Positions 1 to 64,000 of a DNA stretch of 64,000 nucleotides are shown here, one piece after another. Position 1 is the first letter of the stretch, and every line of letters begins with the position of its first letter. The position numbers and the translations under genes were made by a program. Source of the DNA: Buchnera aphidicola (Sipha maydis) (lineage in GTDB: Bacteria; Pseudomonadota; Gammaproteobacteria; Enterobacterales; Enterobacteriaceae); contig NZ_CP097205.1 in NCBI RefSeq assembly GCF_024029855.1, forward strand, positions 310,001 through 374,000, given 5' to 3'. The notes under the pieces are model-generated. The model was given only the letters and a program-made list of their open reading frames with translations. It made no database searches and was not told the DNA's origin.

Positions 1-116
1 TCTCAATTTCTATCTTCAATTTAATCTAAAAATTTTTTTCAAGTATACAAAAAATTTTATATATAATTTCGGAAATTATTTGAAATAATTGATTTCAACA
101 CTATGAGGTAAAATAG

Positions 117-692
117 ATGAAAATTATTAATTTTAAAAATCATCTTTTAATTGCTATGCCAAAACTTTATAATTCATTATTTTATAAAACAGTAATATAT
201 ATATATCAAGATCATGAAAAAGAAATTAATGGTGTTATAATTAATAAAAAAATTAATAATTTAACAACAAAAAAACTTTTTAATAAATTAAAAATTTATT
301 CTTTAAAAGAAAAAATTTTAGAAAAAATAAAATATCCAATAATATTTGGAGGCCCAATAGAAAGAAACAAGGGATTAATTTTACATTCTTTAAAAAAGAA
401 CTTTCTTTCAGATATATATATTTCAAAATCAATTTCAATAACATCTTCAAAAGATATATTAGAAGCTCTAAATAAAAAAAATAATTTTAAAAAATTATTA
501 ATTATTTTAGGACATTGTGTATGGAGTCGAAACCAATTACAAAAAGAAATATTAAAAAATAATTGGTTACTCATTAAAGCAAATAAAGATCTTTTATTCC
601 ATACTTCTTTAGAGAAAAAATGGGAAAAATGTATAAAAATATTAGGCATCAAAGATATTAATACACTCACAATTGAACATGGAAAAATCTGA
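117..692 (+). CDS. yqgE: YqgE/AlgH family protein (UPF0301)
   Basis: 191 residues, close to the 187 of E. coli YqgE, and colinear from the N-terminal NHLLIAMPKL through FGGPIERNKGLILH to WLLIKANKDLLF. The family is conserved in Proteobacteria but its biochemical role is unclear; linkage to ruvX is typical. The start is supported by a GAGG Shine-Dalgarno sequence 9 bases upstream. The stop is followed 2 bases later by ruvX, so the two genes are almost certainly cotranscribed. The left neighbour in E. coli (gshB) is not visible in the first 116 bases, which show no gene. Confidence 0.93.
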   Translation: MKIINFKNHLLIAMPKLYNSLFYKTVIYIYQDHEKEINGVIINKKINNLTTKKLFNKLKIYSLKEKILEKIKYPIIFGGPIERNKGLILHSLKKNFLSDIYISKSISITSSKDILEALNKKNNFKKLLIILGHCVWSRNQLQKEILKNNWLLIKANKDLLFHTSLEKKWEKCIKILGIKDINTLTIEHGKI

Positions 693-694
693 AA

Positions 695-1117
695 ATGATT
701 CTTTTAGCATTTGATTACGGAACGAAAAACATAGGAGTAGCTATTGGAGAAAGTTTTATACAAACTTCTCGAACATTAGATTGTATTTCTAGAAAAAAAA
801 ATAATCACTGGTTAAAAATAAAAAAAATAATATCAGAATGGGAGCCTTTAAAAATTATTCTTGGATTACCTTTAAATATACACGGAAAAAATCAAAAAAC
901 TACTTTAAAAACAAGAAAATTTTCTATGAAATTATTCAAAAAATTTCACATTCCAATACATCTCCAAGATGAAAGATTTACAACACAAGAAGCAAAATCT
1001 GTTTTATTTAATAAATATGGAAAGAAAAAACTAAATGTCAAAAACATAAATTCTACTTCTGCATTAATTATTTTAAGAAGTTGGTTATATCAAAATACAT
1101 ACAAAAATAAAAAATAA
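695..1117 (+). CDS. ruvX: RuvX/YqgF, putative pre-16S rRNA nuclease
   Basis: 140 residues against 138 in E. coli. The RNase H-like fold begins with LLAFDYGTKNIGVAIG (nucleotide-binding strand with its acidic residue), followed by the family block ILGLPLNIHG and LQDERFTTQEA, and ends with the conserved STSALIIL helix. The enzyme trims the 5' end of 16S rRNA precursor; it was earlier proposed as a Holliday junction resolvase. It lies 2 bases after yqgE and 3 bases before yggS in one operon, as in many gammaproteobacteria. Nothing looks degraded. Confidence 0.93.
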   Translation: MILLAFDYGTKNIGVAIGESFIQTSRTLDCISRKKNNHWLKIKKIISEWEPLKIILGLPLNIHGKNQKTTLKTRKFSMKLFKKFHIPIHLQDERFTTQEAKSVLFNKYGKKKLNVKNINSTSALIILRSWLYQNTYKNKK

Positions 1118-1120
1118 AAT

Positions 1121-1783
1121 ATGTCAAAAATAATAAAAAATATTCAAAATATATATGAAAAAATTTCTAATTTTTCTAAAAAAAATAAAATAAAATCTAG
1201 AAAAATAAAATTATTAATCGTAACAAAAAATCAAGGAACACACGTAATAAAAAAAATGATAAAAAATAAATTTGTATCTTTTGGAGAAAATTATTTACAA
1301 GAAAGTTTAAAAAAAATAAAAAAATTCAAAAAAAATAAATTAAAATGGCATTTTCTTGGGAAAATACAAAGTAACAAAACAAAACTTATTGCAAAAAATT
1401 TTTCATGGTGTCATACCATCGATCGCAAAAAAATTGCGTTTTTATTAAATAAACATCGTAATAATATCACACCTCCATTAAATGTTTTAATACAAATAAA
1501 TATTAGCAATAACAGAAATAAAAACGGAACATCAAAAGAATCTTGTTTTCAATTAGCTGAATATGTAAAAAATCTTAAAAACTTACACTTAAAAGGAATA
1601 ATGTGTCTACCAAATCTCAATTCAAAAAATGACGAATATCAAAAAATACAAAACATTTTTCAGAAAATGAAAAAAAAATATAAAAATATAAATACATTAT
1701 CTCTTGGAACAAGCCAAGATTTTAAAAAAGCTATTCTATATGGTAGTACATTGATCAGAATTGGAAAAAAAATTTTTTCTTAA
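1121..1783 (+). CDS. yggS: YggS, pyridoxal phosphate homeostasis protein
   Basis: 220 residues (E. coli 234), an alanine-racemase-like single-domain PLP-binding barrel that buffers PLP and affects branched-chain amino acid pools. The PLP lysine is visible as Lys36 in IVTKNQ, at the same number as in E. coli. Other family blocks are FGENYLQES, WHFLGKIQSNK, CHTIDR, INISNN and the C-terminal phosphate-binding GSTLIRIGKKIF. It is the third gene of the yqgE-ruvX-yggS-hemW series; yggT, yggU and rdgB, which separate yggS from hemW in E. coli, are gone. Confidence 0.92.
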   Translation: MSKIIKNIQNIYEKISNFSKKNKIKSRKIKLLIVTKNQGTHVIKKMIKNKFVSFGENYLQESLKKIKKFKKNKLKWHFLGKIQSNKTKLIAKNFSWCHTIDRKKIAFLLNKHRNNITPPLNVLIQINISNNRNKNGTSKESCFQLAEYVKNLKNLHLKGIMCLPNLNSKNDEYQKIQNIFQKMKKKYKNINTLSLGTSQDFKKAILYGSTLIRIGKKIFS

Positions 1784-1839
1784 TACAACTCAAATAAAAA
1801 AAACTAAATTCATAAAATTTATCTAAAAATATTATCTAT

Positions 1840-2967
1840 ATGAAAATTCCATTAAGTTTATATATTCACATTCCATGGTGTTTAACAAAATGTCCATATT
1901 GTGATTTTTATTCAAAATCAACAAAAAAAAAAATACCTGAAAAAAAATATATTACAAATCTTTTACTAGATTTACAAAATGATATTAAATTAATTAACTC
2001 AAGAAAAATACGTTCAATTTTTATAGGAGGAGGAACACCTAATTTAATTCATCCAAAATATATTAAATATTTAATACAAGAAATTAAAAAAAAAATTTTC
2101 TTTGCTAAAAATATAGAAATTACTTTAGAAGCCAACCCTAAATCAATTCATGAAAATGTTTTTTTTCAATATAAAGAAGCTGGTGTAAATAGATTATCTT
2201 TAGGAATTCAAAGTTTTCATGAAACACTTTTAAAAAAAATTCATAGAAAATATTCTTTTATTGAATTAATAAAAACAATTAAATATATTAGAAAAAAAAA
2301 ATTCACAAACATAAATTTTGATTTAATGTATGGACTTCCACAACAAACAATCCAAGAATCTTTACAAGATCTTTTGTATGCAATTAAATATAATCCATCA
2401 CATATATCGTGGTATCAATTATCTATTGAAAAAAATACACCGTTTTCAACAAAAAAAATTATTTTACCACATGAAAAAAAAATTTTATTAATGGAGAAGA
2501 AAGGAAAAAAAATTTTAAAAAAAAATAAATTCGTACAGTATGAAATATCTTCTTATACAAAAAATAAAAAAAAATGTCAACATAATCTGAACTATTGGAA
2601 TTTTGGAGATTATTTAGGTATCGGATGTGGAGCGCATGGAAAAATTACTTTAAAAAATAGAAAAATTCTCAGAACAATCAAAAATAAAAATATAAATAAA
2701 TTTTTAAATGGAGAGTATATACAAAAACAATATATTGTAAAAAAAAAAAATATTGCATTTGAATTTTTTTTAAATAATTTTCGTTTACATGCTCCATGTT
2801 TTAAAAAAAAATTTACACAATATACAGGTCTAAAAATCGAGAGTATTAAAAGTAATATCTATAAAGCAATAAAAAAAAAATACATTATAGAAAATAATGA
2901 TTCTTGGGAAACAACTAATCAAGGAAAATGTTTTCTAAATAATTTATTGCAAATATTTCTCGAATAA
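1840..2967 (+). CDS. hemW: HemW, radical SAM haem chaperone-like protein
   Basis: 375 residues (E. coli 378). The radical SAM cluster motif CxxxCxxC is Cys14, Cys18, Cys21 in HIPWCLTKCPYCDF. GGGTPN (SAM binding) and EITLEANP, GVNRLSLGIQSF and DLMYGLPQQT follow, all diagnostic of HemW over the oxygen-independent coproporphyrinogen oxidase HemN, which has a longer N-terminus. HemW delivers haem to membrane haemoproteins in other bacteria. Its start lies 56 bases after yggS. It converges on trmB, and a shared hairpin spans its stop codon region. Confidence 0.92.
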   Translation: MKIPLSLYIHIPWCLTKCPYCDFYSKSTKKKIPEKKYITNLLLDLQNDIKLINSRKIRSIFIGGGTPNLIHPKYIKYLIQEIKKKIFFAKNIEITLEANPKSIHENVFFQYKEAGVNRLSLGIQSFHETLLKKIHRKYSFIELIKTIKYIRKKKFTNINFDLMYGLPQQTIQESLQDLLYAIKYNPSHISWYQLSIEKNTPFSTKKIILPHEKKILLMEKKGKKILKKNKFVQYEISSYTKNKKKCQHNLNYWNFGDYLGIGCGAHGKITLKNRKILRTIKNKNINKFLNGEYIQKQYIVKKKNIAFEFFLNNFRLHAPCFKKKFTQYTGLKIESIKSNIYKAIKKKYIIENNDSWETTNQGKCFLNNLLQIFLE

Positions 2968-2998
2968 AGTTTTTTAAAATTAATTTTTAAAAAACTTT
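2966..2998. terminator. Bidirectional terminator-like hairpin between hemW and trmB
   Basis: A perfect 14-bp inverted repeat (AAAGTTTTTTAAAA / TTTTAAAAAACTTT) with a 5-base loop straddles the convergent stops, followed by T-rich sequence on either strand. The right arm includes the last codons and stop of trmB. It is AT-only apart from one G-C pair, so stability is modest; position and symmetry are the main support. Confidence 0.5.
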
Positions 2999-3682
2999 TT
3001 TATAAATTATTTCATAAATTTTACTTTTTTTAATATTTGCTTTTTGTTTAAAACGAGTAAAAAAATTATTTTTTTCTAAATAATATGATTGAAAATCTTT
3101 GGTAACACATTCGACTCCTGAAATATAATCAAGTATTTTAATAATATTTTTAGCGTATGAAGCAGAATCAGTAACAATATGCAATATTCCTTGAATAATT
3201 AATTTTTGTAATAACAAATAAATTATATTAGATTGCAACATTCTTCTTTTATAATGTTTATTTTTTGGCCATGGATCTGGAAAAAATATATTTATTACAG
3301 AAAAAGAAATATTTGTTGCATAATTTTTTAAAAAAAAAATAGCATCCAAATGAATAATTTTAATATTATTTAAATTATTTTTATAAATTTTTTTTAAACA
3401 AAAACATATCCCAGGAATATACACTTCAATTCCTAAAAATTGAACATCTTTATATAATTTTGCGAAATGAATTAAAGATTCTCCAAAACCAAAACCAATT
3501 TCTAAGATCACTGGAACACTCTTTTGAAAAATTTTTTTTACACTATTACAATCTTCTGCAATATTTAAACCAATTAATGGCCAAAGAAATTCTATAATAT
3601 TTTTTTTTTTCACACTTAATTTTCTATTTCTTAATCGAAAAGTCTTAATCTGAAAAAAATTTTCTTGAAAATTAATATTCAT
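2987..3682 (-). CDS. trmB: tRNA (guanine-N7)-methyltransferase TrmB
   Basis: 231 residues from the ATG at 3682 (E. coli 239); an in-frame TTG three codons upstream is a weaker alternative. It makes m7G46 in tRNA variable loops with SAM. The SAM pocket LEIGFGFGESL and the family signature FFPDPWPKNKHYKRR are both present, as is the C-terminal TDSASYA block. It is transcribed divergently from mutY, as in E. coli, and converges on hemW. Confidence 0.94.
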   Translation of the reverse strand: MNINFQENFFQIKTFRLRNRKLSVKKKNIIEFLWPLIGLNIAEDCNSVKKIFQKSVPVILEIGFGFGESLIHFAKLYKDVQFLGIEVYIPGICFCLKKIYKNNLNNIKIIHLDAIFFLKNYATNISFSVINIFFPDPWPKNKHYKRRMLQSNIIYLLLQKLIIQGILHIVTDSASYAKNIIKILDYISGVECVTKDFQSYYLEKNNFFTRFKQKANIKKSKIYEIIYKKVF

Positions 3683-3779
3683 AATATACAATTTAATAAA
3701 CTAATATTTTAAAAAAAATAAAAATTAAAAATAGATTTTGAAAAAAATATTTTTTTTATCTATTTCTAAATTTTGGTAT

Positions 3780-4808
3780 ATGTCATATATTATGAACTAT
3801 ATTTTTAATTTTTCAAGAACTATAATAAATTGGTTTCACTTACATGGAAGAAAAAATCTTCCTTGGCAAAAAAACCAAACTGCATATAAAACATGGATTT
3901 CAGAAATCATGTTACAACAAACGCAAGTTCAAGTAGTCATTCCATATTTTAAAAAATTTATTAAAAAAAATCCAAATATTCGAGATTTAACTAAAAATTC
4001 CTTAGATGAAATTCTTTTTATGTGGAGCGGACTAGGATTCTATAAACGCGCGAAAAATATTTATTTAACATCACAAATAATTAAAAAAAAATATAATAAT
4101 CAAATACCATTAAATTATTATGATTTAATTAAATTACCAGGAATAGGAAAATCTACTGCAGGAGCAATTTTATCATTAACCTTTAATTATTTTTTTCCCA
4201 TACTTGATGGAAACGTTAAAAGAATACTAAAAAGATTTTATCATTTAAAAGAAAAAAATTCTCAATTAGAAAAATCACTATGGAGAAAAATAAACAAATT
4301 ATTACCCATTCATAATGCACAGAAATTTAATCAAGCTATGATGGATTTAGGAAAATTAATTTGTAAAAAAAATCCCCTATGTCAGAAATGTCCGTTAGAA
4401 AAAAAATGTTTATATACTCATGAAAAAAATATACACAAAAAAAATATAAATATAAAAAAAAAAATTAAAAAATGTTTTTTTTTATTAATCAAATATAAAA
4501 ATTTTATTTATTTAAAAAAACAAAATCATAATATTTGGAAAAATTTATATTATTTTCCTTTATTTTTTAAAAAAAAAGAATTATTAAATTGGATAAAAAA
4601 AAAGAAAATCACTAAAAAAAGAAAAAATATAGAAAAATTTTTTCATCATTTTAATAATTATTCATTGTTAATTCAAGCAAAAATTATTAATTTAAGTAAA
4701 AAAAATATTAATCAAAAAAAATCAATCTGGTTTAATTTAATAAATCCACAAAAAATTGGAATTCCTTCTCCTGTAATAAAAATTTTTAAAAAAATAACAA
4801 AAAAATAA
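3780..4808 (+). CDS. mutY: Adenine DNA glycosylase MutY
   Basis: About 342 residues from ATG 3780 (ATG 3792 aligns equally well with the E. coli start; a TTG at 3738 would add an unsupported tail). It removes A mispaired with 8-oxoG. Visible parts: LPWQ, the adenine-recognition stretch EIMLQQTQVQVVIPYF, helix-hairpin-helix LPGIGKSTAGAI, catalytic Asp in PILDGNVKRIL and the 4Fe-4S loop. In that loop the first two cysteines are 5 residues apart (CKKNPLC) where E. coli has 6. A degenerate C-terminal NUDIX-like 8-oxoG domain remains. yggX follows after 23 bases. Confidence 0.93.
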   Translation: MSYIMNYIFNFSRTIINWFHLHGRKNLPWQKNQTAYKTWISEIMLQQTQVQVVIPYFKKFIKKNPNIRDLTKNSLDEILFMWSGLGFYKRAKNIYLTSQIIKKKYNNQIPLNYYDLIKLPGIGKSTAGAILSLTFNYFFPILDGNVKRILKRFYHLKEKNSQLEKSLWRKINKLLPIHNAQKFNQAMMDLGKLICKKNPLCQKCPLEKKCLYTHEKNIHKKNINIKKKIKKCFFLLIKYKNFIYLKKQNHNIWKNLYYFPLFFKKKELLNWIKKKKITKKRKNIEKFFHHFNNYSLLIQAKIINLSKKNINQKKSIWFNLINPQKIGIPSPVIKIFKKITKK

Positions 4809-4831
4809 ATAAAAAATAGGAAAATAAATAT

Positions 4832-5092
4832 ATGAAAAGAAAAATATATTGTTTTTTTTATAAACAAAAAATGCAAGGATTAAATTTTAAACTTTATCCA
4901 GGAAAAATAGGCGATAAAATATATCAAAAAATTTCTCAAAAAGCTTGGAATCAATGGATAAAAAAACAAACAATTTTAATCAATGAACAAAAATTAAATA
5001 TGCTTAATAAAAAAGATCAAAAAATCTTAGAAAAAAAAATGATCCAATTTCTTTTTAAAAACAATACTGTTAAAAAATATCAAAAAAAATAA
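4832..5092 (+). CDS. yggX: YggX, Fe(II) trafficking / oxidative protection protein
   Basis: 86 residues (E. coli 91), matching throughout: Cys7, LNFKLYPGKIGDKIY, AWNQWIKKQTILINE and the MIQFLF tail. YggX protects iron-sulfur proteins from oxidative damage and is part of the SoxRS response in E. coli, although no SoxS site can be recognised here. It follows mutY with a 23-base gap as in E. coli, and converges on sbcB with 12 bases between stops. The C-terminal glutamate-rich tail of E. coli is shortened. Confidence 0.92.
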   Translation: MKRKIYCFFYKQKMQGLNFKLYPGKIGDKIYQKISQKAWNQWIKKQTILINEQKLNMLNKKDQKILEKKMIQFLFKNNTVKKYQKK

Positions 5093-5104
5093 AATAAGAA
5101 TTTA

Positions 5105-6526
5105 TTAAGTAGATTTCAATAGTTTTTTTAAATATTTTAAATAAAATAATAATTTATCTAATAAATTCTGATTTTTTATATTATGTAAATATTTTTTTTT
5201 CAACAAAAAAATATTTTTTTTATACTTATAAATCTTTTTTTTATTAAAAAAATTTTTTAAATATTTTTTCCAACGCAATCTTTCTATTTGAGTTAAATAA
5301 TGAGGAAAATTTCGAGCTTTAAAAAAAAAATTTAAATCCGTAAAACGTGAATCATACATTTTCAAACCATGATTAATATTTTTTTTATTGATGTTTTCTC
5401 TAATTTTTTTCATTTGTATACGATCAAATAAAGTAAAAAATTTTTCATATAATTTATAATCACTATGTTTAAAATATTTATATTCAAAACGTATTCGTGA
5501 AAGTTTCTGAATTATATTTTTATTAAAAAATTTTTTAAAAAAAATAAAATTTTTTAAAAATCGACTTTGATTTAATTTTAATCGTGAAATATCTTTTTCA
5601 CGTAATACATTTATCGGAATTAAAATAGGTGATTTATTTAAAAAAATTAATCTCATTCCATGAGAAAATAAAACATTTATATTTTTATAAATTTCTTTTT
5701 TATTTTCTAAAAAAAAATCAGAATATAATCGATCTAAATCAAATGCAATTAAAATATTTTTATTTTCATAATGTAAAGTTAATGGAAATATACGAGAAAA
5801 ATTATTATTTTTAGATCCATAATAATGAGAAATATAAATTAATGGCTTTCTATAATTCTTTTCAATAAATTTTAATATTTTTTTTTTTTTTCTCATAAAA
5901 AATAAAAAACGAAAAAAATTAAAATTTTTTTTTTTTAATAACTTTAAAACTTCTATCGTAGCATAGACATCAGATAATGCATGATGAGCTTTATCATGAA
6001 AAAGATTGTTACTCTTAGAAAAATCTTGTAATTTAAAAGAAACACATTTTTTAACTTTATTCCAAGGCCAAGAAATACCAGAAGGACGTAATGCATAAAA
6101 AGCTCTGAGTAAATTGATTACATCCCATCTAGTATTATGGTTTTTCCAACTCCATTCATATGCATCAAAAAAATTTCTATAGAAAATATTTCTCGTTATT
6201 TCATCATCAAAAAGAATATTATTAAATCCTAAAATACAAGTGTTAGCTTGAATGAAAATATCATAAATTTTTTTTGAAAAATCAGATTCATTTAATCCAC
6301 TATTTAATAAAGTATATTGAGGTGTAATAGAAGTAATTAAAATAGATTCTGGATTAGGTAAATAATCTAATGGAGGGTAACAATATAATACAGTTGGATT
6401 AGAAATAACATTAAAATTTATATCTGTTCGTAAACAAGCAAATTGCGCTGGTCTATCCTTGACAGGATTAACTCCAAACGTTTCATAATCATAAAATAAA
6501 AAACTAAATTTAGAAAAATTTTTCAT
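5105..6526 (-). CDS. sbcB: Exodeoxyribonuclease I SbcB
   Basis: 473 residues (E. coli 475). It is a 3'-to-5' single-strand DNA exonuclease used in repair and recombination clean-up. The DEDDh exonuclease domain is clear: YDYETFG (catalytic Asp/Glu), RPAQFACLRTD, FNNILFDDEITRNIFYRNF, RWDVINLLRAFYALRP and HHALSDVYATI. The SH3-like and C-terminal helical domains follow, ending in the ARNFP block, with many lysine-rich substitutions. It is not adjacent to yggX in E. coli, so this junction is a rearrangement in the endosymbiont lineage. Confidence 0.94.
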   Translation of the reverse strand: MKNFSKFSFLFYDYETFGVNPVKDRPAQFACLRTDINFNVISNPTVLYCYPPLDYLPNPESILITSITPQYTLLNSGLNESDFSKKIYDIFIQANTCILGFNNILFDDEITRNIFYRNFFDAYEWSWKNHNTRWDVINLLRAFYALRPSGISWPWNKVKKCVSFKLQDFSKSNNLFHDKAHHALSDVYATIEVLKLLKKKNFNFFRFLFFMRKKKKILKFIEKNYRKPLIYISHYYGSKNNNFSRIFPLTLHYENKNILIAFDLDRLYSDFFLENKKEIYKNINVLFSHGMRLIFLNKSPILIPINVLREKDISRLKLNQSRFLKNFIFFKKFFNKNIIQKLSRIRFEYKYFKHSDYKLYEKFFTLFDRIQMKKIRENINKKNINHGLKMYDSRFTDLNFFFKARNFPHYLTQIERLRWKKYLKNFFNKKKIYKYKKNIFLLKKKYLHNIKNQNLLDKLLFYLKYLKKLLKST

Positions 6527-6815
6527 GAGATATAATTTTTTTGAAGAAAAAACTAATTATATAGTATATAAAATATATATAAAAAAATAGATAATAAAAT
6601 AAAATTAATTGATATTCTCAATGAATAATATTAATCTAGAAAAATTCGATCAAAAATTTAAAAAAACTCGCTTAAATATAAAATAGACTAAAAAAAATAA
6701 AATTTATAATTATGTAATAAAATATTTTAAAATATCTAAAAAAAAATCTAATAAATTAAAAAAATATTTTAATTTAAAAATAATGAAAAATTTATATAAT
6801 TAAAATAAAAAAATA

Positions 6816-6888
6816 CTCCTCCGACTGGGCTCGAACCAGTGACATACGGATTAACAGTCCGCCGTTCTACCAACTGAACTACAGAGGA
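6816..6888 (-). tRNA. tRNA-Asn (GTT)
   Basis: A 73-base cloverleaf on the minus strand: acceptor TCCTCTG / CGGAGGA with one G-T pair, D-arm AGTTCAGTTGGTAGAAC, anticodon loop CTGTTAA giving GTT, T-loop TTCGAGC, discriminator G. CCA is not encoded. The 289 bases between sbcB and this gene show no other feature. Confidence 0.96.
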
Positions 6889-7016
6889 AAACTTAATTGT
6901 ATCATAAATATTTAAAAAATCAATTTTTTCATAAAACAAAAAAATAATTACTAGATTATTCTAAAAAATTCTATTATAATTTTGTTTAAAATATTTTTCA
7001 TTTTAGAAAAAATTAA

Positions 7017-7089
7017 GGCCCTTTAGCTCAGCGGTTAGAGCAAGCGACTCATAATCGCTTGGTCGCTGGTTCGAGTCCAGCAAGGGCCA
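7017..7089 (+). tRNA. tRNA-Ile (CAT, lysidine type)
   Basis: 73 bases with acceptor GGCCCTT / AAGGGCC and anticodon loop CTCATAA. The body closely matches E. coli tRNA-Ile2 (ileX), including the anticodon arm GCGACTCATAATCGC and the TGGTCGCTGGTTCGAGTCC arm. It is therefore not a methionine tRNA: C34 should be changed to lysidine by TilS so that it reads ATA. tilS is not in this window. CCA is not encoded. Confidence 0.93.
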
Positions 7090-7159
7090 ATTTTGTAAAA
7101 TATCTTTTTTTTTACAAAAATTTTTTAATAAAAATATACAAAATTTAAAAAAGGTTTTT

Positions 7160-7813
7160 ATGAAACAATGGAAAAAAAAATTTATTGAATTTATGATAAA
7201 AAAAAAAATTTTAAAGTTTGGAAATTTCACACTAAAATGTAATAGAAAAAGCCCTTATTTTTTTAATATGGCACTTTTTCACACTGGAAAAGATTTATAT
7301 ACTTTAGGAACATTTTATGCTCAAGCATTAGTAAATTTAAATATAAAATTTGACTTATTATTTGGAATAGCTTATAAAGGCATACCTATTGTAATATCTA
7401 CTGTAATAGCTTTGAAAAAAATTTATAATATAAACATTAAATATTCTTTTAATAGAAAAGAAATTAAAAAATATGGAGAGAAAGGGAATACTGTAGGAAG
7501 TAAATTACATGGAAATATTGTCATTATTGATGATATCCTAACCGCTGGAACAGCAATAAAAAATACATTAAAATTTTTACTAAATAAAAAAAAAAAAATA
7601 TCAAACATATTAGTTGCATTAGATAGACAAGAATTCGGAAATAAAAATTCTTTTGCTAAAAATGATATTGAAAAAAAATACTCATGTAAAATATCTTCAA
7701 TAATTAATATTGATGATATTACTAATTATTTAAAAAGTAAAAAAATTATGAAAGAAAAATTAAAAATTTTATTAAAATATAGAGAAAAATATATTTTAAA
7801 TAAAATTAACTAA
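7160..7813 (+). CDS. pyrE: Orotate phosphoribosyltransferase PyrE
   Basis: 217 residues (E. coli 213). It joins orotate and PRPP to make OMP in pyrimidine synthesis. The PRPP loop IVIIDDILTAGTAI is intact, with the N-terminal LKFGNFTLKCNRKSPYFFN block and the flexible-loop region YSFNRKEIKKYGEKG. The ATG has an AAGG sequence about 10 bases upstream. It follows tRNA-Ile and overlaps the end of the convergent dut gene by 8 bases; in E. coli pyrE and dut are also neighbours. Confidence 0.95.
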   Translation: MKQWKKKFIEFMIKKKILKFGNFTLKCNRKSPYFFNMALFHTGKDLYTLGTFYAQALVNLNIKFDLLFGIAYKGIPIVISTVIALKKIYNINIKYSFNRKEIKKYGEKGNTVGSKLHGNIVIIDDILTAGTAIKNTLKFLLNKKKKISNILVALDRQEFGNKNSFAKNDIEKKYSCKISSIINIDDITNYLKSKKIMKEKLKILLKYREKYILNKIN

Positions 7814-8267
7814 TTCCAGTATGTCCAAAACCTTTTTCACCTCTTTTGCTTTTTTTAGAAAATTTTTTCACAACATGAAATTTTACTTGAGAAATTTTCA
7901 AAAAAACCATTTGAGCTATACGTGTTCCTGGATATAAACAATATTTTTTACTACTTCTATTCCATAAAGAAACCATAATCTGTCCTTGATAATCAGAATC
8001 AATCAAACCTACAGAATTTCCTAATATAATTCCATTATTATGACCGAGTCCAGAACGAGGAATTAATATTGCAGCTAATGACTTATCTTGAATATATATT
8101 GCAAGTCCCGTAGGAATTAAATAAGATTGACCACCTATAATAGTTATTTTTTTATTAATAGAAGCTCTTAAATCTAATCCAGATGATCCGCTAGTAGAAT
8201 ATTTTGGAAGAACAATATCTCTTTTTATCACACAAGAATCTAAAATTTTTATATCAATTTTTTTCAT
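7806..8267 (-). CDS. dut: Deoxyuridine 5'-triphosphate nucleotidohydrolase Dut
   Basis: 153 residues from the ATG at 8267, which aligns with the E. coli start (KKIDIKILD); an upstream TTG would add an unsupported 9-residue tail. It hydrolyses dUTP to dUMP. The five trimeric dUTPase motifs can be read in order: GSSGLDLRA, PRSGLGHNNGI, GLIDSDYQGQI, RIAQMVF and the C-terminal arm RGEKGFGHTG. The stop overlaps the pyrE stop from the other strand. Confidence 0.95.
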   Translation of the reverse strand: MKKIDIKILDSCVIKRDIVLPKYSTSGSSGLDLRASINKKITIIGGQSYLIPTGLAIYIQDKSLAAILIPRSGLGHNNGIILGNSVGLIDSDYQGQIMVSLWNRSSKKYCLYPGTRIAQMVFLKISQVKFHVVKKFSKKSKRGEKGFGHTGIS

Positions 8268-8338
8268 AATTTTTTTCTTTTTAAAATCAATCAAAAAATA
8301 TTTTTATTTAGAAGAGTTCTAAAACTATAAATTTATCA

Positions 8339-8797
8339 TTATATATTTCTTTTTGAAATAATCGTAAGCTTAACTTCAGTAAAAATTTTTTTATCTGGTT
8401 GAAATAAAATTGTATAATCTCCTAAAGAACGGAAAACACCATTTTTTAATTTTATTTCTGATTTTTTTACTTTTATTCCCAATTCATTAAACTTTCTAGC
8501 AATATCACGAGAATTAATTGATCCAAATAATTTTCCTTTATCTCCAGATTTTGCAGAAATAATAATATTTTTGATTTTCTCTACTGATTTTATACGTTCT
8601 TTTATTAATGATAATTTTTTACGTTGTTTCTCTTCTAAAAATTTTTTTTGAGCTTCAAAATATTTTATATTTTCTGGAATTGCAGGTAAAGCAATATCCT
8701 GAGGAAATAAAAAATTTCTTGCAAAACCAGGTTTAACTTGAACAATATCCCCTAATACACCTAAATTTTTAAATTTCTTTAACAATATTATATTCAT
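8339..8797 (-). CDS. rplI: 50S ribosomal protein L9
   Basis: 152 residues (E. coli 149). The N-terminal rRNA-binding domain starts MNIILLKKFKNLGVLGDIVQVKPGF and keeps GFARNFL; the long connecting helix is lysine/glutamate rich, and the C-terminal domain keeps the KLFGSINSRDIA block. It ends the rpsF-rpsR-rplI operon, with 39 bases after rpsR. Confidence 0.97.
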   Translation of the reverse strand: MNIILLKKFKNLGVLGDIVQVKPGFARNFLFPQDIALPAIPENIKYFEAQKKFLEEKQRKKLSLIKERIKSVEKIKNIIISAKSGDKGKLFGSINSRDIARKFNELGIKVKKSEIKLKNGVFRSLGDYTILFQPDKKIFTEVKLTIISKRNI

Positions 8798-8836
8798 AAA
8801 TAATCTTATCTCGATAAATTTAAATAATAAAAATTC

Positions 8837-9064
8837 TTATTTATGATTATCAGTATATGGGATGAGAGATAAATATCTTGCTCGTTTAATAGCTTTAGAT
8901 AATTTTCTTTGATACCTTGCTTTTGTTCCAGTAATTCTACTTGGAACAATTTTCCCACTTTCTGTAATATAACCTTTTAACATTAAAAGATCTTTATAAT
9001 CAACTTGAGTAATACCTTCTGCAGTAAATTTACAAAACTTCCTACGACGGAAATATCGATTCAT
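8837..9064 (-). CDS. rpsR: 30S ribosomal protein S18
   Basis: 75 residues, exactly the E. coli length. The whole protein is strongly conserved, with [12 protein letters not shown] at the start, [19 protein letters not shown] in the middle and [12 protein letters not shown] at the end. It binds the 30S platform together with S6, whose gene lies just upstream. priB, which sits between rpsF and rpsR in E. coli, is absent: only 99 bases separate them. Confidence 0.97.
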
Positions 9065-9163
9065 ATATATATTAATTTCCTATGATAAAAAATATAAAAT
9101 GTAAAAAACTGATTTTTAATCAGAAATCATAATATCATAATTATAAACTTATTTTTTGAATTT

Positions 9164-9535
9164 CTATAAATTTATTTTTTTAACAACAATATTTTCTTTC
9201 ATATTCTGAAAATTATTTTTCTCTTTTAATATCGGAGAAATTTCAGAAATCGCTTCTTTAACATTAAAAATTATGTTTCTAATAATAGAATCATCAAATT
9301 TAAAAGCTTGTTCAATATTTTTGATATATTTTTGAGATATTTCTATATTCATTAACACATAATGCGCTTTACTCAAATTTTTTATAGGATACGATAATTG
9401 TCTTCTCCCCCAATCTTCTAAACGATGTATTTCCCCAGAAAACTTAAATATCAATTTCTTATATTTAGAAATAATTTCATTCGATTTTTCACTTTTATTA
9501 GGATGAATCATAAATACAATTTCATAATGACGCAT
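9164..9535 (-). CDS. rpsF: 30S ribosomal protein S6
   Basis: 123 residues (E. coli about 131, without its glutamate tail). MRHYEIVFMIHPN, IHRLEDWGRRQLSYPI and the AHYVLMNIE strand identify S6, the partner of S18. First gene of the rpsF-rpsR-rplI operon, with an AGGAG-like sequence (read on the minus strand) just upstream of the start. The C-terminus is lysine/asparagine rich and shorter than in E. coli, so it lacks the tail to which glutamates are added by RimK. Confidence 0.96.
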   Translation of the reverse strand: MRHYEIVFMIHPNKSEKSNEIISKYKKLIFKFSGEIHRLEDWGRRQLSYPIKNLSKAHYVLMNIEISQKYIKNIEQAFKFDDSIIRNIIFNVKEAISEISPILKEKNNFQNMKENIVVKKINL

Positions 9536-9655
9536 ACATAAAATCTCCTTTTATATTATAAATTTCTATAAAAAATTTTTGAGTAAAAAATTTAAAAAAA
9601 TTAATAATATTTTAACATAAGAAACTCTAAAAAAAAATATACTTTATAAAAAAAT

Positions 9656-11161
9656 TTAAATTAAAAATAAATCAAGAATTTTATTTTTATATCTCATTGA
9701 TTTTATTTTAACTTTAACACTATCTCCTAAAAAAAATTTTTTTTTAAATCTTTTTCCATTTAAAGTCATATTTTTTCTATTATAATAGTAATAGTCATCT
9801 TTTAAGGTAGATACATGTACTAATCCATTCGTAAATAAATCTCTTATTTTAACAAAAAAACCAAATTCTGTAATATGTATAATCACACCATGAAATTCTT
9901 TTCCTATTTTTCTTTTAATAAAATCAAACTTCAGTATATCAATAAAAAATTTATAAGCTTTATCAGCTTTCTTTTCAGATTTCGAACAAATTCTAGCAAT
10001 TTTTTTCATACTTTCTACGTTATATAAAGATTTTCTTTTAGCATTGATGTTATTTGTATTCTTAATATTATTTTTATTTTTTAAAAAATATTTAATACCT
10101 CTATGAACCATTAAATCTGGATAACGCCTGATCGGAGAAGTAAAATGCGTATAAAATTTCTCAGATAAACCAAAATGACCAAAATTTTTTTCACTATAAA
10201 AAGCTTTTTTTGTAGATTTTAATAATTCTAATTCTATTATTTCTTTATACGGTTTATTTTTCAATTTTTCAAATAATTTTAAATAATCTTCAAATAATGG
10301 TTGCTTACCTCCCTTCAATGTTAAATTAAATTTACTTAATAAATTTCTAAAATTTCTAATTTGTATTGATGTTGGGCATTTATGATTTCTAAATAAAGAA
10401 ATAATATTATTTTTTTTAAGAAATAAAGCAGAAGATTTATTTGCTAAAATCATACATAATTCAACAAAAGTATGCGCTCTATTTCTATTTTTTAGAATAA
10501 TATTTTTAATTTTTCCAGAATGATGAAAAATAAAATTTGGTTCACTATTATGAAAAAAAATTATTTTTTTCAAATTTTTATTTTTATGCAATATAGAGCT
10601 TAAAAAACGAAAATTTTTTAAAGTTTTTTTTATTTTAAAAAATTTTTTAGATAAATTTACGTCATTTTTCCATATTTTTATTACTTCTTCATATGTCAAG
10701 CGAGCATGTGATTTTATTACTGCTTCATAATGCATATAATTTAAAAGATTACCTTTATGGGATAAAGTCATTTCGCAAACAATAGATAATCTATCCTTAT
10801 TTGGTAATAAGGAACATAAATTATTAGATAATTGTTCCGGTAACATAGGTAAAACATTCAAAGGAAAATATATAGAAGTCCCTCTATACAACGCTTCCTT
10901 ATCTAAATCAGAACCCTTTTCTACAAAAAAACTAACATCGGAAATAGCAACGAAAAGTTTCCATAACGAGGTATTTGGAATTTTATAACAATAAACTGCA
11001 TCATCAAAATCATAAGCATCTTTTTCATCAATAGTAACAAATGGCAAAGATCTTAAATCTTTTCTAAAAGATTTCTCTTTATTAATTTTTTGTGGCTTAA
11101 TCACTCTAATTGAATTTACAATTTTTTTTTTCCAAACAGCGCGAATTTGATATTTTTTCAT
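9656..11161 (-). CDS. rnr: RNase R, N-terminally truncated (catalytic + S1 only)
   Basis: 501 residues against 813 in E. coli. The RNB catalytic domain begins almost at once: FVTIDEKDAYDFDDAVYC holds the four metal-binding aspartates at Asp45, 51, 53 and 54, which correspond to Asp272, 278, 280 and 281 of E. coli RNase R. About 227 N-terminal residues (helix-turn-helix and both cold-shock domains) are therefore missing. FTSPIRRYPDLMVHRGIKY and a C-terminal S1 domain (GVIIHITEFGFFVKIRDLF) are intact; the basic tail is also lost. Only 90 bases separate it from purA upstream, too few to hide the missing part. It probably degrades structured RNA, with altered RNA feeding. Confidence 0.9.
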   Translation of the reverse strand: MKKYQIRAVWKKKIVNSIRVIKPQKINKEKSFRKDLRSLPFVTIDEKDAYDFDDAVYCYKIPNTSLWKLFVAISDVSFFVEKGSDLDKEALYRGTSIYFPLNVLPMLPEQLSNNLCSLLPNKDRLSIVCEMTLSHKGNLLNYMHYEAVIKSHARLTYEEVIKIWKNDVNLSKKFFKIKKTLKNFRFLSSILHKNKNLKKIIFFHNSEPNFIFHHSGKIKNIILKNRNRAHTFVELCMILANKSSALFLKKNNIISLFRNHKCPTSIQIRNFRNLLSKFNLTLKGGKQPLFEDYLKLFEKLKNKPYKEIIELELLKSTKKAFYSEKNFGHFGLSEKFYTHFTSPIRRYPDLMVHRGIKYFLKNKNNIKNTNNINAKRKSLYNVESMKKIARICSKSEKKADKAYKFFIDILKFDFIKRKIGKEFHGVIIHITEFGFFVKIRDLFTNGLVHVSTLKDDYYYYNRKNMTLNGKRFKKKFFLGDSVKVKIKSMRYKNKILDLFLI

Positions 11162-11251
11162 AACTTTTCTGAATATCGCAACAGATTTATTTTTTTCTTT
11201 AGATATTTTTATATTAATTATCCTAATTATTTAAAAAAATTAATGTTTATT

Positions 11252-12559
11252 TTATATAAAATTTTTTAAATTATGATTTATAAAAATTGTCTCATCACGT
11301 TCTGGACCAGTAGAAATTAAATCTATTGAAACATGAGTAAATTTTTGAATAAAATTAATATATCTTTTTGCATTTTTAGGAAGTTGATCAAAATTTTTTA
11401 TGCCTCGTGTTTTTTCTTTCCATCCCTTAAAAATCTTATATATAGGAATAATATTTTTCCAATCTTGCTTATTTAAAGGATAATTATCAAATTTCTGATG
11501 AGTAATCTTATTAAAATACTGAATACACACTTTAATTTCTTTTAAGCCATCTAATACATCTAATTTAGTCAAACATAACCCAGATAAAGAATTTATATTA
11601 ATCATTCTTTTCAAAATAACTAAATCTAACCAACCTGTACGTCTTTTTCTTCCTGTAGTTGCTCCAAATTCTTTTCCAATAAAACTAAAATGATCATTAT
11701 TTTTATCAGATAATTCAGTAGGGAAAGGACCATTTCCTACACGTGTAGAATAAAATTTTGACACACCAAGAACATAGTCAATATTTTTAATACCTATCCC
11801 TGTTCCCGTACATACTCCTCCGATACTACTATTAGAAGAACTAACATAAGGATATGTACCATGATCAATATCTAAAAGAGATCCTTGAGCACCTTCAAAA
11901 ATAATTTTTGATTTATTTTTCATTTCAGAATTTAATAATGAACTAACATCGCCAATCATATGTTTAATTTGATTAAATTGAAATATTGTTTCAGAAAAAA
12001 TTTTTTTATAAGAAACTACTTTTTTATGATAAAAATTCAATAATTGAAAATTATAATATTCAACATTCTTTTTTAAAATTTTTTTAAAATAAGATTTATT
12101 ATATAAATCACTAATACGAATTGCACGTCTTGCAATTTTATCTTCATATGCAGGACCAATTCCTTTATTTGTAGTTCCAATAGAACTCTTTCTATTCTCA
12201 TCTTCTCTTGCTTGATCTATAGAAATATGATATTTAAAAATTAAAGATAAAGAATTTGATAAAATTAAACGCTTTTGAACAAATATATTTCTTTCTTTTA
12301 AATGATTGATTTCCTTTAATAAAGCTTTTAATGAAACAACTACATTATTTCCAAGAATAGCTGTAACATTTTTATGCAAAACGCAAGAAGGAATTAAATG
12401 TAAAATAATTTTCTTTTTTTTTACTAATAATGTATGACCAGCATTATTTCCTCCTTGATAACGAACAACAAAATCTGATTTTTTAGATAATAAATCAACA
12501 ATCTTCCCTTTTCCTTCATCACCCCATTGTATACCAAGTATTACAATATTATTAATCAA
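11252..12559 (-). CDS. purA: Adenylosuccinate synthetase PurA
   Basis: 435 residues (E. coli 432). It converts IMP and aspartate to adenylosuccinate using GTP. Signatures: [12 protein letters not shown] (P-loop), [43 protein letters not shown] and [16 protein letters not shown]. The best start is a TTG at 12559, since MINNIVILG aligns residue for residue with the E. coli start and no ATG is near. It lies between miaA and rnr; hfq, hflX, hflK and hflC, which separate miaA from purA in E. coli, are absent. Confidence 0.95.
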
Positions 12560-12663
12560 AATATATATATCCTTATCCTATGTCATAAAAATAAAAAATT
12601 TTTATATAAAAATATCATTTATAAAAAATTATTATCATTTTTATATTCTATTTATTTTCTAAA

Positions 12664-13604
12664 TTACATTTTTAATATTCTTTGAATATTTTTTATCATA
12701 AAATTAATAGATATTTCTTCTTTCATACTATTAATCCAAAAACAATTTCTATAACTTTTTAACCAAGTAATTTGTTTTTTCGCTAACTGTTTTGTTGAAT
12801 GTAAAATTTTAAAAAACATATCATCATATGTAATTTTTCCTAAAATATAATTATAGACATCAATATATCCTAAACATTTCATTCCAGGTACATTACAACC
12901 AACGTCGTTATTTAAAAACACTTCTTCTACTTCTTCTTTAAATCCAGAAGACAACATTTTTTTTAATCGAAGTTCAATTCTTTTATGTAAAATATCTTTA
13001 CTTTCTGGAAAAACAATAAATTTAATTACATTATATGGAAATTCATAATTATTAAATTTAATCAAATCACTCATTTTATTTCCTGAAATAAAATAAATTT
13101 CTAACGCTCGTATAATTCTTTGTAAATCATTAGGATGAATTTTATAAGATATTTCAGGATCAATTTGAATCAATTTATCATACAAAGAATATTTTTTTTT
13201 ACAAGAAAAATCTTTTAAAATTTTTTCTCGAACTAAATCATTTCTAGGAGGAAGTAGAGATAAACCATTGAGTAAAACATTAAAATAAAACATAGTTCCT
13301 CCTACTAACAATGGTATTCTATTAGCAGATAATATTTCTTCTATTTCAAAAAGAGCGTCTTTTCTAAAAGATTCAACGCAATAATTTTCTTTAATATTTT
13401 TAATATTAATAAGACGATGTGGAGCAACAACTAAATCTTGTAAGCTAGGTTTAGCTATACCTATATTCAATTCTTTATAAATTAAACAAGAATCAACACT
13501 AATGAGATCAATAGGTAAAAATTGACTTAATTTTATAGCTAATTTTGTTTTATTTGAAGCAGTCGGGCCAATTAAGAAAATAATATTTTTTTTTTATTAA
13601 TCAT
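12664..13604 (-). CDS. miaA: tRNA dimethylallyltransferase MiaA, frameshifted at a poly(A) tract near the start
   Basis: The open frame 12664-13470 alone would lack the P-loop. Reading upstream in the same frame continues the homology (IIFLIGPTASNKTKLAI ... LISVDSCLIYKELNIGIAKP) until an A10 run (13586-13595). The expected ATG is at 13604, but from it the frame stops after ten codons; one extra A would join it to the rest and give 313 residues (E. coli 316). Without slippage only ATT codons could start the intact frame. The P-loop has Asn where GPTASGKT has Gly. MiaA adds the isopentenyl group to A37 of tRNAs reading UNN codons, which matter in this AT-rich genome. The rest of the protein, including VGGTMFYFN, HPNDLQRIIRALEI and TKQLAKKQITWL, is well conserved. 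Confidence 0.85.
13586..13595 (-). repeat. A10 homopolymer at the miaA frameshift
   Basis: Ten consecutive A on the coding strand (T on the plus strand), 10 codon-strand bases after the miaA ATG. A length of 11 would restore the full-length reading frame. A single-base deletion here explains why the ATG at 13604 is out of frame. Confidence 0.85.
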
Positions 13605-13668
13605 AAATATTACTTTTATAAAATATTTTTATTATTATACAAAAAATATAAAAAAAATAAAAAAAAAA

Positions 13669-15318
13669 TTAAGATTTTTTATAAAAATTTATTAATGCAT
13701 TTGTTGAAGAATCATAACTATTGCATAAACTATTCATTTTTAATGTAGATAAAATATCTTTTGCAACCTCTTTCCCGAGTTCAACTCCCCATTGATCAAA
13801 ACTATAAATATTTAATATAACACCTTGAGTAAAAATTTTATGTTCATATAAAGCAATTAAATTACCTAATGTATAAGGAGTAATTTCATCTAATAAAAAC
13901 GAGTTTGTTGGTTGATTTCCAGGACATTCTTGATAAATTAAAAAATCTGTATTTATTTTTTTTTTATTAATTTGAATATCTTTCTTTTGATTTAATAACT
14001 CTTTTAAAGATCTTCCAAAAGCTAAAGCTCTTGTTTGTGCAAAAAAATGAGATAATAATTTAATATGATGATCGCCAATCTGGTTATGTGTTTTTATTGG
14101 AATAATAAAATCTGATGGAACTAATTTTGTTCCTTGATGTAATAATTGATAAAAAGAATGTTGTCCATTTGTTCCTGGTTCTCCCCAAATTATTGCTCCT
14201 GTTTGCCAAGATACAATATTTTTGTTTCGATCTACTCTTTTTCCATTAGATTCCATATACGCTTGTTGTAAATATCGAGAAAAAACATGCATATATTGAT
14301 CATATACAAAAATACCTTCTGTTTCCGCACAAAAAAAATTACTATACCATATACTTATTAAACCTAACAAAACTGGAATATTTTTTTCTAAAGGAGTATT
14401 TAAAAAATGATTATCCATATCATGTGCTCCTTGTAATAATAAAGAAAAATTTTCATATCCAATAGATAATGCAATTGATAATCCCATAGACGACCATAAA
14501 GAATAACGGCCGCCCACCCAATCCCATAAAGGAAAAAAATTTTCTTTATGAATACCAAATTTAATAACTTCTTTTTTATTCATAGATATAGCAAAAAAAT
14601 GTTTAGAAATATCAGATAACAAAACATTAGGTTGTTGTAAAAAAAGATTTTTAACAGTTTTAGCGTTTGTGATTGTTTCCTCAGTTGTAAAAGTTTTAGA
14701 AGAAATTAAAAAAATTGTTGATTCAAAATTAATTTTCTTTAAAACTTCTGTTACATTACTTCCATCAAGATTCGAAATAAAATAAATATTTAAATGATTT
14801 TTATATGGAGTTAAAGATTCAATCACCATTTCTGGACCTAAATGCGATCCTCCAATTCCTATATTCACAATACTTTTAATATATTTTCCTGTATATCCTG
14901 TCCATTTTTTTTTAATAATTTGAGAAGAAAAATTTTTAATTTTTAAAAGTACTTCATTTATTTTTATAGAAATATTTTCATGTTTAACAAATATTTCTGT
15001 TTTATTAAAATTTCTTAAAGCTGTATGCAAAACAGGTTTATTTTCAGTAACATTAATATATTTACCCTGAAATAAAGATCGAATAGATCCTTCTAAATCA
15101 AATTCTTTAGCTAAATCTAAAAGATATAAAAGAGTTTTTTCTGTAATTCTATTTTTAGAATAATCTATTAACATAACATTTTTAATATTTAATGAAAATT
15201 TTTGAAAACGATAAATATCTTTTTTAAATAAATCTTTTAGATGCATATTTTTCATTTTTAAAAAATGTTTTTTTAGTTTTCTCCAAGATAATGTTAAAGT
15301 TGGATCTAAACTTTTCAT
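13669..15318 (-). CDS. pgi: Glucose-6-phosphate isomerase Pgi
   Basis: 549 residues, the same as E. coli. It interconverts glucose-6-P and fructose-6-P at the head of glycolysis. Family blocks: [58 protein letters not shown] and the active-site glutamate in [12 protein letters not shown], with the C-terminal [14 protein letters not shown] containing the catalytic lysine. It is placed between miaA and orn, not its E. coli position. Confidence 0.96.
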
Positions 15319-15494
15319 AAGTATATTTTCCTTTTAAAAAAGAATTTATTTCACCATTATACTAAATATAAATATAAATACATTTTTTATAAAAATTTTT
15401 TAAATTATCTATCAATATCCTCTTAAAAATACATTTCATATAAAAAAAATTTTATACTATAATAAATTTTAATTATAATAAATTAACACAAAAA

Positions 15495-16043
15495 ATGACT
15501 AAAAAAATAAAAAAAAACTTGATTTGGATAGACTTAGAAATGACAGGATTATATTCTGAAATCCATAAAATATTAGAAATAGCAGTTATAGTTACAGATG
15601 GTAATTTAAATATCTTAGAAAATGGAATGGCAATTCCAATATATCAAAATAAACAAGAAATAGAAAAAATGGATCATTGGAATCAAAAAACACACTCTAA
15701 AACAGGTTTAATAGAAAAAGTTAAAAAAAGTAAATATAATGAAAAAAAAGCAGAAAAAAAAATACTTTTATTTTTAAAAAAAATAACTATACAAAAAAAA
15801 TCTCCTTTATGCGGAAATACAGTTTGGAAAGATAGAGAATTTTTAAAAAAATATATGCCAAAACTAGAATCTTATTTTCATTATAGAAACATAGATACGA
15901 GTACAATCCAAGAATTATATAAAAGATGGAAAAACAATCAAGCAAAAAAATTTCATAAAAAAAACCAACACTCTGCATTACAAGATATTCAAGAATCAAT
16001 TGATGAATTAATATTTTATAAAAAAAATTTTTTTAATATTTAA
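15495..16043 (+). CDS. orn: Oligoribonuclease Orn
   Basis: 182 residues (E. coli 181). It degrades 2- to 5-nucleotide RNA to mononucleotides and is essential in E. coli. DEDDh exonuclease motifs: LIWIDLEMTGL (Asp, Glu), CGNTVWKDREFLKKYMP, RNIDTSTIQEL and HSALQDIQESI (His, Asp). It is divergent from pgi across 176 bases and followed by tRNA-Gly, as in E. coli where glyV-glyX-glyY follow orn. Confidence 0.95.
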   Translation: MTKKIKKNLIWIDLEMTGLYSEIHKILEIAVIVTDGNLNILENGMAIPIYQNKQEIEKMDHWNQKTHSKTGLIEKVKKSKYNEKKAEKKILLFLKKITIQKKSPLCGNTVWKDREFLKKYMPKLESYFHYRNIDTSTIQELYKRWKNNQAKKFHKKNQHSALQDIQESIDELIFYKKNFFNI

Positions 16044-16159
16044 ATAAATTTTCTAATGTTTATAAAAAATATCTATAAAGAAAACTTGAAAATATAATCG
16101 ATGTAATATATATTATTATAAAATTTGTATAAAATTTTTTATATTTAATTTTTTTAAAC

Positions 16160-16232
16160 GCGGGAATAGCTCAGTTGGTAGAGCGTAACCTTGCCAAGGT
16201 TAAGGTCACGAGTTCGAAACTCGTTTCTCGCT
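16160..16232 (+). tRNA. tRNA-Gly (GCC)
   Basis: A 73-base cloverleaf with acceptor GCGGGAA / TTCTCGC (one G-T pair), anticodon loop TTGCCAA giving GCC, T-loop TTCGAAA, discriminator T. It matches E. coli glyV-type tRNA closely and keeps its location downstream of orn, as one copy instead of three. CCA is not encoded. Confidence 0.96.
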
Positions 16233-16767
16233 CATTTCAAAATTAATAAAATAAAATTTTTTATGAATATTAATAAAAAAAGTTCCTTATCAATAAAATT
16301 CATAATTTTTTAAATAATAAAAATTACTTAATATTATTAAGTTTTTAAAAATTTTTCAAAATAAAAAAATAATATTTAAATAAAAAAAAATCCTATTTTT
16401 ATTTAAATAAACAATAAATATTCTATTTAATTTTTAACATCTCAATTTCTTTAAAAGATCTTCATAAAAATAAGATTTATTCCAAAAGTAATTAAAAAAA
16501 AATTGTCGTACTTCCTAATCATTTTAAATAAAATTTATCATTCATAAAAAAATTTATCTATCAATGTTATATGTAAATTATTCTTTAAAAAATACATTTT
16601 ATAAAAACTGTTAAATATAAAATTAATATTAAAAATTTCAAAAAAATAATGATTTCATATATCCACTCAACATAAAAAAACAAAATATTAAAATAATATA
16701 TCTTTAAATTTCTATAAAAATATTTATATAAAATATTTATATTTTTTAAAATCAAAAAGATCACAAA
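16233..16767. other. 535-base non-coding stretch upstream of trpE
   Basis: Very AT-rich sequence with no supported gene. A 72-codon frame on the minus strand here is composed of I, L, F, Y and K and matches nothing. No trp leader peptide (tandem Trp codons followed by a hairpin) or TrpR-type operator could be recognised. It may simply be eroded spacer left when trpEG took up this position. Confidence 0.6.
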
Positions 16768-18324
16768 ATGAAAGATAAAAAATGTAAAATACAAGTTATA
16801 CAAAAAAAAGTTAATTATTATAAAAATCCATTAAAAATATTTAATCATTTTTGTCACGAAAAAAAAAACACTTTATTATTAGAATCCGCTGATATAAGTA
16901 ATAAGAAAAACCTTAAAAGTATTATAATAATTGATAGTGCAATTAGAATATCATTAAATAAAAATATCGTTTCACTACATGCTTTAACAAAAAATGGTTT
17001 ATATTTAATTAAATTTATAGAAATTAATATACCTAAAAATTTAAAAAAAAAAAGAAAAAAAAATACTTTAAAGATCATATTTAAAAAAAATATTAAAAAA
17101 GATCTTGATGAAGAAAAAAAATTAATACAAACATCTGTTTTCGATGCTTTTCGAATAATAATCGATAATATTATTCATGTAAAAAAATATCCTAAATCAA
17201 TTTTTTTTGGTGGATTATTTTCTTATGATTTAATTTCTTATTTTGAGAATCTTCCAAAAATAAAAAAAATACAAAAATGTCCTGATTTTTGTTTTTATTT
17301 ATCTGAAAATATGATTTTTATTAATCATAAAAAAAAAAAAATAATTATACAATCTACAATATTTACAAAAAATACATTAGAAATTAAAAAAATTAAACAA
17401 AGAATAAAAGAAATTATTAAAAAAATTAATAACAAAAAATTTAAAAATATTCATTTTAAAAATAACAAAAAAAAAATTCATAAAAATAAAAATGATTTAC
17501 AATTTTGTAAAATAATTCAAAAATTAAAAAAATTTATTAAACATGGAGATATTTTTCAAATTGTTCCCTCAAGAAAATTTTTTATAGAATGTCCATTTCC
17601 TCTCTATTCTTATAAAATACTTAAAAAAAAAAATCCTAGTCCATACATGTTTTTTATGCAAGATAAAAAATTTAAACTATTTGGAGCATCTCCAGAAAGT
17701 TTTTTAAAATATGATCCAATCAAAAGAAATATAGAAATTCATCCCATTGCTGGAACACGTCCGCGTGGAAAAAATAAATTTGGAAAAATTAATTATGATT
17801 TAGATAATAGAATTGAATTAGAAATGAGAAACAATAAAAAAGAAATGTCTGAACATATTATGTTAGTAGACTTAGCAAGAAATGATTTATCAAGAATTTG
17901 TAAAACCGGAACGCGATATGTTAAACAATTAACTAAAGTAGATAAATACTCACATGTTATGCATTTAGTATCCATTGTAAGTGGAAAATTAAAAAAAAAA
18001 CTAGATATCTTTCATGCATATAGAGCATGTATGAATATGGGAACATTAACAGGTGCCCCAAAAATAAAAGCAATGGAAATAATTTCAAATATTGAAAAAG
18101 AAACAAGAGGAAGTTATGGAGGATCAATCGGATATTTTACCGGAACAAAAAAATTAAACACTTGTATAATAATTAGAGCAGCTTATGTAGAAAAAGAAAT
18201 TGCTACAATACAAACTGGAGCTGGAATAGTAATAGACTCCATTCCTGAAGAAGAATGTAAAGAAACCTGGAACAAAGCATGCGCTGTTATTAAATCCATT
18301 ATTATATCAAAAAATAAGGTATAA
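16768..18324 (+). CDS. trpE: Anthranilate synthase component I TrpE
   Basis: 518 residues (E. coli 520). With TrpG it converts chorismate and glutamine to anthranilate, the first committed step to tryptophan. The N-terminal regulatory block TLLLESADIS, which binds inhibiting tryptophan, is kept. The catalytic part has IFQIVPSRKF, NPSPYMFFMQ, FGASPESFLKYD, IAGTRPRG, EHIMLVDLARNDL, VMHLVS and TLTGAPKIKAMEII. It is followed after one base by trpG. Most Buchnera carry trpEG on an amplified plasmid; here flanking chromosomal genes (orn, tRNA-Gly, rpmE) show a single chromosomal copy. Confidence 0.96.
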   Translation: MKDKKCKIQVIQKKVNYYKNPLKIFNHFCHEKKNTLLLESADISNKKNLKSIIIIDSAIRISLNKNIVSLHALTKNGLYLIKFIEINIPKNLKKKRKKNTLKIIFKKNIKKDLDEEKKLIQTSVFDAFRIIIDNIIHVKKYPKSIFFGGLFSYDLISYFENLPKIKKIQKCPDFCFYLSENMIFINHKKKKIIIQSTIFTKNTLEIKKIKQRIKEIIKKINNKKFKNIHFKNNKKKIHKNKNDLQFCKIIQKLKKFIKHGDIFQIVPSRKFFIECPFPLYSYKILKKKNPSPYMFFMQDKKFKLFGASPESFLKYDPIKRNIEIHPIAGTRPRGKNKFGKINYDLDNRIELEMRNNKKEMSEHIMLVDLARNDLSRICKTGTRYVKQLTKVDKYSHVMHLVSIVSGKLKKKLDIFHAYRACMNMGTLTGAPKIKAMEIISNIEKETRGSYGGSIGYFTGTKKLNTCIIIRAAYVEKEIATIQTGAGIVIDSIPEEECKETWNKACAVIKSIIISKNKV

Positions 18325-18325
18325 A

Positions 18326-18916
18326 ATGTCTGAAATTTTACTTTTAGATAATTTTGACTCTTTCGTGTATAATTTAGTTGATCAATTAAAAAATAGTTTA
18401 CATAAAGTAGTCATATATAGAAATAATGTTTCAATAAAAAAAATTATTACAAAAATCTCTCATATGAAAAAACCAATATTAATGCTTTCTCCAGGACCTG
18501 GTATACCAGAGAATTCTGGATGTATGATGGAAATAATTTCTATTTTTCATGGAAAAATACCAATTGTTGGAATATGTTTAGGATATCAAGCAATTATAAA
18601 ATTTTATGGAGGAAAAATTTCCCCTGTAAAAAAAATAATTCATGGAAAATCTTCTCTTATAAAACATGATAGAAAACATATGTTTAAAAATATTCAGAAT
18701 CCTATTCATGTTGCTCGATATCATTCTTTAATATGCAAGAATATACCTAAAATATTTACTATAAATTCGAAAAAAAATAAAATTGTAATGTCAATCCGAA
18801 ATAATAATTTAAGAATTTGTGGATTCCAATTTCATCCTGAATCTATCTTGACTACTGAAGGTCAAAAAATCATGGATAATACTATTACATGGTTAAATAA
18901 AAAAAATATTAAATAA
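18326..18916 (+). CDS. trpG: Anthranilate synthase component II TrpG (glutamine amidotransferase)
   Basis: 196 residues, a free-standing class I amidotransferase, unlike E. coli where it is fused to TrpD. It supplies ammonia to TrpE. LLDNFDSFVYNL at the start, SPGPGIP (oxyanion region), catalytic Cys in GICLGYQA, and the His/Glu pair in FQFHPESILT are all present. It starts one base after the trpE stop, so translation is probably coupled and the two subunits made in equal amounts. Confidence 0.95.
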   Translation: MSEILLLDNFDSFVYNLVDQLKNSLHKVVIYRNNVSIKKIITKISHMKKPILMLSPGPGIPENSGCMMEIISIFHGKIPIVGICLGYQAIIKFYGGKISPVKKIIHGKSSLIKHDRKHMFKNIQNPIHVARYHSLICKNIPKIFTINSKKNKIVMSIRNNNLRICGFQFHPESILTTEGQKIMDNTITWLNKKNIK

Positions 18917-19007
18917 AATTTTTTATAATAAATTTAAAAATTTATATAAAACTAATTAATTCATACTTAAATGATAAAAATATAACAAATAATAATTCAA
19001 TAAAATT

Positions 19008-19217
19008 TTATTTATGAGAAAAATTGAATCGCTTATTAAACAATTCTACTCTTCCTCCAGTATCAACGATTCTCTGTTTTCCTGTATAAAAAGGATGACA
19101 TTTAGAGCAAACTTCTAAATTAATATCTTTACCTAACGTATTAAAAAAATTTATTACATTTCCACATGTACAAGAAGCAGAATTACAAAAATATTTTGGA
19201 TGGATGTTTTTTTTCAT
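19008..19217 (-). CDS. rpmE: 50S ribosomal protein L31 (zinc-binding form)
   Basis: 69 residues (E. coli 70). [10 protein letters not shown], the zinc cysteines SCTCGN and [14 protein letters not shown], and the [12 protein letters not shown] tail are unmistakable. All four zinc ligands remain, so this is the zinc-containing paralogue. It converges on trpG and is divergent from hslV. Confidence 0.96.
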
Positions 19218-19363
19218 AAAATTCTCATTTATTTATAAATATATGAAATTAATATAATATATTAAAGATAAAAAATAAATATTTTTTTTTAAATTTTTAT
19301 CATCTAAAATTCATCAGAAATTTAAAAAAAATAAAATTTTTTCACAAAAAAAGAAAAATAAAA

Positions 19364-19903
19364 ATGACAACTATATTAAGTATACGCTCTAAAAAAAAAG
19401 TCGTACTTGGTGGAGATGGACAAGCTACTTTAGGTAATACAATTATGAAAAGTAACGTAAAAAAAATTCGAAACTTATATCATAATCAAGTAATAGCAGG
19501 ATTCGCTGGAGGAACAGCAGATGCATTTACTCTATTTGAATTATTTGAAAAAAAACTTTTAATGTATCAAGGACAATTAAAAAGAGCGGCTATTGAACTC
19601 GCAAAAGATTGGAGAAGTGACAAAATTTTAAGAAAACTAGAAGCTTTATTAGCTGTAGTAAATAAAAAAAATTCTTTAATAATTACAGGAAATGGCGATG
19701 TAATTCAACCAGAAAATGATATCATTGCAATCGGTTCAGGAGGATGTTATGCACAAGCAGCAGCACGTGCTCTTCTTGATAATACTGATCTTGACGCTAA
19801 AAAAATAGTAAAAAAATCATTAAATATTGCAGCAAATATTTGTATATATACAAATCATACTTTTACAATTAAAGAATTATTGATATCAAAAAGTAAGGAA
19901 TAA
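19364..19903 (+). CDS. hslV: HslV (ClpQ), proteasome-like peptidase subunit
   Basis: 179 residues (E. coli 176). The N-terminal threonine nucleophile is exposed after Met removal (MTTILSIR). [56 protein letters not shown] and [15 protein letters not shown] follow. It forms the double-ring protease chamber for HslU, encoded 2 bases downstream. No sigma-32 promoter was recognised in the 146 bases upstream, although it is a heat-shock operon in E. coli. Confidence 0.96.
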
Positions 19904-19905
19904 AT

Positions 19906-21243
19906 ATGTCTAATATGACTCCTCAAAAAATAGTTCAAGAACTCAATAAATTTATTATTGGACAAAAAAATGCAAAAAAAGCAGTAGCTATTGCTTTACG
20001 TAATAGATGGAGACGAATGCAATTAAATAATGAATTAAAAAACGAAGTTACTCCAAAAAATATTCTTATGATCGGGCCTACAGGAGTAGGAAAAACAGAA
20101 ATTGCAAAAAGATTAGCAAAACTCTCTAATGCTCCTTTTATAAAAGTTGAAGCAACAAAATTTACAGAAGTAGGATATGTCGGTAAAGAAGTTGATTCTA
20201 TCATACGAGAGTTAACAGACATTGCAATAAAAATGATAAAAAACCAAACAATTAATAAAAATAAAAAGAAAGTAAAAAAATTAGCAGAAGAAAGAATATT
20301 AGATGTATTAGTACCAGGTGCTCAAAAACATTTAAAAAAAGATACTACATCGTCAGAAGAACGCCCATTAAATACAATAAAAATTTTTAGAAAAAAATTA
20401 AAAGAAGGAAAATTAGATAATAAAGAAATAGAAATTAATGTTCTAGGATCTCCAATGGGTATAGAAATTATGGCTCCTCCTGGAATGGAAGAATTAACAA
20501 ATCAATTACAATCTTTATTTCAAAATTTAAGCGGATCTAAAAAAAATATTCGTAAACTAAAAATAAAAGATGCAATGAAACTTTTAATAGAAGAAGAAGC
20601 TGCAAAATTAGTCAATCCTGAAGAATTAAAGAAAGAAGCAATAAATTCTGTTGAACAAAATGGAATAGTATTTATTGACGAAATAGATAAAATATGTAAA
20701 AGAAATAATACATCTGGACCAGATGTTTCTAGAGAAGGTGTACAAAGAGATTTACTTCCTTTAGTTGAAGGATGTACTGTATCTACAAAATATGGAACAG
20801 TAAAAACAGATCATATTCTATTCATTACCTCTGGAGCTTTTCAAATATCTTCACCATCAGATTTAATACCTGAATTACAAGGAAGATTACCTATTCGTGT
20901 AGAATTACATGCTTTAACAGTAAATGATTTTGAAAAAATTCTAACAGAACCAAAAGCATCGATCACAACACAATATAAAGCGTTAATGAATACTGAAAAC
21001 GTAAAAATACACTTTACTAAAGAAGGGATCAGAGAAATTGCTGAAACGTCATGGAGAGTTAACGAAAGCATGGAAAATATTGGAGCAAGAAGATTATATA
21101 CAGTCTTAGAGCAATTAATGGAAGAAATCTCTTTTAATGCAAGTGAAAATAGTGGAAAAAAAATTACTATTGATGCTAATTACGTAACAAAATATTTAAA
21201 AAAACTACAATCAAAAGATAATTTAAATAAATTTATATTATAA
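19906..21243 (+). CDS. hslU: HslU (ClpY), AAA+ unfoldase ATPase
   Basis: 445 residues (E. coli 443). N-terminal [17 protein letters not shown], Walker A in [15 protein letters not shown], pore motif [14 protein letters not shown], Walker [11 protein letters not shown], sensor region and the C-terminal tail that inserts into HslV pockets are all seen. The intermediate I-domain is present and lysine rich. It partners HslV in ATP-dependent proteolysis. Confidence 0.97.
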
Positions 21244-21461
21244 TTTTTATAAAAATAAAAATTTTTTTTTAAAAATAAAATTTTTATAATAAAAAATTTA
21301 TTTATTTAAAAAAATAAATCTTCATGTTAAATATTAATATATACAAATTATATATTAATATTTAAAAAATAAAATTAAAATTTTTTGATACATAAAAAAA
21401 TAAAAAAATATTAAATTTTTTAATTTAAACATTAAAAAAAAAATATTTTTAAAGGATTTCT

Positions 21462-22214
21462 ATGACTAAATGGGTAACAGCAAAAATAGAAAAAATAAAA
21501 TACTGGAAAAAAAATTTACTAAATCTAGTTTTACAAGCATCTATAAAAAAATTTGTCGCAGGACAATTCGCAAAACTATTAATTAAAAATTCTCAAAACA
21601 ACACCAAAATACAACGAGCATATTCATTCGTTAACCCACCCAGTTCAAAAAAAATAGAATTTTATATTACTTTAATTAAACATGGAAAAATGAGTCAACA
21701 ATTTAAAAAAATAAATGAAAATACAAAAATATTGATTACACAAAAATCATTTGGATTTTTTACCCTTAAAGAAGTTCCATCATATAAAAACTTATGGATG
21801 TTTTCTACAGGAACTGCAATTGGACCATATTTCTCTATATTACAAGAAAAACAAGATATAAAAAGATTCTCACAATTAATTTTGATACACTCTGTAAGAT
21901 ATTTTTCTGATCTAAAATATTTAGATGTTATTAAAAAATTAAAAAAACACTATAAAAAAAAATTAATTGTTTTAATAACCATTAGTAGAGAAAAAAAAAA
22001 TGGATTTTTATATGGAAGAATACCACATCTTATACTCAATGATACAATTGAAAAATATACTAACATTCACATGAACAACAAAAATTCTCATGTAATGCTC
22101 TGCGGAAATCCTAACATGGTCAAAGATATGTTTAATATACTACAAAAGAAAAAAAAAATGACAAAAAATCTACGTCAAAAACCAGGAAATATTACACGAG
22201 AAAATTATTGGTAA
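21462..22214 (+). CDS. fpr: Ferredoxin/flavodoxin-NADP reductase Fpr
   Basis: 250 residues (E. coli 248). FAD domain: FVAGQFAKL and the flavin-binding RAYSFVNPP. NADP domain: STGTAIGPYFSILQ, SHVMLCGNPNMVKD, and the C-terminal ENYW, whose aromatic residue stacks on the flavin. It passes electrons between NADPH and ferredoxin or flavodoxin, and could feed the Fdx encoded at 34.9 kb in iron-sulfur assembly. The ATG follows an AAAGGA Shine-Dalgarno sequence. Confidence 0.95.
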   Translation: MTKWVTAKIEKIKYWKKNLLNLVLQASIKKFVAGQFAKLLIKNSQNNTKIQRAYSFVNPPSSKKIEFYITLIKHGKMSQQFKKINENTKILITQKSFGFFTLKEVPSYKNLWMFSTGTAIGPYFSILQEKQDIKRFSQLILIHSVRYFSDLKYLDVIKKLKKHYKKKLIVLITISREKKNGFLYGRIPHLILNDTIEKYTNIHMNNKNSHVMLCGNPNMVKDMFNILQKKKKMTKNLRQKPGNITRENYW

Positions 22215-22722
22215 AAATATATTAAAAAAAAAGAAAAAAATAATTTTATACAAAAATTTTATATTGTATTCAAATCAAAAAAAATAAAAACAGAGTACAA
22301 AAAATATACCACATGTACTCTGATTATAATAAACAAAAATAAAAAAATAAATTCATTTAATAAATTCTTCAAATTATATTTATAAAAAACGGTACATTTC
22401 AATAAAAATCATCAATCTTTTAAAAAAAAATAATAAATAAAAAATTTTTATAAAATATCCGTTTTTCATTGTTAAAATTAAAAAATATTTTATTTAAAAG
22501 ATATTTCATTTTTTAAAATAAAAATATTAATATATTAAAAATATTATTTTTTTATTTATTATTTTTTTTTATTTTACTTAGAAATATTTAATATATATAG
22601 TAATAATACTAAACAACAAATATATTTATATTCACAAAAAATAAAATTTAAAATTCATTGCTTAAAATTAATTACTTTTATATAAGTATATTAAAAAATT
22701 AAAGAATCTATTTTATATAAAA
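22215..22722. other. 508-base non-coding stretch between fpr and rsmJ
   Basis: AT-rich spacer without a supported gene on either strand. It contains one clear hairpin (22291-22322), listed separately, and a TATAAT-like segment near 22600 that is not distinctive in this base composition. Confidence 0.6.
22291..22322. terminator. 9-bp perfect hairpin downstream of fpr
   Basis: CAGAGTACA at 22291-22299 pairs with TGTACTCTG at 22314-22322 around a 14-base loop, giving four G-C pairs in an otherwise nearly pure AT spacer. It lies 77 bases after the fpr stop with A-runs before it. A terminator or mRNA 3' end for fpr is the simplest reading; no strong T-run follows. Confidence 0.45.
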
Positions 22723-23400
22723 ATGAATAAAATCTATAAAAATTTCAAAATATTTTTATTGAATATTAATAATAAATTAAAAATATGTAAATTAAATCTA
22801 AAAAATAAAAAAATAACATTTTTTACAATAAATTTTTTATCAGGAAAAAATAACTTTCGAAGAAAATACAATAGGAAAAAAGAACTAATTATAAAAGCCG
22901 TAAAAATTAAAAATTCAAAAAAAACAATTATATTAGATGCTACTGCAGGATTAGGAAAAGATTCTTTTATATTAGCTTCTTCTGGATATAAAATATTTAT
23001 GATCGAAAAAAATAAAATAATTTATCAATTGCTCAAGAATGGTTTAAAAAGATTATATAAAAATATGGAAATAAACATGTGGATAAAAAAAAAAATGATT
23101 TTATTTCATGATGATAGTTTAAATTTTTTCAAACACACAAAAATTATTCCAGATGTAATATATTTAGATCCTATGTTTTTAAATAAAAAAAAAACATTAC
23201 CCAAAAAAGACATGTCTATATTAAAAATATTAGTGTCTAAACAAAAAATAACAAAAAATTTATTAAAAAAATCAATAAAATTTACTAAGAAGAAAGTTGT
23301 AGTCAAAAGACCAATAAAAGCACCATATCTCGAAAATATAAAACCAACATACATAATTTATGGAACAAAATATAGATTTGATATATATCTTAAAAATTAA
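22723..23400 (+). CDS. rsmJ: RsmJ (YhiQ), 16S rRNA m2G1516 methyltransferase
   Basis: 225 residues (E. coli 250), shortened and diverged at the N-terminus. The SAM-binding stretch ILDATAGLGKDSFILAS, VIYLDPMF, and the VVVKRPIKAPYL and YRFDIYL blocks identify it. The preceding FRRKYNRKKELIIKAV aligns with the E. coli HRRKFGGGRGEAVAKAV region. It converges on the transporter gene after 24 bases. Confidence 0.9.
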   Translation: MNKIYKNFKIFLLNINNKLKICKLNLKNKKITFFTINFLSGKNNFRRKYNRKKELIIKAVKIKNSKKTIILDATAGLGKDSFILASSGYKIFMIEKNKIIYQLLKNGLKRLYKNMEINMWIKKKMILFHDDSLNFFKHTKIIPDVIYLDPMFLNKKKTLPKKDMSILKILVSKQKITKNLLKKSIKFTKKKVVVKRPIKAPYLENIKPTYIIYGTKYRFDIYLKN

Positions 23401-23424
23401 AAAAAATTTATTTTATATTAAAAT

Positions 23425-24630
23425 TTAATCATCATGCAATCTTCTCATTAAAAATAAACAAATAATAAGTATAAAATTTAATATAAAAAAAACACCAGAC
23501 CATCCCCAATAAAACCAAAAAAATCCACTAAAACTACCAAAAACACTAGAACCTAAATAATAAAAAAAAAAATATAAAGATGAAATTTCTAATCTATATT
23601 TCTTTGTCATATCACTAATCCAACTACTTGCTGTAGAATGAGCAATAAAAAAACCTGTTGTAAAAAAAATTAAACCTATAAGAATAATAAATAAAAAATT
23701 ACTATAAGTTAATATCACTCCTAATATCATAATAAATAAAGCAAATTTTAAAACAAAAATTCTTCCATAATAATTAGATAAAAAACTTGCTTGCGGAGAA
23801 CTATAAACACCTATTAAATATATTATAGATAATAAAGAAACATAAATTGGATGCAACAAGAAAGGTTTCATTATTAAACGATATCCAATGTAATTAAATA
23901 AAGCAACAAAACTACCCATAAAAAGAAAACCAACTAAAAATAATATTAAACAATTTTCCATTGTAAATGGTTTATAAAAACTATCTATTAAAATTTCATA
24001 ATTTACCTCTTTTAAAAATTTAAAATTTTTTGATTTCGGAAGATAATATATAAATAAAATAGTACAAAATAAAGAAAAAAAACCTATAATTATAAAAACC
24101 CAATTCCATGATAAAACTCGAACTATTATATTACTAATTAATCTTCCTACAAGTCCACCAATTGTGTTACCACTAATATATAAACCAATACATAAAGATA
24201 AAATTTTAGGATCAAACTCTTCACTTAAATAAGTAATTGCAATAGAAGTCACTCCACTTAATGAAAATCCAACCAATCCTCTGATAATAATAATTTCTAA
24301 CCAATTTTTTGAAAATGCACATAATATTGTAAAAAAAGATGCACAAAATAAAGATATAGACATAACATTTTTTCTGCCAAAAAAATTTGAAACTGGACCG
24401 ATAAATAATATTCCAAAAGCCATAGACAGAGTAGAAACTGATAAAGAAAAACTACTTTCTAGAGGAGTTAAAAGAAAAATTCTAGAAAAAACAGGTAAAA
24501 TTGGTTGTATAGAATATAAAATTGCAAACGTTGAAAAACCAGCTAAAAATAAAGAAATTATAGCTCGATAAAAATTTTTTGTATTTTTTTTTATATATTT
24601 TTTTTTTATATTTTTTTTTTTTATACACAT
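23425..24630 (-). CDS. ynfM: Major facilitator superfamily transporter, YnfM type
   Basis: 401 residues (E. coli YnfM 417) with about 12 hydrophobic spans. It matches YnfM along its whole length: LYSIQPILPVFSR, the loop 2-3 motif GPVSNFFGRKNVM, GLSLSGV-like VGFSLSGVTSIAITYLSEEF, LYISGNTIGGLVGRLIS, GFLFMGSFVALFNYIGYRL and SSLYFFFYYLGSSVFGS. Substrate is not established; drug or sugar efflux has been suggested for relatives. It is one of the few inner-membrane transporters Buchnera keeps, so metabolite exchange with the host is plausible. It lies 90 bases downstream of dapF on the same strand. Confidence 0.88.
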   Translation of the reverse strand: MCIKKKNIKKKYIKKNTKNFYRAIISLFLAGFSTFAILYSIQPILPVFSRIFLLTPLESSFSLSVSTLSMAFGILFIGPVSNFFGRKNVMSISLFCASFFTILCAFSKNWLEIIIIRGLVGFSLSGVTSIAITYLSEEFDPKILSLCIGLYISGNTIGGLVGRLISNIIVRVLSWNWVFIIIGFFSLFCTILFIYYLPKSKNFKFLKEVNYEILIDSFYKPFTMENCLILFLVGFLFMGSFVALFNYIGYRLIMKPFLLHPIYVSLLSIIYLIGVYSSPQASFLSNYYGRIFVLKFALFIMILGVILTYSNFLFIILIGLIFFTTGFFIAHSTASSWISDMTKKYRLEISSLYFFFYYLGSSVFGSFSGFFWFYWGWSGVFFILNFILIICLFLMRRLHDD

Positions 24631-24720
24631 CTTGAATATATTCTCCGAAATTTAATAAAAATTTTTATTGATTGAAAAAAAAAATATAAAAAGTTTATAT
24701 AAAATTTTTAAAAAAACCTT

Positions 24721-25566
24721 TTAATAATATATAATTCCATCATATATCTTTTTTGCTGGACCAATCATATATAAACAATTTTTTTTCACATCAAACTTTA
24801 CTAACATCTTTCCCCCTGCAAGATCAACTCTTACTTTATTTAACAATTTTTTTTGTCTAATTCCTATTGCAACAGCAGCACATGCACCACTACCACAAGA
24901 TCTAGTCTCTCCAACTCCTCTTTCAAAAACGCGTAAAAAAATATGATTCTTATTTATTATTTGCATAAATCCAACGTTTACTTGATTAGGAAAAGATACA
25001 TGACTTTCTAAATAAGATCCAATTTCATTTACTCTCGCTTTATTAATATCATCTACAATAACAACACAATGCGGGTTACCCAAAGACACGACTCCAAAAA
25101 AAATTATTTCTTTATTCATACTTAATGAATATATATCTTTTTCGAATAATTCTAAAAAAGGAATTTTTTTTGGATGAAATTCAGGAGAACCCATATTTAC
25201 CAAAATATTATCTGAATTTATCACTTTTAATTTAATAATTCTATTTTTTGTACTTACTTTTATAATTTTGGAATTAAGAAGTTTTTGATCGAAAATAAAT
25301 TTTGCAAAACAACGTGCTCCATTTCCGCATTGCTCTACTTCAGAGCCATTAGCATTAAAAATTCGATAATGAAAATTTGTATTTTTGAAAACTGGTTTTT
25401 CTACCAATAATAATTGATCAAAACCAATTCCTGTATATCTATTTGAAAAAAATTGAATTATTTTTTTTGTAAAAAAAAATTTTTGAGTTAAAGTATTTAC
25501 TATCATAAAATCATTTTCTAAACCATGCATTTTTGTAAAAATTAACTTTCTTTTATTTTTTGTCAT
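24721..25566 (-). CDS. dapF: Diaminopimelate epimerase DapF
   Basis: 281 residues (E. coli 274). It converts LL- to meso-diaminopimelate for lysine and peptidoglycan. Both catalytic cysteines are visible in their motifs: EQCGNGARC and ETRSCGSGACAA. MHGLENDFMIV, GFDQLL, NADGSE-like NANGSE and GNPHCVV support it. A short extension of about five residues precedes the E. coli start. It is divergent from cyaY, as in E. coli. Confidence 0.95.
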   Translation of the reverse strand: MTKNKRKLIFTKMHGLENDFMIVNTLTQKFFFTKKIIQFFSNRYTGIGFDQLLLVEKPVFKNTNFHYRIFNANGSEVEQCGNGARCFAKFIFDQKLLNSKIIKVSTKNRIIKLKVINSDNILVNMGSPEFHPKKIPFLELFEKDIYSLSMNKEIIFFGVVSLGNPHCVVIVDDINKARVNEIGSYLESHVSFPNQVNVGFMQIINKNHIFLRVFERGVGETRSCGSGACAAVAIGIRQKKLLNKVRVDLAGGKMLVKFDVKKNCLYMIGPAKKIYDGIIYY

Positions 25567-25727
25567 ATTTTTATTAATAAATCCGCATAAAATAAATTTA
25601 TAAAATTTATTGAAAAAATTAAAAATCGAGCGATGTATAAAATTTTTATCATAAAAATTTAACTTTAAAAAAATTATTTAAAATTCATTATTATAATGTA
25701 TTTATCTAAGGATACAAAAAATAAAAA

Positions 25728-26051
25728 ATGATTATTATAAAAAAAAAATTCCATCAATTAGTTGATAAAACAATAGAAAAAATAGAAAAATATCTAGACA
25801 ATTATCAAGGAAAATTAGATATAGATTATGAAAAAAGTGGAAACACAACAAAAATTAATATTAAATCTAAAAATGAAATAATAATTACAAGACAGGAATT
25901 TTTACAACAAATTTGGATAGCTACTCAATATAAAGGATATTATTTTAAATATAAAAATAATAAATGGATATGTCAAAAAAAATATGAATTATTTGATTTT
26001 TTAAAAAAATTTTTTCTAAAAAAAACAAAAGAAAATATATTTGGAAAATAA
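25728..26051 (+). CDS. cyaY: CyaY, frataxin homologue
   Basis: 107 residues (E. coli 106). KFHQLVDKTIEKIEKYLD aligns with the acidic iron-binding helix 1, although fewer acidic residues remain. The frataxin sheet is seen in LDIDYEKSGNTTKIN, IIITRQEFLQQIWIATQYKGYYF and the C-terminal helix. It modulates iron-sulfur assembly by IscS/IscU, encoded at 32.5 kb. It is next to dapF as in E. coli and is followed by the tRNA cluster on the other strand. Confidence 0.92.
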   Translation: MIIIKKKFHQLVDKTIEKIEKYLDNYQGKLDIDYEKSGNTTKINIKSKNEIIITRQEFLQQIWIATQYKGYYFKYKNNKWICQKKYELFDFLKKFFLKKTKENIFGK

Positions 26052-26073
26052 AATTATCAACTAATTTGATATT

Positions 26074-26147
26074 TCGGCGAAAGAGGATTTGAACCTCTGA
26101 CCTACTGGTCCCAAACCAGTTGCGCTACCAAGCTGCGCTATTCGCCG
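26074..26147 (-). tRNA. tRNA-Pro (TGG)
   Basis: 74 bases, acceptor CGGCGAA / TTCGCCG, anticodon loop TTTGGGA giving TGG, T-loop TTCAAAT, discriminator A. It corresponds to E. coli proM and lies at the 3' end of a minus-strand Arg-His-Pro cluster. CCA is not encoded. Confidence 0.96.
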
Positions 26148-26214
26148 GTAAAAATTTTTTAATAATTCAGGTTATTATTTCAAAAATTTTTAATAAATCA
26201 AATAAAAAAACTTA

Positions 26215-26291
26215 TGGGGTGACTAATGGGGTTCGAACCCATGACAACTGGAATCACAATCCAGGACTCTACCAACTGAGCTATAGCCACC
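26215..26291 (-). tRNA. tRNA-His (GTG)
   Basis: Anticodon loop TTGTGAT gives GTG. The acceptor GTGGCTA / TAGTCAC is extended by the encoded G-1 (26291), opposite discriminator C, as required for histidyl-tRNA synthetase. Unlike the other seven tRNA genes in this window, CCA is encoded (26215-26217). It corresponds to E. coli hisR in the argX-hisR-leuT-proM cluster; leuT is missing here. Confidence 0.96.
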
Positions 26292-26362
26292 ATATATTTT
26301 AATTATTTAATATATTATATATTATCAAATATATCAATAAAAATTTAAAATTATATTCGTAT

Positions 26363-26436
26363 TGCGTCTATCAGGAATTGAACCTGAGACCTCTATTTTC
26401 GGAAAATAGTGCTCTATCCAACTGAGCTACAGACGC
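26363..26436 (-). tRNA. tRNA-Arg (CCG)
   Basis: 74 bases with acceptor GCGTCTG / TAGACGC (one G-T pair), anticodon loop TTCCGAA giving CCG and T-loop TTCAATT. It is the argX counterpart and first in transcription order. It reads CGG, a rare codon in this AT-rich genome, so its retention is notable. CCA is not encoded. Confidence 0.94.
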
Positions 26437-26639
26437 AAATTATATGATCTGTATAAATATTTTAAAAAAAAAATTATTTTTATTTAAGCAACAAATGATT
26501 TATAAAATTTTTATGTTGAAAAATCATTCATATATTCTAATAAAAAAATATTTTTCCTAAACAAATCTCCTTATTAGAATAAAAATTTTTTTTAAAATAC
26601 TTTAAAATTTTTACTTTAAAATACGTTCCAAAAATATTT

Positions 26640-27899
26640 TTAAGAGCGTTTCATCATATCAAAAAATTCATGATTTGTTTTAGTCATAGATAATTTATTT
26701 ATTAAAAATTCCATTGCATCAATTTCAGACATAGGATGAATAATTTTACGTAAAATCCACATTTTTTGTAATTCATCGACAGAAGTTAATAATTCTTCTT
26801 TCCTTGTACCAGAACGATTATAATCAATTGCTGGAAAAACTCTTTTTTCTGCTATTTTCCTCGATAAAGGAAGCTCCATATTTCCAGTACCTTTAAATTC
26901 TTCATATATCACTTCATCCATTTTTGATCCAGTATCAATTAATGCAGTTGCAATAATTGTTAAACTTCCTCCTTCTTGAACATTCCTAGCAGCCCCGAAA
27001 AACCTTTTCGGTCTATGTAAAGCATTAGCATCTACACCTCCAGTCAAAACCTTACCAGAAGATGGAACAACAGTATTATATGCTCGCGCTAATCTTGTTA
27101 TAGAATCTAATAATATTATAACATCTTTTTTATGTTCAACCAATCTCTTTGCTTTTTCAATAACCATTTCAGCAACTTGAACATGACGCGAAGAAGGTTC
27201 ATCAAAGGTAGATGCAATAACTTCTCCTTTAACCAATTTCTGCATTTCAGTAACTTCTTCAGGCCTTTCATCAATCAATAATACCATTAAAACACAATCT
27301 GGATGATTATAAGCAATACTCTGTGCAATATTTTGTAAAAGCATAGTTTTTCCTGCTTTTGGAGGAGCTACTATTAAACCTCTTTGTCCTCTTCCAATAG
27401 GTGATGCCAAATCTAATACACGAGCTGTTAAATCTTCTTTTGAACCATTTCCTCTTTCCATGCGCAAACGAGAATTTGCATGCGAAGGTGTTAAATTTTC
27501 GAATAAAATTTTTCCTCGAGAATTTTCTGGTTGATCATAATTTACTTTATTCACTTTTAATAGAGCAAAATATCTTTCTCCTTCTTTTGGCGGTCTTATT
27601 TTTCCTGAAATAGTATCTCCGGTTCTTAAATTAAATCTTCTGATTTGGCTAGGAGAAACATATATATCATCAGGTCCTGCTAAATAAGAACTATCTGAAG
27701 ATCTTAAAAATCCAAATCCATCTTGTAATATTTCTAGCACTCCATCTCCAAAAATATCTTCTCCACTTTTTGCATGTTGCTTTAAAATAGAAAAAATAAT
27801 ATCTTGTTTTCGCATACGAGCGAGATTTTCTAACCCCATATTTTCGCCAAGTCTAATTAATTTAGAAACTGATGTATTTTTAAGAGTAGTAAGATTCAT
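26640..27899 (-). CDS. rho: Transcription termination factor Rho
   Basis: 419 residues, exactly the E. coli length. [14 protein letters not shown], the OB-fold RNA-binding DGFGFLRS, Walker [28 protein letters not shown]-loop [10 protein letters not shown] and the R-loop are all preserved with few changes. It is a hexameric RNA helicase. It lies downstream of trxA on the same strand, as in E. coli, without a separate rhoL leader frame that could be recognised. Confidence 0.98.
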
Positions 27900-28036
27900 A
27901 ATGGTGGGTTTCTTAATAAAAATCGAGGTCGTGTATATTAAAAAAAAATACTGATTAAATTTTTAAACATTCTATATCCTTTACTATAAAAAAATAAAAA
28001 AAATATAGAATTTTTAAAAGATTTTATATGTAATAT

Positions 28037-28366
28037 TTATTTAATATATTTGTTTAAAAAAATTTTTAAATCATTTTTAGAAATAGAACCAATATTTTTA
28101 TCAATAATTTTATTTTTTTTAAACAATATTAATGTTGGTATACTTTGAATAGAATATTTTAAAGCAGAATTTGAATTTTCTTCAATATCCAATTTAACAA
28201 TCTCTAATTTTTTATCATATTCATTTATAATTTCTTTTAAAACATAAGATAAATTTTTACATGGAGCACACCATGAAGCCCAAAAATCTACTAAAACATA
28301 TTTTTTACAACTCAATAAATAATCTTTTAAAGATTCATCGGTAACAGATCTTATTAATTTCGCCAT
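28037..28366 (-). CDS. trxA: Thioredoxin TrxA with a CAPC active site
   Basis: 109 residues (E. coli 109 with Met). The redox site is WCAPC where E. coli has WCGPC; the flanking VDFWASW, the cis-proline loop SIPTLILFK and the final helix are standard. It reduces disulfides in ribonucleotide reductase and other partners. It is followed by rho. rep, which lies between trxA and ilvC in other Buchnera, is not here; the 286-base spacer holds nothing recognisable. Confidence 0.95.
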   Translation of the reverse strand: MAKLIRSVTDESLKDYLLSCKKYVLVDFWASWCAPCKNLSYVLKEIINEYDKKLEIVKLDIEENSNSALKYSIQSIPTLILFKKNKIIDKNIGSISKNDLKIFLNKYIK

Positions 28367-28652
28367 TTTATACTCACTATAAATTTTATTTATTAAAATT
28401 CAAGTATCTTTTTATAAATAAAAATTTATTTAAAAACTAAAAATTAATTTATAAAAAGTTTTATTTTTATTTTACTACAAATTTATGTAAAAAATTCTTT
28501 TCTAAAAAATAAAATAAATTCTAATAAAATTTACAAAATTATTTTTTGAATGGAAATAATTTATGTAAAGAGTAATCGTAAAAAATAATTTTTTATAATC
28601 TAAAATTTGTATAAAAAATTATAAAAAATATTTTTAAAACTGAACTTTAACA

Positions 28653-30128
28653 TTAAGAATGTAAAGAAATTTTTTTCATCCCAGTCATATATTTTCTTAA
28701 TTTCCGTCCTATTTTCTCAATAGAATGATTATAAATTTTTTCATCAATATTTTTTAATTCTATATTATCTACATCATTAGAAACTAATAAATTTCCTAAA
28801 TCTCCATATTTTAAATTCAAAATAAAATTTTTTAATAAAGGAATCGCATTTTTAGAAAACAAATAATTTCCATATTCAGCAGTATCAGAAATCACAACAT
28901 TCATTTCAAACAATTTTTTACGCGCAATAGTATTTGCAATTAATGGTAATTCATGCAATGATTCATAATAAGCAGATTCTTTTAAAATTCCAGATTCTAC
29001 CATCACTTCAAAAGCTAATTCAATTCCTGCTTTTAAAAGTGCTACCATAAATACTCCATGTTGAAAATATTCTTCTTCAGATATTTTTTCTAAATATTTT
29101 GGAGAATTTTCAAACATTGAACATTTAGTATTTTTTCTCCATAATAGTAATTTTTTATCTCCATTATTCCAATCTTTGATCATATTCTCAGAAAATTTTC
29201 CTGAAAGAATATTATCCATGTGTTTTCTAAATAACGGTTTAAAAACTTTTTTTAAATTATTTGATAATTTATACGCTCGTATTTTAGATGGATTTGATAA
29301 CCTATTCATCATTAAAGTAATTCCTCCATGCTTTAAAGATTCAGTCATTACTTCCCATCCATTTTGTATTAATTTTCCTGCATATCCAGGATTATGTCCT
29401 TCATTTACAAGATATTCATAACAAACAATAGATCCAGATTGTAATAAACCACATAATATTGTTTGCTCGCCCATTAAATCGGATTTCACTTCTGCAGAAA
29501 AAGAAGATCGTAAAACACCAGCTTTATGTGAACCAATTGAGAACGCCCATGCTTTAGCATAATCTATACCGTTTTTAAATGGATCATTTTTTTTATGAAC
29601 TGCAATTAAGGTAGGAACACCAAATCCTCTTTTATATTCCTCTCGAACTTCAGTTCCAGGACATTTTGGAGCAACCATAATAACAGTAATATCGCTTCTA
29701 ATCATAGCTCCCATTTCAACAATATTAAAACCGTGAGAATATCCTAATATAGAATTTTTTTTCATTAATGCCTGAAGTTTATGAATCACAAATTGATGTT
29801 GTTTATCAGGAGTTAAATTAATAACAAGATCTGCTTTAGGAATAAGCTTTTCATAAGTATTTACATAAAATTTATTATTAATCGCTCGTAACCAAGATTC
29901 ATTTTTATTTAATATACTTTCTTTTCTTAATGCATAAGAAATATTTAATCCAGAATCACGCATATTTAAACCTTGATTTAACCCTTGCGCTCCGCATCCA
30001 ATAATAACAATGTTCTTATCTTTTAATATTTTTAACTTCTGATTAAACTCTTCTTTTTTAATTATACAACATTCTCTTAATTCTTTAATTTTCTCACGAA
30101 AATTTAATTGATTAAAATAATTTAACAT
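28653..30128 (-). CDS. ilvC: Ketol-acid reductoisomerase IlvC (long class II form)
   Basis: 491 residues, identical in length to E. coli. It isomerises and reduces acetolactate or acetohydroxybutyrate with NADPH in valine and isoleucine synthesis. NADPH site: [19 protein letters not shown]. Further blocks are [25 protein letters not shown] and the duplicated C-terminal domain. It lies 81 bases downstream of ilvD on the same strand, a likely operon for making host-essential amino acids. Confidence 0.97.
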
Positions 30129-30209
30129 GTTTCATAACCTCTAAATATAATTCATTAAAAAAATATAAAAAAATAGTTCTATATTTTTTTGTTATCTAAA
30201 AATATCAAA

Positions 30210-32072
30210 CTAAAAATCTTTTAACTTATTTTTATTTCTTATTGCTCCTTGATCAGCACTCATCGCAAAAAAAGAATAAAATTTTAAAGCACGAGAAATA
30301 ATACGTTTTCTATAATACGGTGTAAAAGGAATTTTTCTTTTTCTTTCCAATTTTATACGATAATTCATTTCCTTTTTTGAGATAATTAAATTTATTTTTC
30401 TATTCGGAATATCAATATTTATTAAATCATTATTTTTAACTATCGCAATTAATCCTTCATTTGCAGCTTCAGGAGATATATGACCAATAGATAATCCAGA
30501 AGTTCCCCCAGAAAATCTCCCATCTGTAATCAGAGCACAATGTTGATCCAATCCTACTGATTTCAAATACGTTGTGGGATATAACATTTCTTGCATTCCT
30601 GGCCCTCCTTTCGGTCCTTCATATCGAATAACTACTACATCTCCTTTTTTAATTTTTTTATTTAATATTGCATAAGAAGCTTCTTCTTGTGATTCATAAA
30701 CCTTAGCATAACCTTGAAAATTCTGAAGACTTGTAGGAACACCTGCTGTTTTTACAACACAACCATGAATTGCTAAATTTCCATATAAAATAGCTAATCC
30801 TCCATCTTTACTATACGCATAATCTATTGATCTAATACATCCTTTCTTTCTATCTATATCTAAATTTTTCCAATAAAAAGACTGTGAAAAAGCCTTTTTT
30901 GTTCTCACTCCCATTGGTCCAGCTAAATACATTTTCTTTATTTTTTTATTTTTTGTTGATAAAACATCATATTTCTTTAATGTCTGTAATAAAGTTAACC
31001 CAAGAATATTTCTTGTTTGAGGATGTATTAAATCTTTTTTATTTAACTCAGACATAATAGAAATTACTCCACCTGCTCTATGAACGTCTTCCATGTGATA
31101 TTTTGATGTACTAGGAGAAACTTTACATAAATGAGGAATTTTTTTTGATAAATAATCTATATCTTTAATATTAAAATCAATTTTTCCTTCTCTAGCCGCA
31201 GCTAATAAATGAAGAACTGTATTAGTTGAACCTCCCATGGCAATATCTAATCCCATTGCGTTATAAAAAGATAATTTATTAGCAATATTTCGAGGTAAAA
31301 AATTTTGATCATTATTGTTATAAAATTTTTTTGTAATTTTAACAATTAATTTTGCTGCTTGAATAAATAAATCTTTTCGAGCCGTATGTGTGGCTAATAA
31401 AGTACCATTTCCAGGAACAGACAATCCAAGAGCTTCTACTAAACAATTCATAGAATTTGCAGTAAACATTCCTGAACACGAACCGCATGTAGGGCAAGCT
31501 GATTTTTCTATTTTATCAACTTCAAGATCTGAAAAATTAACATTTCCACCACTTGAAATTGCATCTACTAAATCCAATTTAAAACTTTGCAAAATAGAAT
31601 TTTTTAAATCAAAATTTTTTCCTGCTTCCATGGGTCCACCTGAGATAAAAACTGTAGGAATATTTAATCTTAAACAACTCATTAACATACCTGGAGTAAT
31701 TTTATCACAATTGGAAATACATATCATAGAATCTACACAATGTGCATTAATCATGTATTCAACTGAATCCGCAATTAATTCCCGAGAAGGTAAAGAATAT
31801 AACATTCCTGAATGACCCATAGCAATACCATCATCGATTGCTATAGTATTAAATTCTTTTGGAACTCCACCAGATTGATATATTTCTCGAGAAATTATCT
31901 TTGATACCTCTCGTAAATGGATATGCCCTGGAACAAATTCTGTAAATGAATTTACAACTGCAATAATAGGTTTTTTAAAATCTTCATCTATCATTCCAGT
32001 AGCTCTCCATAAAGCTCTTGCTCCTGCCATATTCCTTCCTTGAGTAGTAGTTCTAGAACGATATTCTGGCAT
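30210..32072 (-). CDS. ilvD: Dihydroxy-acid dehydratase IlvD
   Basis: 620 residues (E. coli 616). It is an iron-sulfur dehydratase giving the keto acids of valine and isoleucine. Cluster cysteines are seen at Cys122 ([13 protein letters not shown]) and in [27 protein letters not shown] and the C-terminal [13 protein letters not shown] and GHISPEA blocks are intact. It needs the Isc system encoded next door. It starts just downstream of the tRNA-Trp region and is followed by ilvC. Confidence 0.97.
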
Positions 32073-32201
32073 AATTTTAATTCCTTAAAAATTTAAGAAA
32101 TTTTTATAAAAAAAATAAAATTTTTATTAGAAAACTAATAAAAATTAGTATATTTTTAAACTTCCTTTTTTTTTCATATTAAATAATTTCATAAAAATAT
32201 A

Positions 32202-32275
32202 CAAGGGTGGAGGGACTCGAACCCCCAACAGTCGGTTTTGGAGACCGATGCTCTACCTAATTGAACTACACCCTT
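32202..32275 (-). tRNA. tRNA-Trp (CCA)
   Basis: 74 bases: acceptor AAGGGTG / CACCCTT, anticodon loop CTCCAAA giving CCA, T-loop TTCGAGT, discriminator G. The D-loop (AATTAGGTAGA) is one base longer than in E. coli. CCA is not encoded at the 3' end. Confidence 0.95.
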
Positions 32276-32283
32276 TCAAAAAT

Positions 32284-32305
32284 AAAAAAAAAAAAAAAAA
32301 AAAAA
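32284..32305. repeat. A22 homopolymer
   Basis: Twenty-two consecutive A directly upstream of tRNA-Trp (which reads leftward) and about 230 bases before iscS, the longest run seen in the window. It lies in non-coding sequence. Its true length may vary between cells or be uncertain from sequencing. Confidence 0.9.
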
Positions 32306-32536
32306 TAAAAGAAAATCTATTTTAAAAATTTAAAAAAAATACCAAAATAAATCTTTTAAAATTTACTTTAAAATAAAAAAATTAAATTTTATAAAAATTA
32401 AATTTTTTAATATATTATAATGTATAATACATACATAAAATATATATGGCAAAAATTTTTTTAAAAAATATAATTTTTTAAAATTTTTCAAATATTTTTA
32501 TAAATTATAATAAATTTTTATAAAGAACACAAAAAA

Positions 32537-33754
32537 ATGAAAATCCCAATTTATTTAGATTATGCATCAACTACACCAGTGGATCCTGCTGTAGCAAAAA
32601 AAATGCAAAAATATTTAACTATAAAAGGAATATTTGGAAATTCTGCATCTCGATCACATCAATTTGGATGGGCTTCAGAAGAAGCTGTAAATATTTCTCG
32701 ATTTGAAATTGCAAAAATAATTAATTCTGATCCGCGAGAAATTATTTTTACATCAGGAGCAACAGAATCAAATAATCTAGCTATTAAAGGAATTGCATCG
32801 TTTTATCAAAAAAAAGGAAATCATATCATTACAAGTAAAACAGAACATAAATCTGTTTTAGATACATGTCGTTATTTAGAAGAAAAAAAATTTAAAATTA
32901 CATATATTACTCCAAAAAAAAATGGTTTAATTAATCTAAAAAAATTAAAATCAAAAATTACTAAAAAAACAATTTTAATTTCTATTATGCATGTTAATAA
33001 TGAAATTGGAGTAATACAAGACATTAAAAAAATTTCTGAAATTTGTTTAAAAAATAATATTTTTTTTCACGTAGATGCTACACAAAGTATAGGAAAAATT
33101 TCAATTGATGTAAAAAAAACAAAAATAGATTTAATATCTTTCTCTGCTCATAAAATTTATGGACCAAAAGGAATTGGAGTCTTATATGTAAGAAAAAAAC
33201 CAAGAGTAAGATTACATCCTCAAATTCATGGAGGAGGGCATGAAAGAGGTATGAGATCTGGAACATTACCTGTACATCAAATCGTTGGAATGAGCGAAGC
33301 ATGTAAAATTGCACGTAAAAGACAAAAAAAAGATTTTTTAAAAATAAAAAAATTAAGAGATTTATTATGGAACGGATTATCACAAATTAAAGAAATTAAT
33401 TTAAATAGCAACTTAAATTTAAAAAATGGAGTACCTCATATTTTAAATATTAGTTTCAATTATATTGAAGGCGAATCTTTAATCATGTCTTTGAAAGAAA
33501 TTGGAATTTCTTCAGGATCGGCATGTACTTCAGAAAGTTTAGAACCTTCATATGTGTTAAAAGCACTTGGTTTAAAAGATGAATTAGCTCATAGTTCTAT
33601 AAGATTTTCTATCGGAAGATTTACAACAAAAAAAGAAATTGAATTTACAATAAAATTAATACAAAAATCTGTAAAAAAATTACGTAATCTTTCTCCGCTA
33701 TGGGAAATGTTTCAAGAAGGAATTGATTTAAATACAGTAACTTGGAATACATAA
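32537..33754 (+). CDS. iscS: Cysteine desulfurase IscS
   Basis: 405 residues (E. coli 404). A PLP enzyme that takes sulfur from cysteine for clusters and tRNA thiolation. [29 protein letters not shown] lysine in [12 protein letters not shown], and the mobile catalytic-cysteine loop [10 protein letters not shown] are intact. It is first in an isc cluster (iscS-iscU-hscB-fdx) that lacks iscR, iscA, hscA and iscX. Confidence 0.97.
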
Positions 33755-33832
33755 AATATTTCGGAAAAAAAATAATTAAAAAAATAAAATCAAAAACAAT
33801 AATTATAAATTTTGATAACATAGGATAAATTT

Positions 33833-34222
33833 ATGTCATATAGTAAAGAAGTAATTGATCATTATGAAAATCCAAGAAACGTCGGATCTTTTGCAAATAA
33901 AAAAAGCAAGAAAATTGGGAATGGATTAGTAGGAGCTCCTGCATGTGGAGATGTCATGAAATTACAAATTAAAGTTAATAAAAAAGGAATTATAGAAGAT
34001 GTTCGATTTAAAACTTATGGATGTGGTTCAGCTATCGCTTCAAGTTCATTAATTACAGAATGGATAAAAGGAAAATCAATCACTTCAGCAAGTAAAATTA
34101 AAAATAAAAATATTGCAAAAAAATTAAGTTTACCACCAGTGAAAATACATTGTTCTGTATTAGCTGAAAGTGCTATTAAAGCAGCAATCCAAGATTATAA
34201 AAAAAAAAATAAAATTAAATAA
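33833..34222 (+). CDS. iscU: Iron-sulfur cluster scaffold IscU
   Basis: 129 residues (E. coli 128). The three cluster cysteines sit in GAPACGDVMKL, YGCGSAIASSS and KIHCSVLAES. The HscA-recognition motif LPPVK is also conserved exactly, although no hscA is found downstream. The start is preceded by a weak AGGA. It is 78 bases after iscS and 64 before hscB. Confidence 0.97.
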   Translation: MSYSKEVIDHYENPRNVGSFANKKSKKIGNGLVGAPACGDVMKLQIKVNKKGIIEDVRFKTYGCGSAIASSSLITEWIKGKSITSASKIKNKNIAKKLSLPPVKIHCSVLAESAIKAAIQDYKKKNKIK

Positions 34223-34286
34223 ATAATTTATAAAATGAATTTTTTTAATAAATTTCATAAAACATATTTTTTAATAAAGAGATCTT

Positions 34287-34777
34287 ATGAATTATTTCGA
34301 ATACTTTAATTTACCACAAAAATTTCAAATTAATAAAAAAAAATTATTAAGAAAATATTACTCCCTACAAAAAAAATATCATCCTGATATGCATATAAAT
34401 TGTTCAACAAAAAAAAAAAAAATATTTTAAAAAGATCAATTTATATTAATAAAGGATATCAAATATTAAAAAATACAATTAAAAGAATACAATATCTTTT
34501 AAAAATAAATGGATTTGATATTAAATCTAATAAAACACACAACACTTTAGATCAAAAATTTTTATATAAGCAATACAAACTATATAAAAAACTAAATAAA
34601 ATACAACAAAAAAAAAACAAAAAAGCAATATTAAATTTTATACGTAAAATTGATTCTCTATTTAAAAAAAATCTTAAAAAAATAAAAATAAAATTAATAA
34701 AAAAATCTTGGAAAAAATCTTATATTATCTTTCAAAAAATTATTTTTTTAAAAAATTTTAAAAAAAAAATAAAATAA
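34287..34777 (+). pseudogene. hscB: HscB J-domain co-chaperone, frameshifted at A14
   Basis: From the ATG at 34287 (AAAGAGA upstream) the frame reads MNYFEYFNLPQKFQI ... KKYHPDMH, a J-domain with its HPD motif, then stops after an A14 run (34409-34422). The homology resumes in another frame (NILKRSIYINKGYQILKN ... YLLKINGFDI) to 34777. One extra A would restore one protein of about 163 residues (E. coli 171). HscB brings IscU to the Hsp70 HscA and stimulates its ATPase. Its partner gene is missing from the 112 bases before fdx. It may be a decaying gene or one rescued by slippage; the retained HPD argues for recent breakage or continued use. Confidence 0.85.
34409..34422 (+). repeat. A14 homopolymer at the hscB frameshift
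   Basis: Fourteen consecutive A at the point where the hscB reading frame breaks. Fifteen would restore it. Confidence 0.88.
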
Positions 34778-34889
34778 TAAAAAAATTTTAACCAATAAAA
34801 TTATTTTCTTTTTTTTAAATAATTTTTATTATAAAAAAAATCATGAAAATTTTAAATTAATATATTCATTTAATAAAAGAGTTATTAAA

Positions 34890-35216
34890 ATGCCTAAAAT
34901 AAAATTTTTACCACATAAAAAATTATTACCTAAAGGGGGTTCTTTTTTTGGGAAAGAAGGAGAATCAATTTTAGACGTAGCATTGAGAAATAATGTAAAC
35001 ATTGAACACGCATGTGAAAAATCTTGTTCTTGTAGTACATGTCATTGCATTATAAAAAAAGGATTTTCAACATTGTCTACAATGAAAGAAAAAGAAGAAG
35101 ATATACTAGATAAAGCATGGGGTTTAACTGAAAAAAGTCGTTTATCTTGTCAAGCAAAATTAGGAAAATTTGATATTGAAGTAAAAATACCTTTATATAC
35201 TGCAAATCATAATTAA
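34890..35216 (+). CDS. fdx: 2Fe-2S ferredoxin Fdx (Isc type)
   Basis: 108 residues (E. coli 111). Cluster ligands follow the adrenodoxin-like pattern: [14 protein letters not shown] plus the fourth cysteine in [18 protein letters not shown] at the start and [18 protein letters not shown] confirm it. It supplies electrons for cluster assembly on IscU. It converges on der with 18 bases between stops. Confidence 0.96.
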
Positions 35217-35234
35217 AATAATTTTATAAAAAAT

Positions 35235-36611
35235 TTAATAATCTTTTTTATTATGAAAAGGATTTCTACTATTTTTAAATTCTAATTTTAGAGAAGAACC
35301 TAATAAATTCAAATGACATGAAAAAAAATTATTTAAATATTTCTTATACGAAAGAGATAAATTGTCTAAATTATTACCATGTATAACAATTATTGGTGGA
35401 TTTATTCCACCAAAATTTGCATACTTTAATGTAGATTTTTTTTTTCTATTTAACAATGGAGGTTTCTTTTTTTCTAAAGCAAGATATAAAATTTTTGTTA
35501 AAAATGAACTATTTATTTTTTTTTTAGAAATAAAATAAAATTTTTTAATTAATTGTAATAAAAACTTTCTAATATTTTTTGTAAAAAGAAATGATACAAA
35601 ATAAAATTTAATATTTTTTACAAATCGAAAGCGAAAATAAATATTTTCTTTAAAAGATATTTTTTCTGTCTTTGTTAAAATATCCCATTTATTTACAAGA
35701 ATAATTACAGGAAAACCAAATTTATTAATTAAATTCCATAAAACTAAATTTTGATTAGAAACAACTTTTTCAGAAGAATCAATAACCAATATTGATAAAT
35801 CAATTTTTCTCAATTGACTAATAGAATTTTTCACAAAAAATTTCTCTAAAAAAGAATTTATTTTAGATCTTCTACGTATTCCTGCTGTATCAAAAAAAAT
35901 ATATTTTACTTGATCATAATATGTAAAAGTTTGAATAATATCACCTGTAGTTCCAGGAAAATTAGATGTTATTAATCTATTATTATCTTGCACTAATTTA
36001 TTGATTAAAGTTGATTTTCCGACATTAGGTTTTCCAATTATCGCAATCTTGATTTTAACTATTTCTATATTTTTAAATATTTCTTTTTTAAATAATGAAT
36101 TTTCTTGTATTAAATTTTTTTTTTTAAAAAAAGATACTATTTTTTTTTTAAAAAAATAAATATCTTTTAAATTCAAAGCTGAAATTTTATAAATTTCTTT
36201 CAATCCGAGAGCATAAAAATCATTAATAAAATCTAAATTTTTTGTTTTATCAATTTTATTTATTATTAAAATAATTTTTTTTTTTTTTTTTCTTAACTTT
36301 TCGATAATTATTCTATCTTTGTAAGTTAATCCATATTTTGCATTAACAACAAAAAAAATAAAATCAGAGTTTTTAATTGACAAAGAAATTTGCAACAAAA
36401 TTTCTTTCTTCAAAACTTTATTAGAAGAAAAAAAACTCGGATTATCAATTAATGTAAAAAAAAATTTTTTTAAATGAACTTTACCAGTTTTCCGATCTCT
36501 CGTAACACCTTTCATTTTTTTTAAAACTAAAGAGTATTCATCTGTTAGATTATTAAATATTGTAGATTTCCCAACATTTTCATAACCAATTAAAGAAACG
36601 GTAAAATTCAT
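35235..36611 (-). CDS. der: Ribosome assembly GTPase Der (EngA)
   Basis: 458 residues (E. coli 490), the shortening falling in the linker and C-terminal tail. Two GTPase domains and a KH-like domain are seen. Domain 1 has G1 ENVGKSTIF and G4 NKID, but its G3 motif is DNPS where the family has DTGG/DTAG. Domain 2 has G1 GKPNVGKSTL, intact DTAGIRRRSK and NKWD. The KH-like end keeps KYANFGGINPPIIVIHGN. It contains an in-frame A17 run near the first G4 motif. bamB, which lies between der and yfgM in E. coli, is missing. Confidence 0.95.
   Translation of the reverse strand: MNFTVSLIGYENVGKSTIFNNLTDEYSLVLKKMKGVTRDRKTGKVHLKKFFFTLIDNPSFFSSNKVLKKEILLQISLSIKNSDFIFFVVNAKYGLTYKDRIIIEKLRKKKKKIILIINKIDKTKNLDFINDFYALGLKEIYKISALNLKDIYFFKKKIVSFFKKKNLIQENSLFKKEIFKNIEIVKIKIAIIGKPNVGKSTLINKLVQDNNRLITSNFPGTTGDIIQTFTYYDQVKYIFFDTAGIRRRSKINSFLEKFFVKNSISQLRKIDLSILVIDSSEKVVSNQNLVLWNLINKFGFPVIILVNKWDILTKTEKISFKENIYFRFRFVKNIKFYFVSFLFTKNIRKFLLQLIKKFYFISKKKINSSFLTKILYLALEKKKPPLLNRKKKSTLKYANFGGINPPIIVIHGNNLDNLSLSYKKYLNNFFSCHLNLLGSSLKLEFKNSRNPFHNKKDY
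36275..36291 (-). repeat. A17 homopolymer, in frame within der
   Basis: Seventeen A on the coding strand encode five lysines just before the G4 strand of domain 1. The frame is intact as sequenced, but slippage here would yield truncated Der from a share of transcripts. Confidence 0.85.
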
Positions 36612-36644
36612 TTTTTTAACCTAATTTTTTACAAAATGTGTAAA

Positions 36645-37283
36645 CTAATGTAAAGTTTTAATTGCTACGGATGGAAAAATATTTTTCTTTATAAGTTGAG
36701 CATATAAATTCCATGGATATACTTTTATACTATCAAGAGTTTTTATTGTTCCTTTATTATCTCCATAACAAAATTGAACTTGTGCAACTCTTAATAACAT
36801 TAAACATTTTAAATTTGGATCATTAACATATGTTAAAACTTTAGGATAAGTATCTAAAATATATGGAATATCAGATACATTTAAAGGATTTATCAATACT
36901 TTTAAAAAAATTAAAAAACCATAGATATTCTGATTTTTATGTAAAATGTTTTTTAAAGAATCTTTTTTTTTATCTAATTTATCTTTTAGTTCATTTAAAT
37001 ATTTAAAATCAAATTTTGTATTTAAATTATGATTAAAAAAATACATTTTATTTATTTTTAAATCATCTACATCTTTCTCATTTTTAAAAACTATATTAGC
37101 ATTTTTTTTTTCTATACAAGAAGAAAAATTATGCGAAACAAATGAACTTTTGTTGCTTAAATTAGTATAAGAAATATTTTGCAATAAAACAAAAAAACTT
37201 GAAAGAAATAAAAAAATAAAAGAACAGATAAAAAAATCACTTTTAACATATCTTTTTAAATTCATAATCTTCATATACTCCAT
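36645..37283 (-). CDS. yfgM: YfgM, TPR-fold inner-membrane chaperone-associated protein
   Basis: 212 residues (E. coli 206). One N-terminal membrane span at about residues 17-37 (FFICSFIFLFLSSFFVLL), then a periplasmic helical part. The family match is best in YGFLIFLKVL, NDPNLKCLMLLRVAQVQFCYGDNKGTIKTLDSIK, which aligns with ENLKAVINLRLARVQ of E. coli. The end is shortened relative to E. coli. YfgM works with PpiD at the SecYEG exit. Location beside der supports the call. It is the last gene on the left of the probable origin. Confidence 0.82.
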   Translation of the reverse strand: MEYMKIMNLKRYVKSDFFICSFIFLFLSSFFVLLQNISYTNLSNKSSFVSHNFSSCIEKKNANIVFKNEKDVDDLKINKMYFFNHNLNTKFDFKYLNELKDKLDKKKDSLKNILHKNQNIYGFLIFLKVLINPLNVSDIPYILDTYPKVLTYVNDPNLKCLMLLRVAQVQFCYGDNKGTIKTLDSIKVYPWNLYAQLIKKNIFPSVAIKTLH

Positions 37284-37640
37284 GATTTTTAAAAAAATTA
37301 GATATAAAAATTATATTATATTTTTTTCAAAAAAAATCAAGAAAAATGTTAAAAGATTTTTTTATAAACAAGTTATAAACATTTTATAAACAAAAAAAAA
37401 ATGATCAAAAATCAATTTTTTAAATATATTAAAACTTTTTTGTGAACAAAATAATTATTAATAATAATAAGTTATTTATTTTTTTAAATAAAATTAAAGT
37501 TATTTATTTTTTTTATTTTTTATTTTTTATTTTATTCTTTTATTTTTTTTTTATTCTTTTATTTTTTTTTATTTCTTTAAAACATAAGTTAAATAATATA
37601 TATTATATATATCAATTAATAACGAGGTTATTTTAAAATT
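37284..37640. other. Probable chromosome replication origin (oriC) region
   Basis: 357 bases between yfgM and mnmG. The plus strand changes here from A/C-rich (left) to T/G-rich (right), the switch expected at a bidirectional origin. mnmG (gidA) is the classical neighbour of oriC in gammaproteobacteria. The stretch holds three phased DnaA-box-like 9-mers (37362-37392), a GATC at 37403 and long AT-only blocks (37442-37600) suited to unwinding. A 64-codon frame in the T-rich block is almost only F, I, L and Y and is not taken as a gene. Confidence 0.72.
37362..37392 (+). promoter_or_regulatory. Three tandem DnaA-box-like 9-mers at 11-bp period
   Basis: TTATAAACA occurs at 37362-37370, 37373-37381 and 37384-37392, always in the same orientation with exactly 2 bases between copies. 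The sequence differs by one base from the R2-type box TTATACACA. One helical turn between copies is the arrangement expected for cooperative DnaA binding. Confidence 0.62.
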
Positions 37641-39539
37641 TTGTCTAAATTAAAAAATTTTTATGATGTTATAGTAATTGGCGGAGGTCATGCAGGAACT
37701 GAAGCATGTTTAGCTGCCTCTGGAATTGGTTGTAAAACTCTTCTTTTAACACAAGATATAAAAAAATTAGGTTGTTTATCTTGTAATCCTGCTATTGGTG
37801 GAATTGGAAAAAGTCAATTAGTTAAAGAAATTGACGCGTTAGGTGGTTTTATGGGAATTTTTGCGGATTATTCTGGTATACAATTTAGAACTTTAAATTT
37901 AAAGAAAGGACCTGCAGTTCGCTCAACACGTGTTCAAGTTGATCGTGATATTTATTCCCATATAGTTAAAAAAAAATTGTTTGCTCAAAAAAATTTATCT
38001 ATTCTTGCACAAGAAGTTATAGATTTAATTATTAAAAAAGATAAAATTATTGGTGTGATTACTATTAATAATATAAATTTTTTTTCTAATTCTATTGTAT
38101 TAACTACAGGAACTTTTTTAAATGGAAAAATATATATTGGGAAAAAACTTTTTTTAGGAGGAAGAATAACAGATAAACCTTCAAATTTATTAGCTGATAA
38201 GTTAAAAAGGTATTCTTTTAGAATTAATCGTTTAAAAACAGGAACACCTCCTAGAATTCATAAAGATAGTATTGATTTTAGCAAATTAGAAAAACAAAAA
38301 GGCGATTTTCCTATACCATATATTTCTTTTATTCATCAGAAGAAAAAAAAAAATAAACAAATTTCTTGTTATATTACATATACAAATAAAGATACTCATA
38401 AAATTATTAATAAAAATTTATTTTTAAGCGCTGTTTATTCAGGGAAAATAAGCGGTTTAGGACCTCGTTATTGTCCTTCTATAGAAGATAAAATTAAACG
38501 TTTTTCAGACAGATCTCGACATCAAATTTTTTTAGAACCTGAAGGTTTAAAAAGCAAAATAATTTATCCAAATGGTATTTCTACTAGTTTACCGTTTAGT
38601 ATACAAAAAAAGTTTTTGAAAACTATTCCTGGTTTACAATATGCTAAAATCTTACAACCAGGCTATGCAGTAGAATATGATTATTTTAATCCTATGGATT
38701 TAAATTTAACTTTAGAATCTAAATTTGTTTCTGGTCTTTTTTTTGCAGGTCAAATAAATGGAACTACAGGTTATGAAGAAGCTGCAGCTCAAGGAATTAT
38801 TGCAGGTATTAATGCTGCTTTTTTTTCTTTAAAAAAATCCCTTTGGTATCCTCGTCGTGATCAGTGTTATATAGGTGTTTTAATAGATGATTTATGTACA
38901 AAAGGTACTAAAGAACCTTATAGAATGTTTACTGCAAGATCTGAATATAGACTTTTACTTCGTGAAGATAACGCAGATTTAAGATTGACTAGAATTGGAA
39001 GAAAAATTGGTTTAGTTGATAATTTCAGATGGAATCGTTATAATCAAAAAGTTAATAACATTGAAAGTGAAAAATCGCATATTAAATCTATTTTATTTAA
39101 ACCAAATTTTTCTATTACAAACAAATTAAATAAATATTTATTGGATCCGATTAAACAAAATACTAATCTTTATAATATATTAAAAAGACCTGAAATTAGT
39201 ATTGAAAAATTAATCAGTTTAAATTTGTATAATCCTAAAATTTCAAATGATTTTGAATCTCTAAAACAATTAGAGATACAAATTAAATATCATGGATATA
39301 TTACTCGTCAAACTAATGAAATTAAAAAACATCTTAAATATGAAAAGATTTTTTTATCTAATAAAATAAATTATAAATCTATTACAGGATTATCTACGGA
39401 AGTAAAAAATATATTAGATATTCATAAACCAACTTCAATTGGACAAGCATCTCGTCTTTCAGGAATGACTCCATCAGCTATATCAATATTATTAATTTAT
39501 TTAAAGAAAAATAATTTTTTTGTAAAAAATAAGTTATAA
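37641..39539 (+). CDS. mnmG: tRNA uridine-34 carboxymethylaminomethyl enzyme MnmG (GidA)
   Basis: 632 residues (E. coli 629). It makes cmnm5U34 with MnmE, encoded at 54.0 kb. FAD site [34 protein letters not shown], cysteines in [18 protein letters not shown] [26 protein letters not shown] and [17 protein letters not shown] are all conserved. The start is a TTG at 37641, since no ATG lies upstream and the alignment begins there; CGAGG lies about 14 bases upstream. It is the first gene to the right of the origin. Confidence 0.97.
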
Positions 39540-39685
39540 AAATTATTATTTTTGATTATATTTTTAATTTTTTATTATTTTTTTTATCTTTTTTAGTTTT
39601 TTAATGTAAATAGGATGCTTTTATTTTTCAAATATTTTTTTTTAAAAAAAATGTTTATTTTTTTTTAAAAAATATTTTCATATAA

Positions 39686-40822
<1,137 letters not shown>

Positions 40823-40914
40823 TTAATTTTTAGTTGCAAAAATATTTTTTTTAAAATTAGATTTTATTTCAATATAACATTTTTATGAAAATAATTTTTA
40901 AGGAATAAATATTT

Positions 40915-41409
40915 ATGCATATTAATGCAACTATTTTAGGACAAGCTATTTCTTTTATTTTTTTTGTCTTTTTTTGTATGAAATTTATTTGGCCTAAAAT
41001 TATCAAAGTTATTGAAAAAAGACAAAGCGAAGTTCGTAAGTCAATGATTCGCTTAAAAAAAGCTAAAAATAAGATTGATCGAATAAATCAAAAAAATATA
41101 TTAAAGATTCATTCCGCAAAAAAAAAATCTTTTAAAATTATTGAAAGTGCATTTGAGAAAAAAAATTTTATTATCGAAGACGCTAAAAAAAAAGCATTTT
41201 TTGAAAGAAAAAAAATTTTAAAAGAAATGAAATTATTAATTTCGATTATGAAAATTAAAGCATACAATGATATTAAAAAGAAATCTATTTCTTTAGGTAT
41301 AAAAATTGCTGAAAAAATTTTAAAAGAAAAACTTGTAAAAGAAGATCATCTAAATAAAAGTATTAAACAATTTATTTTAGATTTTAAAGGCGCTTCAAAA
41401 TGTTTTTAA
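40915..41409 (+). CDS. atpF: ATP synthase F0 subunit b
   Basis: 164 residues (E. coli 156). MHINATILGQAISFIFFVFFCMKFIWPKI is the N-terminal membrane anchor, followed by a long charged helix that dimerises to form the stator stalk. It overlaps atpH by 10 bases, indicating coupled translation. A clear AAGGAA sequence precedes the ATG. Confidence 0.95.
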   Translation: MHINATILGQAISFIFFVFFCMKFIWPKIIKVIEKRQSEVRKSMIRLKKAKNKIDRINQKNILKIHSAKKKSFKIIESAFEKKNFIIEDAKKKAFFERKKILKEMKLLISIMKIKAYNDIKKKSISLGIKIAEKILKEKLVKEDHLNKSIKQFILDFKGASKCF

Positions 41410-41933
41410 AAAAAATTGCATATATTTATGCAAAAGCTATTTTTTATGTTGCGGTTAAAGAAAAAAGAATACGCCGTTGGAAAGAATTTTTAAAATTATT
41501 ATCTTTAATTATTCAAGATAAAAATATGAAATTTATTATATCTGGATATTTAGAATATCATATATCATATAAGTTTTTAAAATTTTTATTCAAAAATTTC
41601 AAATTATATGATTCTGAAAAAAAATTTTTAAAAATTTTATCTGAAAACAAAAAACTATCTTTAATTCCTGAAATTTATCAAGCGTATAAATATAAAAAAA
41701 ATACTTATGAACATATGATTCAAGTAGTCTTAAAAACTTCTCATTATATTAATAATTTACAAAAAAAAAACATAATTAATTTTTTAAGTAAATTTTTTTC
41801 TAAAAAAATTTCTTTAAAATTTTTTATAGATAAAAGTTTGATTAGTGGAATAGTAATTATTATAGACGGTTTTATAATTGATTATTCTATTAAATATGAT
41901 TTAGAATGTTTAATAAATTTTTTAAAAATATAA
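41400..41933 (+). CDS. atpH: ATP synthase F1 subunit delta
   Basis: 177 residues, as E. coli. The family pattern begins IAYIYAKAIFYVAVKEKR and ends GIVIIIDGFIIDYSIKYDL, corresponding to the GVIIRAGDMVIDGSVRGRL block. It links b to the alpha3beta3 head. It overlaps the end of atpF. Divergent in the middle, as usual for delta. Confidence 0.93.
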   Translation: MFLKKIAYIYAKAIFYVAVKEKRIRRWKEFLKLLSLIIQDKNMKFIISGYLEYHISYKFLKFLFKNFKLYDSEKKFLKILSENKKLSLIPEIYQAYKYKKNTYEHMIQVVLKTSHYINNLQKKNIINFLSKFFSKKISLKFFIDKSLISGIVIIIDGFIIDYSIKYDLECLINFLKI

Positions 41934-41948
41934 AAGAGAATGAAGATA

Positions 41949-43499
41949 ATGCAGATAAATTCTGTAGAAATTAGTAAAATAATTCAAAAACGTATTTTGG
42001 ATTTTAAAATTAATACACGTATATATAATGAAGGTCAAGTAATTTCTGTTATGGATGGGATTGTTAAAATTTATGGTTTAAATAATGTAATGCAAGGAGA
42101 AATGCTTGTATTATCTAAAAATATATATGCTATTGCATTAAATTTAGAAAAAGATATTGTTGGAGCTATTATTTTAGGTCCTTTTTCAGATATTTATGAA
42201 GGTATGAATGTCCGATGTACAGGAAAACTTTTAGAAGTTCCAGTAGGAGAGAATTTTTTAGGGCGTGTTGTTAATGCTTTAGGAATTCCTATTGATGGAA
42301 AAGGTGAAATTATTAATAACGGTTATTATCCTATAGAAAATAAAGCTCCTGAAGTTATTGATCGAGAAAAAATTAATAAACCTATTCATACTGGTTATTT
42401 ATCTATTGATTCTATGATACCTATTGGAAAAGGACAAAGAGAGTTAATTATTGGAGATAAACAAACTGGAAAAACATCTTTAGCTATTGATATAATAATT
42501 AATCAAAAAAATTTAGGTGTTAAATGTATTTATGTTGCAATTGGTCAAAAAATGTCATCTATTTCTGAAATTGTTCAAATTTTATTAAATAATGATGCTT
42601 TAGAAAATACGGTTGTTATTTCTGCATCTGCATCTGATTCAGCTGCTTTACAATATTTATCTCCATATTCCGGGTGTTCAATAGGAGAATATTTTAGGGA
42701 TAAAGGAGAAGATGTTCTAATTGTTTATGATGATTTATCTAAACATGCAATATCATATAGACAAATTTCTTTATTATTAAAAAGACCACCAGGAAGAGAA
42801 GCATATCCTGGAGATATATTTTATTTACATTCTAGATTATTAGAAAGAGCATCAAAAGTAAATGAGAAATATTTATTTTCTAAAAATAAAGCAAGATTTA
42901 TTAAAAAAAAACAAACTGGATCTTTAACAGCTTTTCCAATTATTGAAACACAGTTAGGAGATGTTGCATCTTTTGTTCCAACAAATATTATTTCTATTAC
43001 AGATGGTCAGATATTTCTAGAGTCTAATCTTTTTAATTCTGGAATACGACCTGCTGTTAATTCTGGAATATCAGTTTCTCGTGTAGGAAGTTCTGCACAA
43101 ATTGAAATTATTAAAAAATTTTCTGCAGGAATTAGAACTTTTTTAGCACAATATCAGGAGTTAGCAGCATTTTCACAATTTTCTTCAGATTTGGATGTTG
43201 ATACACAAAAACAATTAAGTTTTGGTAAAAAAATTATTGAATTATTAAAACAGAAGCAATACCAACCTCTTTCTATTGCTGAACAATCCATACTTTTATT
43301 TTTAATAGAAAAAAAAATATTAAATACAATTAAATTTAAAAATATTTATAATTTTAAAAAAAATTTCTTGTTTTATGCTAAAAAAAAATATTTTTCTTTA
43401 CTTAAAGAGATAAATAAATATGGAGAATATAATATTGTAATAGAAAAAAAAATAATGGATTTAATTAAATCGTTTCAAAAAGATTATAATGAAATATAA
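41949..43499 (+). CDS. atpA: ATP synthase F1 subunit alpha
   Basis: 516 residues from the ATG at 41949 (E. coli 513), where [12 protein letters not shown] matches the E. coli start; the ATG 9 bases upstream is less likely. Walker [23 protein letters not shown] (Walker B), the catalytic-interface arginine in [20 protein letters not shown], and [12 protein letters not shown] are conserved. Confidence 0.97.
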
Positions 43500-43525
43500 T
43501 ATTTTATATATTGAAAATGGTTTTT

Positions 43526-45825
<2,300 letters not shown>

Positions 45826-45850
45826 AAAATAAAAGGAAATTTAAAGTTAT

Positions 45851-46264
45851 ATGTTTTTAACATTAAATATTGTGAGTTTAAAAAAAAATTTATATTATAA
45901 AAATATTAAATATGTTGTGTTAACAGGAGAAAAAGGAAATTTTAGTGTATATGTTCAACATGCTCATTTAATAACTTTTATTAAACCGGGAATAATCAAT
46001 GTTGTACAATCTAGTAATTTTTCTGAAAAATTGTATACTTCAAAAGGAATCGTAGAAGTTCAACCTAGATTAGTAAATTTAATATCTGATTATTTTTTTA
46101 ATATTACGCATCTAGATAAAAAAAAATTATTAAAAAAAAAAAAAATAATAGAAAATAAATATAATAAAATTAATATAGAAAGAAATTTAAATATTTTTAG
46201 AAAATACAAAGATATTTTAAAAAAAATAAAAATTTTAGAAAAAATAAAAAAAAATAAGAATTAA
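45851..46264 (+). CDS. atpC: ATP synthase F1 subunit epsilon
   Basis: 137 residues (E. coli 139). The N-terminal beta-sandwich keeps TGEKGNFSVYVQHAHLITFIKPG, the counterpart of [22 protein letters not shown]. The C-terminal regulatory helices are retained but lysine rich. It ends the operon and converges on gyrB through a GC-rich hairpin. Confidence 0.94.
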   Translation: MFLTLNIVSLKKNLYYKNIKYVVLTGEKGNFSVYVQHAHLITFIKPGIINVVQSSNFSEKLYTSKGIVEVQPRLVNLISDYFFNITHLDKKKLLKKKKIIENKYNKINIERNLNIFRKYKDILKKIKILEKIKKNKN

Positions 46265-46301
46265 TTTTTATAAAAATGAAATATTTCTTACATTTTGTGT
46301 T

Positions 46302-46338
46302 TTAGCGGCGGTGTATTTTATTTTTTTTCTGCCGCTAA
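46302..46338. terminator. GC-rich bidirectional terminator between atpC and gyrB
   Basis: TTAGCGGC (46302-46309) pairs with GCCGCTAA (46331-46338); two further pairs (G-C and one G-T wobble) extend the stem to 10 bp. The loop is T-rich, and T-rich or A-rich sequence flanks each side. A stem with five consecutive G-C pairs is exceptional in this AT-rich region and lies exactly between two convergent genes. Confidence 0.78.
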
Positions 46339-46382
46339 TAATTTTTTGATATAAAATTAATTTTTTTTTAATAATAAAACGT

Positions 46383-48815
<2,433 letters not shown>

Positions 48816-48862
48816 TTATATATTTGAAAATTTTTTCTTTTTACTAAAATTTTTTATATAAA

Positions 48863-49963
48863 TTATAGATATAAAGGTAAAATTATATATTTTAACTCTG
48901 GTTTATCTGGAACTTCAATTTGTAAATATTGAATTTTTTCATCAAGAATTAAATTAATAAAATTATTTTTTAAAACGTTTAAAACGTCTAATAAATAATT
49001 AATATTAAGAGATAATTTTATTTTTTTATGATACTTATATTTAAGTGTAAATTTATATTTTGCTTGTTCATCTTGATTGTGCGAAGTAATTTTACATTGA
49101 TTATTTGATAGTTTTAAATATATTCCTTTTAATTGCTCGTGAACTAAAATAGATACATGGGATAAAGATTTTTTTAATTTTTTTGCATTAGTTTTTATTG
49201 TATATTTTTTATCTTTAATTAAGATATGATCTAAATTTGGAAAATTACTATTTATTAATTTTGAAGTAAAAATAATATTTTCAATGTGAAATTGAATATA
49301 GTTTTTATGATATAGAATTGTTATTAAATTTTTTTTATGGTTTAAAAGTTTAATTAATTCAATAACTGATTTTCTGGGTAAAATCATAGAAAAAATAGGA
49401 TATCTTTCTTTTATTTTTTTCTTAAAGATTGCCATTCTATGTCCATTAGTTGCAATAGATCTAATATATTTTTTTTGAAATTCTATGAAAATTCCATTTA
49501 AATATGGTCTAATATCTTGTGAAGACATTGAAAAATAAATATATTCTAACATATTTTTAAAAATTTTTTGTTCTATATGAAATTTTCTTTTATATTTTTT
49601 TTTTTTAAAATATGGGAATTTTTTTTCAGAAATTGTTAGTAAACAAAATTTACTTTTATTTGATGAAATATATAATTTTTTTTTTATTAATTTAATATAA
49701 ATTAATGATTTTTCGGAAATTATTCTGAATATTTCTAACATTTTTCTTCCTGAAACAGTAATTTTTCCTGGATTACATTCATAATCATTAGAAATTTTAT
49801 ATATTAGCTCAATTTCTGTATTTGTGCTTCTTAAAAATATATTTTTTTTATTAATTTCAATTAAAATATTTCCTAAAATTTTATTAGGATTATTTTTTAT
49901 TAATAATGTATTAATCTTTTGTAATGGAATTAAAATATTTTTTTTTTCAGTAATAAATTTCAT
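48863..49963 (-). CDS. dnaN: DNA polymerase III sliding clamp DnaN
   Basis: 366 residues, the E. coli length. Start MKFITEKKNILIPLQKI, then VSGRKMLEIFRII, RPYLNGIFIEF, TNGHRMA and the C-terminal clamp end YIILPLYL (E. coli YVVMPMRL). The hydrophobic cleft region is recognisable. It starts 4 bases after dnaA ends, in the dnaA-dnaN-gyrB operon. Confidence 0.95.
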   Translation of the reverse strand: MKFITEKKNILIPLQKINTLLIKNNPNKILGNILIEINKKNIFLRSTNTEIELIYKISNDYECNPGKITVSGRKMLEIFRIISEKSLIYIKLIKKKLYISSNKSKFCLLTISEKKFPYFKKKKYKRKFHIEQKIFKNMLEYIYFSMSSQDIRPYLNGIFIEFQKKYIRSIATNGHRMAIFKKKIKERYPIFSMILPRKSVIELIKLLNHKKNLITILYHKNYIQFHIENIIFTSKLINSNFPNLDHILIKDKKYTIKTNAKKLKKSLSHVSILVHEQLKGIYLKLSNNQCKITSHNQDEQAKYKFTLKYKYHKKIKLSLNINYLLDVLNVLKNNFINLILDEKIQYLQIEVPDKPELKYIILPLYL

Positions 49964-49967
49964 AATT

Positions 49968-51278
49968 TTATACAGATAGTTTTTTTAGTAAAATATTATA
50001 ATTTTTTTGGATAATAAGATTTTTATTATACAATTTTTTTATCTTTTTACATGCATATAAGACAGTTGTATGTGTTTTTTTATTAAAAAAATTTCCAATT
50101 TCTTGTAAACTATGTTTAGTTAGATTTTTAGAAAGAGTCATAGCTATTTGGCGTGGGAGTATAATAGATTTATTTTTTTTAATAGATAATAATTCAGATA
50201 ACTTAATATTATAATGTTTTGATACGATTTTTTGAATTTTTTTTATAGTAATTTTTTTTTTTTTTACTTGTAAAAAATCTTTTAATATTTTTTTTATAAG
50301 ATTTATAGTAATATTTTTATGTTTATTAAACAAAAGGTTTGCTTGAATTTTATTTAAAATACTTTCAAGTTCACGAACATTTGATTTAAAGTTGTTTGCA
50401 ATAAAATATATTATTCTGTATGGTAAAAAAATATTTTTTTCATGAGATTTTTTAATCAAAATTTTAATTCGTGTATTTTTTGTAGGAGTATTGATGCATA
50501 CACTTAATCCAGAATCTAGTCTTGATTGTAATCTTTCATTTATTCCTTTCATTTTGGTTGGATAACAATTAGAAGTAATAATAATTTGTTTATTTTTTTC
50601 AATTAAATCATATATAGTATAAAAAAATTCTTCTTGCGTTCTATTTTTATATGAAAAAAATTGAATATCTTCTATTATTAAAATATTTGCTGAACGGTAA
50701 TATTTTTTAAATTTTTCAATAGAATTATTTTTTAATGACTTAACCATTTTTTGCACGAAATGTTCAGATTTTATATATATTATTTTTTGATATTTTTTTT
50801 TTTCTAAAGAGTTTTTAATTGCATATAATAAATGAGTTTTTCCTAATCCTGTTTTTCCATATAAAAAAAATGGATTATAAAAATTTCCTGGATTTTGTGC
50901 TATATGATATGCTGATTGATATGCTAATTTATTAGATTTTCCAATAATAAAATTTTTGAATTTATACTTTTTTAAAACATTTTCCTGATTATTTTCATTT
51001 TTTTTTATATTATAGTTTTTAGATATTTGAATAATTTTTTTATTTATAATTAGTTTTATATGACTAGATTTGATATTAAAATATTTTTTTACTAATATTT
51101 TTATTTTTTTTAAATATTTTTCTTTAATCCAAAGTAAAAAAAAATTGTTGGGAGTATATAAAAAAAAATTTTTTTTTTTAATTTTTGGTTGTAAAGGGCG
51201 TATCCACATATTAAATTCACTTTGTGGTATTTTTTTTTTAAAATAATTAATACATTTTTTCCATTTTAAATAAAACAT
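49968..51278 (-). CDS. dnaA: Replication initiator DnaA
   Basis: 436 residues (E. coli 467), shortened in the domain II linker. Domain I: WKKCINYFKKKIPQSEFNMWIRPL. AAA+ domain: Walker A KTGLGKTHLLYAI, Walker B ILIIEDIQF, sensor and arginine-finger block GINERLQSRLDSGL. Domain IV: LPRQIAMTLSKNLTKHSLQEIGNFF, then KKTHTTVLYA where the universal signature is DHTTV. The Asp is replaced by Thr402, a residue that reads bases in the DnaA box. It is divergent from rpmH. Confidence 0.97.
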   Translation of the reverse strand: MFYLKWKKCINYFKKKIPQSEFNMWIRPLQPKIKKKNFFLYTPNNFFLLWIKEKYLKKIKILVKKYFNIKSSHIKLIINKKIIQISKNYNIKKNENNQENVLKKYKFKNFIIGKSNKLAYQSAYHIAQNPGNFYNPFFLYGKTGLGKTHLLYAIKNSLEKKKYQKIIYIKSEHFVQKMVKSLKNNSIEKFKKYYRSANILIIEDIQFFSYKNRTQEEFFYTIYDLIEKNKQIIITSNCYPTKMKGINERLQSRLDSGLSVCINTPTKNTRIKILIKKSHEKNIFLPYRIIYFIANNFKSNVRELESILNKIQANLLFNKHKNITINLIKKILKDFLQVKKKKITIKKIQKIVSKHYNIKLSELLSIKKNKSIILPRQIAMTLSKNLTKHSLQEIGNFFNKKTHTTVLYACKKIKKLYNKNLIIQKNYNILLKKLSV

Positions 51279-51533
51279 TTAATTATACTCCACAAGAAAA
51301 AATATTAAGTTTCTAATTTAATAGAATATTAAATTGAAAAATTTTTATTTATATTTTGAGAAATAAAAATAAAGAAAATGATTATATGATGTTATAATGT
51401 ATAATAAAAATATATTTTAATTTTTTTTATAATATATTATTATTTTTGTATTTATAAATATTTCAGAAAATATAAATTTAAAAATTTTTTATTTTTTTTA
51501 AATAAAAATTCATTTATATTAGGTTTTAGGATT

Positions 51534-51677
51534 ATGAAAAGAACTTTTCAACCATCAGTTTTAAAAAAAAATCGAGTACACGGTTTTAGAAAAAGAATGT
51601 CTACTAAAAATGGTCGTCATATTTTATCTCGAAGAAGAGCAAAAGCGCGGTTTTTTTTAACAATTTCTTCTAAATAA
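51534..51677 (+). CDS. rpmH: 50S ribosomal protein L34
   Basis: 47 residues (E. coli 46), too short for many gene finders. [39 protein letters not shown] and a slightly altered end FFLTISSK. The AGGTTTTAGG before the ATG offers a ribosome binding site. It is first in rpmH-rnpA-yidC-mnmE, divergent from dnaA as in almost all bacteria. Confidence 0.97.
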
Positions 51678-51696
51678 TACGATTTAAAAATCTCTT

Positions 51697-52047
51697 GTGA
51701 AAAAATTTTCTTTTAAAAAAAAATTTAGATTATTAAGTTCGCAACAATATAAAAATGTTTTTAAACATTCTTATATAGTAAAATTTAAGGAGATCTTTAT
51801 ATTTTCTCGAAAAAATAATGTAAAATATTCTCGATTAGGTATTTCAATTGCAAAAAAAAATATAAAAAAAGCTAATAAAAGAAATTATTTTAAAAGAGTT
51901 ATTAGAGAATTTTTTCGCATTAATAAAGAAAATTTTTGTAAAATGGATTTTGTTGTTAATATAAAAAGACAAGATATAAAATCTCATAAATTTTTTTTGA
52001 AGAGATTGAGTTTTTTATGGTATAAAAATTTTTTTAAACCAAAATAA
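51697..52047 (+). CDS. rnpA: Ribonuclease P protein component RnpA
   Basis: 116 residues (E. coli 119) from a GTG start 19 bases after rpmH. FRLLSSQQYKNVF, the RNA-binding ISIAKKNIKKANKRNYFKRVIREFFR (RNR motif) and MDFVVNIKR identify it. It assists the RNase P RNA in maturing tRNA 5' ends. yidD, which follows in E. coli, is absent from the 142 bases before yidC. Confidence 0.95.
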   Translation: MKKFSFKKKFRLLSSQQYKNVFKHSYIVKFKEIFIFSRKNNVKYSRLGISIAKKNIKKANKRNYFKRVIREFFRINKENFCKMDFVVNIKRQDIKSHKFFLKRLSFLWYKNFFKPK

Positions 52048-52189
52048 ATTGTTTTAAGATGCGAATGTTTTTTTATAATATTTAAATTAATTATTTTACT
52101 TTAACTAAATTTTAATAATTTAAAATTTAAAAAAAAAGATTAATTTAATAACTTACTAACAAATATATTAAATAAAAGAGCAGAAAAAT

Positions 52190-53976
52190 ATGAATTATAG
52201 ACGAATTTTTTTTATTTTTTCTTTTATCGTTGTTTCTTTTTTTTTATGGCATGTATTGCATAATAAGAATTCTTCAGAGAATATAAATTCTACTAAAGAT
52301 AGTTCTGTAAAAACTCAGCAAAATGATAAAAATGATCAACAAAATCAAGATCCGAATAAGCCAAAAGAAGCTCCAAAAACACCAGAAAAAACAGAAAATC
52401 CAAATGCTCCAAAAGAAGCTCCAAAAACACCAGAAAAAACAGAAAATCCAAATGCTCCAAAAGAAGCTCCAAAAACACCAGCGAAAACAGAAAATCCAAA
52501 TGCTCCGAAAGAAGCTCCAAAAACACCAGCGAAAACAGAAAATCCAAATGCTCCGAAAGAAGCTCCAAAAACACCGATAAAAGTAGAAACTCCGAGTGCT
52601 CCGAAAGAAGCTCCAAAAACACCGATAAAAGTAGAAACTCCGAGTGCTCCAAAAAATGAAGTAAAAAAACAAGAAGATGATATAAATGATCATAGCTATG
52701 ATGAAGCAGCGAGTCAAGGAGATGCTGATCATATTGATGATGTTGCAGATTTAGTTTCTAAAAAAGATAATAATTCTTATAAATTTGAAATTTTTCAAAA
52801 TAATATTTCAAAGAAACAATCTAGTTTTTTTTTTTAAAAAATTTGAATAAAAAAAAATATTTTCAGTTAAATAATAATATTTATGATTTGAGTAAGAAAA
52901 AAATATCTAAAAATTTTTTGCGAAAATCATTAAATATTATTAACGTACAAGGATTATCATGTAATACTGATGATTTATATGGTTTTTCTCAAAATATAAT
53001 TCATCTATACAATAATAAAACTTTTCAGGTAAATTGTTCGAATGATAATCAATTTTTAGATAAAAATTTTTACAATAGACATTTTACAGAGTTGAAAAAA
53101 TTATTTTCTCATAATAGTAATTTTTTTCACGTAGTGATTGTAAGAATTTTAAATTTTGTTTGTTACAATATTTTTGAGTTTCTTTCTACTCTTAAAAAAA
53201 ATATATTTTTATTTTTTTTTTTATCAAATTATAAAAAAAATTTTTTTTTAGATTCTCTGGTTGATACAAAAGTTCAAAAAGAAGAGTTATCTGTTGTAAA
53301 TAATAATAAATCAACAGTTAATTATGGATTTTTTTGGTTTTTGTCTCAACCTTTATTTATATTATTAAAATTTTTTTATAGAATAATAGGAAATTGGGGA
53401 TTTTCTATAATTTTATTAACAATATTAATACGTTTATTAATGTATCCTTTAACAAAATCTCAATATCTTTCTATGATACATTTAAAAAATTTACAACCTA
53501 AGTTAGATTTTTTGAAAGAAAAATATAAAAACAATACAACTAAAATGAGCGAGAAAGTTGTTAAATTATATCAGAAAAATAATCTTTCTCCTTTTTCAGG
53601 ATTTTTTTCATTAATTATTCAAATGCCAATTTTTTTAGCTTTTTATTATACTTTAACTAATACATCTGAATTAAAAAATGCTCCTTTTATATTTTGGATT
53701 CATGATCTTTCAAATTATGATCCATTTTATATACTTCCAGTGATTATGGGGGTAACGATGTTAATAACACAGAAGATTTCTTCGCAAAAAAGTCTTCAAG
53801 AAATTTTATCAGGGAGTATGCAAGAAAAGTTAATGATGTTGTTACCAATATTTTTTATAGTATTTTTTTTATGGTTTCCGTCTGGATTGGTTCTGTATTA
53901 TATTGTAAGTAATGTATTTAGCATTGTACAACAAAAATATGTTTATGATGAATTTAACAAAAAAAAATTAATTTAA
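52190..53976 (+). CDS. yidC: Membrane insertase YidC, with a repeat-expanded spacer and a frameshift at T11
   Basis: Two frames. 52190-52837 encodes the first membrane span (RIFFIFSFIVVSFFLWHVLH, like VIALLFVSFMIWQAW of E. coli), then six 16-residue PKEAPKTP-type repeats. 52843-53976, in the next frame, encodes the conserved insertase core from VNYGFFWFLSQPLF through IGNWGFSIILLTILIR (with the functional Arg), FSLIIQMPIFLAFYYTL and FFLWFPSGLVLYYIVSN. One extra T in the T11 run at 52825-52835 fuses them into 595 residues (E. coli 548). The periplasmic P1 domain between is hardly recognisable. In E. coli most of P1 is dispensable, the core is essential. Alternatively the core is translated alone from TTG 52843, without the first span. 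Confidence 0.85.
52349..52654 (+). repeat. 48-bp tandem repeat (six copies plus a partial) in yidC
   Basis: Each 48-bp unit encodes a 16-residue block such as NPNAPKEAPKTPEKTE. Six full copies cover residues 54-149 and a partial one adds TPSAPK. Variants come in neighbouring pairs at the last positions (EKTE twice, AKTE twice, IKVE twice), which points to stepwise duplication. The region is richer in G and C than its surroundings and is open in several frames on both strands as a by-product. Confidence 0.93.
52825..52835 (+). repeat. T11 homopolymer at the yidC frameshift
   Basis: Eleven consecutive T followed by six A. The first yidC frame reads Phe-Phe-Phe-stop through it; twelve T would join it to the downstream insertase frame. 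Confidence 0.85.
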
Positions 53977-54030
53977 TTTTTTTTAAAAAAAAATTTTCTT
54001 CTAAAATAATAATCATTCTTTTAAAAATAT

Positions 54031-55401
54031 ATGTCTGATACAACAATCGTTGCTCAAGTAACTCCTCAAGGGAATGGTGGAGTTTATATAGTAAGAATTT
54101 CTGGTAAAAAATCTCATAGAGTTTCTTTAGATGTTTTAGGAAAAATTTTAAAACCTAGATATGCTAGTTATGTAAAATTTTTTGATGTGAATAGTGAAGT
54201 TTTAGATCAAGGTATTGGAATATGGTTTCCTGCACCTAATTCATATACAGGAGAAGATGTGCTTGAATTACAAGGTCATGGAAATAGTTATATTGTTAAA
54301 CTATTAATTAAAAGAATTCTAAAAATACCAGGAATACGTATTGCTCGACCAGGAGAATTTTCTGAAAGAGCTTTTTTAAATGATAAAATAGATTTAACAC
54401 AAGCAGAATCTATTATAGATTTAATTAATGCAAGTTCTGAATCAGCAGTGAAAGCATCTTTAAAATCTTTAAATGGATCTTTTTCAGATAAAATTAAAAA
54501 TATTATTAATAAGGTTGTTGATATTCGTGTAATGTTAGAATCAGAATTAAATTTTTCAGAAGAAGAAGATTTAAATATAAATTTTAAAAAAAAATTTTTA
54601 AAAAAAATAAAAAATATTATTAATTGTTTAGATAATTTATTATGTTTATCAAAAAATAGAAAAATTATACAAAATGGAATAAAAGTTGTAATTGCTGGTT
54701 TTCCAAATACTGGGAAATCTAGTTTTTTTAATTTATTGTCATGTAAAAAATTTTCTATAGTAACAAATATTAAAGGAACGACAAGAGATTTAATTCATAA
54801 TAAAATTTATTTTAATAAATTTCTTATAGAATTAACTGATACTGCAGGTATACGTAGAACGCAAAATAAAGTTGAAAAAATTGGTATTTCTCTTGCTAAA
54901 AAAGAAATTTATAAATCTGAAATTTTATTTTTTTTAATAGATATTACTAAAAATAAAAATGATCAATTGAAAAAGTTTTTCAAGTTTATTCAAAAACTTC
55001 CAAGCTCTATTACTATTATTTTAATTTGTAATAAAATCGATTTAACAAATATTCCTCCGCATTTATCTATTTATAAAAATATACATTGTATTTATATGTC
55101 AATTAAAAAAAAAATCGGATTAGATATTTTTATTAAATATTTTAAAAAAATTTTAAAGAAGTATAATTATGATGTTTGTGGAGAAAATTTCTTTTTAGCA
55201 CGGCAAAGACATTTAGAAGAAATAATTTTAGCCAAAAAGGAATTAATTTTAGGTAAGAAGGAATGGAAAAAAAATAAAAATTATGAAGTAATAGCTTATT
55301 TTTTACAAAATGCTCAAAATGCGTTAAATAGAGTTACTGGAAAAATTTTTTCTCGCGATATTCTAAATAAAATTTTTTCTCGTTTTTGTATAGGAAAATA
55401 A
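54031..55401 (+). CDS. mnmE: tRNA modification GTPase MnmE (TrmE)
   Basis: 456 residues (E. coli 454). N-terminal folate-binding domain (TIVAQVTPQGNGGVYIVRISG), helical domain with RPGEFSERAFLNDKIDLTQAE, GTPase domain with G1 AGFPNTGKSSFFN, DTAGIRRTQNKVE and NKID, and the C-terminal catalytic FCIGK. It acts with MnmG on U34 of tRNAs. It ends the rpmH operon block. Confidence 0.96.
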   Translation: MSDTTIVAQVTPQGNGGVYIVRISGKKSHRVSLDVLGKILKPRYASYVKFFDVNSEVLDQGIGIWFPAPNSYTGEDVLELQGHGNSYIVKLLIKRILKIPGIRIARPGEFSERAFLNDKIDLTQAESIIDLINASSESAVKASLKSLNGSFSDKIKNIINKVVDIRVMLESELNFSEEEDLNINFKKKFLKKIKNIINCLDNLLCLSKNRKIIQNGIKVVIAGFPNTGKSSFFNLLSCKKFSIVTNIKGTTRDLIHNKIYFNKFLIELTDTAGIRRTQNKVEKIGISLAKKEIYKSEILFFLIDITKNKNDQLKKFFKFIQKLPSSITIILICNKIDLTNIPPHLSIYKNIHCIYMSIKKKIGLDIFIKYFKKILKKYNYDVCGENFFLARQRHLEEIILAKKELILGKKEWKKNKNYEVIAYFLQNAQNALNRVTGKIFSRDILNKIFSRFCIGK

Positions 55402-55450
55402 TTTATTTATGATTTCAATTTCTCGGTATATAAAATATTTTTTTTAAATT

Positions 55451-55523
55451 TGCCCGAAGGTGGAATTGAACCACCGACACGGGGATTTTCAGTCCCCTGC
55501 TCTACCAACTGAGCTATCCGGGC
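55451..55523 (-). tRNA. tRNA-Phe (GAA)
   Basis: 73 bases, acceptor GCCCGGA / TTCGGGC (one G-T pair), anticodon loop CTGAAAA giving GAA, T-loop TTCAATT, discriminator A. It matches E. coli pheV closely. CCA is not encoded. Confidence 0.96.
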
Positions 55524-55611
55524 ATAATACATAGTAAAACATTAATTCTTATAATTTGTCAATATTTTTTTCTTTTTTATTTAAAAAAAAATCTTTATTT
55601 TTATATTTAAA

Positions 55612-55641
55612 CCTTGAAAGTAATATAAATAGTCCACATAT
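55612..55641 (+). promoter_or_regulatory. Sigma-32 (heat-shock) promoter of groESL
   Basis: CCTTGAAA at 55612-55619 and CCACATAT at 55634-55641, separated by 14 bases, fit the sigma-32 consensus (CTTGAAA, 13-15 bases, CCCCATNT) well. It lies 86 bases before the groES start, and rpoH is present at 61.2 kb. Confidence 0.75.
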
Positions 55642-55726
55642 CTAATTTTAGAATACAAAGATTATCGTAAGAAATTTTTTATTAAAATTAATAATTAAAG
55701 AAAAATGTGAAAGGAGATCTTAAAAA

Positions 55727-56020
55727 ATGAAAATACGCCCTTTACATGATCGTATTCTTATTAAGCGTGAAGAAGTTGAATCAAAATCTGCAGGTGGAAT
55801 TGTTTTAACGGGTTCTGCTGCAGGTAAGTCTAATAGAGGTAAGGTTTTAGCAGTTGGGAATGGGAGAATTTTAGATAATGGAAGTATAAAAAAGTTAGAC
55901 GTCAAAGTAAATGATATTGTTATTTTTAATGAAGGATATGGTGCAAAAACAGAAAAAATTGATGATGAAGAAGTTTTAATTTTAACAGAAAATGATATTT
56001 TAGCAGTTATTGAAAAATAA
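55727..56020 (+). CDS. groES: Co-chaperonin GroES
   Basis: 97 residues, the E. coli length. [16 protein letters not shown], the mobile loop [18 protein letters not shown] and [12 protein letters not shown] are standard. A strong AAGGAG ribosome site lies 10 bases before the ATG, better than almost all others in the window and consistent with very high expression. It is followed by groEL after 48 bases. Confidence 0.98.
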
Positions 56021-56056
56021 TATTTTTTTTTATTTTTTTATTAAAACATTCTTTGA

Positions 56057-57715
<1,659 letters not shown>

Positions 57716-57794
57716 TAATTTTTTTTGTAAAATAATATAATTTATTTATAAATAAAATTATTATTAACACAAAAAAATTTAAAATATTTTAATT

Positions 57795-57832
57795 TATTTT
57801 CCCTTAATTTTCTCTTGTATTAAGGGAAAATA
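57795..57832 (+). terminator. Terminator hairpin downstream of groEL
   Basis: A perfect 14-bp stem (TATTTTCCCTTAAT / ATTAAGGGAAAATA) with a 10-base loop, starting 80 bases after the groEL stop. Three G-C pairs sit centrally. No long T-run follows immediately, so it could also be an RNA 3'-end stabiliser. Confidence 0.68.
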
Positions 57833-57874
57833 TTTTAAAATCAACCTTTAATATTAATTAATTTTTTTTAAAAT

Positions 57875-58444
57875 ATGTCAAATAATTATTCTATACATTC
57901 ATTAAAACCAGGATTGAAAGTTATTATTTTTAAAGAACCATGTATTATTAAAAGTAGTTTTTTTGTAAAACCAGGAAAAGGACAAGCTTTTACACGTGTA
58001 AAGTTTAAAAGTTTTTTATCAGGAAAAACAGTAGAATTAAATTTTAAAGCAACTGATCGTTTAAAAAAAGCAAATATTAAAGAAATTGATTCAATATATT
58101 TATATAATGATAATTCTTTTTGGTATTTTTTAGATAATAGTACTTTTGAAGAGATTCATGTTATTAAAGAAATTATTGATTTTAAACGTTTTTGGTTAAT
58201 ACCTCAATGTCAATGTTCATTAACTGTTTGGAAAAAAAATGTTATTTCAGTAAATGTTAACAATTTTATTAATTTAAAAGTGATTCAAACATCTCCTGTT
58301 ATTAAAAAAAATTCAATAAATAATAGTTTGAAAATGGCTATATTAGAAACAGGTGTATCAATTAAAGTTCCTTATTTTATAAAAATTAATGATTATATAA
58401 AAGTTGATACAAGAAAATGTAAATATATTTCAAGAGTAAAATAA
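57875..58444 (+). CDS. efp: Translation elongation factor P
   Basis: 189 residues (E. coli 188). The lysine modified by EpmA is Lys35 in FVKPGKGQAF. LYNDNSFWYF, the ISV strand and the C-terminal KVDTRKCKYISRVK identify it. It relieves stalling at polyproline stretches; the yidC repeats (PKEAPKTP) are proline rich but have no consecutive prolines. The region around residues 150-165 diverges from E. coli, lacking the GGKPAT segment. Confidence 0.95.
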   Translation: MSNNYSIHSLKPGLKVIIFKEPCIIKSSFFVKPGKGQAFTRVKFKSFLSGKTVELNFKATDRLKKANIKEIDSIYLYNDNSFWYFLDNSTFEEIHVIKEIIDFKRFWLIPQCQCSLTVWKKNVISVNVNNFINLKVIQTSPVIKKNSINNSLKMAILETGVSIKVPYFIKINDYIKVDTRKCKYISRVK

Positions 58445-58464
58445 TGAGTGATATTTTTTTAGTT

Positions 58465-59205
58465 TTATTTTTTTTTAACAGAAACATATGAACGATAGCT
58501 TTTCCAATTAAAATTCAACCATATACTGTTTCCTAATTTCATGCGATCAAGTATTCTTTCTCCTAAAAGTTGATGCAAACTGTTATAGTTTAAATTGGAT
58601 AACATTCCTGTGGATTTTTTAGATGCTGAACGTCTATCTATAATCTGATGAATAATTATTTTTTCATAGTTAGATTCTTTTTGTATTCCTATTTCATCAA
58701 TAATTAATAAATCTACTGTACTTGTTTTATTAATGAAATATTCTTCAGTAAAATTATTATTTTTTTGGAATGTTTTTTTTATTTTTGACATAAGATCTGC
58801 AATGGTAATTATTAATATTTTTTTTCCATGTAAAATTAAATGGTTTCCTATTGCTGCAGCTAAGTGATTTTTCCCTGTTCCTGGTTTTCCTGAAAAAATA
58901 AAATTTGATAATTCTTTATTAAAATTTTTTACATATTTTTTAGAGGAATTGAGTGCTTTTTCTTGTCCTGAATGAAACACTTTATAATTTTTAAAAGAAC
59001 AATTAAGATACAAATCTTTTATTCCAGATTCTTCTAAAGTTTTTTGAATTTTCATAGCTTTATTTCTTATTAAAATAGATTTTGAGAATAGTAAACCTTT
59101 TTTTTTATTCCATAATAATAAATCTTTTTCATTTTTAAATTTAGGTTGAATATGAGGTGGAATAATAGATTTTATACGTTTCATTAATTTTATATGATTT
59201 TTCAT
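58465..59205 (-). CDS. dnaC: Helicase loader DnaC
   Basis: 246 residues (E. coli 245), aligned end to end: N-terminal DnaB-binding part IIPPHIQPKFKNEKDLLLW, NCSFKNYKVF, Walker A FSGKPGTGKNHLAAAIG (with Asn after Lys as in E. coli), Walker B LLIIDEIGIQ, ERILDRMKLGNSIW. It loads DnaB onto DNA opened by DnaA. It converges on efp. Confidence 0.95.
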   Translation of the reverse strand: MKNHIKLMKRIKSIIPPHIQPKFKNEKDLLLWNKKKGLLFSKSILIRNKAMKIQKTLEESGIKDLYLNCSFKNYKVFHSGQEKALNSSKKYVKNFNKELSNFIFSGKPGTGKNHLAAAIGNHLILHGKKILIITIADLMSKIKKTFQKNNNFTEEYFINKTSTVDLLIIDEIGIQKESNYEKIIIHQIIDRRSASKKSTGMLSNLNYNSLHQLLGERILDRMKLGNSIWLNFNWKSYRSYVSVKKK

Positions 59206-59300
59206 AAAAAAATCCTAATTTTCTATTCGTTGTTGTATTTTCAAATTTTTATTGTATAAATCTTTATTGTTTTAAAAATATTTTTTTATCACGATATAAG

Positions 59301-59873
59301 TTATTTTTTTAAATAAATAGTGTATTCTATTTTTTTAGTTGCTTTTTTTTTTTGAATAATCCAGTTTTTTGGAATATGAAAAGTTTTTTTAGAAATTTTT
59401 TTTTCGATATAAATGATTGTATTTTTTTTAGTATATTTATTTTTTTCTAATAAAAATATAGTTTTTTGTAATAATTGAAAATTATTATAAGGAGGATCAA
59501 GAAAAATGATGTTATATTTATTTTTTTTTTCTTTTAACCATTTTAAAGTATTTGTATGAATTATTTTTATTGTATTAATTTTTAACTTTTTTAAGTTTTT
59601 GTATATATAAAAGATATTTTTTTTATCAATTTCAAGAGATGTAACGTGTTTTGCATGTCTAGAAATAGATTCAATTCCTAATATTCCACTTCCTGCAAAA
59701 CAATCTAAACATATTGCATTTTGAATATATTTTGTTATCCAATTAAATAATGTCTCTCGAATAAAATTTGTAGTTGGTCTAAGATTTTTGGAATGATTAA
59801 TATAAATTTTATGTTTTTTAAATTTTCCACCAATAATTTTTAAAGTATTTTTTTTAAATTTTTTTTTTTTCAT
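59301..59873 (-). CDS. rsmD: 16S rRNA m2G966 methyltransferase RsmD
   Basis: 190 residues (E. coli 198). LKIIGGKFKKHKI, LRPTTNFIRETLFNWI, the SAM motif LDCFAGSGILGIES and the catalytic FLDPPYNN are clear. It is divergent from ftsY, as in E. coli. Confidence 0.94.
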   Translation of the reverse strand: MKKKKFKKNTLKIIGGKFKKHKIYINHSKNLRPTTNFIRETLFNWITKYIQNAICLDCFAGSGILGIESISRHAKHVTSLEIDKKNIFYIYKNLKKLKINTIKIIHTNTLKWLKEKKNKYNIIFLDPPYNNFQLLQKTIFLLEKNKYTKKNTIIYIEKKISKKTFHIPKNWIIQKKKATKKIEYTIYLKK

Positions 59874-59967
59874 TTTTTTTTTGATAAATAATGAATTTTT
59901 TTATAAAAATGTTTTATTATTAAGATATCATATTATATAAAATTTTTTTATAAAAGGTCATTTATTT

Positions 59968-61047
59968 ATGTCTAAAGACAACAAGAATTTTTTTTTTTCA
60001 TTTATTGATAAAATAAATTTTTTTAAAAAAAAAAATAGCGAAGAAACTAATATTGAGAAAATAAAAAAGAAAGAAAAATCTTTTCAAGATACACAAGTTC
60101 AAGAAAAAAAAACATATATTAAAAAAGGAAAGCAATTTATAAATTTTCTAAAAGACAAATTTAAAAAAACTAAAGAAAATTTACATTCTATTTTTAAGAA
60201 TATTTTTGTAAATAAAAAAATTGATTCATCTTTTTTTAAAAAATTAGAAGAAAAATTAATTTCTGCAGATGTCAATTTTAAAACTATAGAAAAATTATTA
60301 AATAATGTAAAAAACAATTTAAATGAAGAAGAATTACAAAATTCAAATGTAGTTTTACATGCTATTAAAAAGGAAATGATAAATATTTTTAAAAAAACAC
60401 CTAAATCTCTTTTTTTAAGTTCTAATATAAAAAAACCTATTATTATTATCTTAGTTGGCGTAAATGGTGTAGGAAAAACTACAACAGTTGTTAAACTTGC
60501 TAAACTATATAAAAATAATAAGCAGAGAGTTCTTGTTTCTGCTGCAGATACTTTTAGAGTTGCAGCAGTAGATCAAGTAGAAAATTTATGTAAAAATAAC
60601 AATATACCTGTTATTTCTAAAAACGTTGGATCTGATCCAGCTTCTGTTGTATATGATTCTGTCCAAAAAGCTATTTCACAAAAATTTGATGTATTAGTTA
60701 TTGATACTGCAGGTCGATTACATACAAAAATTAATTTAATGCATGAAATAAAAAAAATAATCCGCGTTATAAAGAAAATTAATGGAGTAGGACCAACTGA
60801 AATTCTTTTAACAATTGATTCATGTACTGGGCAAAATGCTTTAATTCAAGCAAAAGAGTTTAATAAATTTTTAGGAATTACTGGATTAATATTAACGAAA
60901 TTTGATGGAACTTCTAAAGGAGGAATTGTTTTATCTATAGCAGATAAATTTTCTATTCCAATTAGATATGTTACTTCCGGTGAATCTTTAAATGATATTT
61001 ATTTTTTTGATAAGAAAGATTTTATTAATTCAATATTCAAATTTTAA
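59968..61047 (+). CDS. ftsY: Signal recognition particle receptor FtsY
   Basis: 359 residues (E. coli 497); the long acidic N-terminal A domain is reduced to about 60 mostly basic and lysine-rich residues. The NG domain is complete: helical N domain with ISADVNFKTIEKLL, G1 GVNGVGKTTTVVKLAKLY, DTFRVAAVDQVE, DTAGRLHTK and TKFDGTSKGG. It targets ribosomes to the membrane. ftsE and ftsX, which follow in E. coli, are missing; rpoH comes next. Confidence 0.95.
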   Translation: MSKDNKNFFFSFIDKINFFKKKNSEETNIEKIKKKEKSFQDTQVQEKKTYIKKGKQFINFLKDKFKKTKENLHSIFKNIFVNKKIDSSFFKKLEEKLISADVNFKTIEKLLNNVKNNLNEEELQNSNVVLHAIKKEMINIFKKTPKSLFLSSNIKKPIIIILVGVNGVGKTTTVVKLAKLYKNNKQRVLVSAADTFRVAAVDQVENLCKNNNIPVISKNVGSDPASVVYDSVQKAISQKFDVLVIDTAGRLHTKINLMHEIKKIIRVIKKINGVGPTEILLTIDSCTGQNALIQAKEFNKFLGITGLILTKFDGTSKGGIVLSIADKFSIPIRYVTSGESLNDIYFFDKKDFINSIFKF

Positions 61048-61234
61048 TTATTAAAATTATGTTATATTAATAAAAAAGTAAGATATATAAATAAAATTCT
61101 ATATTGTCTAAAATTATTTTTTAAAAATTTTTTTCATGAATTTTTTTATATATTTTATGGTGATTATTTTATAAAATTTTAACTCATTTTTTATTTGACA
61201 ATTATTTAAAATTATGAGTTTGATAGGAATAAAA

Positions 61235-62104
61235 ATGATTGATAGAATGAAATTTTCATCAAGAAATTTTTTAAATTCTTTAAATACTTGTATTAAAATT
61301 TCTAGTAATTTTCCTATTTTATCTGCAAAAGATGAAAAAAAATTAGCTATAAAATTATTTCAAAATGGTGATTTAAAAGCTGCTAAAATTTTAATATTAT
61401 CGCATTTACGTTTTGTTATTCATGTTGCAAAAAATTATTCTGGATATGGGTTACCTCAAGCAGATTTAATTCAAGAAGGAAATATTGGTTTGATGAAATC
61501 TGTTAAAAAATTTAATCCTTATTTAGGAGTTCGTCTAATTTCTTTTGCAATTCATTGGATTAAATCAGAAATTCATGAATATGTTCTTCGAAATTGGAGA
61601 ATTGTTAAAGTTGCTACTACTAAATCACAAAGAAAACTTTTCTTTAATTTAAGAAAAACAAAAAAAAAGTTAGGTTGGTTTAATAAAAAAGAGATTTCGT
61701 ATGTAGCACAAAAATTAGGAGTAAAAAATAAGGACGTTATTGAAATGGAATCTAGAATGTCAGCTAAAGATGTTTTTTTTAATAATCATACAGAAGATGA
61801 TGATTCTCAGGAGAATGTAAAAAATATATATTCTATTCCATTTTTAAAAGATCAACTATCAGATTTTACTTATGGAATAGAAAAAGATAACTGGAAGAAG
61901 CACACTAAAAATAAATTAAATTTAGCTCTTTCATGTTTAGATGAACGTAGTAGAGATATTATTTATTCGCGTTGGTTAGATAATAATAAAAAAAAAAATA
62001 CTTTACAAGATATAGCAAAAATTTATGGAATATCAGCTGAGAGAGTACGTCAATTAGAAAAAAACGCTATGAAAAAACTTCGTTTAACAATAAAAAACAT
62101 ATAA
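61235..62104 (+). CDS. rpoH: RNA polymerase heat-shock sigma factor RpoH (sigma-32)
   Basis: 289 residues from the ATG at 61235 (E. coli 284). This start is chosen because MIDRMKFS aligns with MTDKMQSL and AGGAAT lies 5 bases upstream; the ATG at 61214 would add 7 residues. Region 2 ([34 protein letters not shown] and [24 protein letters not shown]), the RpoH box QRKLFFNLR and region 4.2 [18 protein letters not shown] are intact. It should recognise the groESL promoter at 55.6 kb. Confidence 0.95.
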
Positions 62105-62196
62105 TTTTAATATTTTTTTAATTTTTTATTTTTTTTAATTAGTTTTTAAAATTTTTTTTTATAAATATCAAAAAATTAAAGAAAAGAGATTATTTC

Positions 62197-64000
62197 ATGA
62201 AAATATGTAGTCATATATTAGGATTTCCAAGAATAGGTTGGAAAAGAGAATTAAAGAAATCTCAAGAAGATTATTGGAACAGAAAGATTTCTCAATGTGA
62301 ATTAAAAATAGTTGGTAAAAATATCAGAAAAAAAAATTGGACAACTCAAAAAGATATGGGTTTATCTTTTTTATCAGTTGGAGATTTTTCATGGTATGAT
62401 CATGTTTTAACAACAAGCATGATGTTAGGAAACATTCCATCAAGATTTTTATATGATGGTGAAGTGGATTTAGATACATTATTTCATATTGCTCGAGGAG
62501 TTTCATTTAATAGAAAACCTACTTTTCCTTCTGAAATGACAAAATGGTTTAATACTAATTATCATTATATTGTTCCAGAATTTAACCAAAAAAGTTCTTT
62601 TCATTTTTTATGGAAACAGATATTAGAAGAAATTCGCGAAGCGAAAAATTATAAAAAAGATATTAAACCTATTATTTTAGGACCAATGTCATATCTTTTT
62701 TTAGGAAAATCTGGTGATTTAAATTTTAATTGTTTATCTTTACTTCCTAAAATTTTGCCAGTTTATCAAAAAATTTTAAAATGTATTAAAAATGAAAATA
62801 TTTCTTGGATCCAGATAGATGAACCTATTTTAGCATTAGATTTACCTGATGAATGGAAAAAAAATTTTATATATAGTTATAAATTTTTGAAAAGTGATTT
62901 AAAAACGTTATTAACCACATATTTCGGAAGTATTACGCATAATTTAGATATTATTCAATCTATTCCGATAGATGGTTTACATATAGATTTAATTTCTGGA
63001 GATTATGATTTACAAAATTTTAATAAAAAATTACCACAAGAAATAATTTTATCGTTAGGTATAATTAATGGAAGAAATATTTGGAAAACTAATCTATTAG
63101 AATGTTTTCATTTAGTTAAAAATTTTCAAAAATATCGAAAAAATATTTGGATTGGTACATCTTGTTCTTTATTACATGTTCCTATTGACTTAGATCAAGA
63201 AATTCATTTTGATTCTAGAATAAAAAATTATTTTTCTTTTGCTGTACAAAAATGTTATGAATTATTTTTATTAAATGATGCGATTAATAAAAATAAAAAA
63301 ACTTTATTAGAATCTTGGGTTCTTCCTTTGCATGAAAAGATTTATTTCAATCAGTTAAATAAAAAAAATATTCAGAAAAGATTATTAAATCTTACAGAAA
63401 AAGATTATCAAAGAAAGAATAATTATGTTATACGATTTAAAAAACAACAAAAAAAGTTTAATTTCCCTATATTACCAATAACAACAATTGGTTCTTTTCC
63501 TCAGACAAAAAAATTAAGATTTTTGAGAGCGAAATTTAAAGACAAAATTTTAGATGAAAAAGTTTATAAAGAAAAAATTTTTAAAATCATTAAAAAAAAT
63601 ATTCAAATTCAAGAAGATTTAGATATTGATGTTTTGGTTCATGGAGAACCTGAACGTAATGACATGGTTGAATATTTTGGAGAAAATTTAGATGGATTTT
63701 TATTTACAAATGATGGATGGGTACAAAGTTATGGTTCTAGATGTGTAAAACCTCCAATTATTTTTAGTGACATTTCTTATATTAAACCTATTACCGTATC
63801 TTGGATTAAATATGCACAATCTTTAACTAAAAAACCAGTTAAAGGAATGTTAACAGGTCCTGTTACAATGTTATTGTGGTCTTTTCCGAGAGAAGATATT
63901 TCTAAAAAAATAATTTCTCAACAAATTGCATTAGCTTTACAAGATGAAATACGTGAATTAGAAAAAAATAAGATTAATATTATACAAGTTGATGAACCAG
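62197..64000 (+). CDS. metE: Cobalamin-independent methionine synthase MetE (3' end beyond window)
   Basis: The frame is open from the ATG at 62197 to the last base, about 601 residues of an expected 750 or so. It transfers a methyl group from methyltetrahydrofolate to homocysteine. LGFPRIGWKRELKK, VGDFSWYDHVLTTS, MTKWFNTNYHYIVPEF, WIQIDEPILAL, TTYFG and the C-domain TTIGSFPQT, VHGEPERNDMVEYFGE and LTGPVTMLLWSFPRED are conserved. The zinc ligands lie beyond the right edge. GAAAAGAG precedes the start. Confidence 0.95.
   Translation, partial: MKICSHILGFPRIGWKRELKKSQEDYWNRKISQCELKIVGKNIRKKNWTTQKDMGLSFLSVGDFSWYDHVLTTSMMLGNIPSRFLYDGEVDLDTLFHIARGVSFNRKPTFPSEMTKWFNTNYHYIVPEFNQKSSFHFLWKQILEEIREAKNYKKDIKPIILGPMSYLFLGKSGDLNFNCLSLLPKILPVYQKILKCIKNENISWIQIDEPILALDLPDEWKKNFIYSYKFLKSDLKTLLTTYFGSITHNLDIIQSIPIDGLHIDLISGDYDLQNFNKKLPQEIILSLGIINGRNIWKTNLLECFHLVKNFQKYRKNIWIGTSCSLLHVPIDLDQEIHFDSRIKNYFSFAVQKCYELFLLNDAINKNKKTLLESWVLPLHEKIYFNQLNKKNIQKRLLNLTEKDYQRKNNYVIRFKKQQKKFNFPILPITTIGSFPQTKKLRFLRAKFKDKILDEKVYKEKIFKIIKKNIQIQEDLDIDVLVHGEPERNDMVEYFGENLDGFLFTNDGWVQSYGSRCVKPPIIFSDISYIKPITVSWIKYAQSLTKKPVKGMLTGPVTMLLWSFPREDISKKIISQQIALALQDEIRELEKNKINIIQVDEP

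Follow-up and report, generated by a model that had tools for sequence, protein, structure and literature searches.

The genomes of Buchnera and Blochmannia reportedly carry homopolymer frameshifts that are corrected by transcriptional slippage, as is said to have been described by Tamas et al. in 2008 and Wernegreen et al. in 2010. Programmed -1 ribosomal frameshifting of the dnaX type is a further known system, in which a U run can be the slippery stretch. The available parts of published surveys list 1 to 18 homopolymer frameshifts in each of eight other Buchnera genomes (PMC3164680) and eight frameshifts in A/T runs, possibly rescued, in Blochmannia vafer (PMC3017870). RNA polymerase slippage is documented for both genera, and according to one review 12-50% of transcripts are corrected at the poly(A) runs of these symbionts (PMC5009743). 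In the accessible text of a later transcriptome survey no restored frames are reported (PMC5574713). The yidC gene of Buchnera from Sipha maydis described here resembles the slippage-corrected genes in that a single indel lies in a long A/T run, the rest of the gene is intact, evolution is not faster and the host genome is that of an AT-rich insect symbiont. It differs from them in that yidC is affected, with T as the repeated base of its coding strand, the break falls in the spacer of a lost domain and correction is presumed. Homopolymer frameshifts and their rescue are already published, and yidC is a further case of the same kind; no yidC frameshift was found in the openly accessible literature on Buchnera frameshifts, as far as its available text goes. 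The less familiar part of the case is a proline-rich repeat in place of the periplasmic P1 domain.

We analysed a window of 64,000 nucleotides, in which ORF translation places yidC in two frames on the plus strand, 52190-52837 and 52843-53976, meeting at a run of eleven T at 52825-52835. Thus, yidC of the Sipha maydis symbiont is split at an 11-T run, the presumed slippage site. The 5' part (52190..52837) runs over 215 amino acids from ATG to TAA and comprises TM1 (codons 3-23) and a periplasmic spacer. It ends in Ser-Ser-Phe-Phe-Phe-stop, the last T of the run being the first base of the TAA (52835..52837, plus strand). The core frame is open five bases on, from TTG 52843, and this 3' part (52843..53976, 377 amino acids) consists of a 157-residue tail followed by the insertase core (residues 158-377). 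Run and ORF reading bear out the sequence-only reading in its coordinates, the T11 run, the Phe-Phe-Phe-stop and the next frame five bases later, and its count of 595 residues for a joined product adds up correctly (215 + 3 + 377). A second T11 run (53212..53222, plus strand) lies inside the open core frame. The gene order, presumably rpmH-rnpA-yidC-mnmE, is the usual one. In the whole genome of 462,390 bases a single yidC match and no second copy were found.

The core ORF belongs to the YidC/Oxa1/Alb3 insertase family (PF02096, 1.3e-53, 181.8 bits at a cut-off of 35). PDB chains named YidC match it at 1.4e-73 over residues 143-374; we take 4utq and 3wvf to be E. coli YidC. The positive residue of the groove is present as R197, which is aligned with arginine in relatives and PDB chains and presumably corresponds to residue 366 of E. 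coli YidC. An AlphaFold model of the 377-aa ORF has 202 of 377 residues at a pLDDT of at least 70, with the confident helices within 158-377 and pLDDT below 50 for residues 1-157. Groove arginine and core helices are therefore retained in the Sipha core. In the 5' frame the predicted signal anchor TM1 is present. A dG scan, run with parameters modelled on a published predictor, gave the Sipha TM1 -2.6, the lowest of five TM1 segments scanned (others -1.65 to -2.53). Against 13 relatives it is identical at a mean of 10.8 of 20 sites, and the relatives among each other range from 8.8 to 12.7. TM1, the homologous core and the groove arginine are thus common to Sipha and E. coli YidC, but in place of P1 the Sipha gene has a proline-rich repeat in six copies and a long unstructured tail, and it is read in two frames.

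The earlier statement that both halves are preserved without a gap stands for the reading frames and fails for P1 (PF14849), which is unrecognizable in Sipha yidC apart from a 21-aa stub (14.4 bits, below the cut-off of 24), a loss that escaped the sequence-only reading. The P1 family was found in eight of 11 genomes of the genus, the three without it being Sipha and two that we call G005 and G009, in a search whose control matched in four of 14 genomes, E. coli included. The position of P1 in the relatives is occupied in Sipha by six 48-bp repeats (52361..52654, plus strand), coding PKEAPKTP[EAI]K[TV]E[NT]P[NS]A, with a GC content of 0.40 in a window of 0.22. The linker that they encode is rich in proline and lysine, and the array is probably recent because copies 1-2 and copies 5-6 are identical in pairs. 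A protein database search found no homologue of the linker. The 5' ORF as a whole had no relative at E 0.01, and its residues 1-60 had none at E 10, with one candidate; the search thus yielded no database entry for the 5' ORF, and no annotation supports it. On the minus strand, all four terminator-like sites fall within the repeat. SecF of the SecD/SecF pair binds P1, according to the accessible part of one report (PMC7618853). The SecDF family PF02355 was matched in none of the 11 genus genomes and in 12 of 14 controls, and loss of P1 could be possible because this Sec partner is absent from the genus sample.

Relatives show how the gene is usually organized. In nine of ten other genomes of the genus yidC is one open frame of 539-559 amino acids, and in a wider family sample the core was matched in 143 of 149 genomes, our own included. 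The best-scoring protein of the genus sample is that of G009 (P0003), which has lost P1 as well and keeps TM1 and core; unlike Sipha yidC, it is a single unbroken frame of 539 amino acids without such a repeat. The second-best database match, P0002 (536 amino acids, contig of 466,974 bases), is similarly close to Sipha YidC (51% for P0002 and 49% for P0003 in alignment A1), but it is unbroken and has kept P1 (181.8 bits). The third genome without P1, G005, has a 226-aa frame and 15 stops in the matched yidC stretch; from the presumed rnpA to the core, about 890 bases hold no long frame. In this locus (L011, about 900-2450) YidC is core-only, and AT-rich DNA with no long frame is what is left of TM1 and P1. 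The 218-aa core frame starts at its own ATG, with a tail of about 17 residues ahead of the core proper. G005 thus appears to translate the YidC core alone, so that loss of both TM1 and P1 does occur in the genus; it shares with Sipha the loss of P1 and the retained core, and differs from it in having lost TM1.

Is the split gene alive? We compared relative rates in three genomes, Sipha, G009 and the outgroup G007, over 47 ORF pairs that are reciprocal best matches, some few of them probably shadow ORFs. On the 218 sites of the yidC core the Sipha branch measures 0.129, the 26th lowest value among the 47. This value is mid-range, hence evolution of the core shows no acceleration in Sipha. At 0.274 the G009 branch is the second longest of 47. 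The fast G009 core accounts for most of the low Sipha/G009 ratio of 0.47, the third lowest in the set, which is therefore no sign of extra constraint in Sipha. Both spacer parts, although junk-like and without a recognizable domain, are also open. Outside the repeat, the 5' part has 82 codons, which are stop-free with 7.8 stops expected, an outcome reached in two of 3000 shuffles; taken singly, the two pieces are stop-free in 148 and 13 of 3000. For the 154 codons of the core tail 13.7 stops were expected, and no shuffle of 3000 was stop-free. Such shuffles test openness of the frame and not function. In G009 the 291 codons replacing P1 are likewise stop-free (25.2 expected, none of 3000 shuffles), and since that spacer is open without P1, a link between TM1 and core in one chain seems selected there. 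With a core that is not accelerated, a conserved TM1 and a stop-free spacer, we agree with the sequence-only reading that this does not resemble a dead gene. Conservation would tell us little, though, if the frameshift arose only very recently. F-ATPase subunits are clients of YidC, and atpA and atpE are intact in Sipha. In G009 the ATP synthase operon (G009:C1, about 2300-7800, in L120) is decaying: its atpA best match has 24 stops, the matches to atpB, atpH, atpG and atpD are spread over several frames, and atpE is open. The ATP synthase genes decaying there are open in our window; the gene names in both genomes are presumptive.

Nanopore R9.4.1 reads tend to call homopolymers short. The T11 run might hence be a run-length artefact or a polymorphism, such that the run is in frame in most genomes, the count of eleven comes from a miscall or from sampling, and yidC is an ordinary intact gene. 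The draft was indeed made from R9.4.1 reads with fast calling and assembled with meta-Flye; it was, however, polished in several Pilon rounds with MiSeq 2x300 reads (PMC9317480). The window holds 35 A/T runs of at least 11, of which 28, including lengths of 12, 13, 14, 17 and 19, lie in orthologous stretches unbroken with respect to G009 or G007, which argues against an artefact; two lie at splits and the remaining five, the second yidC run among them, fall outside this comparison. Runs of 19 (48150-48168, in what we take to be gyrB) and 17 (36275-36291) sit inside unbroken orthologous genes, hence even very long runs are kept in frame in this genome. The yidC split is not a chance outcome: of the ORFs of G009 and G007, 57 each match the window and four each were flagged; presumed hscB is frame-split with both genomes, yidC with G009 (G007 matched the core only), and the remaining flags are partial matches or due to the window edge. 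The two splits at runs are those of yidC (T11) and hscB (A14). The latter, a DnaJ-domain gene at 34287-34774 that is probably hscB, also by its position, is in two frames at the A14 run 34409-34422, and the rest of it seems intact. That two of about 57 compared window genes are split, both at long runs, favors an artefact, the more so as this share exceeds that in Blochmannia, where each genome has 584-609 protein genes and four to eight of its genes are frameshifted. Polymorphism would be in line with single-base indels that vary within other Buchnera populations, as stated in the available part of PMC3164680. The database, on the other hand, holds as top match of 5415 a protein, P0001, with 377 amino acids, the same start and four of 377 residues different from the Sipha core ORF, on a contig of 462,833 bases compared to 462,390 for our own genome. 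Judged from this protein, from which the run length is deduced, P0001 probably comes from a second strain in which yidC is interrupted likewise. A near-identical short form on another contig makes a lone sequencing slip unlikely, and no intact YidC of about 595 amino acids was among the best 120 of 5415 matches (8000 best candidates scored). Altogether, we regard an artefact or polymorphism as rather improbable, yet worth keeping in mind.

The existence of P0001 in the 377-aa form would also suit a YidC made of the core alone, by re-initiation at TTG 52843 or a later start, as an N-out, Oxa1-like five-span protein; the 5' part would then be a mere remnant or encode a small protein of its own. 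G005 keeps the core alone in the same genus, and P1 is dispensable in E. coli, as far as the available part of PMC4124156 states. However, the G005 core starts from an ATG with some 17 residues in front, whereas the Sipha tail is 157 residues long and modelled without confidence. No membrane segment is predicted in this tail, where the best dG of the scan is +2.03; the value belongs to residues 94-114, after TTG 53092, which we rejected as a new signal anchor because it is too weak. Up to codon 185 the core frame has no ATG, its possible starts being five TTG and one GTG, and no Shine-Dalgarno-like stretch was seen upstream of 52843. TM1, moreover, would have no reason to stay conserved. Core-only translation is the weaker reading owing to the 157-residue tail and the missing signal, and we think it unlikely. 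A very recent pseudogene, its function lost or taken over and its decay just begun, would explain the frame break and have a parallel in the six of 149 family genomes without a core match; five of these measure 0.2-1.2 Mb, and the sixth, at 3.3 Mb, may be a search miss. Against it stand the lack of a second copy in the genome, a core that is not accelerated, the same state in P0001, a protein 1% apart, and the retained atpA, atpE, groove arginine and core helices. This we consider highly improbable.

Among slippage rescue, separate translation of the core and a sequencing error, the options offered by the sequence-only reading, we infer that slippage rescue is best supported. We see about an even chance that T11 is a real, fixed or nearly fixed frameshift in a working gene and that slippage on U11 joins TM1, linker and core. 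RNA polymerase would slip on the U11/A11 tract and add (or drop) bases in part of the transcripts; alternatively, ribosomes may slip back one base on the U11 tract. The slipped fraction would read into the core frame and yield one six-span YidC of about 595 residues, in which TM1 serves as the N-in signal anchor and a proline-rich linker in the periplasm takes the place of P1 ahead of the five-span core, and the unslipped product of TM1 and linker would be a by-product. Since the tail is without a predicted membrane segment, only TM1 would give the right topology. With its strong TM1, the fused chain is predicted to have normal topology, while a core-only protein would need to bring a long tail without a signal through the membrane. 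The U run precedes the 5' stop in the right frame for -1 slippage, a weak indication because any such run qualifies. For programmed -1 frameshifting the U run would thus fit in kind and direction, but Sipha has no significant structure downstream of the run (z -1.64, with 15 of 200 shuffles reaching the same stability, for nested pairs over 100 bases), and for this reason polymerase slippage is probably likelier than ribosomal slippage. An RNA element in 51000-54500 was discarded as well, the one Rfam match (E 0.031, 20.5 bits, gathering score 41) being attributable to chance.

A stronger version, which is possible but which we hold only tentatively, is that the only YidC of the Sipha symbiont is made solely via slippage at a fixed U11 and that the new proline-rich repeat replaces P1 and tethers TM1 to the core. 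If this is true, the annotated 377-aa protein is not the real one, and the supply of every membrane protein inserted by YidC depends on an error process. A normally essential insertase would then be made only by decoding errors, showing how far a symbiont can tolerate frame damage in a core gene. With P1 kept, P1 lost but the core still tethered, and the core alone, three states occur in one genus, a natural experiment on the roles of TM1 and P1.
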